From an uncultured Myxococcales bacterium (GTDB lineage Bacteria; Myxococcota_A; Polyangia; Polyangiales; Polyangiaceae), in assembly GCA_937872925.1 (NCBI GenBank), contig CALMUT010000228.1, positions 1 through 64,000 on the forward strand: a stretch of 64,000 nt of DNA, written 5' to 3'. The number at the start of each line of letters is the position of its first letter. Position 1 is the stretch's first letter. Shown here one piece after another: positions 1 to 64,000 of the stretch. The notes beneath the pieces were generated by a model. That model made no database searches. It was not told the DNA's origin and was given only the letters and a program-made list of their open reading frames with translations. The position numbers and the translations under genes are program-made.

Positions 1-2
1 GT

Positions 3-428
3 GGGTTCTCGGGCTCAAGTGGCTCCGGCGGGACATCGGGCGCCAGCGGTTCGGGTGGCGCTTCGGGCTCCGGTGGTTCTGCGGGCACGGACGCTGGCTC
101 CGGTGGCGCGGCAGGCGCTGACGCCGGCACCGACGGGGCAGCGGGCTCCGGCGGCGCAACCGGCGGCACCGGCGGCGCAACCGGCGGCACCGGCGGCGCA
201 ACGGGCGGCACCGGCGGCGCAACGGGCGGCACCGCTGGCGCGACGGGCGGCACCGGTGGCGCGGCGGGCGGCACCGGCGGCGCAACGGGCGGCACTGGCG
301 GCACTGGCGGTGCAACGGGTGGCACGGGCGGCGCTGGCGGCGCGACGGGCGGCACTGGCGGCGCAACCGGTGGCACGAGCGGGACCGACGCTGGCTCGGA
401 CGCGGGCAGTGACGCCAGTACAGACTGA
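3..428 (+). CDS. Gly/Thr-rich repeat protein, C-terminal part
   Basis: Open reading frame cut by the left edge of the window; it has no visible start and ends at TGA 426-428. The visible 141 residues are almost only Gly, Ser, Ala, Thr and Asp. A serine/glycine section is followed by about ten imperfect copies of a seven-residue GGATGGT unit, then an Asp/Ser-rich end finishing in DASTD. The next gene ends in the same five residues and carries the same repeat, so the two look like tandem paralogues. By analogy with that neighbour, the missing N-terminus probably carried a lipoprotein signal. Such low-complexity tails are common on exported myxobacterial proteins, and the function is unknown. 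Frame choice is supported by the shared repeat and shared terminus. Confidence 0.6.
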   Translation, partial: GFSGSSGSGGTSGASGSGGASGSGGSAGTDAGSGGAAGADAGTDGAAGSGGATGGTGGATGGTGGATGGTGGATGGTAGATGGTGGAAGGTGGATGGTGGTGGATGGTGGAGGATGGTGGATGGTSGTDAGSDAGSDASTD

Positions 429-822
429 GTCTTCAAACGGAGTAATGACAAAATGCGCACTGCGATGCGGTTCTTTGCTTTCAGTTGCTTGCTCGTTGCC
501 CCATTGGGCTGCGCTTTGATCACGGATGTCGATCGGAGCGAGATCTCTGCGGGCGACAGTGACGCCTCTGCGGGAGGCAGCGGCGGTGGAACCGCGGGCA
601 GCGGCGGTGGAACCGCGGGCAGCGGCGGTGGAACCGCGGGCAGCGGCGGCGCAACCGGCGGCACCGGCGGCGCAACCGGCGGTACCGGCGGCGCGACAGG
701 CGGCACCGGCGGCGCGACGGGCGGCACCGGCGGCGCAACCGGCGGCACCGGCGGCGCGACGGGCGGCACCGGCGGCGCAACCGGCGGCACTGGCGGCGCG
801 ACGGGCGGCACCGGCGGAAGCG
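148..822 (+). repeat. 21-bp coding tandem repeats (two blocks)
   Basis: Two blocks (about 148-380 and 640-820) of a 21-bp unit, consensus GGCGGCACCGGCGGCGCAAC plus one base, encode GGATGGT heptapeptides in the two adjacent reading frames above. Units differ mainly at third codon positions. The period keeps the reading frame, so copy number can change without frameshift. These are coding minisatellites, not CRISPR: there are no unique spacers. Confidence 0.8.
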
Positions 823-845
823 TCGGCGACGCCTCTACGGACTAG
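453..845 (+). CDS. Lipoprotein with GGATGGT repeats
   Basis: 130-residue predicted lipoprotein. A hydrophobic signal (about residues 6-20) ends in a lipobox-like VAPLGC with Cys20, followed by a short Asp-rich spacer. Three GSGGGTA units and then about eight GGATGGT units follow, and the protein ends in DASTD. Nothing else resembles a folded domain, so it is likely a short surface-exposed or spacer polypeptide. An internal Met at residue 5 (465) is an equally possible start. It lies 24 bp after the preceding paralogue on the same strand and may be co-transcribed with it. Function unknown. Confidence 0.65.
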   Translation: MRTAMRFFAFSCLLVAPLGCALITDVDRSEISAGDSDASAGGSGGGTAGSGGGTAGSGGGTAGSGGATGGTGGATGGTGGATGGTGGATGGTGGATGGTGGATGGTGGATGGTGGATGGTGGSVGDASTD

Positions 846-867
846 CAAACGCCGGGCTACGGCTCGG

Positions 868-1365
868 CTAGCGCCGAGTGCGTCGTCGGCGCCGTGAACC
901 CAGGAGGAGCACGCTCGCCACGCAAAGGGCGAGGAGCGTGGCGTCTGGATCCAACCGTGCGTTTGGATTAGCAATGCGCGCGCCGCAGCCATACTGCGGG
1001 CCGCAAATCGAGGCATCGCCTGCGAGGTTCGGATCCCGACCTTGGCGTAGCTCTTCAACGTCACCCACGCCGTCGCCATCACTGTCCGTTCCGGCGGCGT
1101 CGAGGGCGTCTAGAGCGGTCTTGACGGTGCTTGCAGCCTCACCCTCTAGACCGTTGTCGATGAGCGCATCGGCAAAAGCTTTGGTCGCGGTGCCAGCTCC
1201 GCCAGTCGTGTCCTGATGGCACACCGTGCACGGCGCCGCGCAATCCATCTCGAGGGCGTCGAGGATCTCCGTGGGGTACGATGGCGATGCCGCGACCGAA
1301 CCAGCAAGCAGCGTCACGCCAATGGCCAGCAGAGCGACGCGAATGGTTCGTTTACAAGTAGACAT
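868..1365 (-). CDS. Exported CxxCH heme protein with TSP3 motif and MYXO-CTERM-like tail
   Basis: 165 residues. A signal peptide ends near residue 26. One c-type heme motif CTVCH lies at 46-50. A thrombospondin type 3-like calcium loop (DSDGDGVGD, about 94-102) is followed by EELRQGRDP. The C-terminus has a Cys/Gly stretch (CGPQYGCGAR, 121-130), a hydrophobic helix (about 142-156) and a final run of arginines, the layout of MYXO-CTERM surface-sorting signals. It probably sits on the cell surface and binds one heme. Its start overlaps the end of the upstream barrel gene by 14 bp, which suggests translational coupling. Its redox partner is unknown. The architecture is seen directly; the electron-transfer role is inferred. 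Confidence 0.75.
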   Translation of the reverse strand: MSTCKRTIRVALLAIGVTLLAGSVAASPSYPTEILDALEMDCAAPCTVCHQDTTGGAGTATKAFADALIDNGLEGEAASTVKTALDALDAAGTDSDGDGVGDVEELRQGRDPNLAGDASICGPQYGCGARIANPNARLDPDATLLALCVASVLLLGSRRRRRTRR

Positions 1366-2839
1366 GTAGCTGCCCCATCAACAAAAACGGATCTTCTTGG
1401 CGAAGGACGGCGTCCACCCGCAACTCTAACTGCGGCAGGAAAAACCAGTCCACGGTCAGCCATCCGCCAAGGCGTGGCTTTCCAGTTCCCGCGACCCGCG
1501 GCACGTCGATGCCGGGCACGCTGCTCTCTTCGGGTTTGTAGCCCTTGTCCAAAATTTCGCCGGTCGCTCCCAGGTGCAAGCCTTGCACTGGCTCGTAGTC
1601 CAATTGCGTGAAGGCCACATAGCCGAGTTCCCTTCGAGACTTGTGCAGCGCATCCGCTTCGAACAAGAGCACGACGGGCTCCGACACTTTGACCCGAAAG
1701 AAGACGCCGTGAGTGCCCCGTGCGGTGGACTCTTCTTCGAGAGTGATGACATCCGCTGCGGAAAAGGTCATCAAACTGCTCACGCCAGTAGCAAAGGGCT
1801 CCGTGACCAGAGTCTCCACATACATGCTGTACCCGCGCTCGCGGTAGCGGTCCGGGTTCACCTGATAGTTGCCGGCGACGAGCATAGCTTCGCCGCGAAA
1901 GAGCGAGCCATTATAGGAAATTGACGCGCCGTGGTGTTGGTCACTCTCGCGGTCCGTGCGCGTGACCTCCCGCACCCACATCACGTGCTCCGGAATGCGC
2001 ACTCCGAAGGGCAGATTCAATCGACCCGCGCGCAGAGTCACTTGGCGACTCTTCCCGAAGTCGAAACCAACCCAATGCGTACGGGAGATCGCGTTGAACT
2101 CCTCGCCCTGGTTCGATGTGATCTGCGCTCCGCGCGCGTGGGGCGATCCGGCGGGGACCCGCGCAGCACCGACACTCCCTCCGATACGAATGCTGCCGAG
2201 GGTCAGCTGCCCGTACAAGTCCGCCTGCATCGGGAAGTTTCGAAACTCCCCGCCCTTCAACAGCGAGACGTGCCGATAGCTGCCACTCAGTAGCAGCGCG
2301 TCCGGTAGATCAATCAGACCCCAGAGGAATCCCGTTCCGGGGTTGTCGCTGTCCGAGGCGCTGAGTTCCTCGTCGGACGCGGCTTCATCGGGCGTCTTCT
2401 TCTTCTTCTTCTTTTTCTTCTTCTTGTCGCCGTCAGCTGCGTCCGTTTCGTCTAGGTCCTCGACATCAGTCTTGCCGGCCTTGGCCTTGCTCACATCGTC
2501 GTCGCCAGCCTCTTTGCCTTTGGGCTCGGAGTCGAAGTCGTCGAAGTCGTCAAAAGAGTCCGTGCTTTCGGACTCCGTGGCGCTCGATTGGGCGGACAGG
2601 TTGTCCTTGCCATAACGCATGCGCAAGATCAGATCGCCCTGGGTCCGGCCATACGCGGTCAACAACTCACCGCCGGATGGGTCCGCGTGGCAAACGTTGC
2701 AGCCGCCGTAGCCGTGGCGGATCATCCACGTATATGCACTGGCTGGCTCTGCCCAAGTGAAAAGCGCAGCAAACACGACCAGCGCGGCGAGCGGCGGCCC
2801 AAGACGCACGAAGCTCTTGGCCAAGCAGCGAAAACTCAT
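1352..2839 (-). CDS. Predicted outer-membrane barrel with N-terminal CxxCH heme motif
   Basis: 495 residues. A signal peptide is likely cut after the ASA at 33-35. A small heme domain carries CNVCH at 47-51. A very acidic/lysine linker (about 85-165) includes ten lysines in a row at 139-148. About 320 residues then show alternating strands with Gly and aromatic residues, a GRLNLPFG motif as in phosphate-selective porin-like barrels, and an aromatic end (LHVYL) resembling an outer-membrane beta-signal. The inference is a porin fused to a monoheme domain that could pass electrons or ions across the outer membrane. It sits between a YceI-like gene upstream and the small CxxCH gene downstream, with which it overlaps by 14 bp. 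Known two-component porin-cytochromes (Mtr type) use separate multiheme subunits, so this would be a different arrangement. Confidence 0.7.
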   Translation of the reverse strand: MSFRCLAKSFVRLGPPLAALVVFAALFTWAEPASAYTWMIRHGYGGCNVCHADPSGGELLTAYGRTQGDLILRMRYGKDNLSAQSSATESESTDSFDDFDDFDSEPKGKEAGDDDVSKAKAGKTDVEDLDETDAADGDKKKKKKKKKKTPDEAASDEELSASDSDNPGTGFLWGLIDLPDALLLSGSYRHVSLLKGGEFRNFPMQADLYGQLTLGSIRIGGSVGAARVPAGSPHARGAQITSNQGEEFNAISRTHWVGFDFGKSRQVTLRAGRLNLPFGVRIPEHVMWVREVTRTDRESDQHHGASISYNGSLFRGEAMLVAGNYQVNPDRYRERGYSMYVETLVTEPFATGVSSLMTFSAADVITLEEESTARGTHGVFFRVKVSEPVVLLFEADALHKSRRELGYVAFTQLDYEPVQGLHLGATGEILDKGYKPEESSVPGIDVPRVAGTGKPRLGGWLTVDWFFLPQLELRVDAVLRQEDPFLLMGQLHVYL

Positions 2840-2909
2840 CGGCCTGACTTTTTCCTACAAGTGCGGCTGCGTCAATCAGTTGCTGCGCATCAGGCGCTGT
2901 TAGTTGCCG

Positions 2910-3455
2910 TTACTTGTCGCGAAGCTTGAACTTTACCTTGAGCTTGATCTCGGGGTCGACACACACGCCGAGGTAGCAAGGCACCTCGATGTCGTGATGG
3001 CGGATGTCGACAGTGGCGCGGCCTTGCACATGAAAATCGCTGCCAGTTCGCTTTGCTTTGTAGGTGATCTTCAACGGCTTGGTCACGCCGGCTAGCGTTA
3101 GACTGCCCGTTGCACTTCCGGTGACGGTCTTCTTGTCGCCGGGAAGCTTGAGCTTGCTGCGGTCCACTTCAAGCACCGCCGTCTTGTGCGTATCCGACTT
3201 GATATACTTCTTTAGATGTTTGTCGCGCAAACCAATGCCGGTCTTCAGGTCATCAACGGGAACCTTGATCTTGAGTTTTCCGCCACTCTCGCTGGCAGTC
3301 AGATCCGAGGCCTTCCCGTTGATCTTCATCCCGGCAGGACCTAGGGCGAGAAAGCGCACGTCTTCATCTCCAGCACTCTCGAATTTCGCGGAGGCTCCGA
3401 GGGGAATGGCGAGCCCGAGAGCGAGGGCGGATGCGATGAGAACGTTACGCTTCAT
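2910..3455 (-). CDS. YceI-like exported lipid-binding protein
   Basis: 181 residues with a clear signal peptide (MKRN start, cut after GASA). The mature part has the YceI pattern: repeated beta-strand segments, a D-L-K-T-G-x-x-x-R-D-x-H-L-K stretch near residue 67, and TGSLTLAGVTKPL typical of the family core. YceI proteins are periplasmic lipocalin-like barrels that bind isoprenoid quinones or similar amphiphiles. I start it at 3455 because the signal peptide begins there and a purine-rich GGAGT lies upstream; the longer frame to 3602 has no signal-like N-terminus. It is the first gene of the minus-strand redox group, which fits a quinone-linked role, but that is inference. Confidence 0.75.
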   Translation of the reverse strand: MKRNVLIASALALGLAIPLGASAKFESAGDEDVRFLALGPAGMKINGKASDLTASESGGKLKIKVPVDDLKTGIGLRDKHLKKYIKSDTHKTAVLEVDRSKLKLPGDKKTVTGSATGSLTLAGVTKPLKITYKAKRTGSDFHVQGRATVDIRHHDIEVPCYLGVCVDPEIKLKVKFKLRDK

Positions 3456-3578
3456 GGGAAGAAGACTCCTTTGGTGAGACAAGGATAGACGTTGTGGGAT
3501 CTTGCCAGATTCAGAATGATGCCGGTGCTGGATGCGGGGACTCCCTTGGTAGAATTGGATGCAGCGGGCGTGCCAGGA

Positions 3579-3602
3579 TTGCCGCGGCAAAAACCGCGGC
3601 AA
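3579..3602. other. Inverted repeat, 9-bp stem
   Basis: TTGCCGCGG and CCGCGGCAA are separated by six bases (CAAAAA). It lies in the 253-bp gap between the YceI-like gene and the CULT gene, so it could be a transcription-end hairpin for the CULT gene or an operator for the YceI-like gene. No T-run follows on the minus strand. Apart from this, I see nothing in the gap. Confidence 0.4.
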
Positions 3603-3708
3603 ATCTCCGATTTTTCCTGCGACCTGGCAGGTCCTAGTGCGCTCCGTCGAGTCACACGCACCACGAATGGTACGGGAGGCTGGCCCGATGTCTCCCCACC
3701 CGGCGATT

Positions 3709-4152
3709 TCAGTCGGCCCCTGGGACGATTCGGCGGCTCAGCAGCCCAAAAAACCAAGGGGGCTCTTGCCCCGAGTCCGCTTCGAAGCGCCATCCCATGT
3801 GAATGTGGCAGCTCTGACACGACGCGATGCGCCAAAGATAGCCGGCAAACCATGTGTGCAGGCTTTCGGCGCTGGCGCTGAACACCAGGCCCCAGGCCGC
3901 GGTGAAACAGGTGATCTCACAGATCACGCCTTCGGGATTGGTGAACGCACGCTCTGGACCGGCCCCGTTCGGCGCGAACAGGTATTCGGCGGCGGTGATC
4001 CGCGCGCCGCAAGCTGCGCAACGGTACCGGGGGAGCTTCTGGGACGCCACGCCGTCAACGGATGGATCACCCTGGCGCGCCGAGCTGGCTGCAGAGCCAT
4101 CCGGGGCCTGGCGGACTTGGTGAGCGAGGCAGCCCCTAACGTGTTGCATCAT
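3709..4152 (-). CDS. CULT-domain protein (cereblon-like thalidomide-binding fold)
   Basis: 147 residues. The C-terminal two thirds match the CULT domain of cereblon and bacterial homologues. Zinc ligand pairs are C45-x2-C48 and C112-x2-C115. An F-x-N-P-x-G-x-x-x-E segment lies near 70-79. The core HTWFAGYLWRIASC (99-112) with GWRF (120-123) supplies the three tryptophans (W101, W107, W121) that form the aromatic cage binding uracil-like or glutarimide ligands. FGLLSRR follows at 135-141. About 40 residues of unassigned sequence precede the domain. Start 4152 (or the adjacent Met at 4149) overlaps the end of rsmG by about 17 bp, so it is probably translated from the same message. There is no signal peptide. 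The natural ligand of bacterial CULT proteins is unsettled. Domain call is firm; exact start less so. Confidence 0.85.
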   Translation of the reverse strand: MMQHVRGCLAHQVRQAPDGSAASSARQGDPSVDGVASQKLPRYRCAACGARITAAEYLFAPNGAGPERAFTNPEGVICEITCFTAAWGLVFSASAESLHTWFAGYLWRIASCQSCHIHMGWRFEADSGQEPPWFFGLLSRRIVPGAD

Positions 4153-4792
4153 CCCGGATGAAACCAACGGCTCGGCGCGGGGCTCCGCTGAAAGGCAAAA
4201 CGTACTCCACGTCGTGCTCCACCCGAAAGCCGGGTCGCTCCGGGGGTTCGGCCGCCGCCAAGAAGACCCAAACGCCACGGCTCGCGATGCGCGCGCCTTC
4301 ACCAAGCCATTGCTCGGGCGCGAAAGTCGCGCGGCTCATCGCATCTTGATAGGCATTCGGCGGCAGCTCTTCGCTTCGCGCGCGTCGGACCTCCACGTTC
4401 GCGCAGTCGAGCTCCGTGGCACTCGTTCGCAAGAAGGCCACGCGCTTGGCGCGCGGTTCCACCAGAGTGACGTGTATCGCAGGGCGGAGAAGTGCCAAAG
4501 TGAGTCCTGGAGCGCCCCCACCACTGCCCACGTCGACGACGCTTGTCGTGTCCGGCGAAAGGAACGCGCTCAAAGGCAGAGCGTCGAGGAGGTACAGCTC
4601 GACGAGAGATTCGGCGTCACGTGCGGCCGTCAGATCCACGCGGGCAGTCCAGGTTGCCACGCGATCGAGTAGCGGGGCGATCTTGGACAAGGAATCCGGA
4701 TCCGGTCCGTCCAGCCCGGTATCCGCGCGCCAGCGGTCCGCGGCTCGAAGCAGCAGCGGGATCCAAGCTTCGCCCAAGGGTCGCAGAGTCAT
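4136..4792 (-). CDS. rsmG: 16S rRNA (guanine-527 N7) methyltransferase RsmG
   Basis: About 218 residues. It methylates G527 of 16S rRNA with SAM. Visible family features are a D-L-T-A-x-R-D segment near 53-59, the SAM-binding VDVGSGGGAPG at 86-96, and the acidic motif II LVEPRAKRVAFLR shortly after. The frame is open to 4861, but that start would overlap the divergent kinase gene at 4852. The MTLRPLGEAW start at 4792 gives a normal-length protein and leaves a 59-bp promoter gap; 4825 is an alternative. The 3' end overlaps the CULT gene. Here rsmG is not next to mnmG or parAB, its common neighbours in other bacteria. Confidence 0.88.
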   Translation of the reverse strand: MTLRPLGEAWIPLLLRAADRWRADTGLDGPDPDSLSKIAPLLDRVATWTARVDLTAARDAESLVELYLLDALPLSAFLSPDTTSVVDVGSGGGAPGLTLALLRPAIHVTLVEPRAKRVAFLRTSATELDCANVEVRRARSEELPPNAYQDAMSRATFAPEQWLGEGARIASRGVWVFLAAAEPPERPGFRVEHDVEYVLPFSGAPRRAVGFIRDDATR

Positions 4793-4851
4793 CGCGGCGA
4801 AATCGTCTACCCCAGCCCAGCCCATCGGGGTAGAAGCAGCCCCAGAAATAG

Positions 4852-5898
4852 ATGGAAGCACCGACCGAACGCCTGGAAGCGATCGTACAGAAGATGGCAG
4901 GTACGGAGGGGCCGCTGCGGATCTCCCCGATGCCCGGCGGCGCGTCCACCCGAGAGTTCTTCCGGGTCGAGCTACCCTCTGGGGAGCGGGCGGTCGCGAT
5001 GTTCGTGCCGGATGCCAATCGGTCCGACGAAATCGACAAATCCAATGGGAAGCGCACCGTATGGCCGTTCCTGGAAGTTCGAGCGCTGCTGCAAGAGCGC
5101 GGCGTGCGCGTGCCCCGATTGCTGGGCGAAGCGTGTCACGAAGGGCTCATTCTGGTGGAAGACCTAGGCGACGACACCCTCGCCAACTATCTGCAGCAGC
5201 ACCCAGAGCAGCGAAAAGCCCTCTATCAGAGCGCGGTGCGCGACTTAGCCGAGGCCCAGCGTGTACTGGACCCGCTACCCACGGACAGCGTGGTTCGCAG
5301 CAGGGCGTTTGACGAAGACCTGCTGCGATGGGAAGTGGATCACTTCCGAGAGTGGGCTCTAGAAGCACGGGGCACGCATCTAACCGCGGCTCAGGCGCAG
5401 ACCTTTGCGGAAGCGCGCGACTACCTCGCCGCAACGATCGCGAGCTGGCCGCGCCACTTTGTGCATCGCGACTACCAAAGCCGCAACCTGATGGTCCGAG
5501 CCGGAACCAAACAGCCCGAACTGGTCTGGATTGACTTTCAAGATGCGCTGCTCGGTCCGCGTGTCTACGATCTGGTCGCACTGCTGAGCGACAGCTATCA
5601 GGCCTTCACACGAGGATTTGTGGAAGAGCGCTTGGACGAGTTCGCCGCGCACGCGAAGCTTGACGCCTCAGGCCGCGCAAGGGTCGGCCGTGAATTCGAC
5701 ATGGTCACAGTGCAGCGCAAGCTAAAAGACGCTGGCCGCTTCGTATTCATCGAGAAAAAGCGCAACAATCCCCATTTCTTGCCGTTTGTGTCCCCGACGA
5801 TCGAAAAAGTACGCGAAGCCCTGACGCGACTGAGCGACATCCCCGAGCTGGCGTCTTTGGCTGAAGTGTTGGACGCGCGTTGCCCCAGTGCTTCTTAA
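4852..5898 (+). CDS. Aminoglycoside-phosphotransferase-fold kinase, AmgK-like
   Basis: 348 residues with the APH kinase fold: HRDYQSRNLM at 205-214 (catalytic Asp207) and IDFQDA at 227-232 (metal-binding Asp228), then GPRVYDLVALL. The H-R-D-x-x-S-R-N-L-M plus I-D-F-Q-D-A combination is typical of AmgK, which phosphorylates N-acetylmuramic acid or GlcNAc at the anomeric position in peptidoglycan recycling. AmgK is usually followed by the nucleotidyltransferase MurU; no such gene follows here, so the substrate is not certain. The gene is divergent from rsmG. No signal peptide; cytoplasmic. Confidence 0.75.
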   Translation: MEAPTERLEAIVQKMAGTEGPLRISPMPGGASTREFFRVELPSGERAVAMFVPDANRSDEIDKSNGKRTVWPFLEVRALLQERGVRVPRLLGEACHEGLILVEDLGDDTLANYLQQHPEQRKALYQSAVRDLAEAQRVLDPLPTDSVVRSRAFDEDLLRWEVDHFREWALEARGTHLTAAQAQTFAEARDYLAATIASWPRHFVHRDYQSRNLMVRAGTKQPELVWIDFQDALLGPRVYDLVALLSDSYQAFTRGFVEERLDEFAAHAKLDASGRARVGREFDMVTVQRKLKDAGRFVFIEKKRNNPHFLPFVSPTIEKVREALTRLSDIPELASLAEVLDARCPSAS

Positions 5899-5942
5899 GA
5901 CGCGGAAGCCGTCGCACTGCCGTCTTCGCGGCGCCTTCACGC

Positions 5943-7136
5943 CTAGGCGCCGACGCGCGGAACGCGCACAGGCCTGCCTTGCAGCGGAGGGGGCGGGCTG
6001 TCTCGATGCATGCCAACCCATTCTTCTACGAATTGACTGTCGCAGAACAAGAGCCAAGCGCGCGGGGTATCCAACTGCGCTTCGCACACGGAGCGCAAGA
6101 TTGGCACGGCGCGCGTGACATCTTCGAGTGCGAGGTCGATGTAGAAGTATCGAATTCCCAGGCCGTTGCCGATCACACACCCGCTGCCAGGACCAAGCGC
6201 CGAGCCGATGGCATCCTCCAATACCTGACGTGCTTTCAGTCGCGCCACAGAGTCTCCGACGGCTTCTACTTTCAAGTAGGCGAACGTTTCGCCATGGCGA
6301 GAAAACCGCAACGATGAGAAGGGCGCGCGCTCCAAGAAACACTTAAGCAACTCGGGCACCATGGTCGTCGCGACCGCCACGTCGTCTTGCCCCCAGTAGT
6401 CGCTGGCGAGCTCCGGCTCCACTTCGAACATCGTCCAGCCGGAATCCTGCTTGCTGCGGGAAAGCGGCACTTCGGGAAGCCCAGCCACAAGCCCTTCGAT
6501 CGCCGCGCTGACCGTGGAAGACAGCGCGTCGAGAGGAAGCGTCGGCGACGGGGCGGGTCCTTCCTGAAGCACTTTGAGTGCCTTGCGTTTGGGTAGGGGG
6601 CCACAATGTACGGCCCGCACCCAATGGTCCAAGACGCGTTCGCCGAGGATGGACTCCACCAGGCATTCAGCGGCCTCGACGCTCGCGTCGTGATCTACGC
6701 TTGGGATGCTTTCCGCCAGAACAGAAATCTCAAGCAAGTGCCCGCGGCCAAAACCGGCACGCACGCGCGCTCCATCTAGATCACAACCCGTAGCTTTCCG
6801 CGCACGAGCCAAGGCGTCCGCGGTGCGCATGGGTTTCGCGTAGCCTTGTAGCGGAATGCCAGCAACTTCGGCTTTCTGACACAAGAGCTGCACAAGGCCG
6901 TCCAGTTCGCGACGACCTCTGGACGAGACGCAAAGCTCGGTCCCACTCTTGCCGTCGACAGTGAACAGGACGAGACCGGGCTCTAATGCGTCAAAGGCGG
7001 CGCTGAGCTGAGGCGGGACTCCCCGTGAAAGGTCCGTGCACTCAAGGACTCGAGCGACGCACACGTCCATCTGACTCAAGAGCTTGTTGCGGGCGTCTTG
7101 TTCTTCGTCTCCGGGCTCCGCGAAACGAATGCGCAC
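5943..7136 (-). CDS. Hypothetical protein, 397 residues
   Basis: I do not recognise this protein. It is soluble, lacks a signal peptide and transmembrane segments, and has mixed alpha/beta composition with scattered cysteines. Two halves (roughly 30-200 and 210-380) each look like compact domains. The second contains a DYWGQDDVAV segment and a Gly-rich loop (GPGSGCVIGNGLGIRYF). It starts 31 bp after the PilZ gene on the same strand, so the two are probably co-transcribed. An internal Met at residue 23 is an alternative start. Coding is supported by position in a tight array and the absence of a competing frame. Confidence 0.6.
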   Translation of the reverse strand: MRIRFAEPGDEEQDARNKLLSQMDVCVARVLECTDLSRGVPPQLSAAFDALEPGLVLFTVDGKSGTELCVSSRGRRELDGLVQLLCQKAEVAGIPLQGYAKPMRTADALARARKATGCDLDGARVRAGFGRGHLLEISVLAESIPSVDHDASVEAAECLVESILGERVLDHWVRAVHCGPLPKRKALKVLQEGPAPSPTLPLDALSSTVSAAIEGLVAGLPEVPLSRSKQDSGWTMFEVEPELASDYWGQDDVAVATTMVPELLKCFLERAPFSSLRFSRHGETFAYLKVEAVGDSVARLKARQVLEDAIGSALGPGSGCVIGNGLGIRYFYIDLALEDVTRAVPILRSVCEAQLDTPRAWLLFCDSQFVEEWVGMHRDSPPPPLQGRPVRVPRVGA

Positions 7137-7167
7137 GCCGTAGTCCTACGGCGTGCAGCAGAGCAAT

Positions 7168-7506
7168 TCAAGACTCCGCGATCTTTTCCAGCAGTGCGCC
7201 AAGGGCTCGGGGCTCCAAGCGTAGAAACCGCAATCCGATGCGTGATCCCTCGGCACGGACGACCTCCGCCTCGGTTTTGACGCTGAGGTCATCGCCAAAT
7301 TGAAGCTCAATGCTCACGCGCTTCCCCAAGGGAGGCGGCGCGGCGCTGTCCAGGAGCAGCCCCCCGACCGACAGATCCACACACGAAACCGGCGCAGCTT
7401 CTTCGTCCAGATGCACCGCGGCAGTCGCCTCAAGGGGAACCCGCCGATGGTTGCGGCGCTCGGATGCCCAGCGCATGGATGGGTCGGAAATGGTCCAGTC
7501 AGTCAT
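7168..7506 (-). CDS. PilZ-domain protein
   Basis: 112 residues. It carries the PilZ cyclic-di-GMP motifs: an arginine cluster RRNHRR (about 17-22) and D-L-S-V-G-G (about 45-50), spaced as in binding-competent PilZ domains, then beta-strands ending in GLRFLRL. It is a single-domain protein, likely a cytoplasmic c-di-GMP adaptor. I chose the start at 7506 (MTDWTISD), since the 18 residues upstream in the longer frame look non-native. It is the first gene of a probable two-gene unit with the 397-residue unknown protein. Confidence 0.82.
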   Translation of the reverse strand: MTDWTISDPSMRWASERRNHRRVPLEATAAVHLDEEAAPVSCVDLSVGGLLLDSAAPPPLGKRVSIELQFGDDLSVKTEAEVVRAEGSRIGLRFLRLEPRALGALLEKIAES

Positions 7507-7657
7507 GGGGTCGGCTCCCAAGTGCTTGAAAATGCACTGATTGCGGCAGCGCAGGGTCACGGCTGCCGACTCCCTGTACGCAGCCTGAGGTGTGATCCTT
7601 CCCTACCTTGCCCTACTTGCGGAGCTGAATCGTCCCGAAAAACGCTACCCTAGAACC

Positions 7658-7924
7658 ATGCGAGTATTGCTTGTCCTAGTCGGCGCCGCCGCCTTCGGTT
7701 GCGTGGTGCATACGAACCAGTCCCACGAGTGGGTGCGCCAGCGCGCCTCTGAAGATCTCAAATGCCCCCAGGGCAAGATCACGGTGCACCACTACACCAA
7801 TAACGCCAAGAAGAAGGGCGTCGTCGGGTGCGGGCATCGCGTCACCTACGTGGAGCACTGCGAGGGCACACGCTGCACCTGGCAGCAACGCCCCGACCTC
7901 CCGCCGCCGAAGGATCCGAAGTAG
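7658..7924 (+). CDS. Small lipoprotein, Cys-rich
   Basis: 88 residues. A short signal (MRVLLVLVGAAAFGC) has lipobox AAFGC with Cys15. The mature part of about 73 residues has four more cysteines (CPQGK, VGCGH, EHCEGTRC), probably forming two disulfides in a small beta domain, and ends in a Pro/Lys tail. The start at 7658 gives the signal peptide; the longer frame from 7592 does not. I do not recognise the family. Divergent from the PilZ gene; convergent with 7996-8943. Confidence 0.7.
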   Translation: MRVLLVLVGAAAFGCVVHTNQSHEWVRQRASEDLKCPQGKITVHHYTNNAKKKGVVGCGHRVTYVEHCEGTRCTWQQRPDLPPPKDPK

Positions 7925-7995
7925 CCGCAGAACGGCGGGTTGAACGACTGCGCCGAGAACCGGAGCGAGCGCATGCCGCTTCGCCCCGGGCAATC

Positions 7996-8943
7996 CTAAT
8001 CGGACTTGGGGGCCCCGGCGCCGAAGCTCTTGGGTATGAAGGGAGCCCAGTAGACTTTCGCGAGTTCCCGCGGGACGCGGTGGAACTTGACGTAAACATC
8101 CGCCGCTTCCTGCCATATCCGCCAGGTGTGTTCGTTCTCCCCGATGCTCTTCAACACCTCGTGCAGTACGTAGGCTTCCGACGCGACGGGTCCACGGGGC
8201 GCAAGCAAGATCGGCGAACCAGTTTGCGCCAACCAGGCGCCGAAAGTCTCACGGGAAAAGGCCGCGATTGAGAAACTCGGGATGGCGCTGGGGCTTTCGC
8301 TGGCTTCGGCCAAATCCGACTTGCGCGGGACCTGACCATTCTTGAGCAGCGGATTCCGACCCATGAAACCGACGACAGACACCGCTTCAGAACGGGCGCC
8401 ACCGCCGCCGCTGAAGCTGACGGAACCGCCGCTACGAGCGCGGTCCCTAAACGCGTCGAATGCTTCCCGGCCCGCGTCACCATGGTACGCGTGCAGCACC
8501 ACAATCTGCTCGACTCGACCCGTTGTGCCCCAGCGTGAACCGCTCACATCGCGGGACAGCACGACGCGTTCGAGCACAGACCCACTTCCGGCGGACTGCT
8601 CGACCTTCTTCCATCCGAGCCAGCTACGGTCGAGGTAGCGACGCGCTCCCCAGACCGCACCCCAGTAGAGATTGTCCTCTAGGTTCTCAGGCTCCCCGGC
8701 TCCCTTGTGCTTTCCACACTTGCCACCCTTTTGGTCGGAGCAAAGCGGAACGAACACTTCCACCACCACCGGCTTGCCGGAGCGCACGGCGCCCTCCACA
8801 TCCGGCGCCTTTTTCGCCCACCCGTTCGTGCTGCCTTCCCCCACCCGGGTGGGGGCCTGGGCATTGGCGGCGCCCGTGATCAGCCCGACGGACACTGACA
8901 GCAGCGCGAACCCACGCCGGAATTTCCTCTGCAGTTTTCGCAC
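7996..8943 (-). CDS. Exported hypothetical protein
   Basis: 315 residues with a signal peptide (about 1-29, cut after ANA). A segment VVVEVFVPLC near residue 60 resembles the first strand of a thioredoxin-like fold, but a clear CxxC is not present (C-S-D-Q-K-G-G-K-C follows). A serine/glycine-rich stretch (about 174-183) precedes a second half ending in a Lys-rich segment. I cannot assign a function. Periplasmic or secreted. Its 3' end faces the small lipoprotein gene. Confidence 0.6.
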   Translation of the reverse strand: MRKLQRKFRRGFALLSVSVGLITGAANAQAPTRVGEGSTNGWAKKAPDVEGAVRSGKPVVVEVFVPLCSDQKGGKCGKHKGAGEPENLEDNLYWGAVWGARRYLDRSWLGWKKVEQSAGSGSVLERVVLSRDVSGSRWGTTGRVEQIVVLHAYHGDAGREAFDAFRDRARSGGSVSFSGGGGARSEAVSVVGFMGRNPLLKNGQVPRKSDLAEASESPSAIPSFSIAAFSRETFGAWLAQTGSPILLAPRGPVASEAYVLHEVLKSIGENEHTWRIWQEAADVYVKFHRVPRELAKVYWAPFIPKSFGAGAPKSD

Positions 8944-9033
8944 TTGAAAGCACCTTCCCGCGGCTCAAACCCGTGTGCGCATCTTACGCGACGCGGCGAC
9001 AGGTCTTCCTGTTCCTTGCGAAAAAGTGCGACG

Positions 9034-9078
9034 CACCCCGGGCTCCAATGGTGGGCCTATGGGGCCCGGGGTGTTTTT
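9034..9078. terminator. Strong hairpin terminator, possibly bidirectional
   Basis: 13-bp stem: CACCCCGGGCTCC (9034-9046) pairs with GGGGCCCGGGGTG (9061-9073), with a single G-T wobble and a 14-base loop. Five T follow at once on the plus strand (9074-9078). On the minus strand a T5 run begins about eight bases after the stem. Hsp20 (minus strand) ends at 9204, so it may end that message. No plus-strand gene precedes it. The rest of the 260-bp gap 8944-9203 holds nothing I can identify. Confidence 0.6.
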
Positions 9079-9203
9079 GGTGTCGCGACGCCGGAAAAAA
9101 TGCGCGGTTCTGGAGGCTCACGCATTGCTCCCGGCGCCTTTGTCCTGCCTCCTACGCCGGGGGGCGCGATTTCTCCCCCCGCGCCAGAGGCGGACTCTAT
9201 CGG

Positions 9204-9626
9204 TCAGTCAGGGGCGCGGACGGCGATCTTCCGAGCCTTCGTCGCTTCGGCTTTCGGCACGGTGATGCGAAGCAAGCCGTCTCGCATTCCAGCGTCGATC
9301 TTGGATCCGTCCACGGAATCCGGCAGGAAAAAGCGACGGCTGAAGGAACCGTAGCGGCGCTCGACTCGGTGGTAGCCCTCCTTGTCGTCCTTCTTTTCGA
9401 AGCTCCGCTCCCCAGAAATCGTGAGCACATTTCCGTCGACTTCGACGTTCACGTCCTCCACGCGCATGCCCGCGAGCTCTGCGGTGATCTGGTAGCCTGA
9501 CTCGTCTTCTTTGATGTCGACGGCCGGCACGAATTCCACCTCGCCCTTGGCTGCGCGAGGGGCCATGCCACGAAAGACATCGTCAAAACGCAATAGGTCA
9601 TCGAAACCGTTCCATAGGCTCAACAT
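9204..9626 (-). CDS. Small heat shock protein, Hsp20/alpha-crystallin
   Basis: 140 residues. An ATP-independent holdase chaperone: a short N-terminal arm (LWNGFDDLLRFDDVF), an alpha-crystallin domain beginning at about 38 (P-A-V-D-I-K-E-D-E-S-G-Y) with the family motif E-R-R-Y-G-S-F-S-R-R-F near 90-100, and A-x-x-x-D-G-L-L-x-I-x-x-P near the C-terminus. Length is normal for class A bacterial Hsp20. It has an AGGAGG ribosome site, a sigma70-like promoter and a 5' leader hairpin (listed separately). Confidence 0.92.
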   Translation of the reverse strand: MLSLWNGFDDLLRFDDVFRGMAPRAAKGEVEFVPAVDIKEDESGYQITAELAGMRVEDVNVEVDGNVLTISGERSFEKKDDKEGYHRVERRYGSFSRRFFLPDSVDGSKIDAGMRDGLLRITVPKAEATKARKIAVRAPD

Positions 9627-9640
9627 GGTATCCTCCTGGG

Positions 9641-9660
9641 CGTCGGTAGTGTCACCGACG
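9641..9660 (-). promoter_or_regulatory. 5' leader hairpin of hsp20
   Basis: CGTCGGT and ACCGACG form a 7-bp stem with a 6-base loop, four bases upstream of the AGGAGG ribosome site (9631-9636, read on the minus strand). It does not itself hide the ribosome site. It could stabilise the message or be part of a larger heat-sensitive fold. Confidence 0.4.
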
Positions 9661-9721
9661 CAGCTAGTGTCGTATCCGGCGCTTGCGGGCGTGGCCCAAC
9701 AAGCGTTTCGAACGTTGTCCT

Positions 9722-9749
9722 AACGTAAGCAGGTCCAAAACGGAGTCAA
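9722..9749 (-). promoter_or_regulatory. Sigma70-like promoter of hsp20
   Basis: On the minus strand, TTGACT (9749-9744) and TACGTT (9727-9722) are separated by 16 bases. This is about 95-125 bp upstream of the hsp20 start, leaving room for a leader of about 90 bases. No CIRCE element is seen. Confidence 0.45.
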
Positions 9750-9796
9750 CCCCGTCGACGGCGAAGGATCCGGCGCAACCGGGTTAGACTCGAGGC

Positions 9797-10297
9797 ATGA
9801 CCCGACGGGCTGGGCTCACACTGGTCGTTGCTGTGGCTGCGGCGCTCGGCGGCGCGTGGCTGTTGCGTTCTCCGTCGGCGCGACTAGAAGCAACGCTTCG
9901 AGACACCGCGGATCAGCTAAGTGCTGCCCCGGGACGCGGCGTGCCGGAGCGAGAACAGGCAGCTGCCACGGCGATCGCCCAGTGGACGACCGGCGCGACC
10001 CGAGTGGATTTGGTGGGCGCGCACAGCCTGGAGCAGGCCGCGCTCCTGTCGGCACTTCGCGCCTGGATCCGCCGGCGTCCCCAGGCGGTGGCGAGCCTGG
10101 AGGGGCTGAGCCTGCGGTTGGACGGGGACAGCGCGACCGTAGCGGGGGAGCTCGGCATCAGCGAGTCCCAAGCCGGCGATCTACATCGCGGCCGGCACCG
10201 CTTCCAAGCCAAACTGAGAAGGCTCGATGGGCGCTGGGTGCTTGTGCACGCTTCCCTCGGCGACGGGCTCACCGAAGAGCCAGAAGCGCGCCCTTAG
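9797..10297 (+). CDS. Membrane-anchored hypothetical protein
   Basis: 166 residues. One N-terminal hydrophobic segment (about 5-23) is either an uncleaved anchor or a signal. The rest is soluble and Arg/Ala/Leu-rich, with helices (30-95) and then a strand-rich end (LRLDGDSATVAGELGI, HRFQAKLRRLDGRWVLVHASLG). That end recalls the last strands of NTF2/SnoaL-like domains, but I cannot confirm the fold. The 3' end overlaps the convergent acyltransferase gene by 4 bp. Confidence 0.55.
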   Translation: MTRRAGLTLVVAVAAALGGAWLLRSPSARLEATLRDTADQLSAAPGRGVPEREQAAATAIAQWTTGATRVDLVGAHSLEQAALLSALRAWIRRRPQAVASLEGLSLRLDGDSATVAGELGISESQAGDLHRGRHRFQAKLRRLDGRWVLVHASLGDGLTEEPEARP

Positions 10298-10896
10298 CGC
10301 GTGGGGGTCTCGCTGCGTTGCTCTTCGGAAGCGAGGCGCACCGGAGTCACTTGCTCGGGATATCGCGCGGTCACGTCGCGGTAGAATTCGCGCAGCCGAT
10401 CCATATCCGCTTTGATATTGCCCGTGACCGGAATGGTCGGACCGAATCCACCTTCCTTTTTGGCGTAGTCGAGATAGCTGCAGACCAGCGGGACACCCGC
10501 TCGCTGCGCGATGTAGTAGAAACCGCTCTTCCAATGCTCGCGCAAACTGCGCGTGCCAGGCGGCGAGACCACGAGCAGGAGCTCATCGCGTTCTTGCATC
10601 GCCTGTACCATCGCGCCGACGACGTCTTTGCTCTTGCTCCGGTCGATCGCCACACCGCCGACATTCCGGACGAAGCGGCCGAGTAACGGCGTGGACATGA
10701 CGCTGTCCTTGACCATCCATTGGATATCGACTCCGAAATTCCAGGCGAAAGAAACCAGCAGCACGCCGTCGAGGTTCGAGGTGTGAGGCGCCGCGATGAT
10801 GACCGCTTTTTTCGCGGTCGGAGGGGTGCCGCCGGCCTTCCAACCCAGGGAACCAATCAGCGCTTTTGCCGCCAGCCGCTTCGTTTCGGGGGTCAA
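10294..10896 (-). CDS. PlsC-like acyltransferase with altered EGTR motif
   Basis: 200 residues of the lysophospholipid acyltransferase superfamily. The catalytic H-x4-D motif is PHTSNLD with H38 and D43. In motif III the usual E-G-T-R is S-P-P-G-T-R-S (111-117), so the glutamate that helps bind glycerol phosphate is replaced by proline. It probably transfers acyl chains to a non-standard acceptor. No transmembrane anchor; likely peripheral at the inner membrane. Convergent with 9797-10297 and divergent from the radical SAM gene. Confidence 0.75.
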   Translation of the reverse strand: MTPETKRLAAKALIGSLGWKAGGTPPTAKKAVIIAAPHTSNLDGVLLVSFAWNFGVDIQWMVKDSVMSTPLLGRFVRNVGGVAIDRSKSKDVVGAMVQAMQERDELLLVVSPPGTRSLREHWKSGFYYIAQRAGVPLVCSYLDYAKKEGGFGPTIPVTGNIKADMDRLREFYRDVTARYPEQVTPVRLASEEQRSETPTR

Positions 10897-11017
10897 AGTA
10901 AGGCCGCGGGTATCATGGCGCAGGCGACCTGGCGCGTCATGATTCTGTCACGGCAGATCGCCGTGCACAGGCGTCGGCCCCTTGGAGCCAGAGCGCGCGG
11001 GCCTTAGCCTCCAAACC

Positions 11018-11881
11018 ATGAGCCGGAGCGGCAAACACGAACTCTCGGTTGTGGACCACGATCGTAATTCCGTAGAGCTGACTTACGTGTATCCGGTGGT
11101 CTCTCGCCGCGCCGGTGGAGTCAGTATCGGCGTCAACCTGAACCCGAACAACGCCTGCAACTGGCGCTGCGTGTACTGCCAGGTGCCGGGCCTGGTATTC
11201 GGCAAGGCGCCGCCGGCCGATCTCAAACTGCTCGAAACCGAGTTGCGCCAGATGTTCGACGCTGTGCTGCACGGCGATTTCATGGCGGAGCGGGTGCCGG
11301 AGGGCGCGCGCAATCTGCGGGACGTCGCGTTCTCCGGCAACGGGGAGCCAACGAGTTGCCTCGAACTGGACGCCGCGCTTGAGACGGTCGCTGCTGTACT
11401 CGGAGACTTCGGGCTCTTGGGAAAACTACCGGTGGTGCTGATCACCAACGGCTCCCTGCTACACCTTCCAAGGGTACGGACCGCCCTTGAGCGGCTGAGT
11501 GGCATGGGTGGCGAGGTTTGGTTCAAGCTCGACAGCGCTACCGAGCAGGGCGCACGGCGAATCAATTCCTGTCAGGCATCGCCTCAGGAGCACCTGAACA
11601 AGCTGCGCGCGGCAGCGAGCCTGTGCCCGACGTGGGTGCAAACTTGCCTGTTCCAGTGGCACGGTGCCGAACCGACGAAGGACGAGCAAGACGCCTACCT
11701 GGATGCACTCCGCGGCTTGGTGCAGGACGCAGTCCCCCTTCGCGGCGTGCTTTTGTATACGACCGCGCGCCCGTCTCACCAACCCGAAGCACCGGCCCTG
11801 CAACCGCTTCCGCTGCAGTTTTTGGAGGCGTTCGCCTCGCGCATTAGAGAGCTGGGTCTCGATGTACGTGTGAGTGGGTGA
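11018..11881 (+). CDS. Radical SAM protein
   Basis: 287 residues. A [4Fe-4S]/SAM motif C47-x3-C51-x2-C54 (ACNWRCVYCQ) sits in the N-terminal part of a TIM-like barrel, followed by a G-N-G-E-P-T SAM-contact motif (about 109-114) and ITNGSL (about 148-153). The set resembles radical SAM enzymes annotated as wybutosine-synthesis-like or PflA-related, but I cannot name the substrate. Start chosen at ATG 11018; a TTG at 10982 in frame is less likely. Monocistronic and divergent from the acyltransferase. Confidence 0.8.
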   Translation: MSRSGKHELSVVDHDRNSVELTYVYPVVSRRAGGVSIGVNLNPNNACNWRCVYCQVPGLVFGKAPPADLKLLETELRQMFDAVLHGDFMAERVPEGARNLRDVAFSGNGEPTSCLELDAALETVAAVLGDFGLLGKLPVVLITNGSLLHLPRVRTALERLSGMGGEVWFKLDSATEQGARRINSCQASPQEHLNKLRAAASLCPTWVQTCLFQWHGAEPTKDEQDAYLDALRGLVQDAVPLRGVLLYTTARPSHQPEAPALQPLPLQFLEAFASRIRELGLDVRVSG

Positions 11882-11992
11882 ATCACGCCAGCGCTTTGTG
11901 CTCAAGGTTTCCAGAGCGTTGCCGCTAGTATTGAATTGCCCAACCTCTTCATTGGGTAGCGCTAAGTCAAACCGGGCGCGGAAGGACCCAGA

Positions 11993-13174
11993 ATGAGTTT
12001 ACTCGTCGCAACCGCACTTGCGGATGGATCTGCGGAGGACGCCGCGAACACACTCGCTGCGGATCTGCGCAAGGGGCTCGGTGACGCCAGCCCCGCGCTG
12101 GTTTGCGTTTTCGCCTCCACCAAACAACCCCTTGAGCAAGTGCTTAGCATCACGAGCGCCGCCTTCCCTCAGGCATGTGTCGTGGGTGCAAGTACCGCCG
12201 GAGAGTTCACCGAGGTGAGGGATGCGAAGGGCGCCGTCACTGCTTTTGCCGTCGCAGGAGACGTCGTCGCCCATGCCGGCATTGGAACTGGCTTGGCTGC
12301 TAACCCAGAAGCTGCGGTGAGCACGGCACTGAGCTCACTGCCGGCAACGGAATCCGGCTTCCCTTCCGTCACCGCCATCATGCTGCTGGACCCCCTGACC
12401 GGAAGCGGAGAAGAGGCCGTACTGATTGCCGCAACCATGCTCGGGGATGGCGTGCCGCTGGCGGGGGGCGCGGCAGGCGATGACCTCGCAATGAAGACCA
12501 CACACGTCGGAGTGGGCACTCGCGTGGCGGCTGACGCAGTCGTGCTCGTCAAGTTGTTCACAAAGGTGCCCTTGGGCGTTGGAGTCTGCCATGGTCACCG
12601 ACCCCTCTCCGAACCCCTGACCGTCACCAAGGCGTCCGGCTCCGTGGTGCACGAGATCAATGGGCGTCCGGCCTGGGAAGTCTGGGCGGAACACACCAAA
12701 AGCGCCGCAAGAAAGCGCGGGGTGGACCCCGCAGGTCTCGTGGACGCGGACATCGGCGGCTTCTTGCTTCGCTACGAGGCGGGCCTCGCTGCTGGCAAAG
12801 ACCTAAAGATCCGTGCGCCGCTGGGTCGAGGGGCAGACGGCTCCCTTTCCTTCGCCTGTGGGATCCCCCAGGGCGCGGAAATACGCATCACCGAAAGCGA
12901 ACCCGAAGAACAGATCGACAGCGCTCGAGCTGCGGCAGAGCGGGCACGGGCGAGTCTGGGCGGCGGCAAGGTCGCCGGTGCGCTCGTATTCGACTGCATC
13001 TGCAGGAATCTGATCCTGGGCGATCGCTTTCACGCCGCTGTGAACCAAGTGTCGCAGGCGCTCGGCGATGTTCCCCTGGCAGGCTTCGAGACCTACGGGG
13101 AAATCGCATTGGCGGCGGGCGACATGTCCGGCTTCCACAACACGACCACTGTGGTCCTTGCGTTTCCCGAGTGA
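11993..13174 (+). CDS. FIST-domain sensor protein (FIST_N + FIST_C)
   Basis: 393 residues. The FIST N-terminal domain (about 25-210) shows the family features VCVFAST, VVGASTAGEFT and LAGGAAGDDL. The FIST C-terminal domain (about 225-380) ends with ALVFDCICRNLILGDRF, PLAGFETYGEIA and NTTTVVLAF, as in other FIST proteins. FIST proteins are predicted to sense small ligands, probably amino acids, and often accompany signalling proteins. Here the protein stands alone, cytoplasmic, with no fused output domain. The 87-residue gene 25 bp downstream is the likely partner. Confidence 0.88.
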   Translation: MSLLVATALADGSAEDAANTLAADLRKGLGDASPALVCVFASTKQPLEQVLSITSAAFPQACVVGASTAGEFTEVRDAKGAVTAFAVAGDVVAHAGIGTGLAANPEAAVSTALSSLPATESGFPSVTAIMLLDPLTGSGEEAVLIAATMLGDGVPLAGGAAGDDLAMKTTHVGVGTRVAADAVVLVKLFTKVPLGVGVCHGHRPLSEPLTVTKASGSVVHEINGRPAWEVWAEHTKSAARKRGVDPAGLVDADIGGFLLRYEAGLAAGKDLKIRAPLGRGADGSLSFACGIPQGAEIRITESEPEEQIDSARAAAERARASLGGGKVAGALVFDCICRNLILGDRFHAAVNQVSQALGDVPLAGFETYGEIALAAGDMSGFHNTTTVVLAFPE

Positions 13175-13199
13175 GTAGGGTGGGGACGGATATGTATCA

Positions 13200-13463
13200 G
13201 TGAACGACCCTTCCGACCCTGGCTCAGATGCCCCAGTTACACGGGCCGAACTGGTTGAACTGCTCGCGCCAGCATTGGGCGAAACCAAGGCCACGGACGT
13301 GGTGCGCCAGGCCGCCCTCGATCTGCGCATCCCCAACGGCCAGTTGACGCACCAGCAGGCGCTCTCGGTACTGGACAAGGTGGCGTATGCGCCGGGCCTG
13401 GTGGGGATCAGTGCGCGATTCGTGAAGTCCCGATTGATCTTGAAGTGGGGGCACTGCACCTGA
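13200..13463 (+). CDS. Small protein downstream of FIST gene
   Basis: 87 residues from a GTG start, 25 bp after the FIST gene on the same strand. It has an acidic N-terminus, then a predicted helical core (RAELVELLAPALGETKATDVVRQAALDLRI) and a basic hydrophobic end (SARFVKSRLILKW). I do not recognise the family. The tight spacing suggests one transcript and perhaps a function as output or adaptor of the FIST sensor. Confidence 0.55.
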   Translation: MNDPSDPGSDAPVTRAELVELLAPALGETKATDVVRQAALDLRIPNGQLTHQQALSVLDKVAYAPGLVGISARFVKSRLILKWGHCT

Positions 13464-13505
13464 GGCAGCCTGGCGTCTGAGTAGAGAAGCCCAGCGTCTG
13501 ACAGG

Positions 13506-14009
13506 CTAGCGCTGACGCCGCCCAGAGCCGTACTTCAAGATCTCGACGCGCACCGGCACGACTCCGGCGCGAAGCATATCCAGCTGCTTGGCGGCCGCGC
13601 CCGAAACATCGATGATGCGTTCGGCGCCTGCGAAGGGGCCACGATCGTTGATCACAACTTCCACGCGGTGTCCCGTGTCGACTCGCACCACCCGAACTAG
13701 GGTGCCAAAGGGCAGCTTCTTGTGCGCTGCCGTCAGCCGCGCGGGAGCATAGGGTTCTCCGCTGGCCGTGGAACGCCCGGCGAGTCGATCAGAATAGTAG
13801 GTTGCTTTGCCGTGCTCGACTGCGAGCGGCGCCCTCGTTGCGGGCGACGGGGGCCCAGTCGCCTGGCGCTCGGGATACGCGCCCGGCGCCGGACGATGCG
13901 CGCTGCCCGTGGCAATGGGTGGGCGGCCATCTTCCGCAGGTCTTGTGGGTGCGCAGGCCAAGGCGAGCAATACCAACGCCCCGAGCTGCGCGCGGGTTGC
14001 CAACAGCAT
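13506..14009 (-). CDS. rlpA: RlpA-like septal lytic transglycosylase lipoprotein
   Basis: 167 residues. The signal ends in lipobox LALAC (Cys about 18), a Pro/Ala-rich linker runs to about 70, then the double-psi beta-barrel. Family motifs are A-T-Y-Y-S-D-R-L-A-G-R-S-T-A-S-G-E, LTAAHKKLPFGTLVRV, and I-N-D-R-G-P-F with the catalytic-region aspartate. RlpA cleaves naked glycan strands at the septum. The SPOR domain present in E. coli RlpA is absent, so recruitment must differ. Start taken at 14009; the longer frame to 14048 adds a non-signal N-terminus. Confidence 0.85.
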   Translation of the reverse strand: MLLATRAQLGALVLLALACAPTRPAEDGRPPIATGSAHRPAPGAYPERQATGPPSPATRAPLAVEHGKATYYSDRLAGRSTASGEPYAPARLTAAHKKLPFGTLVRVVRVDTGHRVEVVINDRGPFAGAERIIDVSGAAAKQLDMLRAGVVPVRVEILKYGSGRRQR

Positions 14010-14077
14010 CACGCGCTCATCATGGAAGGCGAACGAGGCAAATGGCAATCGCCACGGCGTCGAGAGGGAAAAACGGG

Positions 14078-14109
14078 TGACGCCGCGATGACGCCGCGAT
14101 GACGCCGCG
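14078..14109. repeat. 11-bp tandem repeat, about three copies
   Basis: TGACGCCGCGA is repeated 2.9 times in the 197-bp gap between rlpA and the kinase gene. No gene or other signal is seen in this gap. Confidence 0.7.
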
Positions 14110-14206
14110 GACGCGGAGCGCGTGATGAAGCAAGTTGGTCCCGCGCTTTGGCCGGGTCTCCACGCTGCCCAGCAAGCGCTCGGGCCGACCTGTCAAAGCA
14201 GCAACA

Positions 14207-16345
14207 TCACTGAGTTTTGACCGCGCGAGCCGGCTTCACGTCGCGCACGGATTGCAACCGCCCGCTACCGCCGAAGACATATTCAACCGCAGCCGACGTG
14301 AACGTATTGTTGCGATAGCGAAGCTCTTCGCATTCGGCGATCCACGCTGCGTTCTCCCGAAATCGCTTCGGTGCCTTCGGATTCAAACGCGTTGGGCCGT
14401 TGGGCTTCTTTTCTGGAGCCTTCACGGAAACACCGCAGGTATCGATCACGAACCACTGATTCGGAGAAGTCGTAAAGCTCTCGTCAAGCTGCGCGCGCAA
14501 CTCCTCGCGACGGAGCAACTTGTCATCGACGTCCACCATTTCCGATACGAGGGAACCGAACTGCGACATGTCGCGGCGATTTAGGGTGGCTTCCACGCCC
14601 ACGAGTCGCTTGGCCGTCGCCTTGAGCCAAGTCCGATTCATGTTGCTGCTACGGAGCGCAACCTCGCGCCCGCAGCACAGCGCGACGCGGTCCGGCGTGC
14701 CTTGAGTTCCGAGCGCGACGGCCCGCACCGCGCAGCTCGCGCCGCCCCGGACTACGAATCCCGCGGGGTGCGCGGAAAGTGTCCATGCCGAGACCCGCCC
14801 GAAGTCTGGATACTGTTCACACGCCCGCGCCCACTGCGCTTCGGTACATAGACTCAGACCTGAGCCAGCACAGAGGGCCTGGGATTCTGCCAAAGACTTG
14901 CCAACGGCGCCTTCCAGCCGCTGGACTCGGAATTCGTCCAACCAGCGTTCGTCGTTTGGAACCTTTCCCCCGCTGACTTTGCGAGGGGGCGTACTGCTCA
15001 GAATGGTCTCCGTAGGCGGCGCTGGCAACGTCGACGCCGCGGCACTCGGAGCGGGCGCTGCGCTGCTGCTAGGCTTTGGCGCAGAAGCCACGGCCACCGA
15101 CTTGGGTTCCTCCAAGACGACCGCTGTCAGTAGCACAATCGCGATTCCGAGCAGAGCAGCTCCGATGCCGACCACAGCGATCGTCACAAGACTCATCGCC
15201 TGTGGCTTGGGCTCGACGCGCTCAGAAGAGTCCACCGGCAGCTGGGTGCTGCTCGAGAGCTCCGTCGGCGCCGGCTGGCGCTCCATGTCCGCCAGGGACT
15301 TCGGACCCACAACGGGTTTGGTACCGTCGGACTCGACTTCGAACTCGAGCGGCTCCCTCGTTCCAGAATCAAGCGCGGTGCGATTGCTGTTGGGACTCGC
15401 CAGATCCGAGAGTCCCGCTGCTGCAACGACCTCGTTCCAAAGGTCGCGCACGCTGCGCTGGCGCTGCTTTGGTTCGACCGCAAGGGCGCGCAGCAAGACC
15501 TCATCCAGGGCCTCGGGCGCGTCTGTGCACCCCATTGCCTTCAAGGTGGGGCGGTGATTCGGATCCGCGGAGGCAACAAACAACTCTGCAACGTCGGTGC
15601 CGATCAGTGCCCGTTTTCCCGAGACCACTTCCACCAGCACCAGAGCGAGTGCAAATACGTCCGTCCAGGGCCCGGTGGCGCCGTAGCGACGACTGAATTG
15701 CTCGGGCGCCCCATAGGGCGCGGTGAAAGCCTGCAGGTGGTTGCCAGTGCTCTCGAAAACGTTGCTGGTGCCTGTAGCTTCATCGAGCACCTTGGCGATG
15801 CCGAAATCGAGCACCTTCATGGTGGTCTGTCCGCCCACCTCCGTCAGAAACAAATTGGCCGGCTTGATGTCGCGATGCGCGATGCCCTGATCGTGCGCGA
15901 TGCGAAGCGCACGCGCCACAGGGTCCAACAACTCGATGGCTTCGGTCAGCGGTCGACCACCACGACTGAATTGCTCGCGCTCTTCAAGGTCTTGCTCCAG
16001 GCTCTTGCCGTCGAGCCATTCCAACACCAGATAGGGCGTCCAGATCCCGCTCGGCGAATCCGCAGCGCCAACGTCCAGCGCCTGCACGATGCCCGTAGTC
16101 GCCCGACTGAGCTTGTGCAGCAGTCGGCCTTCTTCCATGAAGCTTTCGTAGAAACGATCGCGCTGCTTGCCCTCAAGAGAATCCGGCACGCGCAAACACT
16201 TGACGGCAACGTGCTCAGAGAATCCCAAATGATGGGCACGGTAGACGACCGAAAAACCACCTTCGCCGACCAGTTCGTCGATGCGGTACTTCTCGTCCAG
16301 GGTGGCTCCCACCCAGCCGAATGGATCTTTGGTTTCGTCCGACAT
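14207..16345 (-). CDS. Membrane Ser/Thr protein kinase with FGE-like C-terminus
   Basis: 712 residues. An N-terminal Hanks-type kinase has the glycine loop GEGGFSVVYR (27-36), AVKC with Lys49, HRDIKPANL (157-165), DFGIAK (180-185) and APEQ, all intact. A low-complexity juxtamembrane region follows, then one transmembrane helix (about 384-411). The outer region is about 300 residues. It contains GSGLSLCTEAQWARACE and a Cys-Cys end (VALCCGR), which resemble the formylglycine-generating-enzyme (SUMF1) fold but without a complete core, so it is probably a sensor rather than an enzyme. Cytoplasmic kinase plus periplasmic sensor fits a signalling receptor. Convergent with no close partner; ligand and substrate unknown. 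Confidence 0.85.
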   Translation of the reverse strand: MSDETKDPFGWVGATLDEKYRIDELVGEGGFSVVYRAHHLGFSEHVAVKCLRVPDSLEGKQRDRFYESFMEEGRLLHKLSRATTGIVQALDVGAADSPSGIWTPYLVLEWLDGKSLEQDLEEREQFSRGGRPLTEAIELLDPVARALRIAHDQGIAHRDIKPANLFLTEVGGQTTMKVLDFGIAKVLDEATGTSNVFESTGNHLQAFTAPYGAPEQFSRRYGATGPWTDVFALALVLVEVVSGKRALIGTDVAELFVASADPNHRPTLKAMGCTDAPEALDEVLLRALAVEPKQRQRSVRDLWNEVVAAAGLSDLASPNSNRTALDSGTREPLEFEVESDGTKPVVGPKSLADMERQPAPTELSSSTQLPVDSSERVEPKPQAMSLVTIAVVGIGAALLGIAIVLLTAVVLEEPKSVAVASAPKPSSSAAPAPSAAASTLPAPPTETILSSTPPRKVSGGKVPNDERWLDEFRVQRLEGAVGKSLAESQALCAGSGLSLCTEAQWARACEQYPDFGRVSAWTLSAHPAGFVVRGGASCAVRAVALGTQGTPDRVALCCGREVALRSSNMNRTWLKATAKRLVGVEATLNRRDMSQFGSLVSEMVDVDDKLLRREELRAQLDESFTTSPNQWFVIDTCGVSVKAPEKKPNGPTRLNPKAPKRFRENAAWIAECEELRYRNNTFTSAAVEYVFGGSGRLQSVRDVKPARAVKTQ

Positions 16346-16396
16346 GACTCGGAAAGCACAAGCATAAACCGGTCATTGCTGCGGCCGCGAGCACCG

Positions 16397-17761
16397 TTAC
16401 AGAATACGCCTCAGGCTGCGCACATAGTCGGCAAACACTGCCTCGCGATCGGCGTGTTTGCCCGCGTGCACCAGCCATTTCCCACCCACCATGACATCGC
16501 GCACGCAGCCTTTGCGGGCGCCGAATACCCAAGCGTCGAGCTGCTGGGGATACGCAAGTCCAGCAAGCGCGGGCGCTTCCGGATCCAGGACGATCAGGTC
16601 CGCGCGTGCTCCGACGACGAGTTCGCCAACGCGCCGCCCTAGCGAGCGGGTGGCGCCACGCCCGATTTCGCCAAGCAACCGCGCGGCCACGGAAACTTGC
16701 TCCTGGCTGGCAAGCACGTTGCGCCTTTCGTGCCGGAGACGTTGGCCGTACTCCAACGTGCGCAATTCCTCTGCAGGACACACGCAAACCTGACTGTCGG
16801 ACCCAATCCCGATGGCCACGCGCCCCTCAAGCAACTCTCGAATCGGCGGCAGCCCGTCGCCAAGGTTGGCTTCCGTGGTTGGACAGAGCGCCACCGTCGC
16901 GCCGGTCTTGGAGAGCGCGCGGAGTTCTTCAGGCGTGGCGTGGGTGGCATGCACCAAACAGAAACGGGCATCCACGTCTGCCTGTGACAAGAGGCGATGA
17001 ACGGGGGTTTGCCCCGTGGCGGCCTGGCAATCCTGCACCTCTTTCTGCTGCTCGGAGATGTGGATGTGCACGGGACACGCGGCCCCGATGCCTTGGAGCA
17101 AATCAGAAAGCGCCACGGAGCCCACGGCGCGCAAGCTATGGGGAGCAACGCCAACGGCGAGATTCGGGTCGCCCCCAGCCGCCGTAGCCACTTGACTGAC
17201 GATATCGAGCAGCGCGTCGACACTGCAGACGAAGCGCCGCTGACCCGGGGTTGCCGGGGCGCCGTCGAAACCACTGTGCTGGTAGAGAACCGGCAGCATG
17301 GTGGCGCCAATACCAGCGATTTTCGCCGCCGATAGCACCCGCAGAGAAAGCTCCGCGGGGCTTGCGTAGGCGGCTCCGGTGGGGTCGTGATGCAAGTAGT
17401 GAAACTCGCCGACGGCCGTGTAGCCCGCCTCGAGCATTTCCACGTAGACCCAAGCGGCGATCGCTTCCAGGTCCTCGGGCTCGATTCGCTCCACAGACTC
17501 GTACATGGCCCGTCGCCAACTCCAGAAGCTGTCGGTGGAACCTGAGGCTCGCTCCGTGCGTCCCACCAGGCAGCGCTGGAACGCATGCGAGTGCAGATTC
17601 GCAACGCCCGCGAGCGCTAGTCCGCCGCAATCATGCACCCCATCTTGTGACGGCCTTTGGTCCGTGAGCGCACTGATGTCACCGGCGTCATCGACGCTCA
17701 CGAACGCAGGTTGCATCAGGCCCGTGGGCCGCCACAGCGCGTCGAAGGCATAGGTGGTCAT
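16397..17761 (-). CDS. hutF: Formimidoylglutamate deiminase HutF
   Basis: 454 residues of the amidohydrolase superfamily. It hydrolyses N-formimidoyl-L-glutamate to N-formyl-L-glutamate and ammonia. Visible motifs are NLHSHAFQR (metal His pair, about 66-74), VHIHISEQ (substrate/metal His), HATHA and GIGSDSQ (metal Asp). The N-terminus lacks the Gly-rich start of other amidohydrolases, as usual for HutF. Start at 17761 overlaps the stop of the upstream deformylase gene by 4 bp (ATGA). With hutG it makes the two-step route that releases formate and glutamate. Confidence 0.9.
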   Translation of the reverse strand: MTTYAFDALWRPTGLMQPAFVSVDDAGDISALTDQRPSQDGVHDCGGLALAGVANLHSHAFQRCLVGRTERASGSTDSFWSWRRAMYESVERIEPEDLEAIAAWVYVEMLEAGYTAVGEFHYLHHDPTGAAYASPAELSLRVLSAAKIAGIGATMLPVLYQHSGFDGAPATPGQRRFVCSVDALLDIVSQVATAAGGDPNLAVGVAPHSLRAVGSVALSDLLQGIGAACPVHIHISEQQKEVQDCQAATGQTPVHRLLSQADVDARFCLVHATHATPEELRALSKTGATVALCPTTEANLGDGLPPIRELLEGRVAIGIGSDSQVCVCPAEELRTLEYGQRLRHERRNVLASQEQVSVAARLLGEIGRGATRSLGRRVGELVVGARADLIVLDPEAPALAGLAYPQQLDAWVFGARKGCVRDVMVGGKWLVHAGKHADREAVFADYVRSLRRIL

Positions 17762-18567
17762 GAGCCTGCCCTCTGCTCCGCCCACTGTCGGCACACTTGC
17801 AGCAAATGGCGCAGCGTCGGACGCAGGCGGTCCGCGCGCTCCTCGCTGAACTCGAAAGGAGGCGTCTCGACCATGTAGTTCTTCTGCGACAGCTCCAACT
17901 GGAGCGCCGAAATCCCTCGACTGGGCGCGCCGTAGTGACGCGTGATGTACCCGCCTTGAAAGCGCCCATCCCTGACGGCGGAGTAGCCGGCATCGTTGTC
18001 ACGCAGCACTGCGAACGCGCGCGCAGCGACTTCCGGATCTGCGCTCTGTCCCGCGGCAGTACCCAGGTTGAGATCCGGTAACAGTCCCTCGAAGAAGCGG
18101 GGAACTCGTGAGCGAATACTATGCGCGTCGAACAGCACCGCGCAGTGGTGGCGCGCCACTAGCCGCTCCAGCTCCTCTTGAAGCCGCAGATGATAGGGAA
18201 CGAAGAACTCGGACACCCGCTGCTGCACTTCGTCGGCGCTGGGCTGCTGCCCCGGGCGGTAGATTTCCTGCCGATCAAACGTGGTGGTGGGACAGAGCCC
18301 GGTTGTATCCGCTCCGGGGTATAGGGACGTGCCCGTGGGGTCACGGTTGAGGTCGACCACGTAGCGCGAGACGCGCGCCACGATCCGGCTGGCGCCGAGG
18401 TCGTCGAGAAAGCTGTAGAGGCGTGATACGTGAAAGTCCGTGTCCGGCAGATTGCTGCCTTCGGGCGTCATTCGCGCCAAGAGATCCGCTGGCACCTCGG
18501 TGCCATCATGAGGAATCGAGACCAAGAGAGGCGCCGAACCCTGCGTGAATTCGAATAGCTCAGCCAT
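17758..18567 (-). CDS. hutG: N-formylglutamate deformylase HutG
   Basis: 269 residues. It hydrolyses N-formylglutamate to glutamate and formate. The FGase family features are LLVSIPHDGTEVP near the start, TDFHVSRLY, VDLNRDPTG, and LFDAHSIRSRVPRFFEGLLPDLNLGT in the centre. The MAELFEF start at 18567 is chosen: the frame extends further upstream but only into the antisense of the PHP gene. It overlaps the end of the PHP gene by 8 bp and hutF by 4 bp. hutH and hutU are not in the window. Confidence 0.9.
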   Translation of the reverse strand: MAELFEFTQGSAPLLVSIPHDGTEVPADLLARMTPEGSNLPDTDFHVSRLYSFLDDLGASRIVARVSRYVVDLNRDPTGTSLYPGADTTGLCPTTTFDRQEIYRPGQQPSADEVQQRVSEFFVPYHLRLQEELERLVARHHCAVLFDAHSIRSRVPRFFEGLLPDLNLGTAAGQSADPEVAARAFAVLRDNDAGYSAVRDGRFQGGYITRHYGAPSRGISALQLELSQKNYMVETPPFEFSEERADRLRPTLRHLLQVCRQWAEQRAGS

Positions 18568-20194
18568 GCTTTCGCTTACGCCACTGACGTCGTCGCCACA
18601 GCAACAATGGGAGCAAGAAGACAAGGCCACGGCTGCCCAGCCGCCGCGCCTGAGGAGCCAGCGTGCAGCCGCAGCCCCCACCTGCGGCAGTGGCGCCCGT
18701 ATTCTGCCCACCGGCATCGGTGCCGCCGGCGTCCGCGCCGGCATCCGCGCCGGCATCAGCCACAGCGGGTGCGGCCAGCCACAGATAGCTGGTCAGCGTA
18801 CGGCGACCGTTGTCGTCCAGGACTTCGACGCGGTAGCGGTCTTCGCCGCTGACGGGCGCCTGCACCTCTAAGGTGTGTGTGAACGGATCCGAGGCGATCA
18901 GTGCCTTCCCAAGCGCTTTGCCATTCTTGACGAAGCGCACGGACTTACCCGCGCCACCACTGATCTTCGCGCTGAAGATGGTTGTCGTTGCGGTGACGGT
19001 GTCCCCTTGCGGCGCGACGCTCGAACTGAGCTCGGCCATGGCTTCGGCAGGCCCCCAAAGCTTGACGACGGTGCGCCCGCTCCGCACGCCGTCGATGATG
19101 CCCTGCACGCTGAGTTCGTCAGCAAAGACCAGCGTCGTTGGGTCGCCGATCGGGCTCTGCAATACGGTCAAGTTGACGCCGGCGCGGTGATCATCGCTGC
19201 CGCCAATGGCGGGCAGATGGTAGCCCTGATCCAGGAGCGTTTCCCAGTAGTCGATAGCCTTCACTTTTGGCAGGTAATCGAGGGTCGCCGGCGTTCCTGT
19301 CATCACTTCGACCGCACCCACCAAGCCGAGATCCAGATCATGTTGCCAGGCACAACCAATGCAGAGATCACCGAGATCTTGGGTCGGATGGTTCAACGAA
19401 ACAATGGCGCCCTGGGCGCGAAAGGCCTCCACCGCGCCCCGGATCGTCACACCGGGCTGACCGATCTTGTGATCCACCCACTGCGTGGCGCCGATCACGT
19501 TGGCGTGGCCGTCGTAAGTTGTGTACTCCATGCCGGGCAACAGCAGCAGCTTCGGATGCCTACTTTGCGCATCTGTGATGAATTCGAGTTGCGTTAGCGT
19601 ATTGTGGTCGCTGACCAAGGCGAAATCCAAGCCGCGGCCCCGGGCAAAGCTGGCGAGTTCGTCCAAGGAAGGCCGAGCGTCGCCGCTCTCGACGGAGTGC
19701 ACGTGGAAGTCTCCAGCGTACCATCGTGAACCCACTTCGAGCGCCGCGACGGGCGTGTAGGGTGCACGCTCGGGTTGGGGGGCCAAAGTCGCGATGTCGC
19801 GCAAGGTAATACTGAGCTGATACTTGGCAGGCGTCTGCTTGATCAGCGCCTTGCCGATCACGACCCGCCACGTGCCGGCGCCGATTGCACCAGCGACGTA
19901 AGACCGACTCGCCGCAAGCTCACCGATGATGGCCGGTTCGCTATTGCCACCTCCCCAACCGCGGAAGCCGTTTGTGTCGTTGACTCCGAAGTCTAGGATG
20001 TTCTCTGCCGACAAGTCATCGTGAGCGACCTCGATTTCCTTCGTCCCCGGGGGCACGTCGAAATCCACGAAGAAGTGATCCGGGCCAGTGAGCGGAACGT
20101 CGCCGGACAGCTGGAGGGTCGTGTCGGCGGAAGCACGTGCGCCCTGGAGCAAGAGCAGCCCTCCTACCGCCACACCCATATGAAAACCGCGCAT
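18560..20194 (-). CDS. Exported PHP-type metallohydrolase with MYXO-CTERM-like tail
   Basis: 544 residues. A signal peptide (about 1-23) is followed by a beta-rich N-terminal domain (30-140) and a PHP/CehA-McbA-like domain (about 155-400) with metal motifs GDFHVHS, SDHNT, NHPTQD and IGGSDDH. A beta-sandwich region comes next. A spacer rich in DAGADAG leads to a GGGCGC motif, hydrophobic helix and RRRQWRKRKHG end, a MYXO-CTERM-like sorting tail. It is probably a surface phosphoesterase or esterase; substrate unknown. Its 3' end overlaps hutG by 8 bp, so the three genes may form one transcript although the products act in different compartments. Confidence 0.8.
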   Translation of the reverse strand: MRGFHMGVAVGGLLLLQGARASADTTLQLSGDVPLTGPDHFFVDFDVPPGTKEIEVAHDDLSAENILDFGVNDTNGFRGWGGGNSEPAIIGELAASRSYVAGAIGAGTWRVVIGKALIKQTPAKYQLSITLRDIATLAPQPERAPYTPVAALEVGSRWYAGDFHVHSVESGDARPSLDELASFARGRGLDFALVSDHNTLTQLEFITDAQSRHPKLLLLPGMEYTTYDGHANVIGATQWVDHKIGQPGVTIRGAVEAFRAQGAIVSLNHPTQDLGDLCIGCAWQHDLDLGLVGAVEVMTGTPATLDYLPKVKAIDYWETLLDQGYHLPAIGGSDDHRAGVNLTVLQSPIGDPTTLVFADELSVQGIIDGVRSGRTVVKLWGPAEAMAELSSSVAPQGDTVTATTTIFSAKISGGAGKSVRFVKNGKALGKALIASDPFTHTLEVQAPVSGEDRYRVEVLDDNGRRTLTSYLWLAAPAVADAGADAGADAGGTDAGGQNTGATAAGGGCGCTLAPQARRLGSRGLVFLLPLLLWRRRQWRKRKHG

Positions 20195-20240
20195 GGGGGG
20201 ATCATAGCGAGGCGAGAGGCTCCGGGGCTATGCTGGGGAC

Positions 20241-21083
20241 GTGTCACGACCGTTTCGCAGCTGGGAAACCGCGCTAGACCAGCTAGTAGATGATGAAATC
20301 CACGACTCCGTGGATCGGTTGGACCTCAAGCCCAACGCCTTCGGCTACGACCGCTGGGGCGCTTCCCCCGCCGCGGCCAAGCGAGTCCTGGTGCTCGTGC
20401 GCTGGATGTATGAACGCTATTTCCGCGTGGAATGCCACGGCATCGAGCGCGTGCCAGTCGGGCGCGTTCTTTTGGTCAGCAATCACAGCGCCCAGCTCGC
20501 CTACGACGGCATGCTGATTTGCGCAGCCATGGTGCTGCGTGCCCACCCGCCGCGCTTCGTACGGGCCATGATTGAACGCTTCTTCGCACGTCCCGCCTAC
20601 GTGAATGTGCTGATGAGCCGCATGGGACAACTCATCGGCATTCCGGAGAACTGCCGACGGCTCTTGCAGGAAGACCAGGCGGCGGTGTTGGTATTCCCCG
20701 AGGGCGAGCGCGGGGGCGGCAAGGTATTCCGTGACCGATACAAGATCATGGGGTTCGGTCAGGGCTTCATGCGACTCGCTCTGCAAACCAAAACTCCCAT
20801 CGTGCCCGTCGGTTTCATTGGTGGAGAAGAGATGTGTCCGAGCTTCTCGCGCATGACGCCCTTGGCGAAGCTGATGGGCCTACCCTACGCGCCACTGACG
20901 CCCACGCTGTTGCCGCTACCACTGCCCGCGAAAGTGCATATCCATTTCGGAGAGCCTATGCACTTCGAAGGTAAGGGCACCGAAGACGACACAGTGCTTT
21001 CGCCCATGATCGAAGAGGTCGAGGGAGCTGTCGCGGAGCTCCTCGCACAGGGACTCAAGCAGCGAAGTGGGGTGTTTTTCTGA
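20241..21083 (+). CDS. Lysophospholipid acyltransferase family protein
   Basis: 280 residues from a GTG start. Motif I is SNHSAQLAYDG with H82 and D89 (H-x6-D, the variant spacing of the HSGGLPFD-type subfamily). Motif III is FPEGERGGG, and PIVPVGFIGGEE is motif IV. It probably esterifies a lysolipid or another membrane acceptor at the inner membrane. The stop codon overlaps the start of the SDR gene by one base (TGATG), so the two proteins are made together. Divergent from the PHP gene with only 46 bp between. Confidence 0.8.
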   Translation: MSRPFRSWETALDQLVDDEIHDSVDRLDLKPNAFGYDRWGASPAAAKRVLVLVRWMYERYFRVECHGIERVPVGRVLLVSNHSAQLAYDGMLICAAMVLRAHPPRFVRAMIERFFARPAYVNVLMSRMGQLIGIPENCRRLLQEDQAAVLVFPEGERGGGKVFRDRYKIMGFGQGFMRLALQTKTPIVPVGFIGGEEMCPSFSRMTPLAKLMGLPYAPLTPTLLPLPLPAKVHIHFGEPMHFEGKGTEDDTVLSPMIEEVEGAVAELLAQGLKQRSGVFF

Positions 21084-22003
21084 TGGAAAAGAGCGTTGTC
21101 ATCACGGGAGGCGCCGGAGGCGGTGGGCGACTCTTGGCACAACGGCTGCTGGACGCCGGCTACCGGGTGCATACCGTTGACAAGAACCCGGCTCGGCTAC
21201 CTGAGGCCGTGACGCACCACCGGGTCGACGTGCGCAAACGCGGCTTCGACGATGTGCTGCGCAGAGTGCGGCCCTGGGGCGTGGTGCACTTGGCGCGTTT
21301 GCACCGCCTAGACGCAACCTCCGAGGAGCGACATCGCGTCAACTTCGAGGGCACAGTGCATGTCTTCGAGGTCGCTGTGGCAGCGGGAGTGCGGAAGATC
21401 GTGTTTCCCAGTCGGCACACCATCTATGGCGCGCTTCCGGACCAGCCGTTGTTCTTGAGTGAAGACCATCCGCCGGCGGCCGGTCGGACGTATCCGGAAG
21501 TCCAAGATCTCGTCGCCGCCGACTTGTACGCCTCGGCCCAGCTATGGAAGCAGCTCGATCGCGAAGTCGTCGTGCTGCGCCCAGTGAACATCTTGGGGCC
21601 AAACACGGAAAACCTATTTTGCAGGTATCTGCGACAGCGGCGAGTGTTCACCGTCGCAGGTTTCGATCCTCTGTATCAAGTCTTGCACGAAGAGGACTTT
21701 GTCACCGCGCTCCGTACCAGTCTGGAACCGGGTGTGCGCGGGGTGTTCAACGTGGCCGGACACGAACCAGTCCCTTTGCACGTGGTTGTGGAGCAATCCG
21801 GCGCGCTGCGGGTGCCCCTGCCCGAGTCCTTGATCGGCATTTTCGGGGGCAGATTGGGATTTGCCCGGGTGCCCAAGGGCGCCGTCGACTACTTGAAGTT
21901 CGCCTGTACCGTCGATGCCACGGCGTTCCAGCAGGCCACGGGATTTGCGCCGGAAATCAGCTTGGCCGACACCTTGACGAGCGTCGGCCAGCCACGGACC
22001 TGA
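21083..22003 (+). CDS. NAD-dependent epimerase-like SDR, catalytic Lys missing
   Basis: 306 residues, extended SDR fold. The NAD-binding motif is GGAGGGG (9-15). The pocket residues are VHLARLH, FPSRHTIYG (110-116) and the expected Y-x3-K, which here is Y137-P-E-V-Q141: glutamine replaces the catalytic lysine. RPVNILGPNT and VFNVAGHEP complete the family pattern. The change suggests either a binding protein or a non-standard mechanism. It is coupled to the acyltransferase by a 1-bp overlap. Confidence 0.75.
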   Translation: MEKSVVITGGAGGGGRLLAQRLLDAGYRVHTVDKNPARLPEAVTHHRVDVRKRGFDDVLRRVRPWGVVHLARLHRLDATSEERHRVNFEGTVHVFEVAVAAGVRKIVFPSRHTIYGALPDQPLFLSEDHPPAAGRTYPEVQDLVAADLYASAQLWKQLDREVVVLRPVNILGPNTENLFCRYLRQRRVFTVAGFDPLYQVLHEEDFVTALRTSLEPGVRGVFNVAGHEPVPLHVVVEQSGALRVPLPESLIGIFGGRLGFARVPKGAVDYLKFACTVDATAFQQATGFAPEISLADTLTSVGQPRT

Positions 22004-22055
22004 CGCCCCTCAACTGTTACGAGCCTTGCGCGCGAGTTTGCGCTAGATCCGGGCC

Positions 22056-23900
22056 ATGAACTTCTCACGTCGTAGCTTTCTGCAGGCCATTGTCGTCACT
22101 GCATCCGCCGTCCCGTACGCCGCGGGCTGCTCTTCCGACGACGACGGCGGCGGGGACACCGGTGGTCTAGGCAGCTTCAGCACGGATCCCGTCGATACCC
22201 TTCGGGTATTTCCTCAGGGTGTTGCCTCTGGAGATCCGAAACCAGACAGCGTGATCTTGTGGACCCGTGCGGTGCCGGACGCGGGCTCCGGTCCCGTGGT
22301 GGTCAAGTATCAGGTCGCGACGGACGAAGCCTTCACGAAGTTGGTAGCCGACGGACAAGTGACCGTCGACGAGGCCAGCGACTGGACCGTGCGCATCAAG
22401 CCGACGGGGTTGGCTGCGTATACACAGCTCTTCTACCGTTTCGTCGCAGAGAAGGTGCAAAGCGACATCGGCCGGACCAAGACCGCTCCCACCGACGACC
22501 AGGACGTGAACGTGCGCTTCGCGTTCGCATCCTGCCAAGATTTCATTGGGCGCTACTATCATAGCTGGCGCGCGCTGCTCGAAACCGAGGACCCTGTCGA
22601 CTTTGTCGTGTTCCTCGGGGACTACATCTACGAGACAAACGGAGACTCGGACTTTCAGCTCACCGGCGGCAAGCGCCAGATCGAGATCCCTGACGGCATC
22701 GAGATCGAACCGGCAACGCCCGCGCCGGACGCAAAGCCCGCCGTCAAAGCTGCAAAGACCTTGAAAGACTATCGCGGGCTCTACAAGCAGTACCGATCCG
22801 ACGAGTTCCTCAAGAAGGCCCATCAGATGTTCCCCTTCATCTGCATCTGGGACGACCACGAGTTCGCCAACGATGGTTGGCAAGACTACGCGACGGATTT
22901 CAACGAGACGAAGGGCGCCGAGCAGAGCACCGCACGCCGGGAAGCCGCGAATCAAGCTTGGTTTGAGTTCATGCCTGCCGATGTGACTTGGGACGAAGCT
23001 GCGAGCTTCCCCGACGACCTGAAGATCTATCGCACCCTGCGCTACGGCAAACACGTCGAGCTGATCATGACCGACCAGCGCTCGTACCGCTCGGATCATG
23101 TCATTCCCGAAAAAGCGAAGGGCGCAGACCGTCCTCCGGGGGCGCCCGACACGGTGCCCACCTACTCCGAGGCCGGCAAGAGTTTCGGGAACTCCGCCAT
23201 CGGCAGCCGCAACTTCGTACGCAAGGACGGCTTCGACGGGATCGAGGCGTTCGTGAAGCCGACCATGCTCGGCGCCGAGCAGAAACAATGGTTTCTGGAC
23301 GCCATGAAAGCCTCCAGCGCGAGCTGGAAGATTTGGGGCAATGAAACTCAGTTGCTCGAGATGGCGGTCGATCTCAACCCGTTCCAGGTGCCGAGCCTGT
23401 TCAAAGGCGTCTACTACTTCACCGTGGACCAATGGGACGGCTTCCGTACGGAGCGCGCAGAGATACTCACCGCTCTGAAGGGCGTGAAGAACCTGGTCGC
23501 CATCACCGGCGACATCCACGCCTTCTACGCCTCGGAGCTGCAGCTGGACTACGCCAATCCCGGCGAGCCCGTTGCCGTGGAGTACGTCACGGCCGGCATC
23601 AGCTCCAGCCCGGTGCGCGAGATCGCGGAGACCCAGGTCAATGGTCTCGACCCCGACGGCACCTTCGGCCTCAAGCCCATCGTTCCGCAGTTCGACCAGG
23701 TGCTGCTCGATTCGAACAATCACTACAAGTACAACAAGAGCTTCGCGCACGGCGTCAGCGTCATGGAAGTGGACGGCGACAAGGAGGTCCGCGTCACCTT
23801 CTTGGATATTCAGGACGTGACGACGGAGACCTGGGACGGCAAAGTCGAAAAGACAGGATTCCGCACGACCAGCGGCTCGAATCGTATCGAGAAGATCTGA
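22056..23900 (+). CDS. phoD: PhoD-family alkaline phosphatase, Tat lipoprotein
   Basis: 614 residues. The twin-arginine signal SRRSFLQ leads to a lipobox-like YAAGC (Cys25), so the protein is likely exported folded and lipid-anchored. The N-terminal Fn3-like region (GVASGDPKPDSVILWTR) precedes the calcineurin-like core: FASCQD, FLGDYIYE, WDDHEFANDGW, and GDIHAFYASEL near 485. PhoD uses Fe3+/Ca2+ to cleave phosphomono- and diesters under phosphate limitation. Length is near the family norm. Promoter gap upstream is 52 bp; convergent with the MscS gene. Confidence 0.9.
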   Translation: MNFSRRSFLQAIVVTASAVPYAAGCSSDDDGGGDTGGLGSFSTDPVDTLRVFPQGVASGDPKPDSVILWTRAVPDAGSGPVVVKYQVATDEAFTKLVADGQVTVDEASDWTVRIKPTGLAAYTQLFYRFVAEKVQSDIGRTKTAPTDDQDVNVRFAFASCQDFIGRYYHSWRALLETEDPVDFVVFLGDYIYETNGDSDFQLTGGKRQIEIPDGIEIEPATPAPDAKPAVKAAKTLKDYRGLYKQYRSDEFLKKAHQMFPFICIWDDHEFANDGWQDYATDFNETKGAEQSTARREAANQAWFEFMPADVTWDEAASFPDDLKIYRTLRYGKHVELIMTDQRSYRSDHVIPEKAKGADRPPGAPDTVPTYSEAGKSFGNSAIGSRNFVRKDGFDGIEAFVKPTMLGAEQKQWFLDAMKASSASWKIWGNETQLLEMAVDLNPFQVPSLFKGVYYFTVDQWDGFRTERAEILTALKGVKNLVAITGDIHAFYASELQLDYANPGEPVAVEYVTAGISSSPVREIAETQVNGLDPDGTFGLKPIVPQFDQVLLDSNNHYKYNKSFAHGVSVMEVDGDKEVRVTFLDIQDVTTETWDGKVEKTGFRTTSGSNRIEKI

Positions 23901-23904
23901 AGGC

Positions 23905-24996
23905 TCAGGCGCCTGACTGATCGACGTCGGCGCGAATGCGAGGCAGCGCTCCCGGGTGATTCCGCTGCACGTAGCTGATGAGCTTTTCACGCACTTCGCA
24001 GCGTAGGTTCCAGTGGGCACTGGCATCCTTCGCGCTGACGAGCGGGCGCACCAGCATGGCGCGCTCGTTGGCGTCGGTCACCACCACACCCCAGGCCTCC
24101 CCGTCCCAATGCTCCGACGCGTCCAGAATGCGCTTTAACTCCGCACGAATGTCGTCAACGGGAACGCTGTAGTCGAGCCAAAGGTTGACGGTGCCCAGCA
24201 AATCCGAGGACGAACGCGTCCAGTTCTCGAAGGGCTTCTCGATGAAGTAGGTGGCGGGCACCACCAAGCGGCGCTTGTCCCATATCCGAACAATGACGTA
24301 GGTGAGACGGATCTCTTCGATGCTGCCCCACTCGCCTTCGATGATCACGATGTCATCCACGCGAATGCGCTGGGTCAAGGTCAGCTGCACTCCCGCAAGC
24401 AAAGTAGCCAGGGTCTTTTGAGCGGCAAAGCCCAAGATGATGCCGGCCAGCCCTGCCGAGGCCAACACGCCATTGCCGATCTGCCGAACCGACTCGAAGG
24501 TGGTCAGAGCAAAGCCCAGAGTCAGCACGAACACCACAAAATCCGCGATGTTGCGCACACCGCGGACCTGCGTCCGGACTGCGCGCGCGCGAAGATCTTC
24601 GGCGTCCGCGTGTTCGAAGCGACGGTTTGCGGCTTCTTCGAACACCCGCACGGCCTTCACGAGTACCCAGCCACTGGCCAGGATCGTGAGCACCAGCAGC
24701 CCATGAGAAAGCGGACTGCGGTACTGCGGCGGAAGCCCCACCAGCGGCAAAACGAAGCGCGCACAAATCAACGCACCCAAGAGCCGCAGCGGCGTCGGCA
24801 TGAGGTCGACGATTGCGTCATCGACGTGCGTGTCTGTTCGGCTAGCCCAGTGCTTCAATACAAAAAGCAGCAGCGACGCGAGCAGCAGGCCCCCGCCGAG
24901 GGCCAGCGCGACGTAAAGGCCGGCGAGCCAGAGTGTGCCGGCGTCGGGAACCTTCGCCCCCAGCGCCGGTCCGAGATATTTCAGAGCTTCCAGCAT
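23905..24996 (-). CDS. MscS-family mechanosensitive channel
   Basis: 363 residues. Three or four N-terminal transmembrane segments (about 20-45, 65-85, 100-120 and the pore helix near 175-200: SAGLAGIILGFAAQKTLATLLAG). Then comes the MscS beta domain with IRVDDIVIIEGEWGSIEEI and a C-terminal alpha/beta domain. The pore helix has the small Gly/Ala packing residues of the family. Start set at 24996 (MLEALKYLG), as the longer frame has no membrane-like start. It relieves osmotic downshock. Divergent from the GH35-like gene (137-bp gap). Confidence 0.85.
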   Translation of the reverse strand: MLEALKYLGPALGAKVPDAGTLWLAGLYVALALGGGLLLASLLLFVLKHWASRTDTHVDDAIVDLMPTPLRLLGALICARFVLPLVGLPPQYRSPLSHGLLVLTILASGWVLVKAVRVFEEAANRRFEHADAEDLRARAVRTQVRGVRNIADFVVFVLTLGFALTTFESVRQIGNGVLASAGLAGIILGFAAQKTLATLLAGVQLTLTQRIRVDDIVIIEGEWGSIEEIRLTYVIVRIWDKRRLVVPATYFIEKPFENWTRSSSDLLGTVNLWLDYSVPVDDIRAELKRILDASEHWDGEAWGVVVTDANERAMLVRPLVSAKDASAHWNLRCEVREKLISYVQRNHPGALPRIRADVDQSGA

Positions 24997-25133
24997 GACA
25001 GGTGTCGCCGCGCACGCGGCACCGCCACACTTTGTCGGATTTTCTGCCGCAGTTTCAAGGAGACAATCCGCAACAGAGCGCGCAGCACGCCCAATGACTC
25101 TGCTGACATTTCGAGCTAACGTGCCCGCCGGAA

Positions 25134-27176
25134 ATGGCCCCGCCCCGGCGCAAGGACAAAGCGCACCCAACGCTCAGCCCCCAGGGTTTGGTCCTGGGAG
25201 CGCAGATCGTGCCGCTGTGGGCCGGCGCGGTTCACTATTTTCGCATGGCCGTCGCCCACTGGCGTCCGGCGCTCGAAGCAGTGAAACAGCTCGGCTTTCG
25301 CCTGGTGGATATTTACGTGCCGTGGGCCGAGCACGAGCTCTCGAAGGGCAGCTACGACTTTGGGCGCATCGCCCCCGAAAAGGACTTGCGTGCGTTCCTC
25401 GCCCTCTGTCAGGAGCTCGATCTGTTCGTGGTTCTGAGGCCCGGACCCCATATCAATGCAGAGCTCACGGGCTTCGGCATTCCGGAGCGTGTGCTTTGGG
25501 AACCCGACTGCCAGGCGCGTTCTCCCAACGGAAAGCCCGTCGTCTTACCGGTGCCGCCGTTGGCCTTCCCAGTGCCCAGCTATGCCAGCACGGCCTTCTT
25601 GGACGAAACCGATGAATGGTATCGCGCCGTCGCGGAGCAGACCTCGGACCAGCTCTGGCCCGATGGTCCCATCGTGCTGTGCCAAGTCGACAACGAAGGC
25701 GCCATGTACTTCCGCGACGGCGTCTATGACCAGGACTACCATCCCGACGCGCTGGCCTTGTTTCGCCGTTTCCTCAAGAAACGCTACAGCACCGTCAAAG
25801 AGCTCAGCCACGTATACGGGGACGCCGATGCCACTTTTGCTCGTCTCGAGCCGCCGACGAGCTTCGACGCGACCCACCGAGACCAGCTGGCACCGCATTT
25901 GGACTGGGCCGAGTTTCAGGAGCACCTACTGGCGGAGTCGTTCCTGCGCATGCGGCGCTCCCTGGAGGCGCACGGCATCAAGGGCATCCCTTTCTCGCAC
26001 AATCTGCCGTTGTCCGAGGGAGTCACTCCCCTCGACCCGGGGCGGCTGTCCCGCGTCGTGGAGCTGTTGGGTCAGGACTACTACCATGGGGCTTCGGCAC
26101 CCAGCCGTCGGGAAATCGCCCAGAGAACCTCGGAACTGCGTACCCGGTGCGATGCCCACGCGACCCCCGCCTTCGCCTGCGAGCTGGGGGCGGGCTTCCC
26201 GCCATTTTTTCCGCCACTGACCCCCGAGGATCAGAGTTTCACGACCCTGTGCGCCCTGGCCTACGGATTGACCGGGCTCAACGCGTATATGGCAGTCGAC
26301 CGCGACCGTTGGATTGGCGCACCCATCGACGTCCGCGGCAACCTGCGCAAGAGCAGCGACTGGTGGCGTGTCCTACTCGAAGCCGTAGAGCGAACGCGGC
26401 TGCGCGAACTGCATCGTGATATCGCGGTGCGCATCGTGATCCCACGCTCGGTGCGTCGTCTGGCGCGAGTATGCCACGCCTTCGGCCCCCTCAGCGCTGC
26501 GCTATTTCAAGTAGTTGGCGGCGGCGCACCCGAGGCCTGTTTCGAGGACGACCTCGGATTCGGTGCCCCGGTCAGCATCGATACGGAGCGCTTCGTCCGT
26601 CGTGTCGAAGCGAAGCTCGAAGCTGCCCGCATTCCTTTCGGGTTTGCCAGCGGAGACTGCCTGAAGCACGTCGCCCCCCTCCCCGGCTGGACGATCATCG
26701 CCTGCAGCGGCGCGCTGGAACCGAAGCTCCGCGCGACGTTGGAAGATGCACTCCGAGCGGGCGCAGCGATGAGCGTGGGGCCGTTTCTGCCAACCTTCGA
26801 TCAGCGGTTTACCGCTGTGCGTGACCTGCGCCCCCTGCGCGCGGGTCACGGCTCCGTTCCGTGCCACATCGGAGACTCTGACGAGGAACTGCACAGCGCC
26901 CTCGAGGCCGCTACTGCCGCGCTGACGCTGCCACACCTGGCCGCGACGCCGGAGCAGGTCTTCGTCACCTTGCATCGCAACGACGCGGGGCGTGCACGGC
27001 TGCTGTTCGTGATCAATCCCGGCCAAGCACCGGTGGAAGCCACCGTGAGCGCAGCAGGTGCAAAATTCGCGGAGGACGCGCTGTCTGGGGAAGGATTCGG
27101 CGCCAAGCTTGGTGCCCTGCACCTACCAATGCCAGCCCGAAGCGTACGGATGCTGGAGCTTCTCGAAAAAGCGTAG
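25134..27176 (+). CDS. GH35-like beta-galactosidase family protein
   Basis: 680 residues, no signal peptide. An N-terminal TIM barrel has features of glycoside hydrolase clan A families 35/42: the start WAGAVHYFRM, YVPWAEHE, RPGPHINAE, acid/base N187-E188 in CQVDNEG, and a candidate nucleophile E350 in FACELGAG. The usual ENE(Y/F) of GH35 is DNE(G) here. The C-terminal third has a Rossmann-like section and a beta-rich end. It is probably a cytoplasmic beta-glycosidase of unknown sugar specificity. It precedes the Sua5-like gene by 18 bp. Confidence 0.75.
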   Translation: MAPPRRKDKAHPTLSPQGLVLGAQIVPLWAGAVHYFRMAVAHWRPALEAVKQLGFRLVDIYVPWAEHELSKGSYDFGRIAPEKDLRAFLALCQELDLFVVLRPGPHINAELTGFGIPERVLWEPDCQARSPNGKPVVLPVPPLAFPVPSYASTAFLDETDEWYRAVAEQTSDQLWPDGPIVLCQVDNEGAMYFRDGVYDQDYHPDALALFRRFLKKRYSTVKELSHVYGDADATFARLEPPTSFDATHRDQLAPHLDWAEFQEHLLAESFLRMRRSLEAHGIKGIPFSHNLPLSEGVTPLDPGRLSRVVELLGQDYYHGASAPSRREIAQRTSELRTRCDAHATPAFACELGAGFPPFFPPLTPEDQSFTTLCALAYGLTGLNAYMAVDRDRWIGAPIDVRGNLRKSSDWWRVLLEAVERTRLRELHRDIAVRIVIPRSVRRLARVCHAFGPLSAALFQVVGGGAPEACFEDDLGFGAPVSIDTERFVRRVEAKLEAARIPFGFASGDCLKHVAPLPGWTIIACSGALEPKLRATLEDALRAGAAMSVGPFLPTFDQRFTAVRDLRPLRAGHGSVPCHIGDSDEELHSALEAATAALTLPHLAATPEQVFVTLHRNDAGRARLLFVINPGQAPVEATVSAAGAKFAEDALSGEGFGAKLGALHLPMPARSVRMLELLEKA

Positions 27177-27194
27177 TAAGGGCAGCGCGCCCAC

Positions 27195-27800
27195 ATGCTT
27201 GTCGAAATCAACGCAGAACCCCCCGAGCCTCGAAAAATCCGCCGCGCCGTCGAAGCGCTGGAAGCCGGCGAGGTCATCGCCTACCCCACGGACACGGTGT
27301 ACGGCCTTGGCTGTGATCTCTTCAACAAGAAGGCGGTCGACCGCCTGTACAAGATCCGAGGCTTGGACGCCGACAAGAAGCTCGCGTTCGTATGCAGCGA
27401 CATCGCAGATGTTGCGCGCTACGCGGTGATGCACGATAACGTGTATCGTGTGCTCAAGGAGTTCCTGCCGGGCCCCTACTGCTTCATTCTAGAAGCCACG
27501 CGAGAAGTGCCGAAAATGGTGCACTTGGCGCGCAAAACCGTCGGCGTGCGAATTCCCAATCATCCGGTGACCCTCGCCCTGGTGCGTGAGTTGGGTCGGC
27601 CAATCATATCGACCACGGCTGCGCGCAGTGGGCAGGAGCCAAACCCGGATCCGCAGGAGATCGACGCGGAGTTTCCCGGTCTCGGACTGGTACTCGATGC
27701 GGGCGCCGGCGGCATCGTGCCCACTACGGTCGTGGATCTCAGCGGCGCTGACCCCGTCGTGGTTCGAGAGGGCGTCGGGGACCCCTCGCCCTTTCAGTGA
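27195..27800 (+). CDS. Sua5/YciO/YrdC-family protein
   Basis: 201 residues. The YrdC fold begins with AYPTDTVYGLGCDLFNKKAV, then IRGLDADKKLAF, a G-V-R-I-P-N-H motif and STTAARSGQEPNPDP. The family makes threonylcarbamoyl-AMP for tRNA t6A37 (TsaC/Sua5) or is the related YciO whose role is less clear. The KRGDADKKLAF-type segment and lack of a Sua5 C-terminal domain make YciO more likely. It follows the GH35 gene by 18 bp. Confidence 0.85.
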   Translation: MLVEINAEPPEPRKIRRAVEALEAGEVIAYPTDTVYGLGCDLFNKKAVDRLYKIRGLDADKKLAFVCSDIADVARYAVMHDNVYRVLKEFLPGPYCFILEATREVPKMVHLARKTVGVRIPNHPVTLALVRELGRPIISTTAARSGQEPNPDPQEIDAEFPGLGLVLDAGAGGIVPTTVVDLSGADPVVVREGVGDPSPFQ

Positions 27801-27952
27801 ATCACGTTTTCATTAAGCGCTGTCCGCGGGCCTCAGTACATGGGGCCCAGAACCGAAAATGGCCAAACAATAAATGGGTTCGAAAACCCGCTGCGTTGTG
27901 CAAGGATGCCCTCGAACACGGGCCGCATCAGACGGCCGAGGAGACATGAGAG

Positions 27953-28258
27953 ATGACATTCGTCGTCATTGAGAACTGCAAAGGTTGCCGATTCACCGAC
28001 TGCGTCGCCGTCTGCCCCGTAGATTGCTTCCACGGTGACGACGAGATGCTCTACATCGACCCCGATGAGTGCATCGACTGCGGCGCGTGTGTCCCAGAGT
28101 GCCCCGTTGAAGCCATTTTCGACGAGACGCAGTTGCCGGAGGACCAGAGCGATTGGCTGCAGATCAACGCAGACCGTGCGAAGGGCCTTCCCGTCGTGAA
28201 CGAAAAGGGCGACGCGCTGCCCGGCGCCGAGGACCGCAAAAAAGATCTCGGCTTCTAG
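27953..28258 (+). CDS. fdxA: 7Fe-8S ferredoxin FdxA
   Basis: 101 residues. First cluster cysteines are in NCKGCRFTDCVAVCPVDCF (C9, C12, C16, C20, C24) and the second CxxCxxC...CP set is CIDCGACVPECP (about 39-50). The pattern, with a [3Fe-4S] and a [4Fe-4S] site, and the extended C-terminal tail match the FdxA family, which carries electrons in central metabolism. A GGAG ribosome site lies 8 bases upstream. The 152-bp gap upstream contains short inverted repeats (GGGTT/AACCC near 27883-27896) but no clear promoter. Confidence 0.93.
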   Translation: MTFVVIENCKGCRFTDCVAVCPVDCFHGDDEMLYIDPDECIDCGACVPECPVEAIFDETQLPEDQSDWLQINADRAKGLPVVNEKGDALPGAEDRKKDLGF

Positions 28259-28285
28259 CCGCGACCGACCCCGTCTCTGCGCCGC

Positions 28286-29341
28286 TCAGGGTTTCGGAAA
28301 CTTGAGCGTCGCAGATGCCTGCGACTGAACGGCCATGCGCTGCTGCGGGTTGTCGCTCGGAACCAGAACGGCGTTCAGGTTTTGGTTCTGATCGCCCTCA
28401 GCCGGAAACAAGGCGCCGCTCTGAAGCGTCGCTTTGCCGCTGGCATCGGATTGGAACTGCTCCAGCTTTAGATCGCCCGGGGGTAGCCCCGCTAGGGTCA
28501 GTTTGTCCGTGGCGCTGTAGCGCTTTGTGCTCATGCTGAGCGTCAAGCCAGCCTCGCTGATCGCGTCGAGTTTGATCATCCGGTAGCTGATCACGTCGGC
28601 ACCGGCCGCAAAATCCCGGGACGTGACCAACCAGAACGCCCCAGCGCCGACGGGCTCGCTCGGGTACACCACGCCAGAAACCCCGAGAGTTTCCGCCAGG
28701 TTGCGTAGGACCGTATTCAGGTTGGGATCCCCGCCTTTGGGCAGCTCGTAGCGGGCGTCGCTGATCGCTCCGCTTGGCAGCACTTGGAGCTCGATCTTGC
28801 TGCCCTTGAGCTTGCCGACCTGCGCCTGCAACTCCGGCGGGATCGCTTGCCCTTGGATCTCGCCGACCTGCGCAGCCGTTACTTTGGCCACGACCTTCGT
28901 GGCGGACTCGCCTTCCTTGGGCTTCAAGACATCCATCGCGAGATCAAAGCCAATGGGGGGCAGCATCTGGCGAGCTGCTCGCATGGAGAGCACGACGTTG
29001 CCAGTCAGTTTGGTACCCACCTTCAAGTCGAGGCTGAGCGACTGACGCGGAGCGCTGCCGTTGCTGCCCACCGCGATCTTCGGGGGCGTCCCCTTCTTGT
29101 GCAACTCGTCGGCCTTCCCGGGAGCAAAAACACCCATCTCTGGGGGACCGTCCTCGGCTTTGGGAACTGGCTGACCAGGCGCTCCAACGGAAGCCGCGGC
29201 CACTGCCTGCGCCAAGTTCGGATCGACCGCGGCGCCTGCGGGCGTTTCAGCGCTCGACACGGGGGCGGCACTCTTCTTCTCCTCGCACCCAAAGATCAGC
29301 ACAAATGCGGAAAGAGCTAGACCGACGCGAAGCTTGGACAT
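28286..29341 (-). CDS. Exported lipoprotein, function unknown
   Basis: 351 residues. A signal ending in lipobox LIFGC (Cys about 19) is followed by an acidic/Ala linker and a large beta-rich region from about 85. Repeated strands such as SLDLKVGTKLTGNVVLSM and ATKVVAKVTAAQVGEIQGQ suggest a barrel or sandwich. I do not recognise the family. Start set at 29341; the frame runs upstream to 29728 only as antisense of the divergent gene. The gap to that divergent gene is 43 bp. Confidence 0.65.
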   Translation of the reverse strand: MSKLRVGLALSAFVLIFGCEEKKSAAPVSSAETPAGAAVDPNLAQAVAAASVGAPGQPVPKAEDGPPEMGVFAPGKADELHKKGTPPKIAVGSNGSAPRQSLSLDLKVGTKLTGNVVLSMRAARQMLPPIGFDLAMDVLKPKEGESATKVVAKVTAAQVGEIQGQAIPPELQAQVGKLKGSKIELQVLPSGAISDARYELPKGGDPNLNTVLRNLAETLGVSGVVYPSEPVGAGAFWLVTSRDFAAGADVISYRMIKLDAISEAGLTLSMSTKRYSATDKLTLAGLPPGDLKLEQFQSDASGKATLQSGALFPAEGDQNQNLNAVLVPSDNPQQRMAVQSQASATLKFPKP

Positions 29342-29384
29342 GCCTGGCGTTTTACCCCAGCGAGCGGCGCTGTAAAGTGCGGGC

Positions 29385-32312
29385 ATGGCTAGCGCGGGCA
29401 GGGAGAGACTCTTGCTGGGATGTCTTTCCCTGGCGGCTGCCATCGCCTGCGCCGCCCGGTCGAATCCCCAGGGGCCCGCCGCCACGGCTTCCATGCCGCC
29501 GGTGCGGCGCGCGGAGGTCGCCCCACAGAGCCCCGTGGAGATCGTGCCTTCCCGCGTGGCCCTGGCCCAGGCCGAGGGATTCGGCTTCGAGCAGGGTGTC
29601 TTGATCGATGGTGTCCGCGTGTCACGCGATGGTCGGGCGATCGCCGGCGTCGTGGCGCGAAGCCCCCTTGCCGGCGGCCGCCCCGCGCCGGCATGGGCCG
29701 GCGGTGGCTTTTGGTTCTTTGGTGGCAAAGCGCTGTATCGCGCCGCTCAGTTTCTCGGACCTCTCGAACCAAAAGTCAGCCTCTCCGAATCGGTGCATGC
29801 ACTGGCCTTCGGGCCGAACTTTCTGCTGGTCAACTTGGGAGCAGGAGGCGTGCTGTTCTTGGATCCGAAGACGCTGCAGCGCAAACCTCCGCCGGTACCC
29901 GCCATGTACGATGTCGCGACCGCGCCCGATGGCCGCGGCATCGCGCTTGCGCATCCCGGTCTGATTTGGACACGCGCAGCCAAAACGAATGCTGCGTGGC
30001 AAAACGTGACCACGCAAAGCAGTGGCGTGCCGACGCGCATCAGTGTCGTAGCGGGAGCGCTATGGCTTGAGACGGAGTCCGATGCGTACCAAGTCCAGCC
30101 GGACGGATCCCTGGCTCGCTTCACGACTCGCCCCACCAGACCGACCCATCGCGACCCGCGGTGGCCTGACCCGAACAACACGCCCCTCGACTTGGCCGTT
30201 CGCCACGGCGTTTCGCTCAGCGACACCCTTGCCCTCGTCGTGGTCAAGGGCCAAGTCGCCAAGGTCCGACTGCCCGGTGGCGAGATCGAGAACATTTCTT
30301 CACCTGTGTTGCCAACGGACGCCGCGTGCAGCCTGCTGCCGCAGGGAGAAGATGTTGTTGCCGCCTGTCGCGGGCGCAACGGCTTTTTTGCCGCGGCCGG
30401 ACTGCTGACTGAGCCCCAGGTGGAACGGGCGTTCGGCGCAAGCGGTTACTTCGTAACTGGCGGTAGCGGCACGTTGGCATTTGCTGGGGGCTGCCGAGAA
30501 ACCTCTGCCTCAGAGGTGCGGGTTTGTGTGCGAACCGACCGTGACAAGTGGAACGAGGTACGCGCAGCGAATAAGGACTCGCGGAGCAGCGAGGGGACGG
30601 ACGAAGACGCTTCGAGCCCCGAGCCCCCCACCCGTCTGACCCCTGACAACCTGGCTCGGATTGCCTTGGGGCCGCACGGCCATGTCATCGCCCTCGTCTC
30701 CGGTAAGCACCCCGGCTTGTACGACCTGGTGCGCGGTCGCTTCACGCCCTTTGTTAATGACGGCCATCGAAAAATCCCGGCGCTGTTTCGGCAAACACCT
30801 CCTCGACTGATTTCCGATTCGATTCAGGTAGACGCTCGCGGCAACCTGGTTGGCTACTACGGCAACCAAGCCTTCACCTTGAGTGCCGACGGCAGCTTCA
30901 CGCCGTCGGTACACAGCTTCGTTTCCCTGCAGGGCGCCGCCGCTCGCGTCCTCGCGGCCGACCGAGAAGGACAGCTTTGGCAGAGCCTCGACTACGGCCG
31001 CAACTTCAGCAATGCCGCGCCTTGGCCGAGCAAGCGCGGCCTGCGGGCGCGAGCTTGTTCCCACGCCGGGTGCGACCTTGGTCAAATGTACCGGCTCGGC
31101 TGGCGCAGCCAAAGGCAGCAGCCGCCGCTGCTCGCCGAAGCAGCGGAGCCGCCGGAGATCCCGCTGCCCGCGCTGCCACGGCTGTCCTGCGCACCACGTG
31201 CTGCACCGGCAGTCAAACTATCGCAGGTGCGATTCGATCCCAGAACGGACGAAGAGCTGGATGTGCTCGACTTGGGCGCGAAGCGCGTTGCTTTGCGAGG
31301 TGGGTCCCTTGAAGGCGTCCGCGCGGAGATGGAGCCAGATCCCCTCGAAATGACCCGGGCGTATTGGCTGCGCAGTGATCGCTTGCTTGAAGCAGAGGGC
31401 GCGGAGCTGCAAGCCCACTTGCGACGGCCGGTGGCATTCCGCTTCTCCCCGCCCTTCGCCACAGACGCAAGAGTGCGAAGCTCTCAGGTGCACTGGTTTG
31501 CCGCACGCTCGGCGCCCGGCAGCCAGCCCGCTGACGATCTCATGTCATTGGCAGGTACCGACGGCTTCAGCGCGCACTTCGTGGTGGGTCCCCGGGACAA
31601 CACGACCGAGCTGGCGCTCGCCCTAGAGGATGCCCGCACCGTCATCTTGCTTCGCGATGGGCGTCCAGCGGAGATGCTGGCGGCGCCGACCAGCGAGGAG
31701 GGCGAACTGCTGTCTTTGGCGCGGGCGAACGACGGACGCTTGGTTGCACTGCATGCCGGAGATGCCTGCGACCCACGGGTGCATTCCCTGTCCGCCAGCG
31801 GGCGGCAGCTCTTTCGTCTGCCGCAGCAGTCCACTGGGTCCTGCGCGGACGGCCAAGTCCTCGGTGTGCGCGGCAACGAATTCCGAATCGTGCAGTTCTC
31901 GCTCACCAGGCCACCAACGCGCTACTCGCCTGCCTATGCGCTGTCAGCCAACACGGCCAGCCCCTTAGCTGCTTGGGAAACCCTAACCCCCGCCAGCGAT
32001 GCCGCATGCAAGGGCCACAGCGGGTATCGGGTGGCGATCGCCCTGGACGCTCGTTTTTTGGACGTCCAGCTGGAGCAAAGCGACTTGTCGGACGTGGACG
32101 ACTGGCTGGTGGTGAGTGGGACGTGGGGGCCAGAGCGCTTCTGCGTCGAAGCGGTGGAAGCGGCTGCGCCCATGATCGAGACAGACGACGAGGAGATTTC
32201 GACTCGCATCGTTGCCCGTTTCGGCGACCATCCCGGTGCTGCCAGGGTGGCGCTGGAACCCGGCGCGGAAGCCGTACAAGAACTGAGCTGTACTCTCACG
32301 TCCAAGCGCTGA
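29385..32312 (+). CDS. Large lipoprotein, probably beta-propeller
   Basis: 975 residues. The signal peptide ends in AAAIAC (Cys22). The rest is beta-rich with repeated W/F-x-G and D-G segments (for example FWFFGGKALYR, LFLDPKTLQ, APDGRGIAL, DGSLARFT), as in propeller-like proteins, and a second section from about 610. Cysteines are sparse. No catalytic motif is seen. It is likely periplasmic or surface-exposed. It is divergent from the 351-residue lipoprotein and convergent with PBP1A, so it is a single-gene unit. Confidence 0.65.
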   Translation: MASAGRERLLLGCLSLAAAIACAARSNPQGPAATASMPPVRRAEVAPQSPVEIVPSRVALAQAEGFGFEQGVLIDGVRVSRDGRAIAGVVARSPLAGGRPAPAWAGGGFWFFGGKALYRAAQFLGPLEPKVSLSESVHALAFGPNFLLVNLGAGGVLFLDPKTLQRKPPPVPAMYDVATAPDGRGIALAHPGLIWTRAAKTNAAWQNVTTQSSGVPTRISVVAGALWLETESDAYQVQPDGSLARFTTRPTRPTHRDPRWPDPNNTPLDLAVRHGVSLSDTLALVVVKGQVAKVRLPGGEIENISSPVLPTDAACSLLPQGEDVVAACRGRNGFFAAAGLLTEPQVERAFGASGYFVTGGSGTLAFAGGCRETSASEVRVCVRTDRDKWNEVRAANKDSRSSEGTDEDASSPEPPTRLTPDNLARIALGPHGHVIALVSGKHPGLYDLVRGRFTPFVNDGHRKIPALFRQTPPRLISDSIQVDARGNLVGYYGNQAFTLSADGSFTPSVHSFVSLQGAAARVLAADREGQLWQSLDYGRNFSNAAPWPSKRGLRARACSHAGCDLGQMYRLGWRSQRQQPPLLAEAAEPPEIPLPALPRLSCAPRAAPAVKLSQVRFDPRTDEELDVLDLGAKRVALRGGSLEGVRAEMEPDPLEMTRAYWLRSDRLLEAEGAELQAHLRRPVAFRFSPPFATDARVRSSQVHWFAARSAPGSQPADDLMSLAGTDGFSAHFVVGPRDNTTELALALEDARTVILLRDGRPAEMLAAPTSEEGELLSLARANDGRLVALHAGDACDPRVHSLSASGRQLFRLPQQSTGSCADGQVLGVRGNEFRIVQFSLTRPPTRYSPAYALSANTASPLAAWETLTPASDAACKGHSGYRVAIALDARFLDVQLEQSDLSDVDDWLVVSGTWGPERFCVEAVEAAAPMIETDDEEISTRIVARFGDHPGAARVALEPGAEAVQELSCTLTSKR

Positions 32313-32319
32313 ACGCTGG

Positions 32320-34850
32320 CTAGAACGGCGGCAAGTCTTCGGCAGGAACGCTATGCGAAGTCGACGGCGCACCCCCTGCGTCCGGGCCCCCTGCATCGTC
32401 TGCATTCGCTTGTTCAGCCTCTGGGTCCACCGTTTCCGCAACCACTCCGGCCTCACTCGTCTGGGCTCCGGCATCCGGCGCCGCATCCACGCCCGCGTCG
32501 AGCTGCGCCACTTCCGATGGCTCGGTGCCAGCCAGGAATTCCTCTTCGATTGCGCCCTCTTGCCCGGGCGGTGCAAGCAATCCGCTCTCCGGGTCGATCT
32601 TCAACACCACGACCCCAGCGGGCCGAGTGAAGTCGGTGCTCGGCTTGCCCTTGTGTGCGTCCCTCATAAACTGCACCCAAGCGGGCAACGCCGTGACGCC
32701 ACCGGATTCCCCCCAGCCAAGGGGCAGAGCGTCGTCATAGCCGACCCACACCGCGGCAACGAGATCCGTCGAATAACCAACGAACCATCCATCCTTGGCG
32801 CGATTGGTCGTGCCCGTCTTGCCCACCACCGGGCGACCGACGGCGAGCGCACGTTTGCCGGTCCCGTCAGTGACCACACTACGCATCAAACTGGTGGTCA
32901 GATACGCCTCCGACTCGTCCATGACGCGCCGGGAAGGTGGACGTTCCGGAAGCGCAACTTCCTTGCCGTCAGGACCGACGATCTTGGTGACCAGGATCGG
33001 CGGAGCAAACTCGCCACCGCTGGCAAGCGTCGCATACGCGTTGGCGATCTCAATGGGACGAAGCTCATAGGAGCCCAGCGCCAGACTCAGGTCGGCCCCC
33101 AGTTTGCTGTCGATACCGACGGCGCGGGCGTGCTCCACGACGTTCGGTGCGCCCACCCGACCCAAGATGTATTCGGCTGCAGCGTTATCGCTCTTTGCAA
33201 GGGCTTCACGCAGACGGATACGCCGCGTGGTGGCCACGCCGTCCCCGGGCGCGGGTAACTCCAACACTGAAGCCGGAGTCAGACGGCGCGACTTGAGCGC
33301 ATAGCCATATACGAAGGGCTTGAACGCAGAGCCCGGCTGGCGCAGGGCCCGCGTCGCACGGTCCAGTCCTCCCGGCAGCGCCTCATAGCTACCGACGAGG
33401 GCACGCACGTGCCGAGTGCGTGGGTCAATGGCCACTAAGGCGGACTGGGGACCGAGTTCCAGCCGCAGCGCCATCGGCTCAGTTCCGACGGGCTCTTCCA
33501 AGACGCTCACCCGAATCGACGCTCCGACCGCAACGAATTCGCTGGGTTTGAGGTGCTTGGGATTGAATCGTTCTTCCTTCGCCAGTTGGACTTGTCCAAG
33601 CGCGTCGCCAACTTCAACGTCGATCACGCTGGCGTCGTCGTTGAACGAGCGCACGCTTCCAACGTAAATGTGGTGCGCCTTGGGGCGTCCCTGAAATGCG
33701 GGGCCCCACAGGCGCCGTTTTTCCAGCGTAAACGGCGGCGCTAGTTTCTGGCGCTTTTGGTAGGCGTCCAGATTCTCGCGCACCGCTTTGCGCGCCGCCG
33801 CCTGAAGCCCCGGGTCAATGGTTGTGTGCACCACGAACCCACCCTTCTTCGCCCTTGGCCCCGCAGCCGCCTCCAACGTGCGCTTGACCAGCGCAACCAC
33901 CTCGGGCGAAAGCGCGCTCTCCGCGTCCACCGCGGGAGAAAGGCGCAGCGGAGCTCGGATCGACGCTGCATGCAGTTCCTCGGTCACGAAGCCCTTCTCG
34001 CGCATCTGGTCGAGTACGTAACGTCGTCGCAGCAGCGCCTTCTCTGGGGCGTTGCGAGGCGACATGCGTTCCGGTGATGCCACGATGCCCGCAAGCAGGG
34101 CGGCCTCGGCCAGGTTGAGTTCTTTGGCCTTCTTGCCAAAGTAGTAGCGTGCCGCCTCCTCCACACCGTAGCGCCCGTGACCGAGATAGATGTGGTTGAG
34201 GTACAGGTTGTAGATTTCGTCTTTGCTGAGGTGCTGTTCGAGACGCCGCGCCAGGATCGTTTCGCGGATCTTTCTGCGGTAGGTGCGCTCGGGATCCAAG
34301 AGCAGGTTCTTGACGACCTGCTGGGTGATGGTACTCCCACCCTGCACTGTCTTGCCCGCGCGTACGTTCACCCAGAGTGCGCGCAACATGCCCAGGTAGT
34401 TCAGGCCTTCGTGCTCGTAGAAGCGTGCGTCTTCAGCTGCCAGGAACGCGAGCTTGGCAGGATCGGATACATCAGAGAGTGCGACGACGGTACGCCGCTC
34501 GGTAAACAGCGACGCCAACAGCGCTCCGTCACTCGCCAGGACGCGAGTCACCTGGGGCGGCTCGTAGCCCCGCTTTAGCTCCTCGACACTGGGTAGGTCC
34601 GATTCGTAATAGCGAACGACCCCGGCCACGGTGAGTGCGCCCAGCGCCGAAAGAACGGCGAGGGCCAGCACGACGCGCTTGAACCAAGTGAGCACCACGA
34701 CTTTCCAACGCTCGCCGACCTTCGGGTCATCCGGCCAGTTTTCAACGGCTTTTTCCCCGGCCTCGGCGGCTGGTCCCCGGCCGATCGGCCCGTCTTGGGC
34801 AGTTTTTGTGTCGGGGGGCTGCGAAAAGGAGCCCTTGGGGGGCTCGGTGC

Positions 34851-34854
<4 letters not shown>
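32320..34854 (-). CDS. Class A penicillin-binding protein, PBP1A type
   Basis: 844 residues from a GTG start at 34854. Transmembrane helix about 60-81. Transglycosylase domain (GT51): catalytic Glu141 in AAEDARFYEHEG and QGGSTITQQVVKNLL (171-185). Transpeptidase domain: active-site Ser509 in PGSAFKPF, SDN at 555-557 and KTGT at 679-682. The tail after about 770 is unusual, rich in DAG, AP and acidic residues. The protein polymerises and cross-links peptidoglycan. The start GTGA overlaps the stop of the kinase gene by 4 bp. The longer frame to 34908 would lie deep in the kinase gene, so 34854 is preferred. Confidence 0.92.
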
Positions 34855-35939
<1,085 letters not shown>

Positions 35940-36104
35940 CAAGCATGGCTCATAGCAAACCTTGCGTCCCGCTACGAGGAAGGACGTCCCGCACGGCTCG
36001 ATGCAGCCGACTCCCTGGGAGATGCCCCGGATCCGCCTCAAAATTCCCAGGCATGGCGGGCAAGATCAGGCGGATCCGCGTCGAAACGGCGTAGGCTGGA
36101 CCAC

Positions 36105-36899
36105 ATGCTCACGGCTGGCACCGACTTCCTCCAAAGCGCGCTCCTTTCCGAAGCGGGCTTTCGCCACGCTTTCTTTACCCGTTCGGGGGGGGTGTCGCCG
36201 GGGCCCTACGCGACGTTGTCCTTTAGCGTGGCCGCGGGCGATCAGAGCGCAAACGTAGACGCGAACATCGCGCGAGCAGCGGAATGCCTTGGGGTTGAAC
36301 AGGAAAAGCTTCTGTTCCTGTCGCAGATCCACGGCACAGTCGTGCACACTGTGGATGCAGCCGCTAGCCGGAGTGCCACACTGCAGCAAGAGGGGGATGC
36401 GCTCATGAGTGCTTCGCCGAGCGTTGCTTGCGGCGTCCGAAGCGCGGATTGCGTGCCGATACTGTTTGCGGACACCGAGGGCGGCTGGGTCGCGGCGGCC
36501 CACGCGGGTTGGCGGGGCGTCGCGCAAGGCATCGCCGTCGTCACCCTAGAAGCGCTTCGAGCGCGATCCCCGCGGCCCGGTCGCATCCTTGCTGCGATTG
36601 GCCCCCACATCGGCCTGGAGGCCTTTGAGGTGGGACCCGACGTGGCTCAGACGCTCGAAGCGTGTTGTCCGGAGGCAGACGCCGTCGACTGGACGCGTTG
36701 GGCCAAGCCCCACGTTGCGCTGGAGAAAACCATACGCGCGCAACTGCTGGGCGCGGGGCTGCAACCCCAGGACATCGATTCGGTGGGCGGCTGCACGGTC
36801 TCCGATCCGGGCCGCTTTTTCTCGTTTCGGCGGGACGGCGCACAAAGCGGTCGCCATTTGTCGGCGATCGTGGCGAGGGATCCATCCAAAATATTATAA
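36105..36899 (+). CDS. pgeF: PgeF/YfiH-family purine nucleoside phosphorylase-like protein
   Basis: 264 residues. The family (once called laccase domain, DUF152) has nucleoside phosphorylase and deaminase activity and a role in editing peptidoglycan precursors. Family motifs are FTRSGGVSPGPYATLS near the N-terminus, QIHG (His metal ligand), RSADCVPIL (Cys metal ligand), and HAGWRG (His metal ligand). GPHI-x-x-x-x-F-EVG follows. Start 36105 is the first Met in normal position. The frame upstream overlaps the kinase gene on the other strand. The stop codon TAA overlaps a candidate promoter. Confidence 0.88.
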   Translation: MLTAGTDFLQSALLSEAGFRHAFFTRSGGVSPGPYATLSFSVAAGDQSANVDANIARAAECLGVEQEKLLFLSQIHGTVVHTVDAAASRSATLQQEGDALMSASPSVACGVRSADCVPILFADTEGGWVAAAHAGWRGVAQGIAVVTLEALRARSPRPGRILAAIGPHIGLEAFEVGPDVAQTLEACCPEADAVDWTRWAKPHVALEKTIRAQLLGAGLQPQDIDSVGGCTVSDPGRFFSFRRDGAQSGRHLSAIVARDPSKIL

Positions 36900-36900
36900 T
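36871..36900 (+). promoter_or_regulatory. Candidate promoter of the GltJ-like gene
   Basis: A perfect TATAAT (36895-36900) sits in an unusually AT-rich patch at the end of pgeF and overlaps its stop codon. A poor -35 match (TGGCGA, 36871-36876) is 18 bases upstream. The gene it would serve starts at 36997. Confidence 0.4.
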
Positions 36901-36996
36901 ACTTTCCAATACTTACTAAGGTGCCCTCCGGCCCGCCGGGTGGGCCAGACTCGTGGGTGGCGCTATTGCGACCGTCCGCGTATAGACGGGGCGATT

Positions 36997-38853
36997 ATGG
37001 CGTATGGGGTCCGGTGCGGCGAGTGCGACGCAAAGTTCGCGCTCAGTGATGAGCTGTTTGAGCGCAAAGTAAAAGGGCGCGTTGTCACGGTGCGCTGCAA
37101 GCAGTGCCAGAGCGACATCACTGTCGACGGTGTGGAACTGGCCTCGACGCCCCTCAGCGGACGCCCCATGCCGCTTGAAGAGAGCGCGATCGACGGCGGC
37201 CCGGAAGATGGCACGCCGACCATTCCGCTCGTCATCAAGAGCGGACGCAATACGATCCCACCCGTCAAAGGGCTCTGGTTGGTCAGCTTTGGCGCGGACG
37301 ACGATCGCGAGCTGACGGCTACTCAAATCCGTCGTGCCTTGGAGCGCCAGGAGATCGACAAGGAAACGATTGTCTGGCGGGAAGGCATGCCCGATTGGTT
37401 GCCCATCGCCGAGATCCCGGATCTGGCCAAGCTAGTTCCCGACGACACGGGCGGTTTTCTGGGCACTGGGATGGAAGTGCGCGGCGCAGACGCTGCCCTG
37501 CAGGCCGCGCTGAAGAAGGCCAAGACGCGCCGCCCAACGCTGGCTCCGCCCCCGTCAGATCCGAGTAGCCCGAAGGTCGCGCCGCCACCGGAGGCTCCCG
37601 AGGCCGCCAAAGCCACCGATAAGGCAACGCCGCAAGAGGAAGACGAAGTGGGCCCCTTCCGCAGCGAAGGCTCGGGGACCTTCGAAGTCGAGGAGTCCGA
37701 TGCGCCCGTCAGCTCAGCCCCCATGTCCCTGGGCGATGCAGATGTGGAGATGATCGCGTCGGAGGCGAAGCCAAAGGCGAAGTCTCCGCCGCCGCCCAAG
37801 GCAAAGCCAAAACCGCGGCCAGGCGCAGGCAAACCCAAGCAGCTCCGGCCAGACCCCGGAGACGACGCCGACAGCGCGCCTGACAGCGGGACCCCGGACC
37901 TGCGATCCCTCACGACCAGCCTGAAACCTGCAGTTCCCAAGCGAGATACTTCCGAACGAGTCGATGAGTCCCTGCTCACATTGGGCGCCGGACCGATCGC
38001 GGACGTCGCGTTCTCCCCGCCCACGATCGACCTTGTCTCCGCACCGGTGGCCGAGGATGAATCCGAAGCAGACCGAGGCAGCGAGCCGCCAAAGAAATCC
38101 GGCACGGGTGGCACATCACGCTCGACCCCCGCCCGGGTGGCTGCCGCGGATCCGGAGTCCAAGAGTTCCCCTGTGCTGTGGCTGCTCTTGGCGGCCGCTG
38201 CCATCGTCGCCGTCGTGTTCTGGGTGGGGCGAAAGCCGACGGACGGCTCCGCATCAACGGCAAACACGTCGACGGCGACGGCCACAACCACCGAAACGAC
38301 AAGCCAACCCACGGGCGAACCGGAGCCAACACAGACCCCCGATCCCGAACTCACCGCCAGCGCTGAGACAGCGCCGGAAAAGCCGACCGGAACCGCGGGA
38401 GCGGCGGGAACGGTGACGAGCACAGCAGGGGGGCCGATCAACACCGACCCGAAAAACCCCAAAGAGCCCGTCACTACAGAAGAACCCAAGGAACCCAAGG
38501 AACCCAAAGAACCGACGGACCCCAAGGAGCCCAAAGAGCCAAAGGAGCCGACGGAAGAGCCAACCAAAGAAGTGCCCTTGGCAGGCCCCTTCGACCCGGG
38601 CGCGGCGCGCTCGGCGCTCAACGCGGCCGCCGGCAGTGCGTCCGGTTGCCGGCAGGAAGGCGATCCGTCTGGCACGGCTACGGTGGTCGTCACCTTTGCG
38701 ACCAGTGGGCGCGTCACGAGCGCGACGGTCAACGGCCCCCCCTTTGCTGGTACCCGCACGGGCGGTTGCATCGCTTCACGCATGCGCAGCGCACGCGTGC
38801 CGCCCTTCTCTGGCTCACCGATCACCGTGAGCAAGACCGTCACGATTCAGTGA
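36997..38853 (+). CDS. GltJ/AgmX-like protein: zinc ribbon, GYF, TM, TonB-like C-terminus
   Basis: 618 residues. An N-terminal zinc ribbon of MJ0042 type has C7-x2-C10 and C34-x2-C37. A GYF-2-like domain follows (about 93-148, WLVSFGADDDRELTATQI...DWLPIAEI). Then a long Pro/Ala/Lys-rich cytoplasmic linker, one transmembrane helix (391-410), an extracytoplasmic Pro/Thr region with KEPKEPKEP repeats (about 485-525), and a C-terminal domain (about 530-618) of the AgmX/TonB-like type with one Cys pair. The same order occurs in Myxococcus GltJ (AgmX), a gliding-motility protein whose zinc ribbon and GYF domain contact the Ras-like MglA. It lacks neighbours from the Glt operons, so the role here is inferred. 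Start taken at 36997. Confidence 0.78.
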   Translation: MAYGVRCGECDAKFALSDELFERKVKGRVVTVRCKQCQSDITVDGVELASTPLSGRPMPLEESAIDGGPEDGTPTIPLVIKSGRNTIPPVKGLWLVSFGADDDRELTATQIRRALERQEIDKETIVWREGMPDWLPIAEIPDLAKLVPDDTGGFLGTGMEVRGADAALQAALKKAKTRRPTLAPPPSDPSSPKVAPPPEAPEAAKATDKATPQEEDEVGPFRSEGSGTFEVEESDAPVSSAPMSLGDADVEMIASEAKPKAKSPPPPKAKPKPRPGAGKPKQLRPDPGDDADSAPDSGTPDLRSLTTSLKPAVPKRDTSERVDESLLTLGAGPIADVAFSPPTIDLVSAPVAEDESEADRGSEPPKKSGTGGTSRSTPARVAAADPESKSSPVLWLLLAAAAIVAVVFWVGRKPTDGSASTANTSTATATTTETTSQPTGEPEPTQTPDPELTASAETAPEKPTGTAGAAGTVTSTAGGPINTDPKNPKEPVTTEEPKEPKEPKEPTDPKEPKEPKEPTEEPTKEVPLAGPFDPGAARSALNAAAGSASGCRQEGDPSGTATVVVTFATSGRVTSATVNGPPFAGTRTGGCIASRMRSARVPPFSGSPITVSKTVTIQ

Positions 38854-39326
38854 GCACGCTGATCCGCCCGGCCACCGCCACGGATGCCGAATTGATTCAT
38901 CGATTCGTGTGCGAACTGGCGCTCTACGAGAAGGAACCGGCGGCGGTCGAAACGACGCCGGAGCGCATCCGCTCCCAGCTTTCCAGCGAAACCCCACCCT
39001 TCGAGTGCCTGATCGCGGAGCGAGGGGGTTCCCCTGCGGGCATGGCGCTCTTTTTTCAGAACTACTCCACTTGGCGGGGCAAACCTGGTCTGTACCTGGA
39101 GGATCTCTTCGTACCTGAGCAGCACCGGCGGCACGGCGTCGGACAAGCACTTCTCTCGGAACTGGCTCGCATCTGCCTGCGTCGCGGTTACGGACGCATG
39201 GAGTGGGCCGTGCTCTCCTGGAATCAGTTGGGCATCGACTTCTACGAGGCTCTCGGAGCAACCCGGCTGCCCGAATGGAACTTATTCCGCCTGACCGGCG
39301 ACGCCCTCAGCAAGCTCGGCAGCTGA
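38850..39326 (+). CDS. GNAT-family acetyltransferase
   Basis: 158 residues from a GTG start. GNAT fold: IRPATATDAELI at the N-terminus, FFQNYSTWRGKPGLYLEDLFV in the centre, and the acetyl-CoA loop EQHRRHGVGQALL (about 95-105), then WAVLSWNQLGIDFYEALGA. The central segment resembles the spermidine/diamine N1-acetyltransferase (SSAT-like) branch. Cytoplasmic. Its GTGA start overlaps the stop of the GltJ-like gene by 4 bp. Confidence 0.82.
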   Translation: MSTLIRPATATDAELIHRFVCELALYEKEPAAVETTPERIRSQLSSETPPFECLIAERGGSPAGMALFFQNYSTWRGKPGLYLEDLFVPEQHRRHGVGQALLSELARICLRRGYGRMEWAVLSWNQLGIDFYEALGATRLPEWNLFRLTGDALSKLGS

Positions 39327-39339
39327 GCGGACGTCTCGG

Positions 39340-40077
39340 TCACAGGCAGTCGGCAAAGGCCTCGCGGTGCAGCGCGTCGGCGACCACCCGGTGTCCCGCT
39401 CCATTCCAATGCACGCGATCGCTCGGAAAGCGTCGATAGGTCGGACAGAGTTCGTCTGGATCTGCGCAACTGAGTAGCGAGTGGATGTCCACCACCTCAT
39501 CAACCTGGCCGCTGAGCTTCCGTGAGACAATCCAAGCGTTGAGGGTGTGCGTCGCAGCGCCACGCTTGTCGTAGTCGCCAAAGAGCCGACCCCACGGTGG
39601 GAGCGTCACCGCAACGACTTCCAGACCGCGGCGGCGTGCGTGGGCGTATATGGCGGCCAGATTCGCTTGGGTACGCGCGATGCGCGGGTGGGTCACCGAG
39701 CCAGCCGATAAATCGTTCACTCCTCCGAGCACGAGCAGATGCGAATAGGAAACTCGCGCGGACGGCATGCGCTGACGCTGAGCCAGGACCTCGTCGATCC
39801 GCCAGCGCATATGCAGTGTCTGCTGCCCACCGACGCCATGGGCATCGAAGCGGCTCAGCGGGCAGCGCTTGCGCAGTTCCTTCAGGTATTTCCCGCCACC
39901 CACGCGGCTGTCGGTCAGTGAATCGCCGATCGCCGCGACGATATAGCGCTTTTTTGGCTGCGCTTTCGCAGTTTCCGGCGGCGCTTTTGCAGCTTCCGCG
40001 TCCCCACGGCGGGGACTGGCAAGAGCTAACCCGCTGAAACCAAGGCAGAAGACGAGCATGCGAACGAGGCGATGCAC
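39340..40077 (-). CDS. Exported GDSL/SGNH-family hydrolase
   Basis: 245 residues. A short signal peptide (VHRLVRMLVFCLGFSGLALA) is followed by an Ala/Lys linker. Motifs of the SGNH family are AIGDSLTDS (catalytic Ser about 57), GVGGQQ, LGGVNDL and DRVHWNGAGH (catalytic Asp/His). It probably removes acyl or acetyl groups from a carbohydrate or lipid in the periplasm. Start placed at GTG 40077 to give the signal peptide a basic n-region; ATG 40059 is the alternative. Divergent from the thiolase gene. Confidence 0.8.
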   Translation of the reverse strand: MHRLVRMLVFCLGFSGLALASPRRGDAEAAKAPPETAKAQPKKRYIVAAIGDSLTDSRVGGGKYLKELRKRCPLSRFDAHGVGGQQTLHMRWRIDEVLAQRQRMPSARVSYSHLLVLGGVNDLSAGSVTHPRIARTQANLAAIYAHARRRGLEVVAVTLPPWGRLFGDYDKRGAATHTLNAWIVSRKLSGQVDEVVDIHSLLSCADPDELCPTYRRFPSDRVHWNGAGHRVVADALHREAFADCL

Positions 40078-40206
40078 GGTCAAAGTGTACGGCGACAGGC
40101 ACGTGCTCGCCAATTTTGGCCCATCGAGCAACCACCACCCTCGACGCGAGCGCAAATAGGGGTAGCCTCCCGGCATCCCAAAACCCCCTAGAGGAGACGA
40201 AAGACA

Positions 40207-41439
<1,233 letters not shown>

Positions 41440-41486
41440 TCCCGCGCTTCCAGGGAGGCGACGCACTCGTTCGTCTCTGAGCCCCG

Positions 41487-41526
41487 CGGCCGCGTCGTCC
41501 TCGAGACCGCGCGGCCGTATTCATTT
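41487..41526 (+). terminator. Hairpin after the thiolase gene
   Basis: CGGCCGCG (41487-41494) pairs with CGCGGCCG (41510-41517), then TATTCATTT. The stem is 8 bp with a 15-base loop and the T-rich stretch is weak. A second 6-bp hairpin (CCCAAC/GTTGGG, 41663-41680) lies further along. The rest of the 314-bp gap 41440-41753 holds nothing I can identify. Confidence 0.45.
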
Positions 41527-41753
41527 GGTAGCCCGGCGCTGGGCCCTCGGCGACAGATCCGGAATAATCGCGGAAGATCCGAGGGCTGGCGCTGCGACGA
41601 TCCGGCCTTACATTGGTGGAGTCAGCCCCGGTCGGGAAAAGCGAGTGTCGCACCCATCCCCGCCCAACCCCGCTGTTGGGGGCAGTCGAGCGCTCACCCT
41701 AGCGCTTCTCCCCTGTCCCGATCGTGGGCTGACGCCTTTTTTGAGGCGGCAAC

Positions 41754-44700
41754 TCACGGGAACGGCGGCGCTTTGGGGTCGCCGGGTTTCTTGCCAACGA
41801 GATCGAGGGGATTGACCTTCCGCGCCTGCACGTTGGACGCCTTGGTCAGGATGTCCGGGTTGGTTGCTATGTCGGATTCATAGCCACTGACCGACCCGTG
41901 GCACCCCGCGCACATGCCGTTAAACAGATCGCGCCGGAAAGACTGCCGCACCCATTCGCCAGGATAGAACTGCATCTCTTCGCGCTGATGGTGAAATCCG
42001 TCCTGGGTCTCACCGGAAAGGCGCACGCTTGTTGCCAAAACCAGCGGCATTCCGCCCGGCACTTCGAATTTGACGGAGCCGTCTCCTTCCTGGTTTGCCA
42101 CCCCGCGCAAACGGCGCCGCGCGTACACCTTGCCGAAGGCGTCGTCGACGACAAAGCTGCCGCCGTCGGCGTAGCTCTTCACCCCGGCTTCGGGAGGCAG
42201 GCTCTCCCAGATTTCCACGGGGTAGTTCTGTGTCGGCAGGATGCGACCCGTTCGAGTGTTCTGGAAGAGCAAACTAGCCAGCATGGGCATGTCCACGACT
42301 GTGACTTGGCTGCGGTCGGATCGCGCGGCGTCGGTGTAAACCGTGGACGCCCCGTTGGCTTCGTCGATGCGCGACTTGAACACGCCGTGGTTCTGCCGGG
42401 CGAAGACGCCGACCGGCCAGAGCAAGTCTGCGCTGCCGTCGGCGATCAACGGCGTGCGCTGCCCGCTGACGGAGTCGACTTGCACGATCTCGAATTTGCC
42501 ACTGAAGGTGGTCAGGTCCGCGACATTCGGCGCGTAGCTGACGAGCATCATCGCGTTTGGTAGCGGCGAGACGTTGCGATAGGCGCCCTGGGTGGGTCCG
42601 GCCTTGCCCGTGGCGGCGGGATCCAAGATGCGCACTGCCTTTTGGTAAAACCCGGGATTTGGCCAGTCGATTGCCCCGGGATCCTGCAAGTAGTCGTCGG
42701 GATTGGAGCTGAGCTGGTCCACCCCGATGCTGCGGTTGATGATCGCCAGCGTGCCGGCGCCGTGCGCGGCGCCCTTGTCGCTGACGACTGCCACGAGGTT
42801 CTTGTCGGACAGCTCGACGATGTCGGTGAACTGGTTGAAACCGAGGGTTTGCCTTTGCCCGATCAGCGGGTGGTAGTCCCCGCCGTCCAGGTTCTGCCGC
42901 CGGCCGGCCAACTGGTAGAAGTCCGGAGTGCGCTTCTCGGTCGTGAAAATCAGGCGGCCGTCCGACATGAAGGACGGCAAGATCTCCTGATTCAACACGA
43001 AGGTGAGCTGCCGCACTTTGCCGGACTCGAGCAGGTACAAGTTGGCGTTGAGCTTCGAAGGATCCGCGGGGGTGCGCTGGGGGCCGGCGTACCCAAACGC
43101 CGCAACGTTCTTGATGTTGCCCCGAGTCGAGGCAAAGACGATCCGGCCGTCCGGTGCGAACGCCGGGTCGAAATTGTGGACCAGCTCGCCGTTGTCCGGG
43201 ATCGCTCCCCCGGATTCGTCTGTGGGTGCGGCGTTGATCGTGGGCTCCGCAGCGCAGTTGCCGCCGTCGATGACGTATACCCGGAACGGATCGCTAGCTG
43301 ACGTGCGGGCAGCGAACGCGATCTTCGAACCGTCCCAAGACACTGCCGGGCGCCGCACGTCGGCGCTCGCTGGCGACAAACCACACTGCCCAAGCAAGCT
43401 GGACCCGGCACCCGCGGTGACGTTGCCCGCCGCATCCATGGACGCCGAGGCGAGCATCAGATCCGCGCCGCCGGCATAGACGTCCCAATCTTGCGGCGTG
43501 TCCTTGCCCGGGGCGGGCGGCCGCTGCACGTAGACGATGCCAGTAAGGGGCTGCGCGCCGGCCATGCGCTCCGCGCGCTCCTTTTCGATCCACGCGACGA
43601 TGACACAGAACGGACTCTGATCGTCGAGGGGACCCGTTTCCGCAGCCGTGAGATCACACTGAGCCACGTCGCCCGCAGCAAAGAGCGACCCGCCGCGATG
43701 CAGCATCCCGCGGGCGGTTGGCGCGAGGTTCTTCTTGAGCAGCCGACTGGCGGCGGGATCCGGGGACTCAAGAGAAATCTGTTCCACGGAAAGCTCGTAG
43801 TTGCGCCGCGTCGCTGGCAGTCCGAAGTGCCCGCCACTGCCGCCGCGCAATCGATAGTCGTGAAAGATGGACGACGAGTGGCAACCGAGCATCATGCAGC
43901 CGCGCTTGACCAGCATCGGCTGGACGCGCTTGGCGAAGAACTCGAATCCCGGATTCGTTGGCACGTTTGTGGGGCCGCCCTTGGCCTGTGCCCAGCTGAG
44001 CAACGCCTTGTAGCCGGGGTCCTCGGCAGACGGGAACACCGCGCCACCCTCGTGATAGGTGCCGCCCTGAGACGGGGAGAGCACTCGGCGAATGATCTCA
44101 CTCGCGTTGGCATCAACGGAAATGTAGTCGCTCGCGGCGAAGTAATTCCAGCGCACTTCTTCCGGGGACCCACCGCAGGTCAAGTAGAGAGAGTTCGAGG
44201 GGTTGCCGTGGCAGTTACCTGCAGCGCAGCTCGTGGTCAGAACTGTGTTCACCTGCGAGGAGAACTGCTGGAAATCCGGGGAGGGTGGGTCTGCATTCGC
44301 ATCGAAAAGCGGATCGAGTCCAAGGGTCGAGCTGCAGCTGGTCAGCACCGGTTCCAATGCCTTGGGCTGGGCGTTGTTCTTCGCCGCGCCGTTTTCGATC
44401 CAGCGATCCAGCTGCGTGTAGCTAACGCTGGTAAAGTCGAGCAGCGAGCCGCCGACGTGCGCGATGTCCGTCGTGATGGTGAGCGCTTCGCTATCCCAAG
44501 ACGTGAGCCGGATCTCGAAGTCTGGCACTGCCTTGAGTAACAGTCCGGGCACACCATAGGGACCGTAGTCGATCAGTAGATCCGTGCGCTTGGAGAGCGT
44601 CTCGTAGCTGACCATATTGAGATTGCCGAGCGCGTTGCCGCGATCGTCCGCAGTCGTATGGCAGGACGACTGCGCGGGACTGGCCACGCACGAGCCCTGC

Positions 44701-44828
44701 AGAATGGGAGCGATCTTGCGATCGTAAAAGGTGCTTTCGGCTCCGCGATCTTCCTGCGTGCAAGCGGGAGAAAGCGCGAGACCGGAGACTGCGGACAGGA
44801 AGAGCGCGACGCGCGGAAAGCTCGACAT
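41754..44828 (-). CDS. Large HzsA-like heme lipoprotein
   Basis: 1024 residues. The signal ends in a lipobox-like SPAC (Cys23). Cys-x-Cys-His sites: a CX8CH at 47-57 (CVASPAQSSCH), two CX4CH (CAAGNCH and CMMLGCH), and one standard CAGCH near the C-terminus. The middle half is beta-propeller-like with WD/PD40 segments (DGRIVFASTRG, DGRLIFTTEKR). This layout resembles the alpha subunit of hydrazine synthase (HzsA) and its many non-anammox relatives. No gene for the gamma or beta subunits is nearby, so hydrazine synthesis is not implied. It follows the HEAT-repeat gene by 230 bp with a hairpin between. Start set at 44828. Confidence 0.72.
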   Translation of the reverse strand: MSSFPRVALFLSAVSGLALSPACTQEDRGAESTFYDRKIAPILQGSCVASPAQSSCHTTADDRGNALGNLNMVSYETLSKRTDLLIDYGPYGVPGLLLKAVPDFEIRLTSWDSEALTITTDIAHVGGSLLDFTSVSYTQLDRWIENGAAKNNAQPKALEPVLTSCSSTLGLDPLFDANADPPSPDFQQFSSQVNTVLTTSCAAGNCHGNPSNSLYLTCGGSPEEVRWNYFAASDYISVDANASEIIRRVLSPSQGGTYHEGGAVFPSAEDPGYKALLSWAQAKGGPTNVPTNPGFEFFAKRVQPMLVKRGCMMLGCHSSSIFHDYRLRGGSGGHFGLPATRRNYELSVEQISLESPDPAASRLLKKNLAPTARGMLHRGGSLFAAGDVAQCDLTAAETGPLDDQSPFCVIVAWIEKERAERMAGAQPLTGIVYVQRPPAPGKDTPQDWDVYAGGADLMLASASMDAAGNVTAGAGSSLLGQCGLSPASADVRRPAVSWDGSKIAFAARTSASDPFRVYVIDGGNCAAEPTINAAPTDESGGAIPDNGELVHNFDPAFAPDGRIVFASTRGNIKNVAAFGYAGPQRTPADPSKLNANLYLLESGKVRQLTFVLNQEILPSFMSDGRLIFTTEKRTPDFYQLAGRRQNLDGGDYHPLIGQRQTLGFNQFTDIVELSDKNLVAVVSDKGAAHGAGTLAIINRSIGVDQLSSNPDDYLQDPGAIDWPNPGFYQKAVRILDPAATGKAGPTQGAYRNVSPLPNAMMLVSYAPNVADLTTFSGKFEIVQVDSVSGQRTPLIADGSADLLWPVGVFARQNHGVFKSRIDEANGASTVYTDAARSDRSQVTVVDMPMLASLLFQNTRTGRILPTQNYPVEIWESLPPEAGVKSYADGGSFVVDDAFGKVYARRRLRGVANQEGDGSVKFEVPGGMPLVLATSVRLSGETQDGFHHQREEMQFYPGEWVRQSFRRDLFNGMCAGCHGSVSGYESDIATNPDILTKASNVQARKVNPLDLVGKKPGDPKAPPFP

Positions 44829-44896
44829 TTCTCCGAAGATTTTAGCCCGAAACATGACGAAAGTCATGTTTCGAACCTGTCACAATTTTTATCGCC

Positions 44897-44976
44897 TTCG
44901 CGCGGGACAAGGCGCATCGCCCAGCCGCGGCTTCGCGTGTTCGCGCGGGACAAGGCGCATCGCGCTGCCGCGGCTT
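44897..44976. repeat. 37-bp direct repeat, two copies
   Basis: TTCGCGCGGGACAAGGCGCATCGC and the following 13 bases occur at 44897-44933 and 44940-44976 with two mismatches in 37 and a 43-bp period. They lie between the HEAT gene and the large heme lipoprotein gene. Confidence 0.75.
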
Positions 44977-44994
44977 TCTCCTGCGCCGCCCAAC

Positions 44995-45034
44995 AAAAGA
45001 GTGCAGCCCGACCGGAGACCGACCGAGCTGCACT
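44995..45034 (-). terminator. Hairpin terminator or attenuator after the HEAT gene
   Basis: AGTGCAGC (45000-45007) and GCTGCACT (45027-45034) form an 8-bp stem. On the minus strand it is followed by CTTTTG, 25 bases after the HEAT-repeat stop codon. It probably ends or reduces transcription before the downstream large lipoprotein gene. Confidence 0.6.
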
Positions 45035-45058
45035 GCCCCTTTTACTGAACTGTCGCTA

Positions 45059-45982
45059 TCAGATCCGCCGTGACGCGATCTTAGCCGCGTCACGCACGAA
45101 GCCATTCGGGTCTTTCAATGCGGCCTGAACGGCGTCTTTTGCCGCCGGATCCGCAATCTGACCCAGAGCCCACACCGCCGCAGCGCGCACGTCGGCGTCC
45201 GACTCATTGTCAGGAGAGCTCAGCGCAATAAGCCCGACGACGGCGTCCTTTGCGCGCATGGCGCCCAGGGCCTCCGCCGCGCGCTTGCGGACGCGGGGGG
45301 ACTCGTCACTGATCCGCTGAACGACGGCGTCCACTCCCGTGAACACGTGGATGCGCGTGGTGGCCTTGAGCGCCTCCAGCCGCACGGACTCGTCCTTGTC
45401 GCCCACAGCCTGCGCAAGCTCGCCGTTCGCACCTTGGCTGTTCAGCCGCCACAGTGCTTTCGCCGCGCTCTGGCGTACCATGGGGGACGGGTCCTTGGTC
45501 AGCGCTGTCGAGATGGGAGCCACTCCGGCACCCACCAAGAATTCGCCCAAGGCATCCACCGCGTAGGCGCGTTGGGTCTCGGTCTTGCTCATATCCGTGG
45601 CCATGTTGCGAGTCGTCTCGTAAACCTGACCTGGACCGAACACGCCCAAGATGCGCCGACGTAGCCACCAAGCCGCGATTTCACGGGTCTTGGCGTGCCC
45701 GTCGAAGAGCAGCTTGGAAACCACCGGGATGCAGTTCAAACACTCGACTTTTTCGCCGTGTTCGAGGCGTCGCCAGATTTCCGTCGGCGCCACATTGCCT
45801 GCGCCGATGCTCTTGAGTTGCTCGATAGAAGTGATGCCTTCTAGGGAGCTCTCATGCTGGCTCAATGCGTCGTGGGACTTGTAGCGGCTCTTGACGTTCG
45901 AGTCCGCGGCTACGCTTCCAGCGACGAGCAGAGAGGCGCCAGCCAGGAGGGATACGAAAGCGGTTTTGTTATTGTTTTTCAT
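45059..45982 (-). CDS. Exported HEAT-repeat protein
   Basis: 307 residues with a signal peptide (about 1-26). A CLNC motif lies near 81-84 (no His, so probably not heme binding). The remainder is about six HEAT/armadillo helix pairs, with units such as SPMVRQSAAKALWRL, DESVRLEALKATTRI and DADVRAAAVWALGQI. HEAT proteins are scaffolds for protein-protein contacts. It lies between the two HzsA-like genes on the same strand (29 bp after the first), so it probably holds those heme proteins together or in place. The role is inferred. Confidence 0.8.
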   Translation of the reverse strand: MKNNNKTAFVSLLAGASLLVAGSVAADSNVKSRYKSHDALSQHESSLEGITSIEQLKSIGAGNVAPTEIWRRLEHGEKVECLNCIPVVSKLLFDGHAKTREIAAWWLRRRILGVFGPGQVYETTRNMATDMSKTETQRAYAVDALGEFLVGAGVAPISTALTKDPSPMVRQSAAKALWRLNSQGANGELAQAVGDKDESVRLEALKATTRIHVFTGVDAVVQRISDESPRVRKRAAEALGAMRAKDAVVGLIALSSPDNESDADVRAAAVWALGQIADPAAKDAVQAALKDPNGFVRDAAKIASRRI

Positions 45983-46011
45983 GGCTTCGTCTTTCCTTCT
46001 TCCGTCCTGCC

Positions 46012-48360
46012 TCAGTACTGCTTCCCGCCGATGGGGTCGTTCCCATAAGCCTGGAAGCCGTTGTTTTGACGCGCTTCATACTGCCCGCCCATGTCGATGG
46101 CGCGAATCAGCATCATGCGTTCCTCGCGAGTCAGCGTGACGCCGACGTTTTCAGGATGCAGCGAGCGCGTGCCGCCCTTGATGCCTGGGTCGCTGAAGGC
46201 TTCCCCAAGCTTCCAGGCCGTTGCGTTTCCGTCGTCCTCGGCCACCGCGTTGATCTTCTCGATCAAAGCGCTTTGACGTGCCGAGCTGGGGATGGCCCAG
46301 ATGGGCGGGAGTGCACCGGTAACCGTCGCGTCTTCCATCTCCATCTGCAGCGCTTCGGGGTAGAAGATGCTGACGTAGGAAGCAGCGTAGGGCTTGATTT
46401 CGTTGTCGTACTCCACCGTGATGGGCCGCGAAGACAGATCCATGCGTGGGATCTGGTAGGCAGTCGCCGCGCCACCGAGTGGGTCGTTCATCGTGATGGT
46501 GTAGTACTCCTGCGCGCCGTTGCCGTTGGTGGACTCGTTGTGGCAGCTGACACACTTGGCGTTCAGCAGTTCCTGCACCTCGTTCGCCTTGTAGGCGGCA
46601 TCTGCGCCGTACCAAGGCAGCTCCAGCCGGTCGCTGATCGCTTTGTTCATTTCCTCGGCGCCACGACCCGCCGCGAGGGTCAGCTGCTGGCCACCCGAGA
46701 CGATGGCCTCTGTGCGGCTTTCGTGGCAGCCACCGCAGACGCGATCTTCACCAGGCATGCCCTGGATCCAAGTCGTCTGACTGCGGATCGACATGCCGTA
46801 GCGGTCGATGGGCTGCAGATGCACGGGGATGTACGGCGGGATTTTGGCGAGCCAAGAGCCGTCGGCTTCCACCTTGGCTTCGCCCAGCATCGCCGCGCCT
46901 TCGGCCATCGTCAGGCCGAACATGCGGGTGCCGGGAGCCGCCTCACTCGAAAAACCCTCGATGATGCGCACTCGGGCGGCTTGCTTGAGGGCCTCGTCGA
47001 CGGGCGTGCCGTCGAACTGAGCGCCGGTCACGGACTGTCCGTGGACGCTCGCCAGCGAAGTCAGCTTGATGTCGATGGACCCGAGCGTCGTTGCGACGGT
47101 GGAGTCCGAGGTGTCTTGAATCGACGCGATGATCGGCGGTTCCTGACGCGGGGTCAGGGCGCGACCGTACATCTCCCAGCTATCCTCGTAGTTCACGACT
47201 AGCTGATTCTGCCGAGTCTCCGGGTCGTACACGTACAGGCCGAAGTCCGGGGGAGTGAGCGAAAGCTCGTTCTGCTCGTTGACCATGCCGCTGGCCCAGG
47301 AGACCAGGATGCGGCCGTCGGGCAGGGATGCGGGGTAACGGTAGCGGCCCACCGGGGAGGGCTCCATGCCGCGCGGGACGGCAGGTGTGAGCACCTCGAA
47401 TACGGGTTCCTCTTCGTAGAATTTGGAGGGATCCGCCGGGGAGCGCGCGTCCATGCGAATGAGCGAACCCGACTGGATGGTGTTCTCGCGAGTCGTGGTG
47501 ATCGCCAAAAACACGTTCGGGGTGTTGCTCTCGCTGATTTGTACCAACGAGTTGCCCGGCTTGCCGTGCTGGCCGCCGATGGCAACCATCTGCGTGCAGT
47601 CCGGGTTCATGGCGAACACCTTCACGTCGTTGACGTTTTCGAGGTGCTCCCAGCGCGAGAAGCCAACCCGTCCGTCCTTGAGGGGGAACAGGTTGATGGT
47701 GTGCGACAGGTTCTGTGAACAGAGGCGGCGGTCTGCGTCCCCACCACCTTCGGTAATCACAGCGATCTGCGAAACGATGCGCGCATGGTTGTACTCGTCT
47801 GCTCGAGTACCCATCTCCGTGTAGCCCTGGTTGGTGACGAACGCGATTTTCCCACCAGGAACGAAGATGGGATACACGTCGTCGGCCGGGCCGAAGGTCA
47901 GCTGACGGATGGCGAACTTGCCGTCCACTCGCTTCAAGTCAGCGACGTAGATGTGAAAGTCGTCGTCTGCGTTCTTCTTCATCGAGAACACGACACGCTT
48001 TGCATCGTAGGAAATCTCCATGCTGGAGACGTCCGCGGTCGGGAAGTCTTCGAGAATGTTCTCGACGTTACCCGTAACGAGGTTTTTTACCTCGATGCGG
48101 CCACCGGGCACGTAGCGCAGATAGTCGATGACCTGCCCCATGCCACCGGCAACGTTGATGTTCACGGTGCCGTCCGCGTCCACGGCCGTATGCTTCCGCA
48201 CCAGATAGGCGATGCTCTGGACGTCTTTGCCGAGAGCGGTTCCGCCCTCGTCGTCGGACGAGCTGGAGCAACTCGCGGTGGTTGCCGTGGCACCTAGGCC
48301 GACCAAGAAGGGTACAGCGAGAGCTCCGATGAGCCGGGTCTTCGCGGGGATGTTCGCCAT
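46012..48360 (-). CDS. HzsA-like diheme lipoprotein
   Basis: 782 residues. Lipobox TASC gives Cys31. A beta-propeller-like half runs to about 400. The C-terminal part has the segment DGSWLAKIPPYIPVHLQPIDRYGMS, then CGGCH (542-546), and a second CVSCH (603-607). This combination is characteristic of the HzsA-like family (hydrazine synthase alpha C-terminal heme domain). Two hemes are expected per protein. The cluster partner genes are the HEAT protein and the 1024-residue lipoprotein downstream. Start at 48360 follows an AGAGGAA ribosome site. It probably acts outside the inner membrane in electron transfer. Confidence 0.78.
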   Translation of the reverse strand: MANIPAKTRLIGALAVPFLVGLGATATTASCSSSSDDEGGTALGKDVQSIAYLVRKHTAVDADGTVNINVAGGMGQVIDYLRYVPGGRIEVKNLVTGNVENILEDFPTADVSSMEISYDAKRVVFSMKKNADDDFHIYVADLKRVDGKFAIRQLTFGPADDVYPIFVPGGKIAFVTNQGYTEMGTRADEYNHARIVSQIAVITEGGGDADRRLCSQNLSHTINLFPLKDGRVGFSRWEHLENVNDVKVFAMNPDCTQMVAIGGQHGKPGNSLVQISESNTPNVFLAITTTRENTIQSGSLIRMDARSPADPSKFYEEEPVFEVLTPAVPRGMEPSPVGRYRYPASLPDGRILVSWASGMVNEQNELSLTPPDFGLYVYDPETRQNQLVVNYEDSWEMYGRALTPRQEPPIIASIQDTSDSTVATTLGSIDIKLTSLASVHGQSVTGAQFDGTPVDEALKQAARVRIIEGFSSEAAPGTRMFGLTMAEGAAMLGEAKVEADGSWLAKIPPYIPVHLQPIDRYGMSIRSQTTWIQGMPGEDRVCGGCHESRTEAIVSGGQQLTLAAGRGAEEMNKAISDRLELPWYGADAAYKANEVQELLNAKCVSCHNESTNGNGAQEYYTITMNDPLGGAATAYQIPRMDLSSRPITVEYDNEIKPYAASYVSIFYPEALQMEMEDATVTGALPPIWAIPSSARQSALIEKINAVAEDDGNATAWKLGEAFSDPGIKGGTRSLHPENVGVTLTREERMMLIRAIDMGGQYEARQNNGFQAYGNDPIGGKQY

Positions 48361-48468
48361 GGTTCGTTCCTCTCGAGCGCAGAAAGGGCAAGATTCGCCC
48401 GAGCTAAGCAAGAGCAGGAACTGGGCCAATGGAAAAGCACCGGAAAAAGGCCGGAACACGCTGGGGTC

Positions 48469-48519
48469 GGGGGGCCTCCCCCCCAAAGCACCCCGGAGCC
48501 GACGGGGGTTCTACCCCCC
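48469..48519. repeat. G-run/C-run hairpins
   Basis: Two adjacent hairpins: G6 (48469-48474) with C7 (48478-48484), and G5 (48504-48508) with C6 (48514-48519). They lie in the 205-bp divergent gap 48361-48565 between the HzsA-like gene and hisIE. They resemble GC-rich intergenic repeats common in myxobacteria. No promoter is recognised in the gap. Confidence 0.5.
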
Positions 48520-48565
48520 AACTCCCTGCGGCCGCCTCGGGGTCCGCCCCTGCTAGTCTCCCCGC

Positions 48566-49216
48566 GTGGACGTCCGATTCAATGACCAGGGGCTTGTGGC
48601 CGCAATTGCCCAGGATTCTCTGAGCGGTGAGGTAAGAATGGTGGCGTGGATGAACCAGCTGGCGCTGGATCAGACCCTCAGCAGCGGCCTCGCCACCTTC
48701 TATAGCCGCTCCCGGGGTCAGCTATGGACAAAGGGAGAGACGAGCGGCAACCGCCTGGTCGTTCGGGAGGTGTGGACCGACTGCGACGCGGACGCGCTGC
48801 TGTTGCTCGTGGAGCCCGAAGGCCCGAGTTGTCACACGGGCCGACCCAGTTGCTTCTTTCGGCGCCTGTCCCCGAACAGCGCTGACGATTCCCGCGCACG
48901 GCTGACGCTACAAGCCCTGGAAGCCACCATCTATGCGAGGAAATCCAGCGCCGCGAACGTCAGCTATACGCGCAGTTTGCTCGACGCGGGTCCTTCGAAA
49001 ATCGGCGCAAAACTCCGGGAAGAAGCCGACGAACTGGCCAGAGCCATCGACGACGAAACAGACCAACGCGTCGCCGCTGAAGCCGCGGACTTGCTGTTTC
49101 ACATGCTCGTCGGTCTCGCATCAAGGGACGTTCCCCTGCGTCGTGTCCTAGAAGCGTTGCAGTCACGGGTGGGCGTGAGCGGTCACGAAGAAAAGAACCG
49201 CCGGGGCGCCGGCTAA
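48566..49216 (+). CDS. hisIE: Bifunctional HisIE (PRA-CH/PRA-PH)
   Basis: 216 residues from a GTG start. The N-terminal phosphoribosyl-AMP cyclohydrolase has MVAWMN, FYSRSRGQLWTKGETSGN, DCDADALLLLVEPEG and SCHTGRPSC (zinc ligands). The C-terminal phosphoribosyl-ATP pyrophosphatase has LREEADELARAI and EAADLLFHMLV. It catalyses the second and third steps of histidine biosynthesis. It stands apart from any other his gene in the window. The last 20 residues are a basic tail. Confidence 0.93.
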   Translation: MDVRFNDQGLVAAIAQDSLSGEVRMVAWMNQLALDQTLSSGLATFYSRSRGQLWTKGETSGNRLVVREVWTDCDADALLLLVEPEGPSCHTGRPSCFFRRLSPNSADDSRARLTLQALEATIYARKSSAANVSYTRSLLDAGPSKIGAKLREEADELARAIDDETDQRVAAEAADLLFHMLVGLASRDVPLRRVLEALQSRVGVSGHEEKNRRGAG

Positions 49217-49346
49217 ACGGTCCCTTCGTGCGTCCTCCGGACCGGGCCAGCCGTCCAACAAAACCTGGGTCCGCTTTGGCCGCGGAAACCCGCTCAGGCC
49301 AGAAGCGGCCACAAAAGCTCGACGAACTGAGGGCGTGTCGAAAGCT

Positions 49347-49375
49347 TTGACCCTCAAGCACACGACCGATATCGT
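49347..49375 (+). promoter_or_regulatory. Candidate sigma70 promoter before FrzS-like gene
   Basis: TTGACC (49347-49352) and TATCGT (49370-49375) are separated by 17 bases, 63 bp upstream of the start codon at 49438. The hairpin below lies right after it, which makes one of the two suspect. Confidence 0.4.
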
Positions 49376-49383
49376 ACGCGCTC

Positions 49384-49404
49384 CGCGAATTTTCGCGTTT
49401 TTTT
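49384..49404 (+). terminator. Short hairpin with T7 after hisIE
   Basis: CGCGA-ATTT-TCGCG followed by seven T (49398-49404). The stem has 5 bp and the T-run is strong. It may end the hisIE message, 167 bp after its stop codon, or act as a leader attenuator if the promoter at 49347-49375 is real. Confidence 0.5.
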
Positions 49405-49437
49405 GCCCCCCGCGCCCCCTCCTCTAAGCAGATCCCC

Positions 49438-51606
49438 ATGTCGCTCAAGGTCCTGGTTTTCGAAGCGGACGCCGAGTTTGCCGGTGTCCTTGATGCTGGT
49501 CTGAAACAGCTCGGCTGTAATCCAACGCTCGTGGACGATGCCAACGTTGGGCTCCAGACGGCGGCGTCTGACCGCCCCGATCTCATCCTGCTCTCCATCG
49601 AGCTGCCCCGGATGAACGGTTTCTCGGTGTGCAACAAGTTGAAGCGCGATCCTGCTCTCAAAGCGGTCCCGCTCATCATCATGAGCAGCGACTCCACCGA
49701 AGAGACGTTTGATCAACACCGACGGCTCCGCACCCACGCCGAAGATTATGTGCACAAGCCCATCTCATTTGATGACTTGATGGCGCGTGCGCGGGAGTTC
49801 GTGGAGCTGCCCCAAGGGGGAACCTCCCTGCCGCCGGTGAGCGAAGCCGAGATCGTTATCGATGACGATATCGTCATTGACGACGCAGAGCCCTTGGACG
49901 ACGAGGAGACCATCAGCGGTGGGCGGCAGCTGGAAAGCGAGCCGCCCGTGGCGGTGGACGACGAGGTCGCGGACTTCACGGAGCAGGCTTTCGACGCTCT
50001 GATGGACGCGCCCGAAGCGGCAGAGGCCCCAGCGCCCGAACCGGAATCCGAGCCTGAACCGGAACCCGAACCCGAACCCGAACCCGAGGACGCCGTCAAA
50101 GAAGCGCCCGCGTCGGTGCCGCCGAAGAAGGAATCCATCGCACCGCGTCCGGAAAGCAACGCCGAGGCCCAGCGCCTACGCGAAGACCTCGGGCAGGCAA
50201 AAAACAAGGCCTCGGAGTTGGAAGCAGAGCTGCGCAGCGCCAAGGCCAAGATCGCCGAGCTAGAAGACGCGGCCACAAGAGGCAGCGCCAAGGACAGTGT
50301 CGTCCAAAAGCTTCAGCGCGAACTAGACGAGGCAAAAGCCAAGGGATCCGGCGGCGGTAAAGGTGGCGGCTCGGCCCGTGAGTTCCTAGATCTCCGCGAG
50401 GCGCTTAACAAGAAAGACAAAGAGCTACTCGACCTCCGCGACGGTCAGACCTCCAAAGACAAGGAGCTGATCGCGCTGCGGGACAGCAACATCGCGCTAG
50501 AGCGGGAACGCACCGACCTAAACGACAAGATCATCGAGCAAGAGAAGCAGGTTCTCGACGCGAATAAGACCATCGAGGCTCTGCGCGCCGACAAGGAACA
50601 GGCCAACAAGCGCGCCGACGACTACAAGCGCCGGGGCGAGAAACTTCAAGGCGACCTGGAAGCCAAGTCCCAGGAGATGGCCGCGGCCCTAGAGCAGCAC
50701 GAAGAGCAATCAGCGACGCGCGATGCCCGAGAAGCATCTCAGCGCCTCGCACACCAAGAAGCGCTGGAGGCGGCAGAAGAAAAGCGCATAGCCGACTTGC
50801 GGGCCGCAGAAGCGGCGGCTGCAGAGGCACAGGAAGAGGCGCTGTCTCAAGCGCGTGAGGCCGCGGCCGAAGACAAGGCCGAAGCACTCGCGGAGGCGCA
50901 GGAGCTGGCAGCAGCCGCCCAAGCCGATGCCATCTCCAGCAGGGAAGCCGAGCTGAAGAAGGAGTACGACTCCAAGATGGCAGCCCTGCATCGCGCGAAC
51001 GAAGACGCGATGAACCGACTGCGCGCCGAGCACGAGCAGGCCATGGAAGAAGCCGTCAGCGAGGCGGCCGGTCGGCTATCCGCACGCGAGGCGGAGCTCG
51101 CTTCGGAGCGAGAGGCTTCGGAAGCCCGGCTCACTGAAGCCCACGACGCGACCAAGGCGGAGCTGAGCGCTACCCAGCACGAACTAGAAGAGCTGACCCA
51201 GCGCAAGGAAGAGGGCGAAGCAACCCGCGACGCCAAGATCGCCGGACTCACCGCCGAGCTCTCGGAGCGAACCGAGGAGCGGGACAGCGCCAATCAAACC
51301 ATCCAAGAGCGCGACGACAAGATCGAGGCTCTGGAGGCGGACCTGGCGGCGAGAACTGCGGAACGCGACGAAGCCCGCGGCATCATTAGCGAACGCGATG
51401 AAAAGATCGCGACCCTGGAAGCCGAGTTGGCCGCGACCCGCGGCATGCTGAGCGAAGAGCGCGCCAGCCTCGAAACCGAAAAGGGCCGGGTTCAAAAGGC
51501 CCACGGCAAGTGGAACGAAGACAAGGCCTCCCTCGAACGTGCGAAGGACGCCCTTGCCGCCGCCCTCGCTCAGATCGAAGAAGCCGAATCTCGAGACATC
51601 GAGTAG
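49438..51606 (+). CDS. FrzS-like pseudo-receiver coiled-coil protein
   Basis: 722 residues. An N-terminal receiver domain (1-125) resembles that of Myxococcus FrzS, including the segment FDQHRRLRTHAEDYVHKP (91-108). The phosphorylated Asp is replaced: LILLSIELP has Ser53 where LILLD is expected, so phosphorelay is unlikely. After an acidic spacer with EPEPEPEP (about 195-215), the protein is a coiled coil from about 230 to 720, rich in Glu/Lys/Ala. FrzS moves between poles and controls type IV pilus motility. No frz genes are near. The spacer and long coil support a polar or scaffold role; function here is inferred. Confidence 0.78.
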   Translation: MSLKVLVFEADAEFAGVLDAGLKQLGCNPTLVDDANVGLQTAASDRPDLILLSIELPRMNGFSVCNKLKRDPALKAVPLIIMSSDSTEETFDQHRRLRTHAEDYVHKPISFDDLMARAREFVELPQGGTSLPPVSEAEIVIDDDIVIDDAEPLDDEETISGGRQLESEPPVAVDDEVADFTEQAFDALMDAPEAAEAPAPEPESEPEPEPEPEPEPEDAVKEAPASVPPKKESIAPRPESNAEAQRLREDLGQAKNKASELEAELRSAKAKIAELEDAATRGSAKDSVVQKLQRELDEAKAKGSGGGKGGGSAREFLDLREALNKKDKELLDLRDGQTSKDKELIALRDSNIALERERTDLNDKIIEQEKQVLDANKTIEALRADKEQANKRADDYKRRGEKLQGDLEAKSQEMAAALEQHEEQSATRDAREASQRLAHQEALEAAEEKRIADLRAAEAAAAEAQEEALSQAREAAAEDKAEALAEAQELAAAAQADAISSREAELKKEYDSKMAALHRANEDAMNRLRAEHEQAMEEAVSEAAGRLSAREAELASEREASEARLTEAHDATKAELSATQHELEELTQRKEEGEATRDAKIAGLTAELSERTEERDSANQTIQERDDKIEALEADLAARTAERDEARGIISERDEKIATLEAELAATRGMLSEERASLETEKGRVQKAHGKWNEDKASLERAKDALAAALAQIEEAESRDIE

Positions 51607-51627
51607 CTTCGAGCCGCCAGAGTCGGT

Positions 51628-52401
51628 TTAGTAGGGCTTGCACGCGCGAATGACCGCGCGCAAGTCGCGTAGGCCCAGCGCGAGACGTGGTCCGGGCCGG
51701 CCAAGGTAGGCTTCGGGGATCTTCGCGATCCGGTCCCGAGTCAGCGCGGGCAGATCCTGCCAGCCCGGGCGCCGCCGAACAACGCGTGGGTGGTATTTTT
51801 CGGTGCGAACACCGCACCACGAGATCACAACTGCCTCCGGGCATGCTTCACGAACCTGCTCGTCGCTAACCGGCGCGCTCTTCACGTTTAGATGCGCAAA
51901 GGGGTTCACTCCCCCGGCAAGGGTGATCATCTCGGAGACCCACGACTGACTACCCGGGACGATCACTGGCTTCGGCCACCATTCGACCAGGATGCGAGGC
52001 CGATGTTTGCCAGCCGTGTCGTCCGCGCGCATCGCAGTATCAAACTCCTGAACCAGCGCCTCGCCGCGCTCGGCCACCCCAAGCTGATCGGCGATCAGCC
52101 GCATGTCCCGGCGCACATCGGCGAGGCTGACAGGCTCCGGCGCAATGAACCGCAGCCCAGCCTGCTGCAGGCGCGAAACGATACGTTCGTGCCCGGGAAC
52201 CGTCAGCGACGCGATCACGAGATCCGGTCGCAGCGCCTTGACATGCTCGACGTCGATGCTGAGATCCGGCCCAACTCGCGGCAGTGATCGGACTACAGCC
52301 TCCGGGTAGTCGCTATGCGCGTCGACCCCGACCAGCATCGACGCGCACCCGAGGGCGCATATGATCTCGGTATTGGAGCAGGCTAGAGACACAACGCGCA
52401 T
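51628..52401 (-). CDS. BtuF-like cobalamin-binding protein, no signal peptide
   Basis: 257 residues of the periplasmic-binding-protein class III fold: MRVVSLACSNTEIICALG, LVGVDAHSDYP, LPRVGPDLSIDVEHVKALRPDLVIAS. The pattern matches BtuF and related cobalamin-binding proteins. The start at 52401 gives no signal peptide. Such cytosolic members exist and are often annotated as cobalamin-binding proteins, but binding is not shown. No btuCD genes are near. Confidence 0.72.
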   Translation of the reverse strand: MRVVSLACSNTEIICALGCASMLVGVDAHSDYPEAVVRSLPRVGPDLSIDVEHVKALRPDLVIASLTVPGHERIVSRLQQAGLRFIAPEPVSLADVRRDMRLIADQLGVAERGEALVQEFDTAMRADDTAGKHRPRILVEWWPKPVIVPGSQSWVSEMITLAGGVNPFAHLNVKSAPVSDEQVREACPEAVVISWCGVRTEKYHPRVVRRRPGWQDLPALTRDRIAKIPEAYLGRPGPRLALGLRDLRAVIRACKPY

Positions 52402-52493
52402 GACAGTCCCTGCTTTTTGCACGACGTGCGCTCGGCACCAAGTGTGCGCTCCACATTGCGAGACCGCCGCTACGGCGCTAGCGTCCCGCGAAA

Positions 52494-54461
52494 ATGCCTA
52501 CCCCCGAGGGCACAGACGGCGCGGCGGAAGAGTCCACCCAAGACCGGTCCGCGCCGGAAGAAGCTGCAACGGACGTCGACGCCAGTCATGGGGAGTTGTT
52601 CGGGCCGCAACACGACGAGCTCTCCGCCCCCCGGGGCGCTTGGGAATTTGCGGGCTGGGGCCACGCGACGAAGATCACGGACCTGGACCACGGTCCACAG
52701 TCCATTGGCCACAGCCACCATGTTGCGCCAGCGCACAAGCTGGGTGCATGGCGCGCTACGGCGATCTGCGGCAACGACATCACCTCCAGCGTCCTCTACG
52801 TCGCCGCGCTCTGCACCCTCTCCGCGGGCGTGTACGCCCCCATCGCGCTCGCGATGGTGGGCATCGTGCTCTACATCTTCCGACGTATTTACGAAGAGGT
52901 CGGTTCAGCCCTGCCGCTGAACGGAGGCGCGTACAACGTTCTGTTGAACACCACCAGCAAGGGCAAAGCGTCCCTCGCCGCATGTTTGACATTGCTCTCT
53001 TATGTGGCGACGGCCGTGATCAGTGCCAACGAAGCGCTGCACTACGCACACCACGTGGCACATGTCGTGCCTGTGATGCTGGGCACGGTGCTGTTGCTGG
53101 GCCTCTTTGCGGTACTCAACGTAGTCGGTATTAGCGAGAGTGCCGTCGTGGCCTTGGTCATCTTTGTGGTGCACATGGCGACCTTGATCTTGCTGACGGG
53201 GGCGGCGGGTGTGTACGTCTACCAAGACGGTTTCGCGACCTTGGCGGCAAACTGGCGCTCGCCGCCGAGCGGTGGCATCGAGAAAGCGCTCTTCTTCGGT
53301 TTCGCTGCGGGAATGCTGGGCATCAGCGGCTTTGAAAGCTCAGCGAACTTCATCGAGGAACAGAAGCCAGGGGTATTCCCCAAGACGCTGCGCAATATGT
53401 GGTTGGCAGTGTTCTTCTTCAACCCGACGATCTGCCTCTTGGCGCTGGGCATGCTGCCCGTGGCCGCCTTTGGGAGTCATCAGACGGCGCTCCTGAGCGA
53501 AATGGGCGAGCGCTCCGTGGGACCGTGGCTCGCAACTTGGGTCAGCATCGACGCGGTCCTAGTGCTCTCCGGCGCTGTGTTGACTAGCTACGTCGGGGTC
53601 ACCGGCCTGGTGCGGCGCATGAGCCTCGATCGTTGCTTGCCGCAGGTGCTGCTTCGGGAAAACCAACGCTTCCGTACGCCGCATTGGATCATTTTTTCCT
53701 TCTTCGCGCTGTGCTGCTCGATCCTTCTCATTACCAAAGGCGACGTCGGCACTCTGGCAGGCGTCTATACGATTTCGTTTCTGGGCGTCATGCTGCTCTT
53801 CGCCGTTGGCAATCGGCTGCTTGCCCTCAAGCGAGGCCGACTGCCGCGCTCGGCTCGCGCCAGCTGGCCAGCGGTGATCCTCGCCACCCTGGCGGTAGCG
53901 GCGGGATTGGTCGGCAACATCATCAAGTCCACGGAGCAGGCCCTGATCTTTTTGATCTACCTAGCGGTCGCTATCACCGTAGTCGGGATCATGTTCTTGC
54001 GCGTACGGATCCTCCAGGCTTTGCTGTACATGGGACGCGCGATCCACGACAAAGTCCGGGAGATCAACGAAGGCGTCGACGCATGGACGACGGGGAAAAT
54101 CACCGAGATCAACAGCCAAGCCATGGTGTTCTTCACCCGGGGAGATGGCCCTGCAAATCTGCGACGAGCCATCGAATACGTGCTGGACAACGAGCACACC
54201 AACACGTTGATCGTCGTGCACGTGTACCAGGACGAAGCACGCATTCCAGCGCAGCTTTCGGACCAACTGAAGACCCTGGATGAGATCTTCCCGGAGATCC
54301 GCATCGACTTCATTGCCGTGCAGGGCAGCTTCGGCCCCGAGCTGATCGACAAGCTCAGTGGTCGACTCGATGTTCCTAAGAACTATATGTTCATCGGCTG
54401 CCCGGGGGACGGCTTCCCACACAACCTGGCCGATCTCGGGGGCGTGCGCTTGATCGTGTAG
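52494..54461 (+). CDS. APC-superfamily amino acid permease
   Basis: 655 residues. An N-terminal acidic cytoplasmic section (about 1-82) precedes twelve predicted membrane segments (about 83-510): GNDITSSVLYVAALCTLSAGVYAPIALAMVGIVLYIFR opens the core, which has the LPLNGGAYN substrate-loop motif. A C-terminal cytoplasmic domain (about 510-655) resembles a universal-stress-protein-like fold (NTLIVVHVYQDEARIP). It probably imports an amino acid or a related amine. Its neighbour, the MFS transporter, follows with about 30 bp between stop and chosen start. Confidence 0.82.
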   Translation: MPTPEGTDGAAEESTQDRSAPEEAATDVDASHGELFGPQHDELSAPRGAWEFAGWGHATKITDLDHGPQSIGHSHHVAPAHKLGAWRATAICGNDITSSVLYVAALCTLSAGVYAPIALAMVGIVLYIFRRIYEEVGSALPLNGGAYNVLLNTTSKGKASLAACLTLLSYVATAVISANEALHYAHHVAHVVPVMLGTVLLLGLFAVLNVVGISESAVVALVIFVVHMATLILLTGAAGVYVYQDGFATLAANWRSPPSGGIEKALFFGFAAGMLGISGFESSANFIEEQKPGVFPKTLRNMWLAVFFFNPTICLLALGMLPVAAFGSHQTALLSEMGERSVGPWLATWVSIDAVLVLSGAVLTSYVGVTGLVRRMSLDRCLPQVLLRENQRFRTPHWIIFSFFALCCSILLITKGDVGTLAGVYTISFLGVMLLFAVGNRLLALKRGRLPRSARASWPAVILATLAVAAGLVGNIIKSTEQALIFLIYLAVAITVVGIMFLRVRILQALLYMGRAIHDKVREINEGVDAWTTGKITEINSQAMVFFTRGDGPANLRRAIEYVLDNEHTNTLIVVHVYQDEARIPAQLSDQLKTLDEIFPEIRIDFIAVQGSFGPELIDKLSGRLDVPKNYMFIGCPGDGFPHNLADLGGVRLIV

Positions 54462-54492
54462 CGGCTTGGTTCGGCTGACAATCCCGGTTAGC

Positions 54493-55731
54493 GTGCGACT
54501 TGTGTCCGAACGCCGGGATCGCTGGGTTGCTTGGGTCACCACCTGGGCCGCGTACGGCACGTACTACACTGGCCGCAAGGGCTTCAGTGTCGCCAAGAGT
54601 ACGCTGCACGACAGCCTTGGCGTTTCGACCCAGGTGCTGGGTTTCATCGACACGGCGTACCTGGTCGCCTACTCCGTCGGCCAGTTCGGCAGCGGGTACC
54701 TGGGCGATCGCATCGGCGCCCGGCGCTTGGTTAGCTTTGGCATGCTGCTGTCGGCGGCCTGTTGCCTCGCCTTTGGAGCTTCGAGTGCGGCCGGGCTATT
54801 CGTTCTCTTCTTCCTGATCAACGGCTTCGCGCAGTCCACGGGCTGGCCCGGAACGACGCGCGCCATGGCGGAATGGACCACCTTGGACAACCGGGGCACG
54901 GTCATGGCGTTCTGGGCGACGTGCTACCAGGTGGGGGGCATTGTCGCGACCGCCATGGCCGCCTTCTTGCTCGGGCGCTTCGGCTGGCGCTGGGCGTTCT
55001 TTGGTCCTGCGCTGGGGCTTGTGATCGTGGCAGCCGCGGTATTCCTCTTGCTCAAGCCCGGTCCGTCACGCACGCGCAGCGCGGACGCCTCGCACAGCCC
55101 GACAAGCGATGACATTGCGCAGCGGCGCGCAGCTCAACGAGAAATGCTGCGCCACCCGCTGCTGTGGTGCTACGGCGCCAGCTACTTCTGCATCAAGTTC
55201 ATCCGCTATGCGCTTCTGTTTTGGCTGCCGTTCTTCTTGGCGAAAGCACGCGGCTTCGGCGAGGAACAAGCAGGCTACGTCTCCACATCCTTCGAAATAG
55301 GTGGCATCGTCGGGGTCGTCCTGATCGGCATCGCCTCGGACCGTGTGCGGCGTTTTTCGCGCTCGCTCTTGGCAGCCGCCGCTCTAGTTGCCCTTGCCTG
55401 CGCAGTGGTGCTGTTCACCCAGCTAGAGGCAACCAGCACTTGGTCAAACGTCTTGGGGTTGGCGTTGATCGGCGGCGCGCTCTTCGGCCCGGACGCCCTA
55501 CTCTCGGGGGCGGCAGCCCAGGATGCCGGAGGTCGTCACGCCGCTGCCATGGCGACGGGGTTCGTCAACGGGATGGGTTCAGTGGGCGCGGTGCTCCAGG
55601 GGCTTTTGGTCCCTTGGATGAGCGAACGCTACGGTTGGTCGAGTCTTTTTTCGGTGTTTGTTGGACTGGCGCTGCTTGCAGCCCTCTTCCTCTTGCCCAC
55701 GCTCCGGACCCGAGCGGCGGAGAAGGCCTAG
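54493..55731 (+). CDS. MFS transporter, OPA (organophosphate antiporter)-like
   Basis: About 412 residues, twelve predicted helices. The N-terminal AAYGTYYTGRKGFSVAK, LGFIDTAYLVAYSVGQFGSGYLGDRIGARR and the NGFAQSTGWPG motif match the OPA family (GlpT/UhpT-like). It probably exchanges a phosphorylated or carboxylated metabolite for phosphate. Start uncertain: GTG at 54493 or 54502, or TTG 54466. The 3' end overlaps bpt by 4 bp on the opposite strand. Confidence 0.8.
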   Translation: MRLVSERRDRWVAWVTTWAAYGTYYTGRKGFSVAKSTLHDSLGVSTQVLGFIDTAYLVAYSVGQFGSGYLGDRIGARRLVSFGMLLSAACCLAFGASSAAGLFVLFFLINGFAQSTGWPGTTRAMAEWTTLDNRGTVMAFWATCYQVGGIVATAMAAFLLGRFGWRWAFFGPALGLVIVAAAVFLLLKPGPSRTRSADASHSPTSDDIAQRRAAQREMLRHPLLWCYGASYFCIKFIRYALLFWLPFFLAKARGFGEEQAGYVSTSFEIGGIVGVVLIGIASDRVRRFSRSLLAAAALVALACAVVLFTQLEATSTWSNVLGLALIGGALFGPDALLSGAAAQDAGGRHAAAMATGFVNGMGSVGAVLQGLLVPWMSERYGWSSLFSVFVGLALLAALFLLPTLRTRAAEKA

Positions 55732-56483
55732 CCAGCCTCGGATTGCAGATCCTGTTTGGTTTGGAAGCGACGCCAGCGTCCATGAATGAACCGCTCGTGC
55801 GGCAGGTAGTTCGACTTGTAACGCATGGTCGTGCAATCCGCGATGTAGAGACCCAGGTACAGCCACGACAATGACCAGCGGCGACACAGCGCGAGCTGCT
55901 GCAGGATCGAGAGCGTCCCAAGACTAAGCCTTTCGTAGGCCGGGTCGAAATGACAGTAGACCGCTGACAGGGAGTTTTCGCCGCGATCCGTGACGGCCAC
56001 CCCGACCAACTCGTCACCTACGAAGTATCGCAATTCGAAACTCTCGCAGCAGCTCTCTACCAGGAAGTCCCGGTAGCCCTCAGCGTCGATGGGCGGCTGA
56101 CCATCCGAAAGCCCACGCCCGTCTTTATGCGCGTTGTAGAGGGCCACTCGGGTACTGTCGACGCGCGTCGCTCCAATCTCGATGCGTACGCTCTTGTGAG
56201 CGCGGCGTTCGATGCGACGGTGCACGCGGGATGGTTCGAACTGCTGCGCGTCTACCCGGATCGGCTCACAAGCATGACAACTGGGACAGGTTGGACGGTA
56301 CAGCAGCACGCCCTGGCGACGGTCTCCGGAGGATAGCCGCTCATCCAGCTCGCTGCGCGCCAGCCGACGCACCGGGAGGCGCAACGGAAGACGCGCCATG
56401 CGGTCCGGAAGATAGGGACACTTAGACGGTCGATCGAATACGACGAGTTCCGGGGGGATTTCCGGCAGGAGCGGGACCGCCAC
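55728..56483 (-). CDS. bpt: Aspartate/glutamate leucyltransferase Bpt
   Basis: 251 residues. It transfers Leu from Leu-tRNA to N-terminal Asp or Glu in the N-degron pathway. N-terminal CPYLP and CPSCHACEPIRV (Cys-rich), then FELRYFVGDELVGVAVTD, SLSAVYCHFDP and LYLGLYIADC-TTMRYKSNY typical of the ATE fold. Length fits the Bpt family. No clpS gene is adjacent. Overlaps the MFS gene by 4 bp in convergent orientation. Confidence 0.92.
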   Translation of the reverse strand: MAVPLLPEIPPELVVFDRPSKCPYLPDRMARLPLRLPVRRLARSELDERLSSGDRRQGVLLYRPTCPSCHACEPIRVDAQQFEPSRVHRRIERRAHKSVRIEIGATRVDSTRVALYNAHKDGRGLSDGQPPIDAEGYRDFLVESCCESFELRYFVGDELVGVAVTDRGENSLSAVYCHFDPAYERLSLGTLSILQQLALCRRWSLSWLYLGLYIADCTTMRYKSNYLPHERFIHGRWRRFQTKQDLQSEAG

Positions 56484-56523
56484 GGCACAAGTATGCCACG
56501 CGCTCGTGGCGCGCGGCAGAGGA

Positions 56524-57861
56524 CTACAGCTTTGCCCGACTCATCAGCCGTTTTCCCTGGCGCTGCGCGGCGGCGACGATGGCCTCCGCGTCGAGGGTTA
56601 ACAGCTCACCGTTGCGAACCAGCGGGCGTCCGTCCACATAGACGTGCTCCACGTCGCGGGCCTGCGTGGCGTAGACCAACGTGCCAACGGGATCATAGGC
56701 CGGAGCCACATGCACACCGTCCGTGCGGACCGCGATCAGATCCGCACGCTTTCCGAGCTCGATGCTACCGATATCTCGCTCCAGCCCCAGTAGCCGCGCG
56801 CCGTCGATGGTTGCCATGCGCAGCACTTGATCCGCCGGAAGGGCTCCAGGCCCGCTGACCGCACTGGAGAGCAACGCGGCATGGCGCAGCTCCACCCATG
56901 GGTCCAGATTGTTGTTGCAGGGCGCGCCATCCGGACCCAGGCCAACGACGATGCCCAGCGAGCGCATGGCTTGCACCTTGGCGATGCCGCTGCCCAACTT
57001 CAGGTTCGCACTTGGGCAATGCACGACCGCAACCGAATCAGCGGCAAGCCGGCGCATCTGCGCGGTGGTGAGCTGCACGCCGTGCGCAATCGACGCAAAC
57101 TTTCCGCGCATGCCCCAGCGCCGCAGCACGTCGACGTCGTCTGCGCCAAGGATCTTCCGAACCGCATCGCGCTCCCCCGCATGCTCGGCCGCATGGGTGT
57201 GGAAGCGAGCCCCCGAAGCCGCCGCACGATCGATGCTTTCGCGCACCAGCTTCTCGGTGCAAGACAGAATGAAGCGCGGAATATAGGCGTAGCTGATCCG
57301 GCCACTGGCGTGGGATCCCCAAGCTGACTGCACGCGTGCACATTCCGAAAGCGCCGCCTTGGTGGTTTGGCGCAGGCGCTTGGGCACGCCAGCGCCGGAG
57401 TCCATCAAAGTGTTGCCGCCTACGACCCGCATCCCCGACCGGACACAGGCATCAAAGACAACGTCCTGGCCGTGCACCGTGCCCAGATCCAAAATCGCGG
57501 TGGTGCCGGCAAGGATGAGTTCGGACAGCCCAAGCTCTGCGCTGGCACAAAGGCTGCGGTCATCATGGGCCGCTTCCAGGGGCCAGATGCGGCGTTTCAA
57601 CCACTCGAGGAGTGGCAGGTCGTCGGCCATGCCGCGCATGAGCGCCTGACAGAGATGCACGTGTGCCATGACCAGGCCCGGCAACACGATGCGACCGGAA
57701 ACGTCAACAACGCGCGCACCGCTCGGACGCTTCACCTTCCCGATGCCGGTGATACGTCCCTTTTCGATCAGCACGTCCCCGCGCAAGATGCGGCTGGCGG
57801 CGTCGCAGGTAACGATAGTGGCGCCCTGCAGCACCGTGCGACTGAAGGCCGCGTCCGTCAT
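56524..57861 (-). CDS. Amidohydrolase, MTA/SAH-deaminase-like
   Basis: 445 residues. Family: the metal-dependent 5-methylthioadenosine/S-adenosylhomocysteine deaminase/TrzN-like group. Motifs are HVHLCQALMRG (metal His pair, about 67-77), FHTHAAE, SIAHGV and LGPDGAPCNNNLDPW (metal Asp). It probably deaminates a purine nucleoside or base; the exact substrate is unknown. Start at 57861 overlaps the stop of cdd by 4 bp. With cdd and PNP it forms a salvage operon. Confidence 0.82.
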   Translation of the reverse strand: MTDAAFSRTVLQGATIVTCDAASRILRGDVLIEKGRITGIGKVKRPSGARVVDVSGRIVLPGLVMAHVHLCQALMRGMADDLPLLEWLKRRIWPLEAAHDDRSLCASAELGLSELILAGTTAILDLGTVHGQDVVFDACVRSGMRVVGGNTLMDSGAGVPKRLRQTTKAALSECARVQSAWGSHASGRISYAYIPRFILSCTEKLVRESIDRAAASGARFHTHAAEHAGERDAVRKILGADDVDVLRRWGMRGKFASIAHGVQLTTAQMRRLAADSVAVVHCPSANLKLGSGIAKVQAMRSLGIVVGLGPDGAPCNNNLDPWVELRHAALLSSAVSGPGALPADQVLRMATIDGARLLGLERDIGSIELGKRADLIAVRTDGVHVAPAYDPVGTLVYATQARDVEHVYVDGRPLVRNGELLTLDAEAIVAAAQRQGKRLMSRAKL

Positions 57862-58250
57862 GATTCGAATACGAAGGCGTGCGGCAGTAGCTCCGCAAGG
57901 GTGGTCTGCTCCTGAGCGCTGTCGTTGGCAACGATGACGACCGTCTCCTGGGCGAACTCGCTGAGCACCTGCCGGCACACGCCGCAAGGAAAGGTCGGCT
58001 GCGTTGCGTTGGTGTAGACCGCCACCGCGAGCACCTTGCTGCCGCCCGCCGCCACCATCGCGGACACGGCGGAACGCTCGGCACAAACCGTCGCGCCGAA
58101 CGAGGCGTTTTCGACATTGCACCCCAAGTAGGTATTGCCGTCGTCCGCGAGGAGCGCCGCACCCACTTGAAACTTCGAGTAGGGCGCGTGCGCGCGCGCA
58201 GCCACGGCCCGCGCCGCGTGAACGAGCTGGGCCAAGCGTTCTTTTGTCAC
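57858..58250 (-). CDS. cdd: Cytidine deaminase
   Basis: 130 residues, tetrameric type. Zinc and catalytic motifs: N-V-E-N-A-S-F-G-A-T-V-C-A-E-R and PCGVCRQ. APYSKFQVGAALL is the usual start of the fold. It converts cytidine and deoxycytidine to uridine and deoxyuridine. Both ends overlap its neighbours by 4 bp, so translation is coupled along the operon. Confidence 0.95.
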   Translation of the reverse strand: MTKERLAQLVHAARAVAARAHAPYSKFQVGAALLADDGNTYLGCNVENASFGATVCAERSAVSAMVAAGGSKVLAVAVYTNATQPTFPCGVCRQVLSEFAQETVVIVANDSAQEQTTLAELLPHAFVFES

Positions 58251-59083
58251 GTTCGGGTTAGCTCCGCAGTGAGCTCTAGCCAGCGCGAAAGCACGCCCAC
58301 AAAGCTTTCTCGCGACTGCTTGGCGATCTGCTCGACTTCCGCGTGATCGAGGGGCGCGCCGGACATGCCCGCCGCTAGGTTCGTGATGCAGCTCATGGCG
58401 CCCACGCGCACCCCGCGGTGTCTGAGCGCAAGCACTTCAATGACTGTACTCATCCCGACCGCATCTGCTCCCAGCGTGCGCAACATCCGGATCTCTGCTG
58501 GAGTTTCGTAGCTGGGTCCAAGCAGCGCCGCGTATACCCCCTCGCAGAGCTCCACGCTGCGCTCCTTCGCCGCGCGCCGAGCGGCTTCGCGGATGGGCAC
58601 GTCGTAGGCTTCCGTCATGTCTGGAAAGCGGGGTAGGCCCTCCGGATTGGGTCCGATCAAAGGACTGCGGGCGGTGAGGTTCAGATGGTCGGTGATCAGC
58701 ATCAGATCACCTGGGCTGAAGCTTTCGTTCACCCCGCCTGCCGCATTCGTGAGCACTACCGCACGACATCCGAGCGCGGCAAGCAGGCGCACCCCGAAGG
58801 TAGCTCGGTCGAGCGCATGCCCTTCGTATAGGTGCACGCGGCCCTGGAGGCATGCGACGCGTGCCGACCCCACACCCCCGAGACACAAGTTGCCAGCGTG
58901 CCCGACTACGGCGCTCTTCGGCATGTGCGGGATGTCGCCGTAGGAAATCTTTTGAAGACCGCTGAGTTGATCCCCAAACGCGCCAAGTCCTGAGCCCAGC
59001 ACAACGCCGACATCCGGCACGCCACATCCTGCTGCCCGAAGCGTGGCGAGTGCTTCGTCTACCTGCTGGTCCACGGACGTCAT
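58247..59083 (-). CDS. Purine nucleoside phosphorylase, PunA/XapA type
   Basis: 278 residues. Trimeric-type PNP: GSGLGAFGD near the N-terminus (phosphate loop), HAGNLCLG, VHLYEGH, TNAAGGVN, and GPSYETPAEIRMLRTLGADAVGMSTVIEV, with the usual Met/Glu substrate residues. It phosphorolyses purine nucleosides to base and ribose 1-phosphate. It is the first gene of the operon. The frame extends upstream to 59524 as antisense of another gene; ATG 59083 gives a normal protein. Confidence 0.92.
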   Translation of the reverse strand: MTSVDQQVDEALATLRAAGCGVPDVGVVLGSGLGAFGDQLSGLQKISYGDIPHMPKSAVVGHAGNLCLGGVGSARVACLQGRVHLYEGHALDRATFGVRLLAALGCRAVVLTNAAGGVNESFSPGDLMLITDHLNLTARSPLIGPNPEGLPRFPDMTEAYDVPIREAARRAAKERSVELCEGVYAALLGPSYETPAEIRMLRTLGADAVGMSTVIEVLALRHRGVRVGAMSCITNLAAGMSGAPLDHAEVEQIAKQSRESFVGVLSRWLELTAELTRT

Positions 59084-59228
59084 GCTGCTGCGACTGTAGC
59101 CGGAGGCCGCCGCTCCGTGCGAAATCCTCGCGCTTGGGCGCCGACGGCTCGGAGTGGACCTGGCCGGGGAATGCATATCCAGATTTTCGATCGCCCCGGC
59201 CGGTGCTATGGTCCGCGCCCCCAAGCGC

Positions 59229-59243
59229 CGGGAGTGTGTCCCG
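59229..59243. other. Small inverted repeat before the small basic protein gene
   Basis: CGGGA/TCCCG, 5-bp stem and 5-base loop, in the 202-bp divergent gap 59084-59285. Next to it is an AT-rich patch with TATTAA (59254-59259). A GGAG ribosome site (59273-59276) is 9 bases before the start codon at 59286. Confidence 0.35.
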
Positions 59244-59285
59244 AGCCGCGTCATATTAACTAGTAATTTTGCGGAGTTACGACTC

Positions 59286-59624
59286 ATGTCTTCGAAATTT
59301 TCGGACTTTCTGAAGGAAAACAAGCTCGACCTGCGACGCGTGTACGCCGCGTCCAAGAAGCTGGAGCAGCTCAAGATCGCCGATCGCCAGCTGAAACTGA
59401 AGAAGCGCAAGGGCGGCGACGAAAAGGAAAAAGCCGGCGAAGAAGGCGAAAAAGCCGCGCCCGCCAAACCGCGCAGCGGCCGACCCGTCACCGCCCAGCT
59501 GGTGGCCAAGGTGAACGCGGGCAAGCCCGTGTCCGGCGCCGCGAAGACTCGGCTGCTGCGAGCCGTGAATCACCTGCTTGAGCAGAAAAAGAAGAGTCCG
59601 GTCGAGCTAAAAGCGCTATTTTGA
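59286..59624 (+). CDS. Small basic protein, function unknown
   Basis: 112 residues. A helical N-terminus (SSKFSDFLKENKLDLRRVYAASKKLEQL) is followed by a Lys/Glu/Gly-rich central stretch (about 40-65) and a helical C-terminal part ending in LKALF. The segment NAGKPVSGAAKTRLLRAVNHLLEQKKK is predicted helical and basic, perhaps binding nucleic acid or ribosome. I do not recognise it by family. Start is 59286 because a GGAG site fits; the frame is open from 59154. Confidence 0.65.
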   Translation: MSSKFSDFLKENKLDLRRVYAASKKLEQLKIADRQLKLKKRKGGDEKEKAGEEGEKAAPAKPRSGRPVTAQLVAKVNAGKPVSGAAKTRLLRAVNHLLEQKKKSPVELKALF

Positions 59625-59629
59625 GCAGC

Positions 59630-59664
59630 AATGACAAAGTGACACCGATTGTCACTCTGTCATT
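59630..59664. promoter_or_regulatory. Long palindrome with TGTCA half-sites upstream of ECF gene
   Basis: 15-bp stem with one G-T wobble (59630-59644 with 59650-59664, loop CCGAT). The half-site TGACA appears twice on the left arm and TGTCA twice on the right. It ends 46 bp before the sigma gene start and begins 5 bp after the stop of the small basic protein. No T-run follows, so an operator is as likely as a terminator. Confidence 0.5.
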
Positions 59665-59669
59665 ATCCC

Positions 59670-59696
59670 GGAAATGAAAATATCCGGGGGGACGTG
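59670..59696 (+). promoter_or_regulatory. Possible ECF-type autoregulated promoter
   Basis: GGAAAT (59670-59675) and CGTG (59693-59696) with 17 bases between match the general -35 GGAA and -10 CGT pattern of ECF sigma promoters. The start codon of the sigma gene is 15 bases further. A small CCCGGA/TCCGGG hairpin (59667-59688) overlaps it. Confidence 0.3.
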
Positions 59697-59710
59697 CATC
59701 CAATCTATTC

Positions 59711-60385
59711 ATGCAGGCCACTTTGGCCCTTCAGCCCTCATTTTCGACGGGTGTGGGCAATAGATCTCGGGACTTTCGCTTGGCACTCGATGAGGAGCTC
59801 GTAGCCCGCGTCCAAGCGGGGGACATGCTCGCGTTCCGCGAGTTGTTTCGGCTCCACAAGAACAACGTCGCGCGCCTGGTGCAGCGAATGACGGGTCGCC
59901 GGAGCGACGTCGACGACCTGATCCAAGAGGTGTTTCTCCAGGTGCATCGCTCGATCGGGCGTTTTCACGGCAAGAGCCGTTTTTCCACGTGGCTTTACCG
60001 CGTCACCGTCAACGTCGTGCTCATGCATCGGCGTGCCGCTCGCAGTCGCCCCACCCTGGTCGAGCAGCCGGAAACCATGGTGCCCGAAGACAGGGAGCCA
60101 CTTCCGGACGAACAAGCCGCCCGCGCAGCGCGGGTCCGGGTCTTCGCCACGTTGCTGGAAGAGCTGAGCGAAAAGAAGCGCGTCGTGTTCATTCTGCATG
60201 AGCTGGAAGGCATGGCGGCCGCGGAAATCGCCGAAGTTGTGGAAGCGCCCGTGCTCACGGTCAGAACCAGGCTATTTTATGCTCGAAGGGAACTGGAAGC
60301 CTTGATCCGCAAAGAACCTGCGCTGGCATCCGTGCTCGCTGAGCTCGAAGCAGGCAAACGCCAAGTCGCGGAGGCAGGACAGTGA
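59711..60385 (+). CDS. ECF RNA polymerase sigma factor
   Basis: 224 residues. Region 2 includes DLIQEVFLQVHRSIGRFHGKSRFSTWLYRVTVNVVLMHRRA; region 4 includes LLEELSEKKRVVFILHELEGMAAAEIAEVVEAPVLTVRTRLFYARRELE. A short N-terminal extension (about 30 residues) precedes region 2. The GTGA overlap with the next gene, a FecR-domain membrane protein, indicates an anti-sigma or signal-transfer partner. Confidence 0.9.
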   Translation: MQATLALQPSFSTGVGNRSRDFRLALDEELVARVQAGDMLAFRELFRLHKNNVARLVQRMTGRRSDVDDLIQEVFLQVHRSIGRFHGKSRFSTWLYRVTVNVVLMHRRAARSRPTLVEQPETMVPEDREPLPDEQAARAARVRVFATLLEELSEKKRVVFILHELEGMAAAEIAEVVEAPVLTVRTRLFYARRELEALIRKEPALASVLAELEAGKRQVAEAGQ

Positions 60386-61443
60386 CTGAACCGAATCCCC
60401 CCGAATCGCAGCTACTCGATCAGCTCGCGGAAGAGTTCCGGGATGCGCCGGCTGCCGAGATTGACTTTGAGGCGCTGGAGCATCGTATCGTCGCACGGCT
60501 CGAGCAGGAGCAGTCCCGCAGCCGGCGCCGGACGATGTTTGCCGGCGGTTTGTCGCTGGCCGCGGCTGCGGCAGCTGTGCTGTTCCTGGGAAGCGCACGC
60601 ACTGCTCCGGAGCCGACTGCGGCTCCGGTCATCGTGACTGCACCGGCCGAGCGCGTCTTGTCGGGCGCGGAAGTCAACGGCAATGGCCTGTCCCGCACGG
60701 ACCGCGTCGTGGCGACAGCGACCCCCGTGCACGTCGTGCATGCCAAGCATTCCGAGTGGACCCTCGCGCCGGGTGGCAAAGCCCGCGCTCTTGAAGTTGG
60801 GGCGCGCGTAGTCGTCGCCTTGGAAAGCGGCGTGCTCGCTGCCAAGGTCGTGCCCCAAGAGAAGCCAGAGACCTTCGTGGTCGAGGCGAAAGACGCTCGA
60901 ATCGCCGTGCACGGCACGGACTTCCGCGTGGTGCTGAAGAGTGACGCCGTGTCCGTGGACGTTCGAGAAGGCGTGGTCGCCGTCGGCCCGCGCGGAGAAA
61001 AGCCGCGTTGGTTCCTGAATGCCGGCGACAAGGGCTCCTTTGATGTTTCCGGTAAGACTGGCTCCGTCGAGCGCGACTCGGCCACTGCCAGCGCAACGGA
61101 AACGATGCAGGCGCCTAGCGCCGACAACACCGCTCCCCATCGACCCGTCGTCCTAGGACCGGCCCCCTCGGCAACGGAATTGCGTGCGCTTTCCGATCGA
61201 GCTGCTTCGGTTGCGATTCAGTGTTTTGGACAACACGTCAATCTGGAAGCCGGGGTGCGCATCACGGCGAAGAGCGAGATGACCGTGCGCGTCGGACCCG
61301 ACGGACGTCTCGGTGGAGTCAGCTTCGAACCACCGCTGGCGCCGCAAGTACAGTCGTGCGTGCAATCGCGTTTGGGTGCGCCAAAGCTATCCGCGAGTCG
61401 GAACGGCGGCAAGCATCAGCAAACCGTCTGGCTGAGCCCGTAA
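60382..61443 (+). CDS. FecR-domain membrane protein, probable anti-sigma factor
   Basis: 353 residues from a GTG start. The cytoplasmic N-terminal segment (1-50) is acidic and helical, as in anti-sigma domains. One transmembrane helix (about 55-72) leads to a FecR-like domain (about 120-225, with W-T-L-A-P-G-G-K, VVEAKDARIAVHGTDFRV, VDVREGVVAV) and a C-terminal domain with a Cys pair (about 275 and 329). It likely holds the sigma factor until a periplasmic signal. Overlaps the sigma stop by 4 bp. Confidence 0.8.
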   Translation: MTEPNPPESQLLDQLAEEFRDAPAAEIDFEALEHRIVARLEQEQSRSRRRTMFAGGLSLAAAAAAVLFLGSARTAPEPTAAPVIVTAPAERVLSGAEVNGNGLSRTDRVVATATPVHVVHAKHSEWTLAPGGKARALEVGARVVVALESGVLAAKVVPQEKPETFVVEAKDARIAVHGTDFRVVLKSDAVSVDVREGVVAVGPRGEKPRWFLNAGDKGSFDVSGKTGSVERDSATASATETMQAPSADNTAPHRPVVLGPAPSATELRALSDRAASVAIQCFGQHVNLEAGVRITAKSEMTVRVGPDGRLGGVSFEPPLAPQVQSCVQSRLGAPKLSASRNGGKHQQTVWLSP

Positions 61444-61484
61444 CGTCTTCGCGGGCCGGATTGCATCGAGCAACCCGACCGTTC

Positions 61485-61895
61485 TCAGTTTTCGCGCCGC
61501 AGCACGATCGAACGAGACTCGCCCAACATCCATCGGATGCTGTGCTCGTCGTCGAGGCGGAAGTGCACCCGGTCGCTTTTGCCGTCGGGGCGCGCCACCG
61601 CAACGTAAACGTCGTTGTTGTGAGCCTGGACGACCTTGTACGCGCCGCTGCGCGGCTCTTCAGCGGGTACCGCCACCGTCACGGTGGCCCCACTGAATTC
61701 GAAGCTCGTTCCGCGAGCCCACCCGGTAGCCAGGGCCATCTCGCGGTCGTCGAAGTTTTCGACGCTTTCGCCGACCCAGCGACCCTCCAGTTTCTTCTGG
61801 ACGGGATGGCCGCACGCGGCGAGAAACGCGGCGGACAGACCAATGGCAACCAGCCTCCCCCCGCGGAACGTGTTGAATTTCCTGCGGAATTTCAT
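61485..61895 (-). CDS. Small lipoprotein, function unknown
   Basis: 136 residues. A basic n-region and lipobox LAAC (Cys about 28), then a compact beta-rich domain with LEGRWVGESVENFD at the start (the pattern of small lipocalin-like or DUF-type lipoproteins) and SRSIVLRREN at the end. Start 61895 is chosen over the frame start at 61934, since the latter adds a non-signal N-terminus. It faces the FecR gene convergently. Confidence 0.68.
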   Translation of the reverse strand: MKFRRKFNTFRGGRLVAIGLSAAFLAACGHPVQKKLEGRWVGESVENFDDREMALATGWARGTSFEFSGATVTVAVPAEEPRSGAYKVVQAHNNDVYVAVARPDGKSDRVHFRLDDEHSIRWMLGESRSIVLRREN

Positions 61896-62004
61896 GTTGT
61901 CGCCATTGTAGGATATGCACCTACATCGGTCCAAATAGACGGCGAATTCCGAGGTCAGGCACGCCGCGCCGGCGACGCGCCGACCGCGACCGTAAAACCG
62001 GAAT

Positions 62005-62655
62005 TCACCCGGGATCCCGGGCTCGGAAGTGTCGGGACGACCACCAGAACGTCGGCGCCGGCTGGTGCCAAGAGGCCCAAGACACGATGTCTCGTGAATC
62101 CACGGCGGTGCGCCGGCCAGTTTCGTTGCTGTAGATCACGATCAGCGTCCCGTCACAGGGCTGCGCCGTCAGCCGCTCCAGCTCTGCGACGTGCTCCTCG
62201 AGCAGGAATCCCTGCACCCGCAAACTGACTGGCATCCAGCGCTGGCTGCGGGGCCGGCCGTCCTCGTCGAGTTCAAGTTGCGGCGGGGGCGCGCGCAACA
62301 CCTGGAGAGAAACCGCAAGATCCGCGGTGGCCGCCATGCGGGGCGCCGCGTCCGGAAGTCCGAGCAAGCGGCGTGTGTCGACAAAGATCGGTGGCCGGCG
62401 GCCCACCACATGAGACACGGATCCTGATCCCAGGCTGATGCTGGAACCGTCGAAATACAACCGATCCCAGCGTGGCTGGCCCGCAGCCTGGCGGAGCGCC
62501 TCGCGCAAGCGCGCGGCGAACTCGAATAAGATCTGTTGTTCCGGATGAGCCAGGGAAAACACCCGCGGCTTCTGCAGCAACCAGCGCGACACGTCGTGCC
62601 AGACGCCATCGACGACGCCGCGGAGACTAGCCAGAGAAACGGGAGGTGTGGTCAC
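62005..62655 (-). CDS. Hypothetical protein, 216 residues
   Basis: No signal peptide or transmembrane segment. Helical N-terminus (1-60), then strands (RLYFDGSSISLGSGSVSHVVGRRPPIFVDTRRLLG) and a C-terminal region with a Trp-rich end (SWASWHQPAPTFWW). I do not recognise the family. It lies 3 bp after the FGE-family gene on the same strand, so the two are probably co-transcribed. Confidence 0.55.
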   Translation of the reverse strand: MTTPPVSLASLRGVVDGVWHDVSRWLLQKPRVFSLAHPEQQILFEFAARLREALRQAAGQPRWDRLYFDGSSISLGSGSVSHVVGRRPPIFVDTRRLLGLPDAAPRMAATADLAVSLQVLRAPPPQLELDEDGRPRSQRWMPVSLRVQGFLLEEHVAELERLTAQPCDGTLIVIYSNETGRRTAVDSRDIVSWASWHQPAPTFWWSSRHFRARDPG

Positions 62656-62658
62656 GAC

Positions 62659-63690
62659 TCAAAGCGACTTACAGCAGCGGGTGCCAAGACTATAGTCGAA
62701 ATAGCTGGGAGCATGACTGGATACCTTCGACTCACAGCCCGACCGTGTGCTGCGCGAGTAGAAGCCTCCAACGAATACTCCCTCGGGATCCTCCACCCAC
62801 TCGTCCAAGTTCCCGACCATGTCGAACACGGCGTCGTCCCCCCAGCGGCTAGCGCACTCGGCGGTCGCACCGGTTTTACGCAGCAAAGGTCTGCCCCCCG
62901 CCGCGACCTGGTTCAGTCGCGGATCCGTATGGTTGATGGATGCGTTGCCGTGCAGGGCCGCTGCCGGATGCGCTTCCCGGAACACGTTGCAGCGACCGTG
63001 CTCGTATTTGTCACCATAGGGGAACTTGCGCCCCGCGGAGCCACGACACGCCCGCACCCACTCGTCTTCGCTGCACAGGCGCTTGCCCGCGTTTTCACAG
63101 GCGCGTTTTGACAGCCCGCGCGTCATGTAACCATTGGGCACGACGCCTGCCCGGGAAACCGCGCGCACATCGAAGTCTTGTTGCAGCTGCCAGCTCGCCG
63201 GCTCCGGTACGGCGGTGCTGCGTGCGAGTTCTGTTTCGCCACTTGCCCGCGCGTTTCTCCAACGCCCGTAGGTGCGCTGCAGGATGCTGCGCTCGGGGTG
63301 GTAATACGGGGAAACGAGCCTGCCCTGCGCCGTGTCCACCAAGCTACTTTCGTAGCGATCAATGCAGTAGGCCGATCCGATCCCAACCATGTCTTCGGGG
63401 CATGCACCACCCGCTGGGCGCCAGGGGCCGGGCAGGACTCGCTGCCCTGGATGGGCGCCGGGGCCAAGATCGCCCCCGTCCGGCAGGTACAAGAGCTGCG
63501 GGGGCCCAAGGGGCGACGCAGAGCTCGCGGAAGCCGGGCTAGCGGGTCTCGGCGCAACCCCCTGGCCCGCGGCAGAGCTGCCTGCAGCGGGCGGCTTGGG
63601 CGACAACAGCCGGAGGCCGGCGTACGCAAGCACGCCTCCGGCTGTGGCTGCGAGCACGATGTGGAAGCCACTGCGCGAACGAGCTTTCAC
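62659..63690 (-). CDS. FGE/SUMF1-family membrane-anchored protein
   Basis: 343 residues. An N-terminal helix (about 9-28) is an anchor or signal, with a Pro/Ala/Ser linker to about 95. The rest fits the formylglycine-generating-enzyme fold: MVGIGSAYCIDRYE, AGKRLCSEDEWVRACRG, FPYGDKYEHGRCN, VFDMVGNLDEWVED and GGFYSRSTRSGC, ending GTRCC. The C-terminal cysteine pair differs from the C-x4-C pair of catalytic FGE, so activity on sulfatases is doubtful. The family also acts as non-catalytic binding modules. The unknown 216-residue gene follows with 3 bp spacing. Confidence 0.8.
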   Translation of the reverse strand: MKARSRSGFHIVLAATAGGVLAYAGLRLLSPKPPAAGSSAAGQGVAPRPASPASASSASPLGPPQLLYLPDGGDLGPGAHPGQRVLPGPWRPAGGACPEDMVGIGSAYCIDRYESSLVDTAQGRLVSPYYHPERSILQRTYGRWRNARASGETELARSTAVPEPASWQLQQDFDVRAVSRAGVVPNGYMTRGLSKRACENAGKRLCSEDEWVRACRGSAGRKFPYGDKYEHGRCNVFREAHPAAALHGNASINHTDPRLNQVAAGGRPLLRKTGATAECASRWGDDAVFDMVGNLDEWVEDPEGVFVGGFYSRSTRSGCESKVSSHAPSYFDYSLGTRCCKSL

Positions 63691-63743
63691 GTGACGACCT
63701 TGCGCTGCCGCTTCGTCACGTGGAGGCGCGCGCGACTTTCGCC

Positions 63744-63965
63744 TTACTTACCGCGATAGACGATCAGGCCGTGGCTCAGATCGTAGGGGGAAACCGCGAC
63801 CCGCACGCGATCTCCGGGCAGAACGCGGATGTGGTGGCGCCGCATGCGCCCGGAGAGCTGCGCACGTACGACGGCGCCGCCTTGGTCCACTTTGATGGTG
63901 TATTGACCACCACCGAGAGCGTCTTGAATGACGCCCTCCATTTCCAGAAGATCACCTTTACTCAT
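63744..63965 (-). CDS. infA: Translation initiation factor IF-1
   Basis: 73 residues, single S1/OB fold. MSKGDLLEMEGVIQDALGGGQYTIKVDQGGAVVRAQLSGRMRRHHIRVLPGDRVRVAVSPYDLSHGLIVYRGK matches IF-1 length and order: G-R-M-R-x-H-x-I-R in strand 3 and V-x-P-Y-D-L-x-x-G at the end. It binds the 30S A site during initiation. Its upstream region lies at the window edge. Confidence 0.94.
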   Translation of the reverse strand: MSKGDLLEMEGVIQDALGGGQYTIKVDQGGAVVRAQLSGRMRRHHIRVLPGDRVRVAVSPYDLSHGLIVYRGK

Positions 63966-64000
63966 GTTGCAAACCGTCTGCCGCGAACGCGGCTAAGGTA

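Follow-up and report, generated by a model that had tools for sequence, protein, structure and literature searches.

A free-standing CULT-domain protein whose gene overlaps rsmG in an uncultured myxobacterium, and its apparent grouping with human cereblon

The window analysed here, a 64,000-nucleotide stretch of DNA from an uncultured Myxococcales bacterium of the Polyangiaceae, contains a gene overlapping rsmG whose product is, as near to certainty as such assignments come, a single-domain bacterial CULT protein. Phylogenetic analysis places this protein, with support values of 98-99/91-92, in a small Myxococcota branch that takes in the CULT domain of human cereblon. Its likeliest job, we infer, is the recognition of proteins damaged by cyclic-imide formation, perhaps for Clp proteolysis. 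The coupling to rsmG is real but local, being a property of one small branch.

Bacterial CULT domains were known mainly from deltaproteobacteria when the family was described in 2015. That description treated cereblon, the secreted proteins and the bacterial CULTs as separate groups, and left natural role and ligand open. One of the bacterial proteins, MsCI4 (MGR_0879) of Magnetospirillum gryphiswaldense (PDB code 4V2Y), is widely employed as a model in crystallographic work on drugs of the thalidomide type.

Identity and predicted structure

The CULT reading frame is intact on the minus strand, running from an ATG at 4152 to a TGA at 3709-3711 (Table 1). The domain is complete and lies at the C-terminal end of the 147-residue protein, with both CxxC pairs, the cage of three Trp residues and the NPxG hairpin. 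The NPxG motif has been named in PMC4449219 as a feature of the hairpin inserted in CULT domains. The four zinc cysteines, N72 and P73, and the three Trp residues are kept in 81-84 of 84 non-redundant relatives, and W101, W107 and W121 align with the cage of MsCI4. The first-pass annotation had listed C45/C48, C112/C115, these same tryptophans and the motifs HTWFAGYLW, GWRF and FGLLSRR; all are present as it described them.

Table 1. Features of the CULT locus, in window coordinates
Feature	Position	Strand	Basis
CULT-domain protein, 147 aa plus stop	3709..4152	-	ORF, phmmer, alignment, AlphaFold2/structure matches
N-terminal extension, residues 1-44, low pLDDT, unconserved	4021..4152	-	alignment, AlphaFold2
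Alternative GTG start, giving a CULT-only protein and no rsmG overlap	4048..4050	-	sequence
First zinc pair, C45xxC48	4009..4020	-	sequence and alignment
NPEG (N72-G75), NPxG hairpin tip of CULT domains	3928..3939	-	sequence and alignment
Cage Trp W101 (W79 in MsCI4)	3850..3852	-	phmmer alignment and relatives
Cage Trp W107 (W85 in MsCI4)	3832..3834	-	phmmer alignment and relatives
Second zinc pair, C112xxC115	3808..3819	-	sequence and alignment
Cage Trp W121 and F123 (WxF/Y)	3784..3792	-	phmmer alignment and relatives
17-bp overlap of CULT start with rsmG end	4136..4152	-	ORF coordinates
rsmG, 16S rRNA (guanine-N7) methyltransferase, sole copy found in genome	4136..4861	-	Pfam/NCBIfam scans, genome search
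YceI-like protein, downstream of CULT	2910..3455	-	Pfam scan; directly after rsmG in CULT-less relatives
Protein with one CxxCH motif and hydrophobic N-terminus, farther downstream, conserved in block	1352..2839	-	ORFs, relatives
Kinase of the APH family, divergently oriented to rsmG and also beside it in relatives	4852..5898	+	Pfam scan, relatives

Although no Pfam or NCBIfam model scored above its cut-off against the protein, its identity is settled by searching the sequences of the PDB, in which phmmer aligned residues 35-145 to MsCI4 (E=2.7e-20, about 35% identity) and to human cereblon (about 1e-15). The AlphaFold2 model has a mean pLDDT of 81, with blocks of 75-98 within the CULT domain. 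Using VIA-align, it superimposes on MsCI4 (PDB code 6r0q) with a Z score of 19.5 and 1.2 Å over 106 residues, and on human cereblon with figures of about 18.5 and 1.3 Å. Its top Foldseek match is the deoxyuridine complex of MsCI4 (4v31, 2.1e-11). The earlier assignment to the single-domain bacterial CULT proteins is thus confirmed by sequence (phmmer), pocket residues and predicted fold, the comparison with cereblon and MsCI4 having recovered the CULT beta-tent. No signal peptide is obvious by eye.

Comparison with MsCI4 reveals the same single CULT domain with two CxxC pairs, Trp cage and NPxG motif, the same fold (predicted for the window protein) and, as there, a short N-terminal stretch ahead of the domain. 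In contrast to MsCI4, the window protein lacks the HxH motif, having Arg at position 68 where 73 of the 84 relatives have His, has a longer loop ahead of its final strands and falls with cereblon in the trees. With the cereblon CULT domain it shares that grouping, the missing HxH, the longer loop and the cage residues, but it is free-standing, with no LON match in Pfam and no DDB1-binding region. The Yippee and Mis18 zinc domains have the same beta-tent fold (PMC4287342), yet CULT sequences and structures are a far better match for the window protein, which possesses the Trp cage; the Yippee-Mis18 family PF03226 scores 15.6 bits against it, below the cut-off of 26.6.

An N-terminal extension of around 40 residues had been singled out in the first-pass annotation as new. 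It is present but not peculiar to this gene, other CULT relatives likewise showing, ahead of their first CxxC, a stretch that varies and lacks conservation. This stretch is 44 residues long in the window protein, 37 in genome G007 and 42 in G078, with no sequence conservation among the three, and it is predicted to be disordered; pLDDT values for the first 40 residues of the window protein are 45-64. Being unconserved and modelled with low confidence, it was ruled out as a new domain. No clear Shine-Dalgarno sequence precedes the ATG at 4152, nor is there a good ribosome-binding site at the alternative GTG at 4050; the ATG is favoured since G007 and G078 likewise have the start codon of CULT in contact with the stop codon of rsmG.

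Relationship to cereblon

In a tree of 83 CULT domains the window protein groups with sequences from G007, G078, G193 and G233 (99/91). When human cereblon was added, these six sequences lay on one side of a branch, again at 99/91, and in a smaller tree of 36 rows the same six split off at 98/92. The eukaryotic side of these trees comprises vertebrate cereblon only, and the branches are long and the bootstraps not fully settled. An AU test of human cereblon nested within the five bacterial sequences against cereblon as their sister gave p 0.284 and did not discriminate between the two. Loss of the HxH motif and the longer loop before the last strands are common to the branch and cereblon.

Against the PDB, the G007 protein matches human cereblon at 77 bits and MsCI4 at 71, and the G233 protein scores 95 bits and 63-74 bits, respectively. 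Scored from the human side, the best three of about 108 sequences all come from the window's branch, MsCI4 achieving about 60 bits. A profile built from the four other branch members gives the human CULT domain 107.7 bits, compared to 75.7 for a profile of other bacterial CULTs and a maximum of 77.2 among 40 random sets of four. The window protein, the most distant member of its branch, scores 99.5 bits with the branch profile and 97.9 with that of other bacterial CULTs, a marginal difference, although the former figure exceeds those of all 40 random sets (maximum 95.7). The profile test is therefore decisive for the human domain and the four relatives, and marginal for the window protein itself. 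As judged from sequence, the window's branch is the bacterial branch nearest to cereblon. Myxococcota CULT proteins that match human cereblon better than they do MsCI4 were observed at loci L137 (8174-8659, minus strand) and L136.

The rsmG overlap

Contact between CULT and rsmG is seen in three genera of the window's family, and in all three genomes the first codon of CULT meets or overlaps the stop codon of rsmG: in G007 the CULT GTG overlaps the rsmG TGA (GTGA), while in G078 the CULT ATG shares one base with it (TGATG). The order rsmG-CULT, a divergent kinase of the same family nearby and the CxxCH protein downstream are common to the window, G007 and G078, with YceI between CULT and the CxxCH protein in the window and G078. 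In G001, of the same genus as the window, and in G067 the CULT gene is missing and YceI comes straight after rsmG. A scan for consensus promoters and terminators gave nothing above shuffled sequences.

Of 108 genomes of the window's family, 100 yielded rsmG and 13 yielded CULT, in three cases beside rsmG. More broadly, the linkage is seen in 3 of 69 CULT-bearing Myxococcota genomes (42 checked genome-wide for RsmG and 27 in the CULT neighbourhood), the gene being elsewhere in the other 66. Thus, the coupling proposed in the first-pass annotation stands as regards the 17-bp overlap, but is confined to one small branch. The survey of Myxococcota that the annotation had suggested goes against any wider link: with so few linked cases among CULT genomes and among the family's rsmG-bearing genomes, and with rsmG retained without CULT in G001, a general rsmG-CULT association was rejected and a connection of CULT to rRNA methylation is not supported. 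In an rsmG tree the three CULT-linked genes are scattered, clustering no more than expected by chance, so that repeated loss or transfer is likely; since the three corresponding CULTs fall in one branch of their own tree, an ancestral insertion with repeated loss fits best.

Elsewhere at this end of the window we observed a short protein with a long tandem repeat of the GGTGGxTGG type (GGATGG at the protein level) at 453-845 on the plus strand, against which an antisense frame (15-1082) is also open. Two adjoining proteins with hydrophobic N-termini and CxxCH/CxxC-H motifs lie at 868-2839 on the minus strand; the longer, which contains a stretch of some ten lysines, is a conserved neighbour of rsmG in relatives.

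Neighbours of CULT genes elsewhere

Neighbours of CULT genes were compared, with no prior choice, in 84 loci; the profile used for genome scanning was narrow, so that the 46 named loci are biased toward the WFAGY motif. Most of the recurrent neighbours are lineage-bound housekeeping genes. At eight Desulfobulbales-type loci (L064, L066, L068, L071, L083, L087, L094 and L098) CULT lies directly downstream of a fused uroporphyrinogen-III synthase/methyltransferase gene (hemD), and a ferrochelatase gene is nearby in gammaproteobacteria. A translation GTPase gene follows CULT in seven genomes (Desulfobacteraceae and one Chromatiales), encoding EF-G at L065, L067, L077 and L078 and an RF3-like factor at L072, L081 and L104, while an RNB nuclease gene sits beside CULT in one myxobacterial family. 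As lineage-bound housekeeping genes, the tetrapyrrole, EF-G/RF3 and RNB neighbours were set aside as clues to function. A tblastn search for phage or plasmid carriage of CULT gave no match. The copy at L140 (8284-8727, minus strand; G355), lacking the first CxxC and the third Trp, is a remnant or a misassembly.

A second set of operon neighbours concerns protein damage or turnover: clpS then clpA (G023), a protein-L-isoaspartate methyltransferase (G379), an S41 protease and an M17 aminopeptidase. These families were written down before 27 further CULT loci were drawn. The operon CULT-clpS-clpA occurs in G016 and G023, both of the window's family, and in G518, which belongs to another family and came from the later-drawn loci; two of the three cases were known before the hypothesis was fixed. 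In each, clpS lies directly downstream of CULT, after gaps of 13 (G016), 22 (G023) and 24 (G518) bp, and is followed by clpA; around the three loci only these genes are conserved. The clpS-clpA pairs downstream of CULT are at L013, L014 and L211.

ClpS is encoded in 67 of 70 genomes searched, mostly in one or two copies, and on our own estimate, which assumes that a genome has about 7,500 genes and that CULT has two adjacent positions, clpS would be expected beside CULT by chance roughly 0.02 times in 69 genomes, against the 3 of 69 CULT-bearing Myxococcota genomes in which it is found. None of 42 non-redundant named loci, most from other phyla, has the link. Since the three clpS-linked CULTs fall near one another, in one loosely supported branch of a weakly resolved tree, the arrangement may reflect a single event kept over family-level divergence. 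The window gene is near neither clpS nor clpA, its genome's clpS being on another contig (C285). At L129 (2311-3520, minus strand) of G379 the CULT gene overlaps or abuts that of the isoaspartate methyltransferase within an operon; this arrangement and those with S41 and M17 were each seen once and picked out after the fact. Among the papers searched, which took in a minority of subscription papers and, of bioRxiv preprints, only those in PMC, none links bacterial CULT to ClpS or ClpA; the one paper on bacterial Clp degrons that names both cereblon and ClpS does not mention bacterial CULT.

Possible function

Damaged proteins that end in a cyclic imide are recognised by cereblon (PMC11974815; Nature 2022 610:775, as cited in PMC10641816), and there is a crystal structure of MsCI4 in complex with a QcQ degron peptide, representing the end of such a degron (PDB code 8BC7; PMC10641816). 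It is this published binding, together with the clpS-clpA operon and the one isoaspartate methyltransferase neighbour, that leads us to favour damaged-protein recognition. On this reading the window protein is a single-domain CULT receptor that is co-translated with rsmG and has kept its zinc site and aromatic cage; its pocket may bind uracil-like rings or cyclic imides of small size. The natural ligand would be an aspartimide or glutarimide, a cyclic imide formed at the C-terminus when proteins are damaged or cleave spontaneously, and the CULT protein would mark such proteins for a Clp-type protease, in the way that cereblon marks them for the proteasome. The coupling with rsmG may set a low, growth-linked level of expression, implying no joint function. 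By analogy with cereblon we suggest, tentatively and at somewhat less than an even chance, that the window protein binds such C-termini and, alone or with partners, hands the proteins bearing them to Clp. The patchy presence of the gene indicates that its function is dispensable.

MsCI4 also binds uracil and uridine (PMC4287342), and this, along with the deoxyuridine complex heading the Foldseek matches and the adjacent gene for an RNA-modifying enzyme in the window's branch, would suit a sensor or buffer of uracil, uridine and related nucleobases acting through some partner. We nevertheless consider such a role unlikely: the neighbour scans turned up no recurrent gene of pyrimidine metabolism next to CULT, the protein carries neither a DNA-binding nor an effector domain, and the rsmG link is limited to three genomes. 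It is distinctly improbable that CULT proteins receive or neutralise small cyclic imides, hydantoins or lactams, environmental or self-made, whether secondary metabolites or break-down products, given that among the scanned neighbours, mostly housekeeping genes, no gene for biosynthesis, transport or resistance is widely recurrent; the patchy distribution would befit an accessory trait, however, and titles of the MsCI4 complexes among the structure matches show a pocket accepting many imide and lactam rings. That the window gene is a dying one, a drifting relic devoid of present function, seems more improbable again, for its frame is intact, its domain is predicted with high confidence and its zinc, cage and NPxG residues are all kept despite drift elsewhere to about 40% identity, features to be weighed against its long branch, its absence from the same-genus genome and the lack of a clear ribosome-binding site. 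Least probable of all, and very much so, is a partnership with RsmG in modifying rRNA or in the quality control of ribosomes, which could draw on the start/stop contacts in three genera and the EF-G or RF3 genes following CULT in seven other genomes, but must contend with the rarity of the adjacency among the family's RsmG-bearing genomes, the CULT-less rsmG of G001 and the location of CULT elsewhere in nearly all CULT-bearing Myxococcota.

For recognition of damaged proteins ahead of Clp proteolysis, the closest known analogue would be ClpS, the N-degron adaptor of ClpAP. Like the proposed CULT adaptor, ClpS is small and its N-terminal part is disordered, and in some relatives the two are encoded in one operon. 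The analogy does not extend to homology, the CULT protein having a different fold and no ClpS match in the Pfam scan.

Implications

The broadest reading of these data, in which bacterial CULTs would be cyclic-imide degradation adaptors working with ClpS/ClpAP and the window's branch would, in addition, be the source or an early exchange partner of the cereblon CULT domain, is in its entirety doubtful. Each half nonetheless touches on a wider matter. The grouping of a Myxococcota branch with human cereblon is relevant to the origin of the eukaryotic degron receptor, and the branch offers small proteins closer to human cereblon than is MsCI4 (95 bits for G233 against about 60). The pocket residues of the window protein match those of human cereblon, the target of thalidomide. 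The conserved CULT-clpS-clpA operon, for its part, ties the CULT domain to regulated proteolysis outside the eukaryotes, whereby its role becomes genetically testable.
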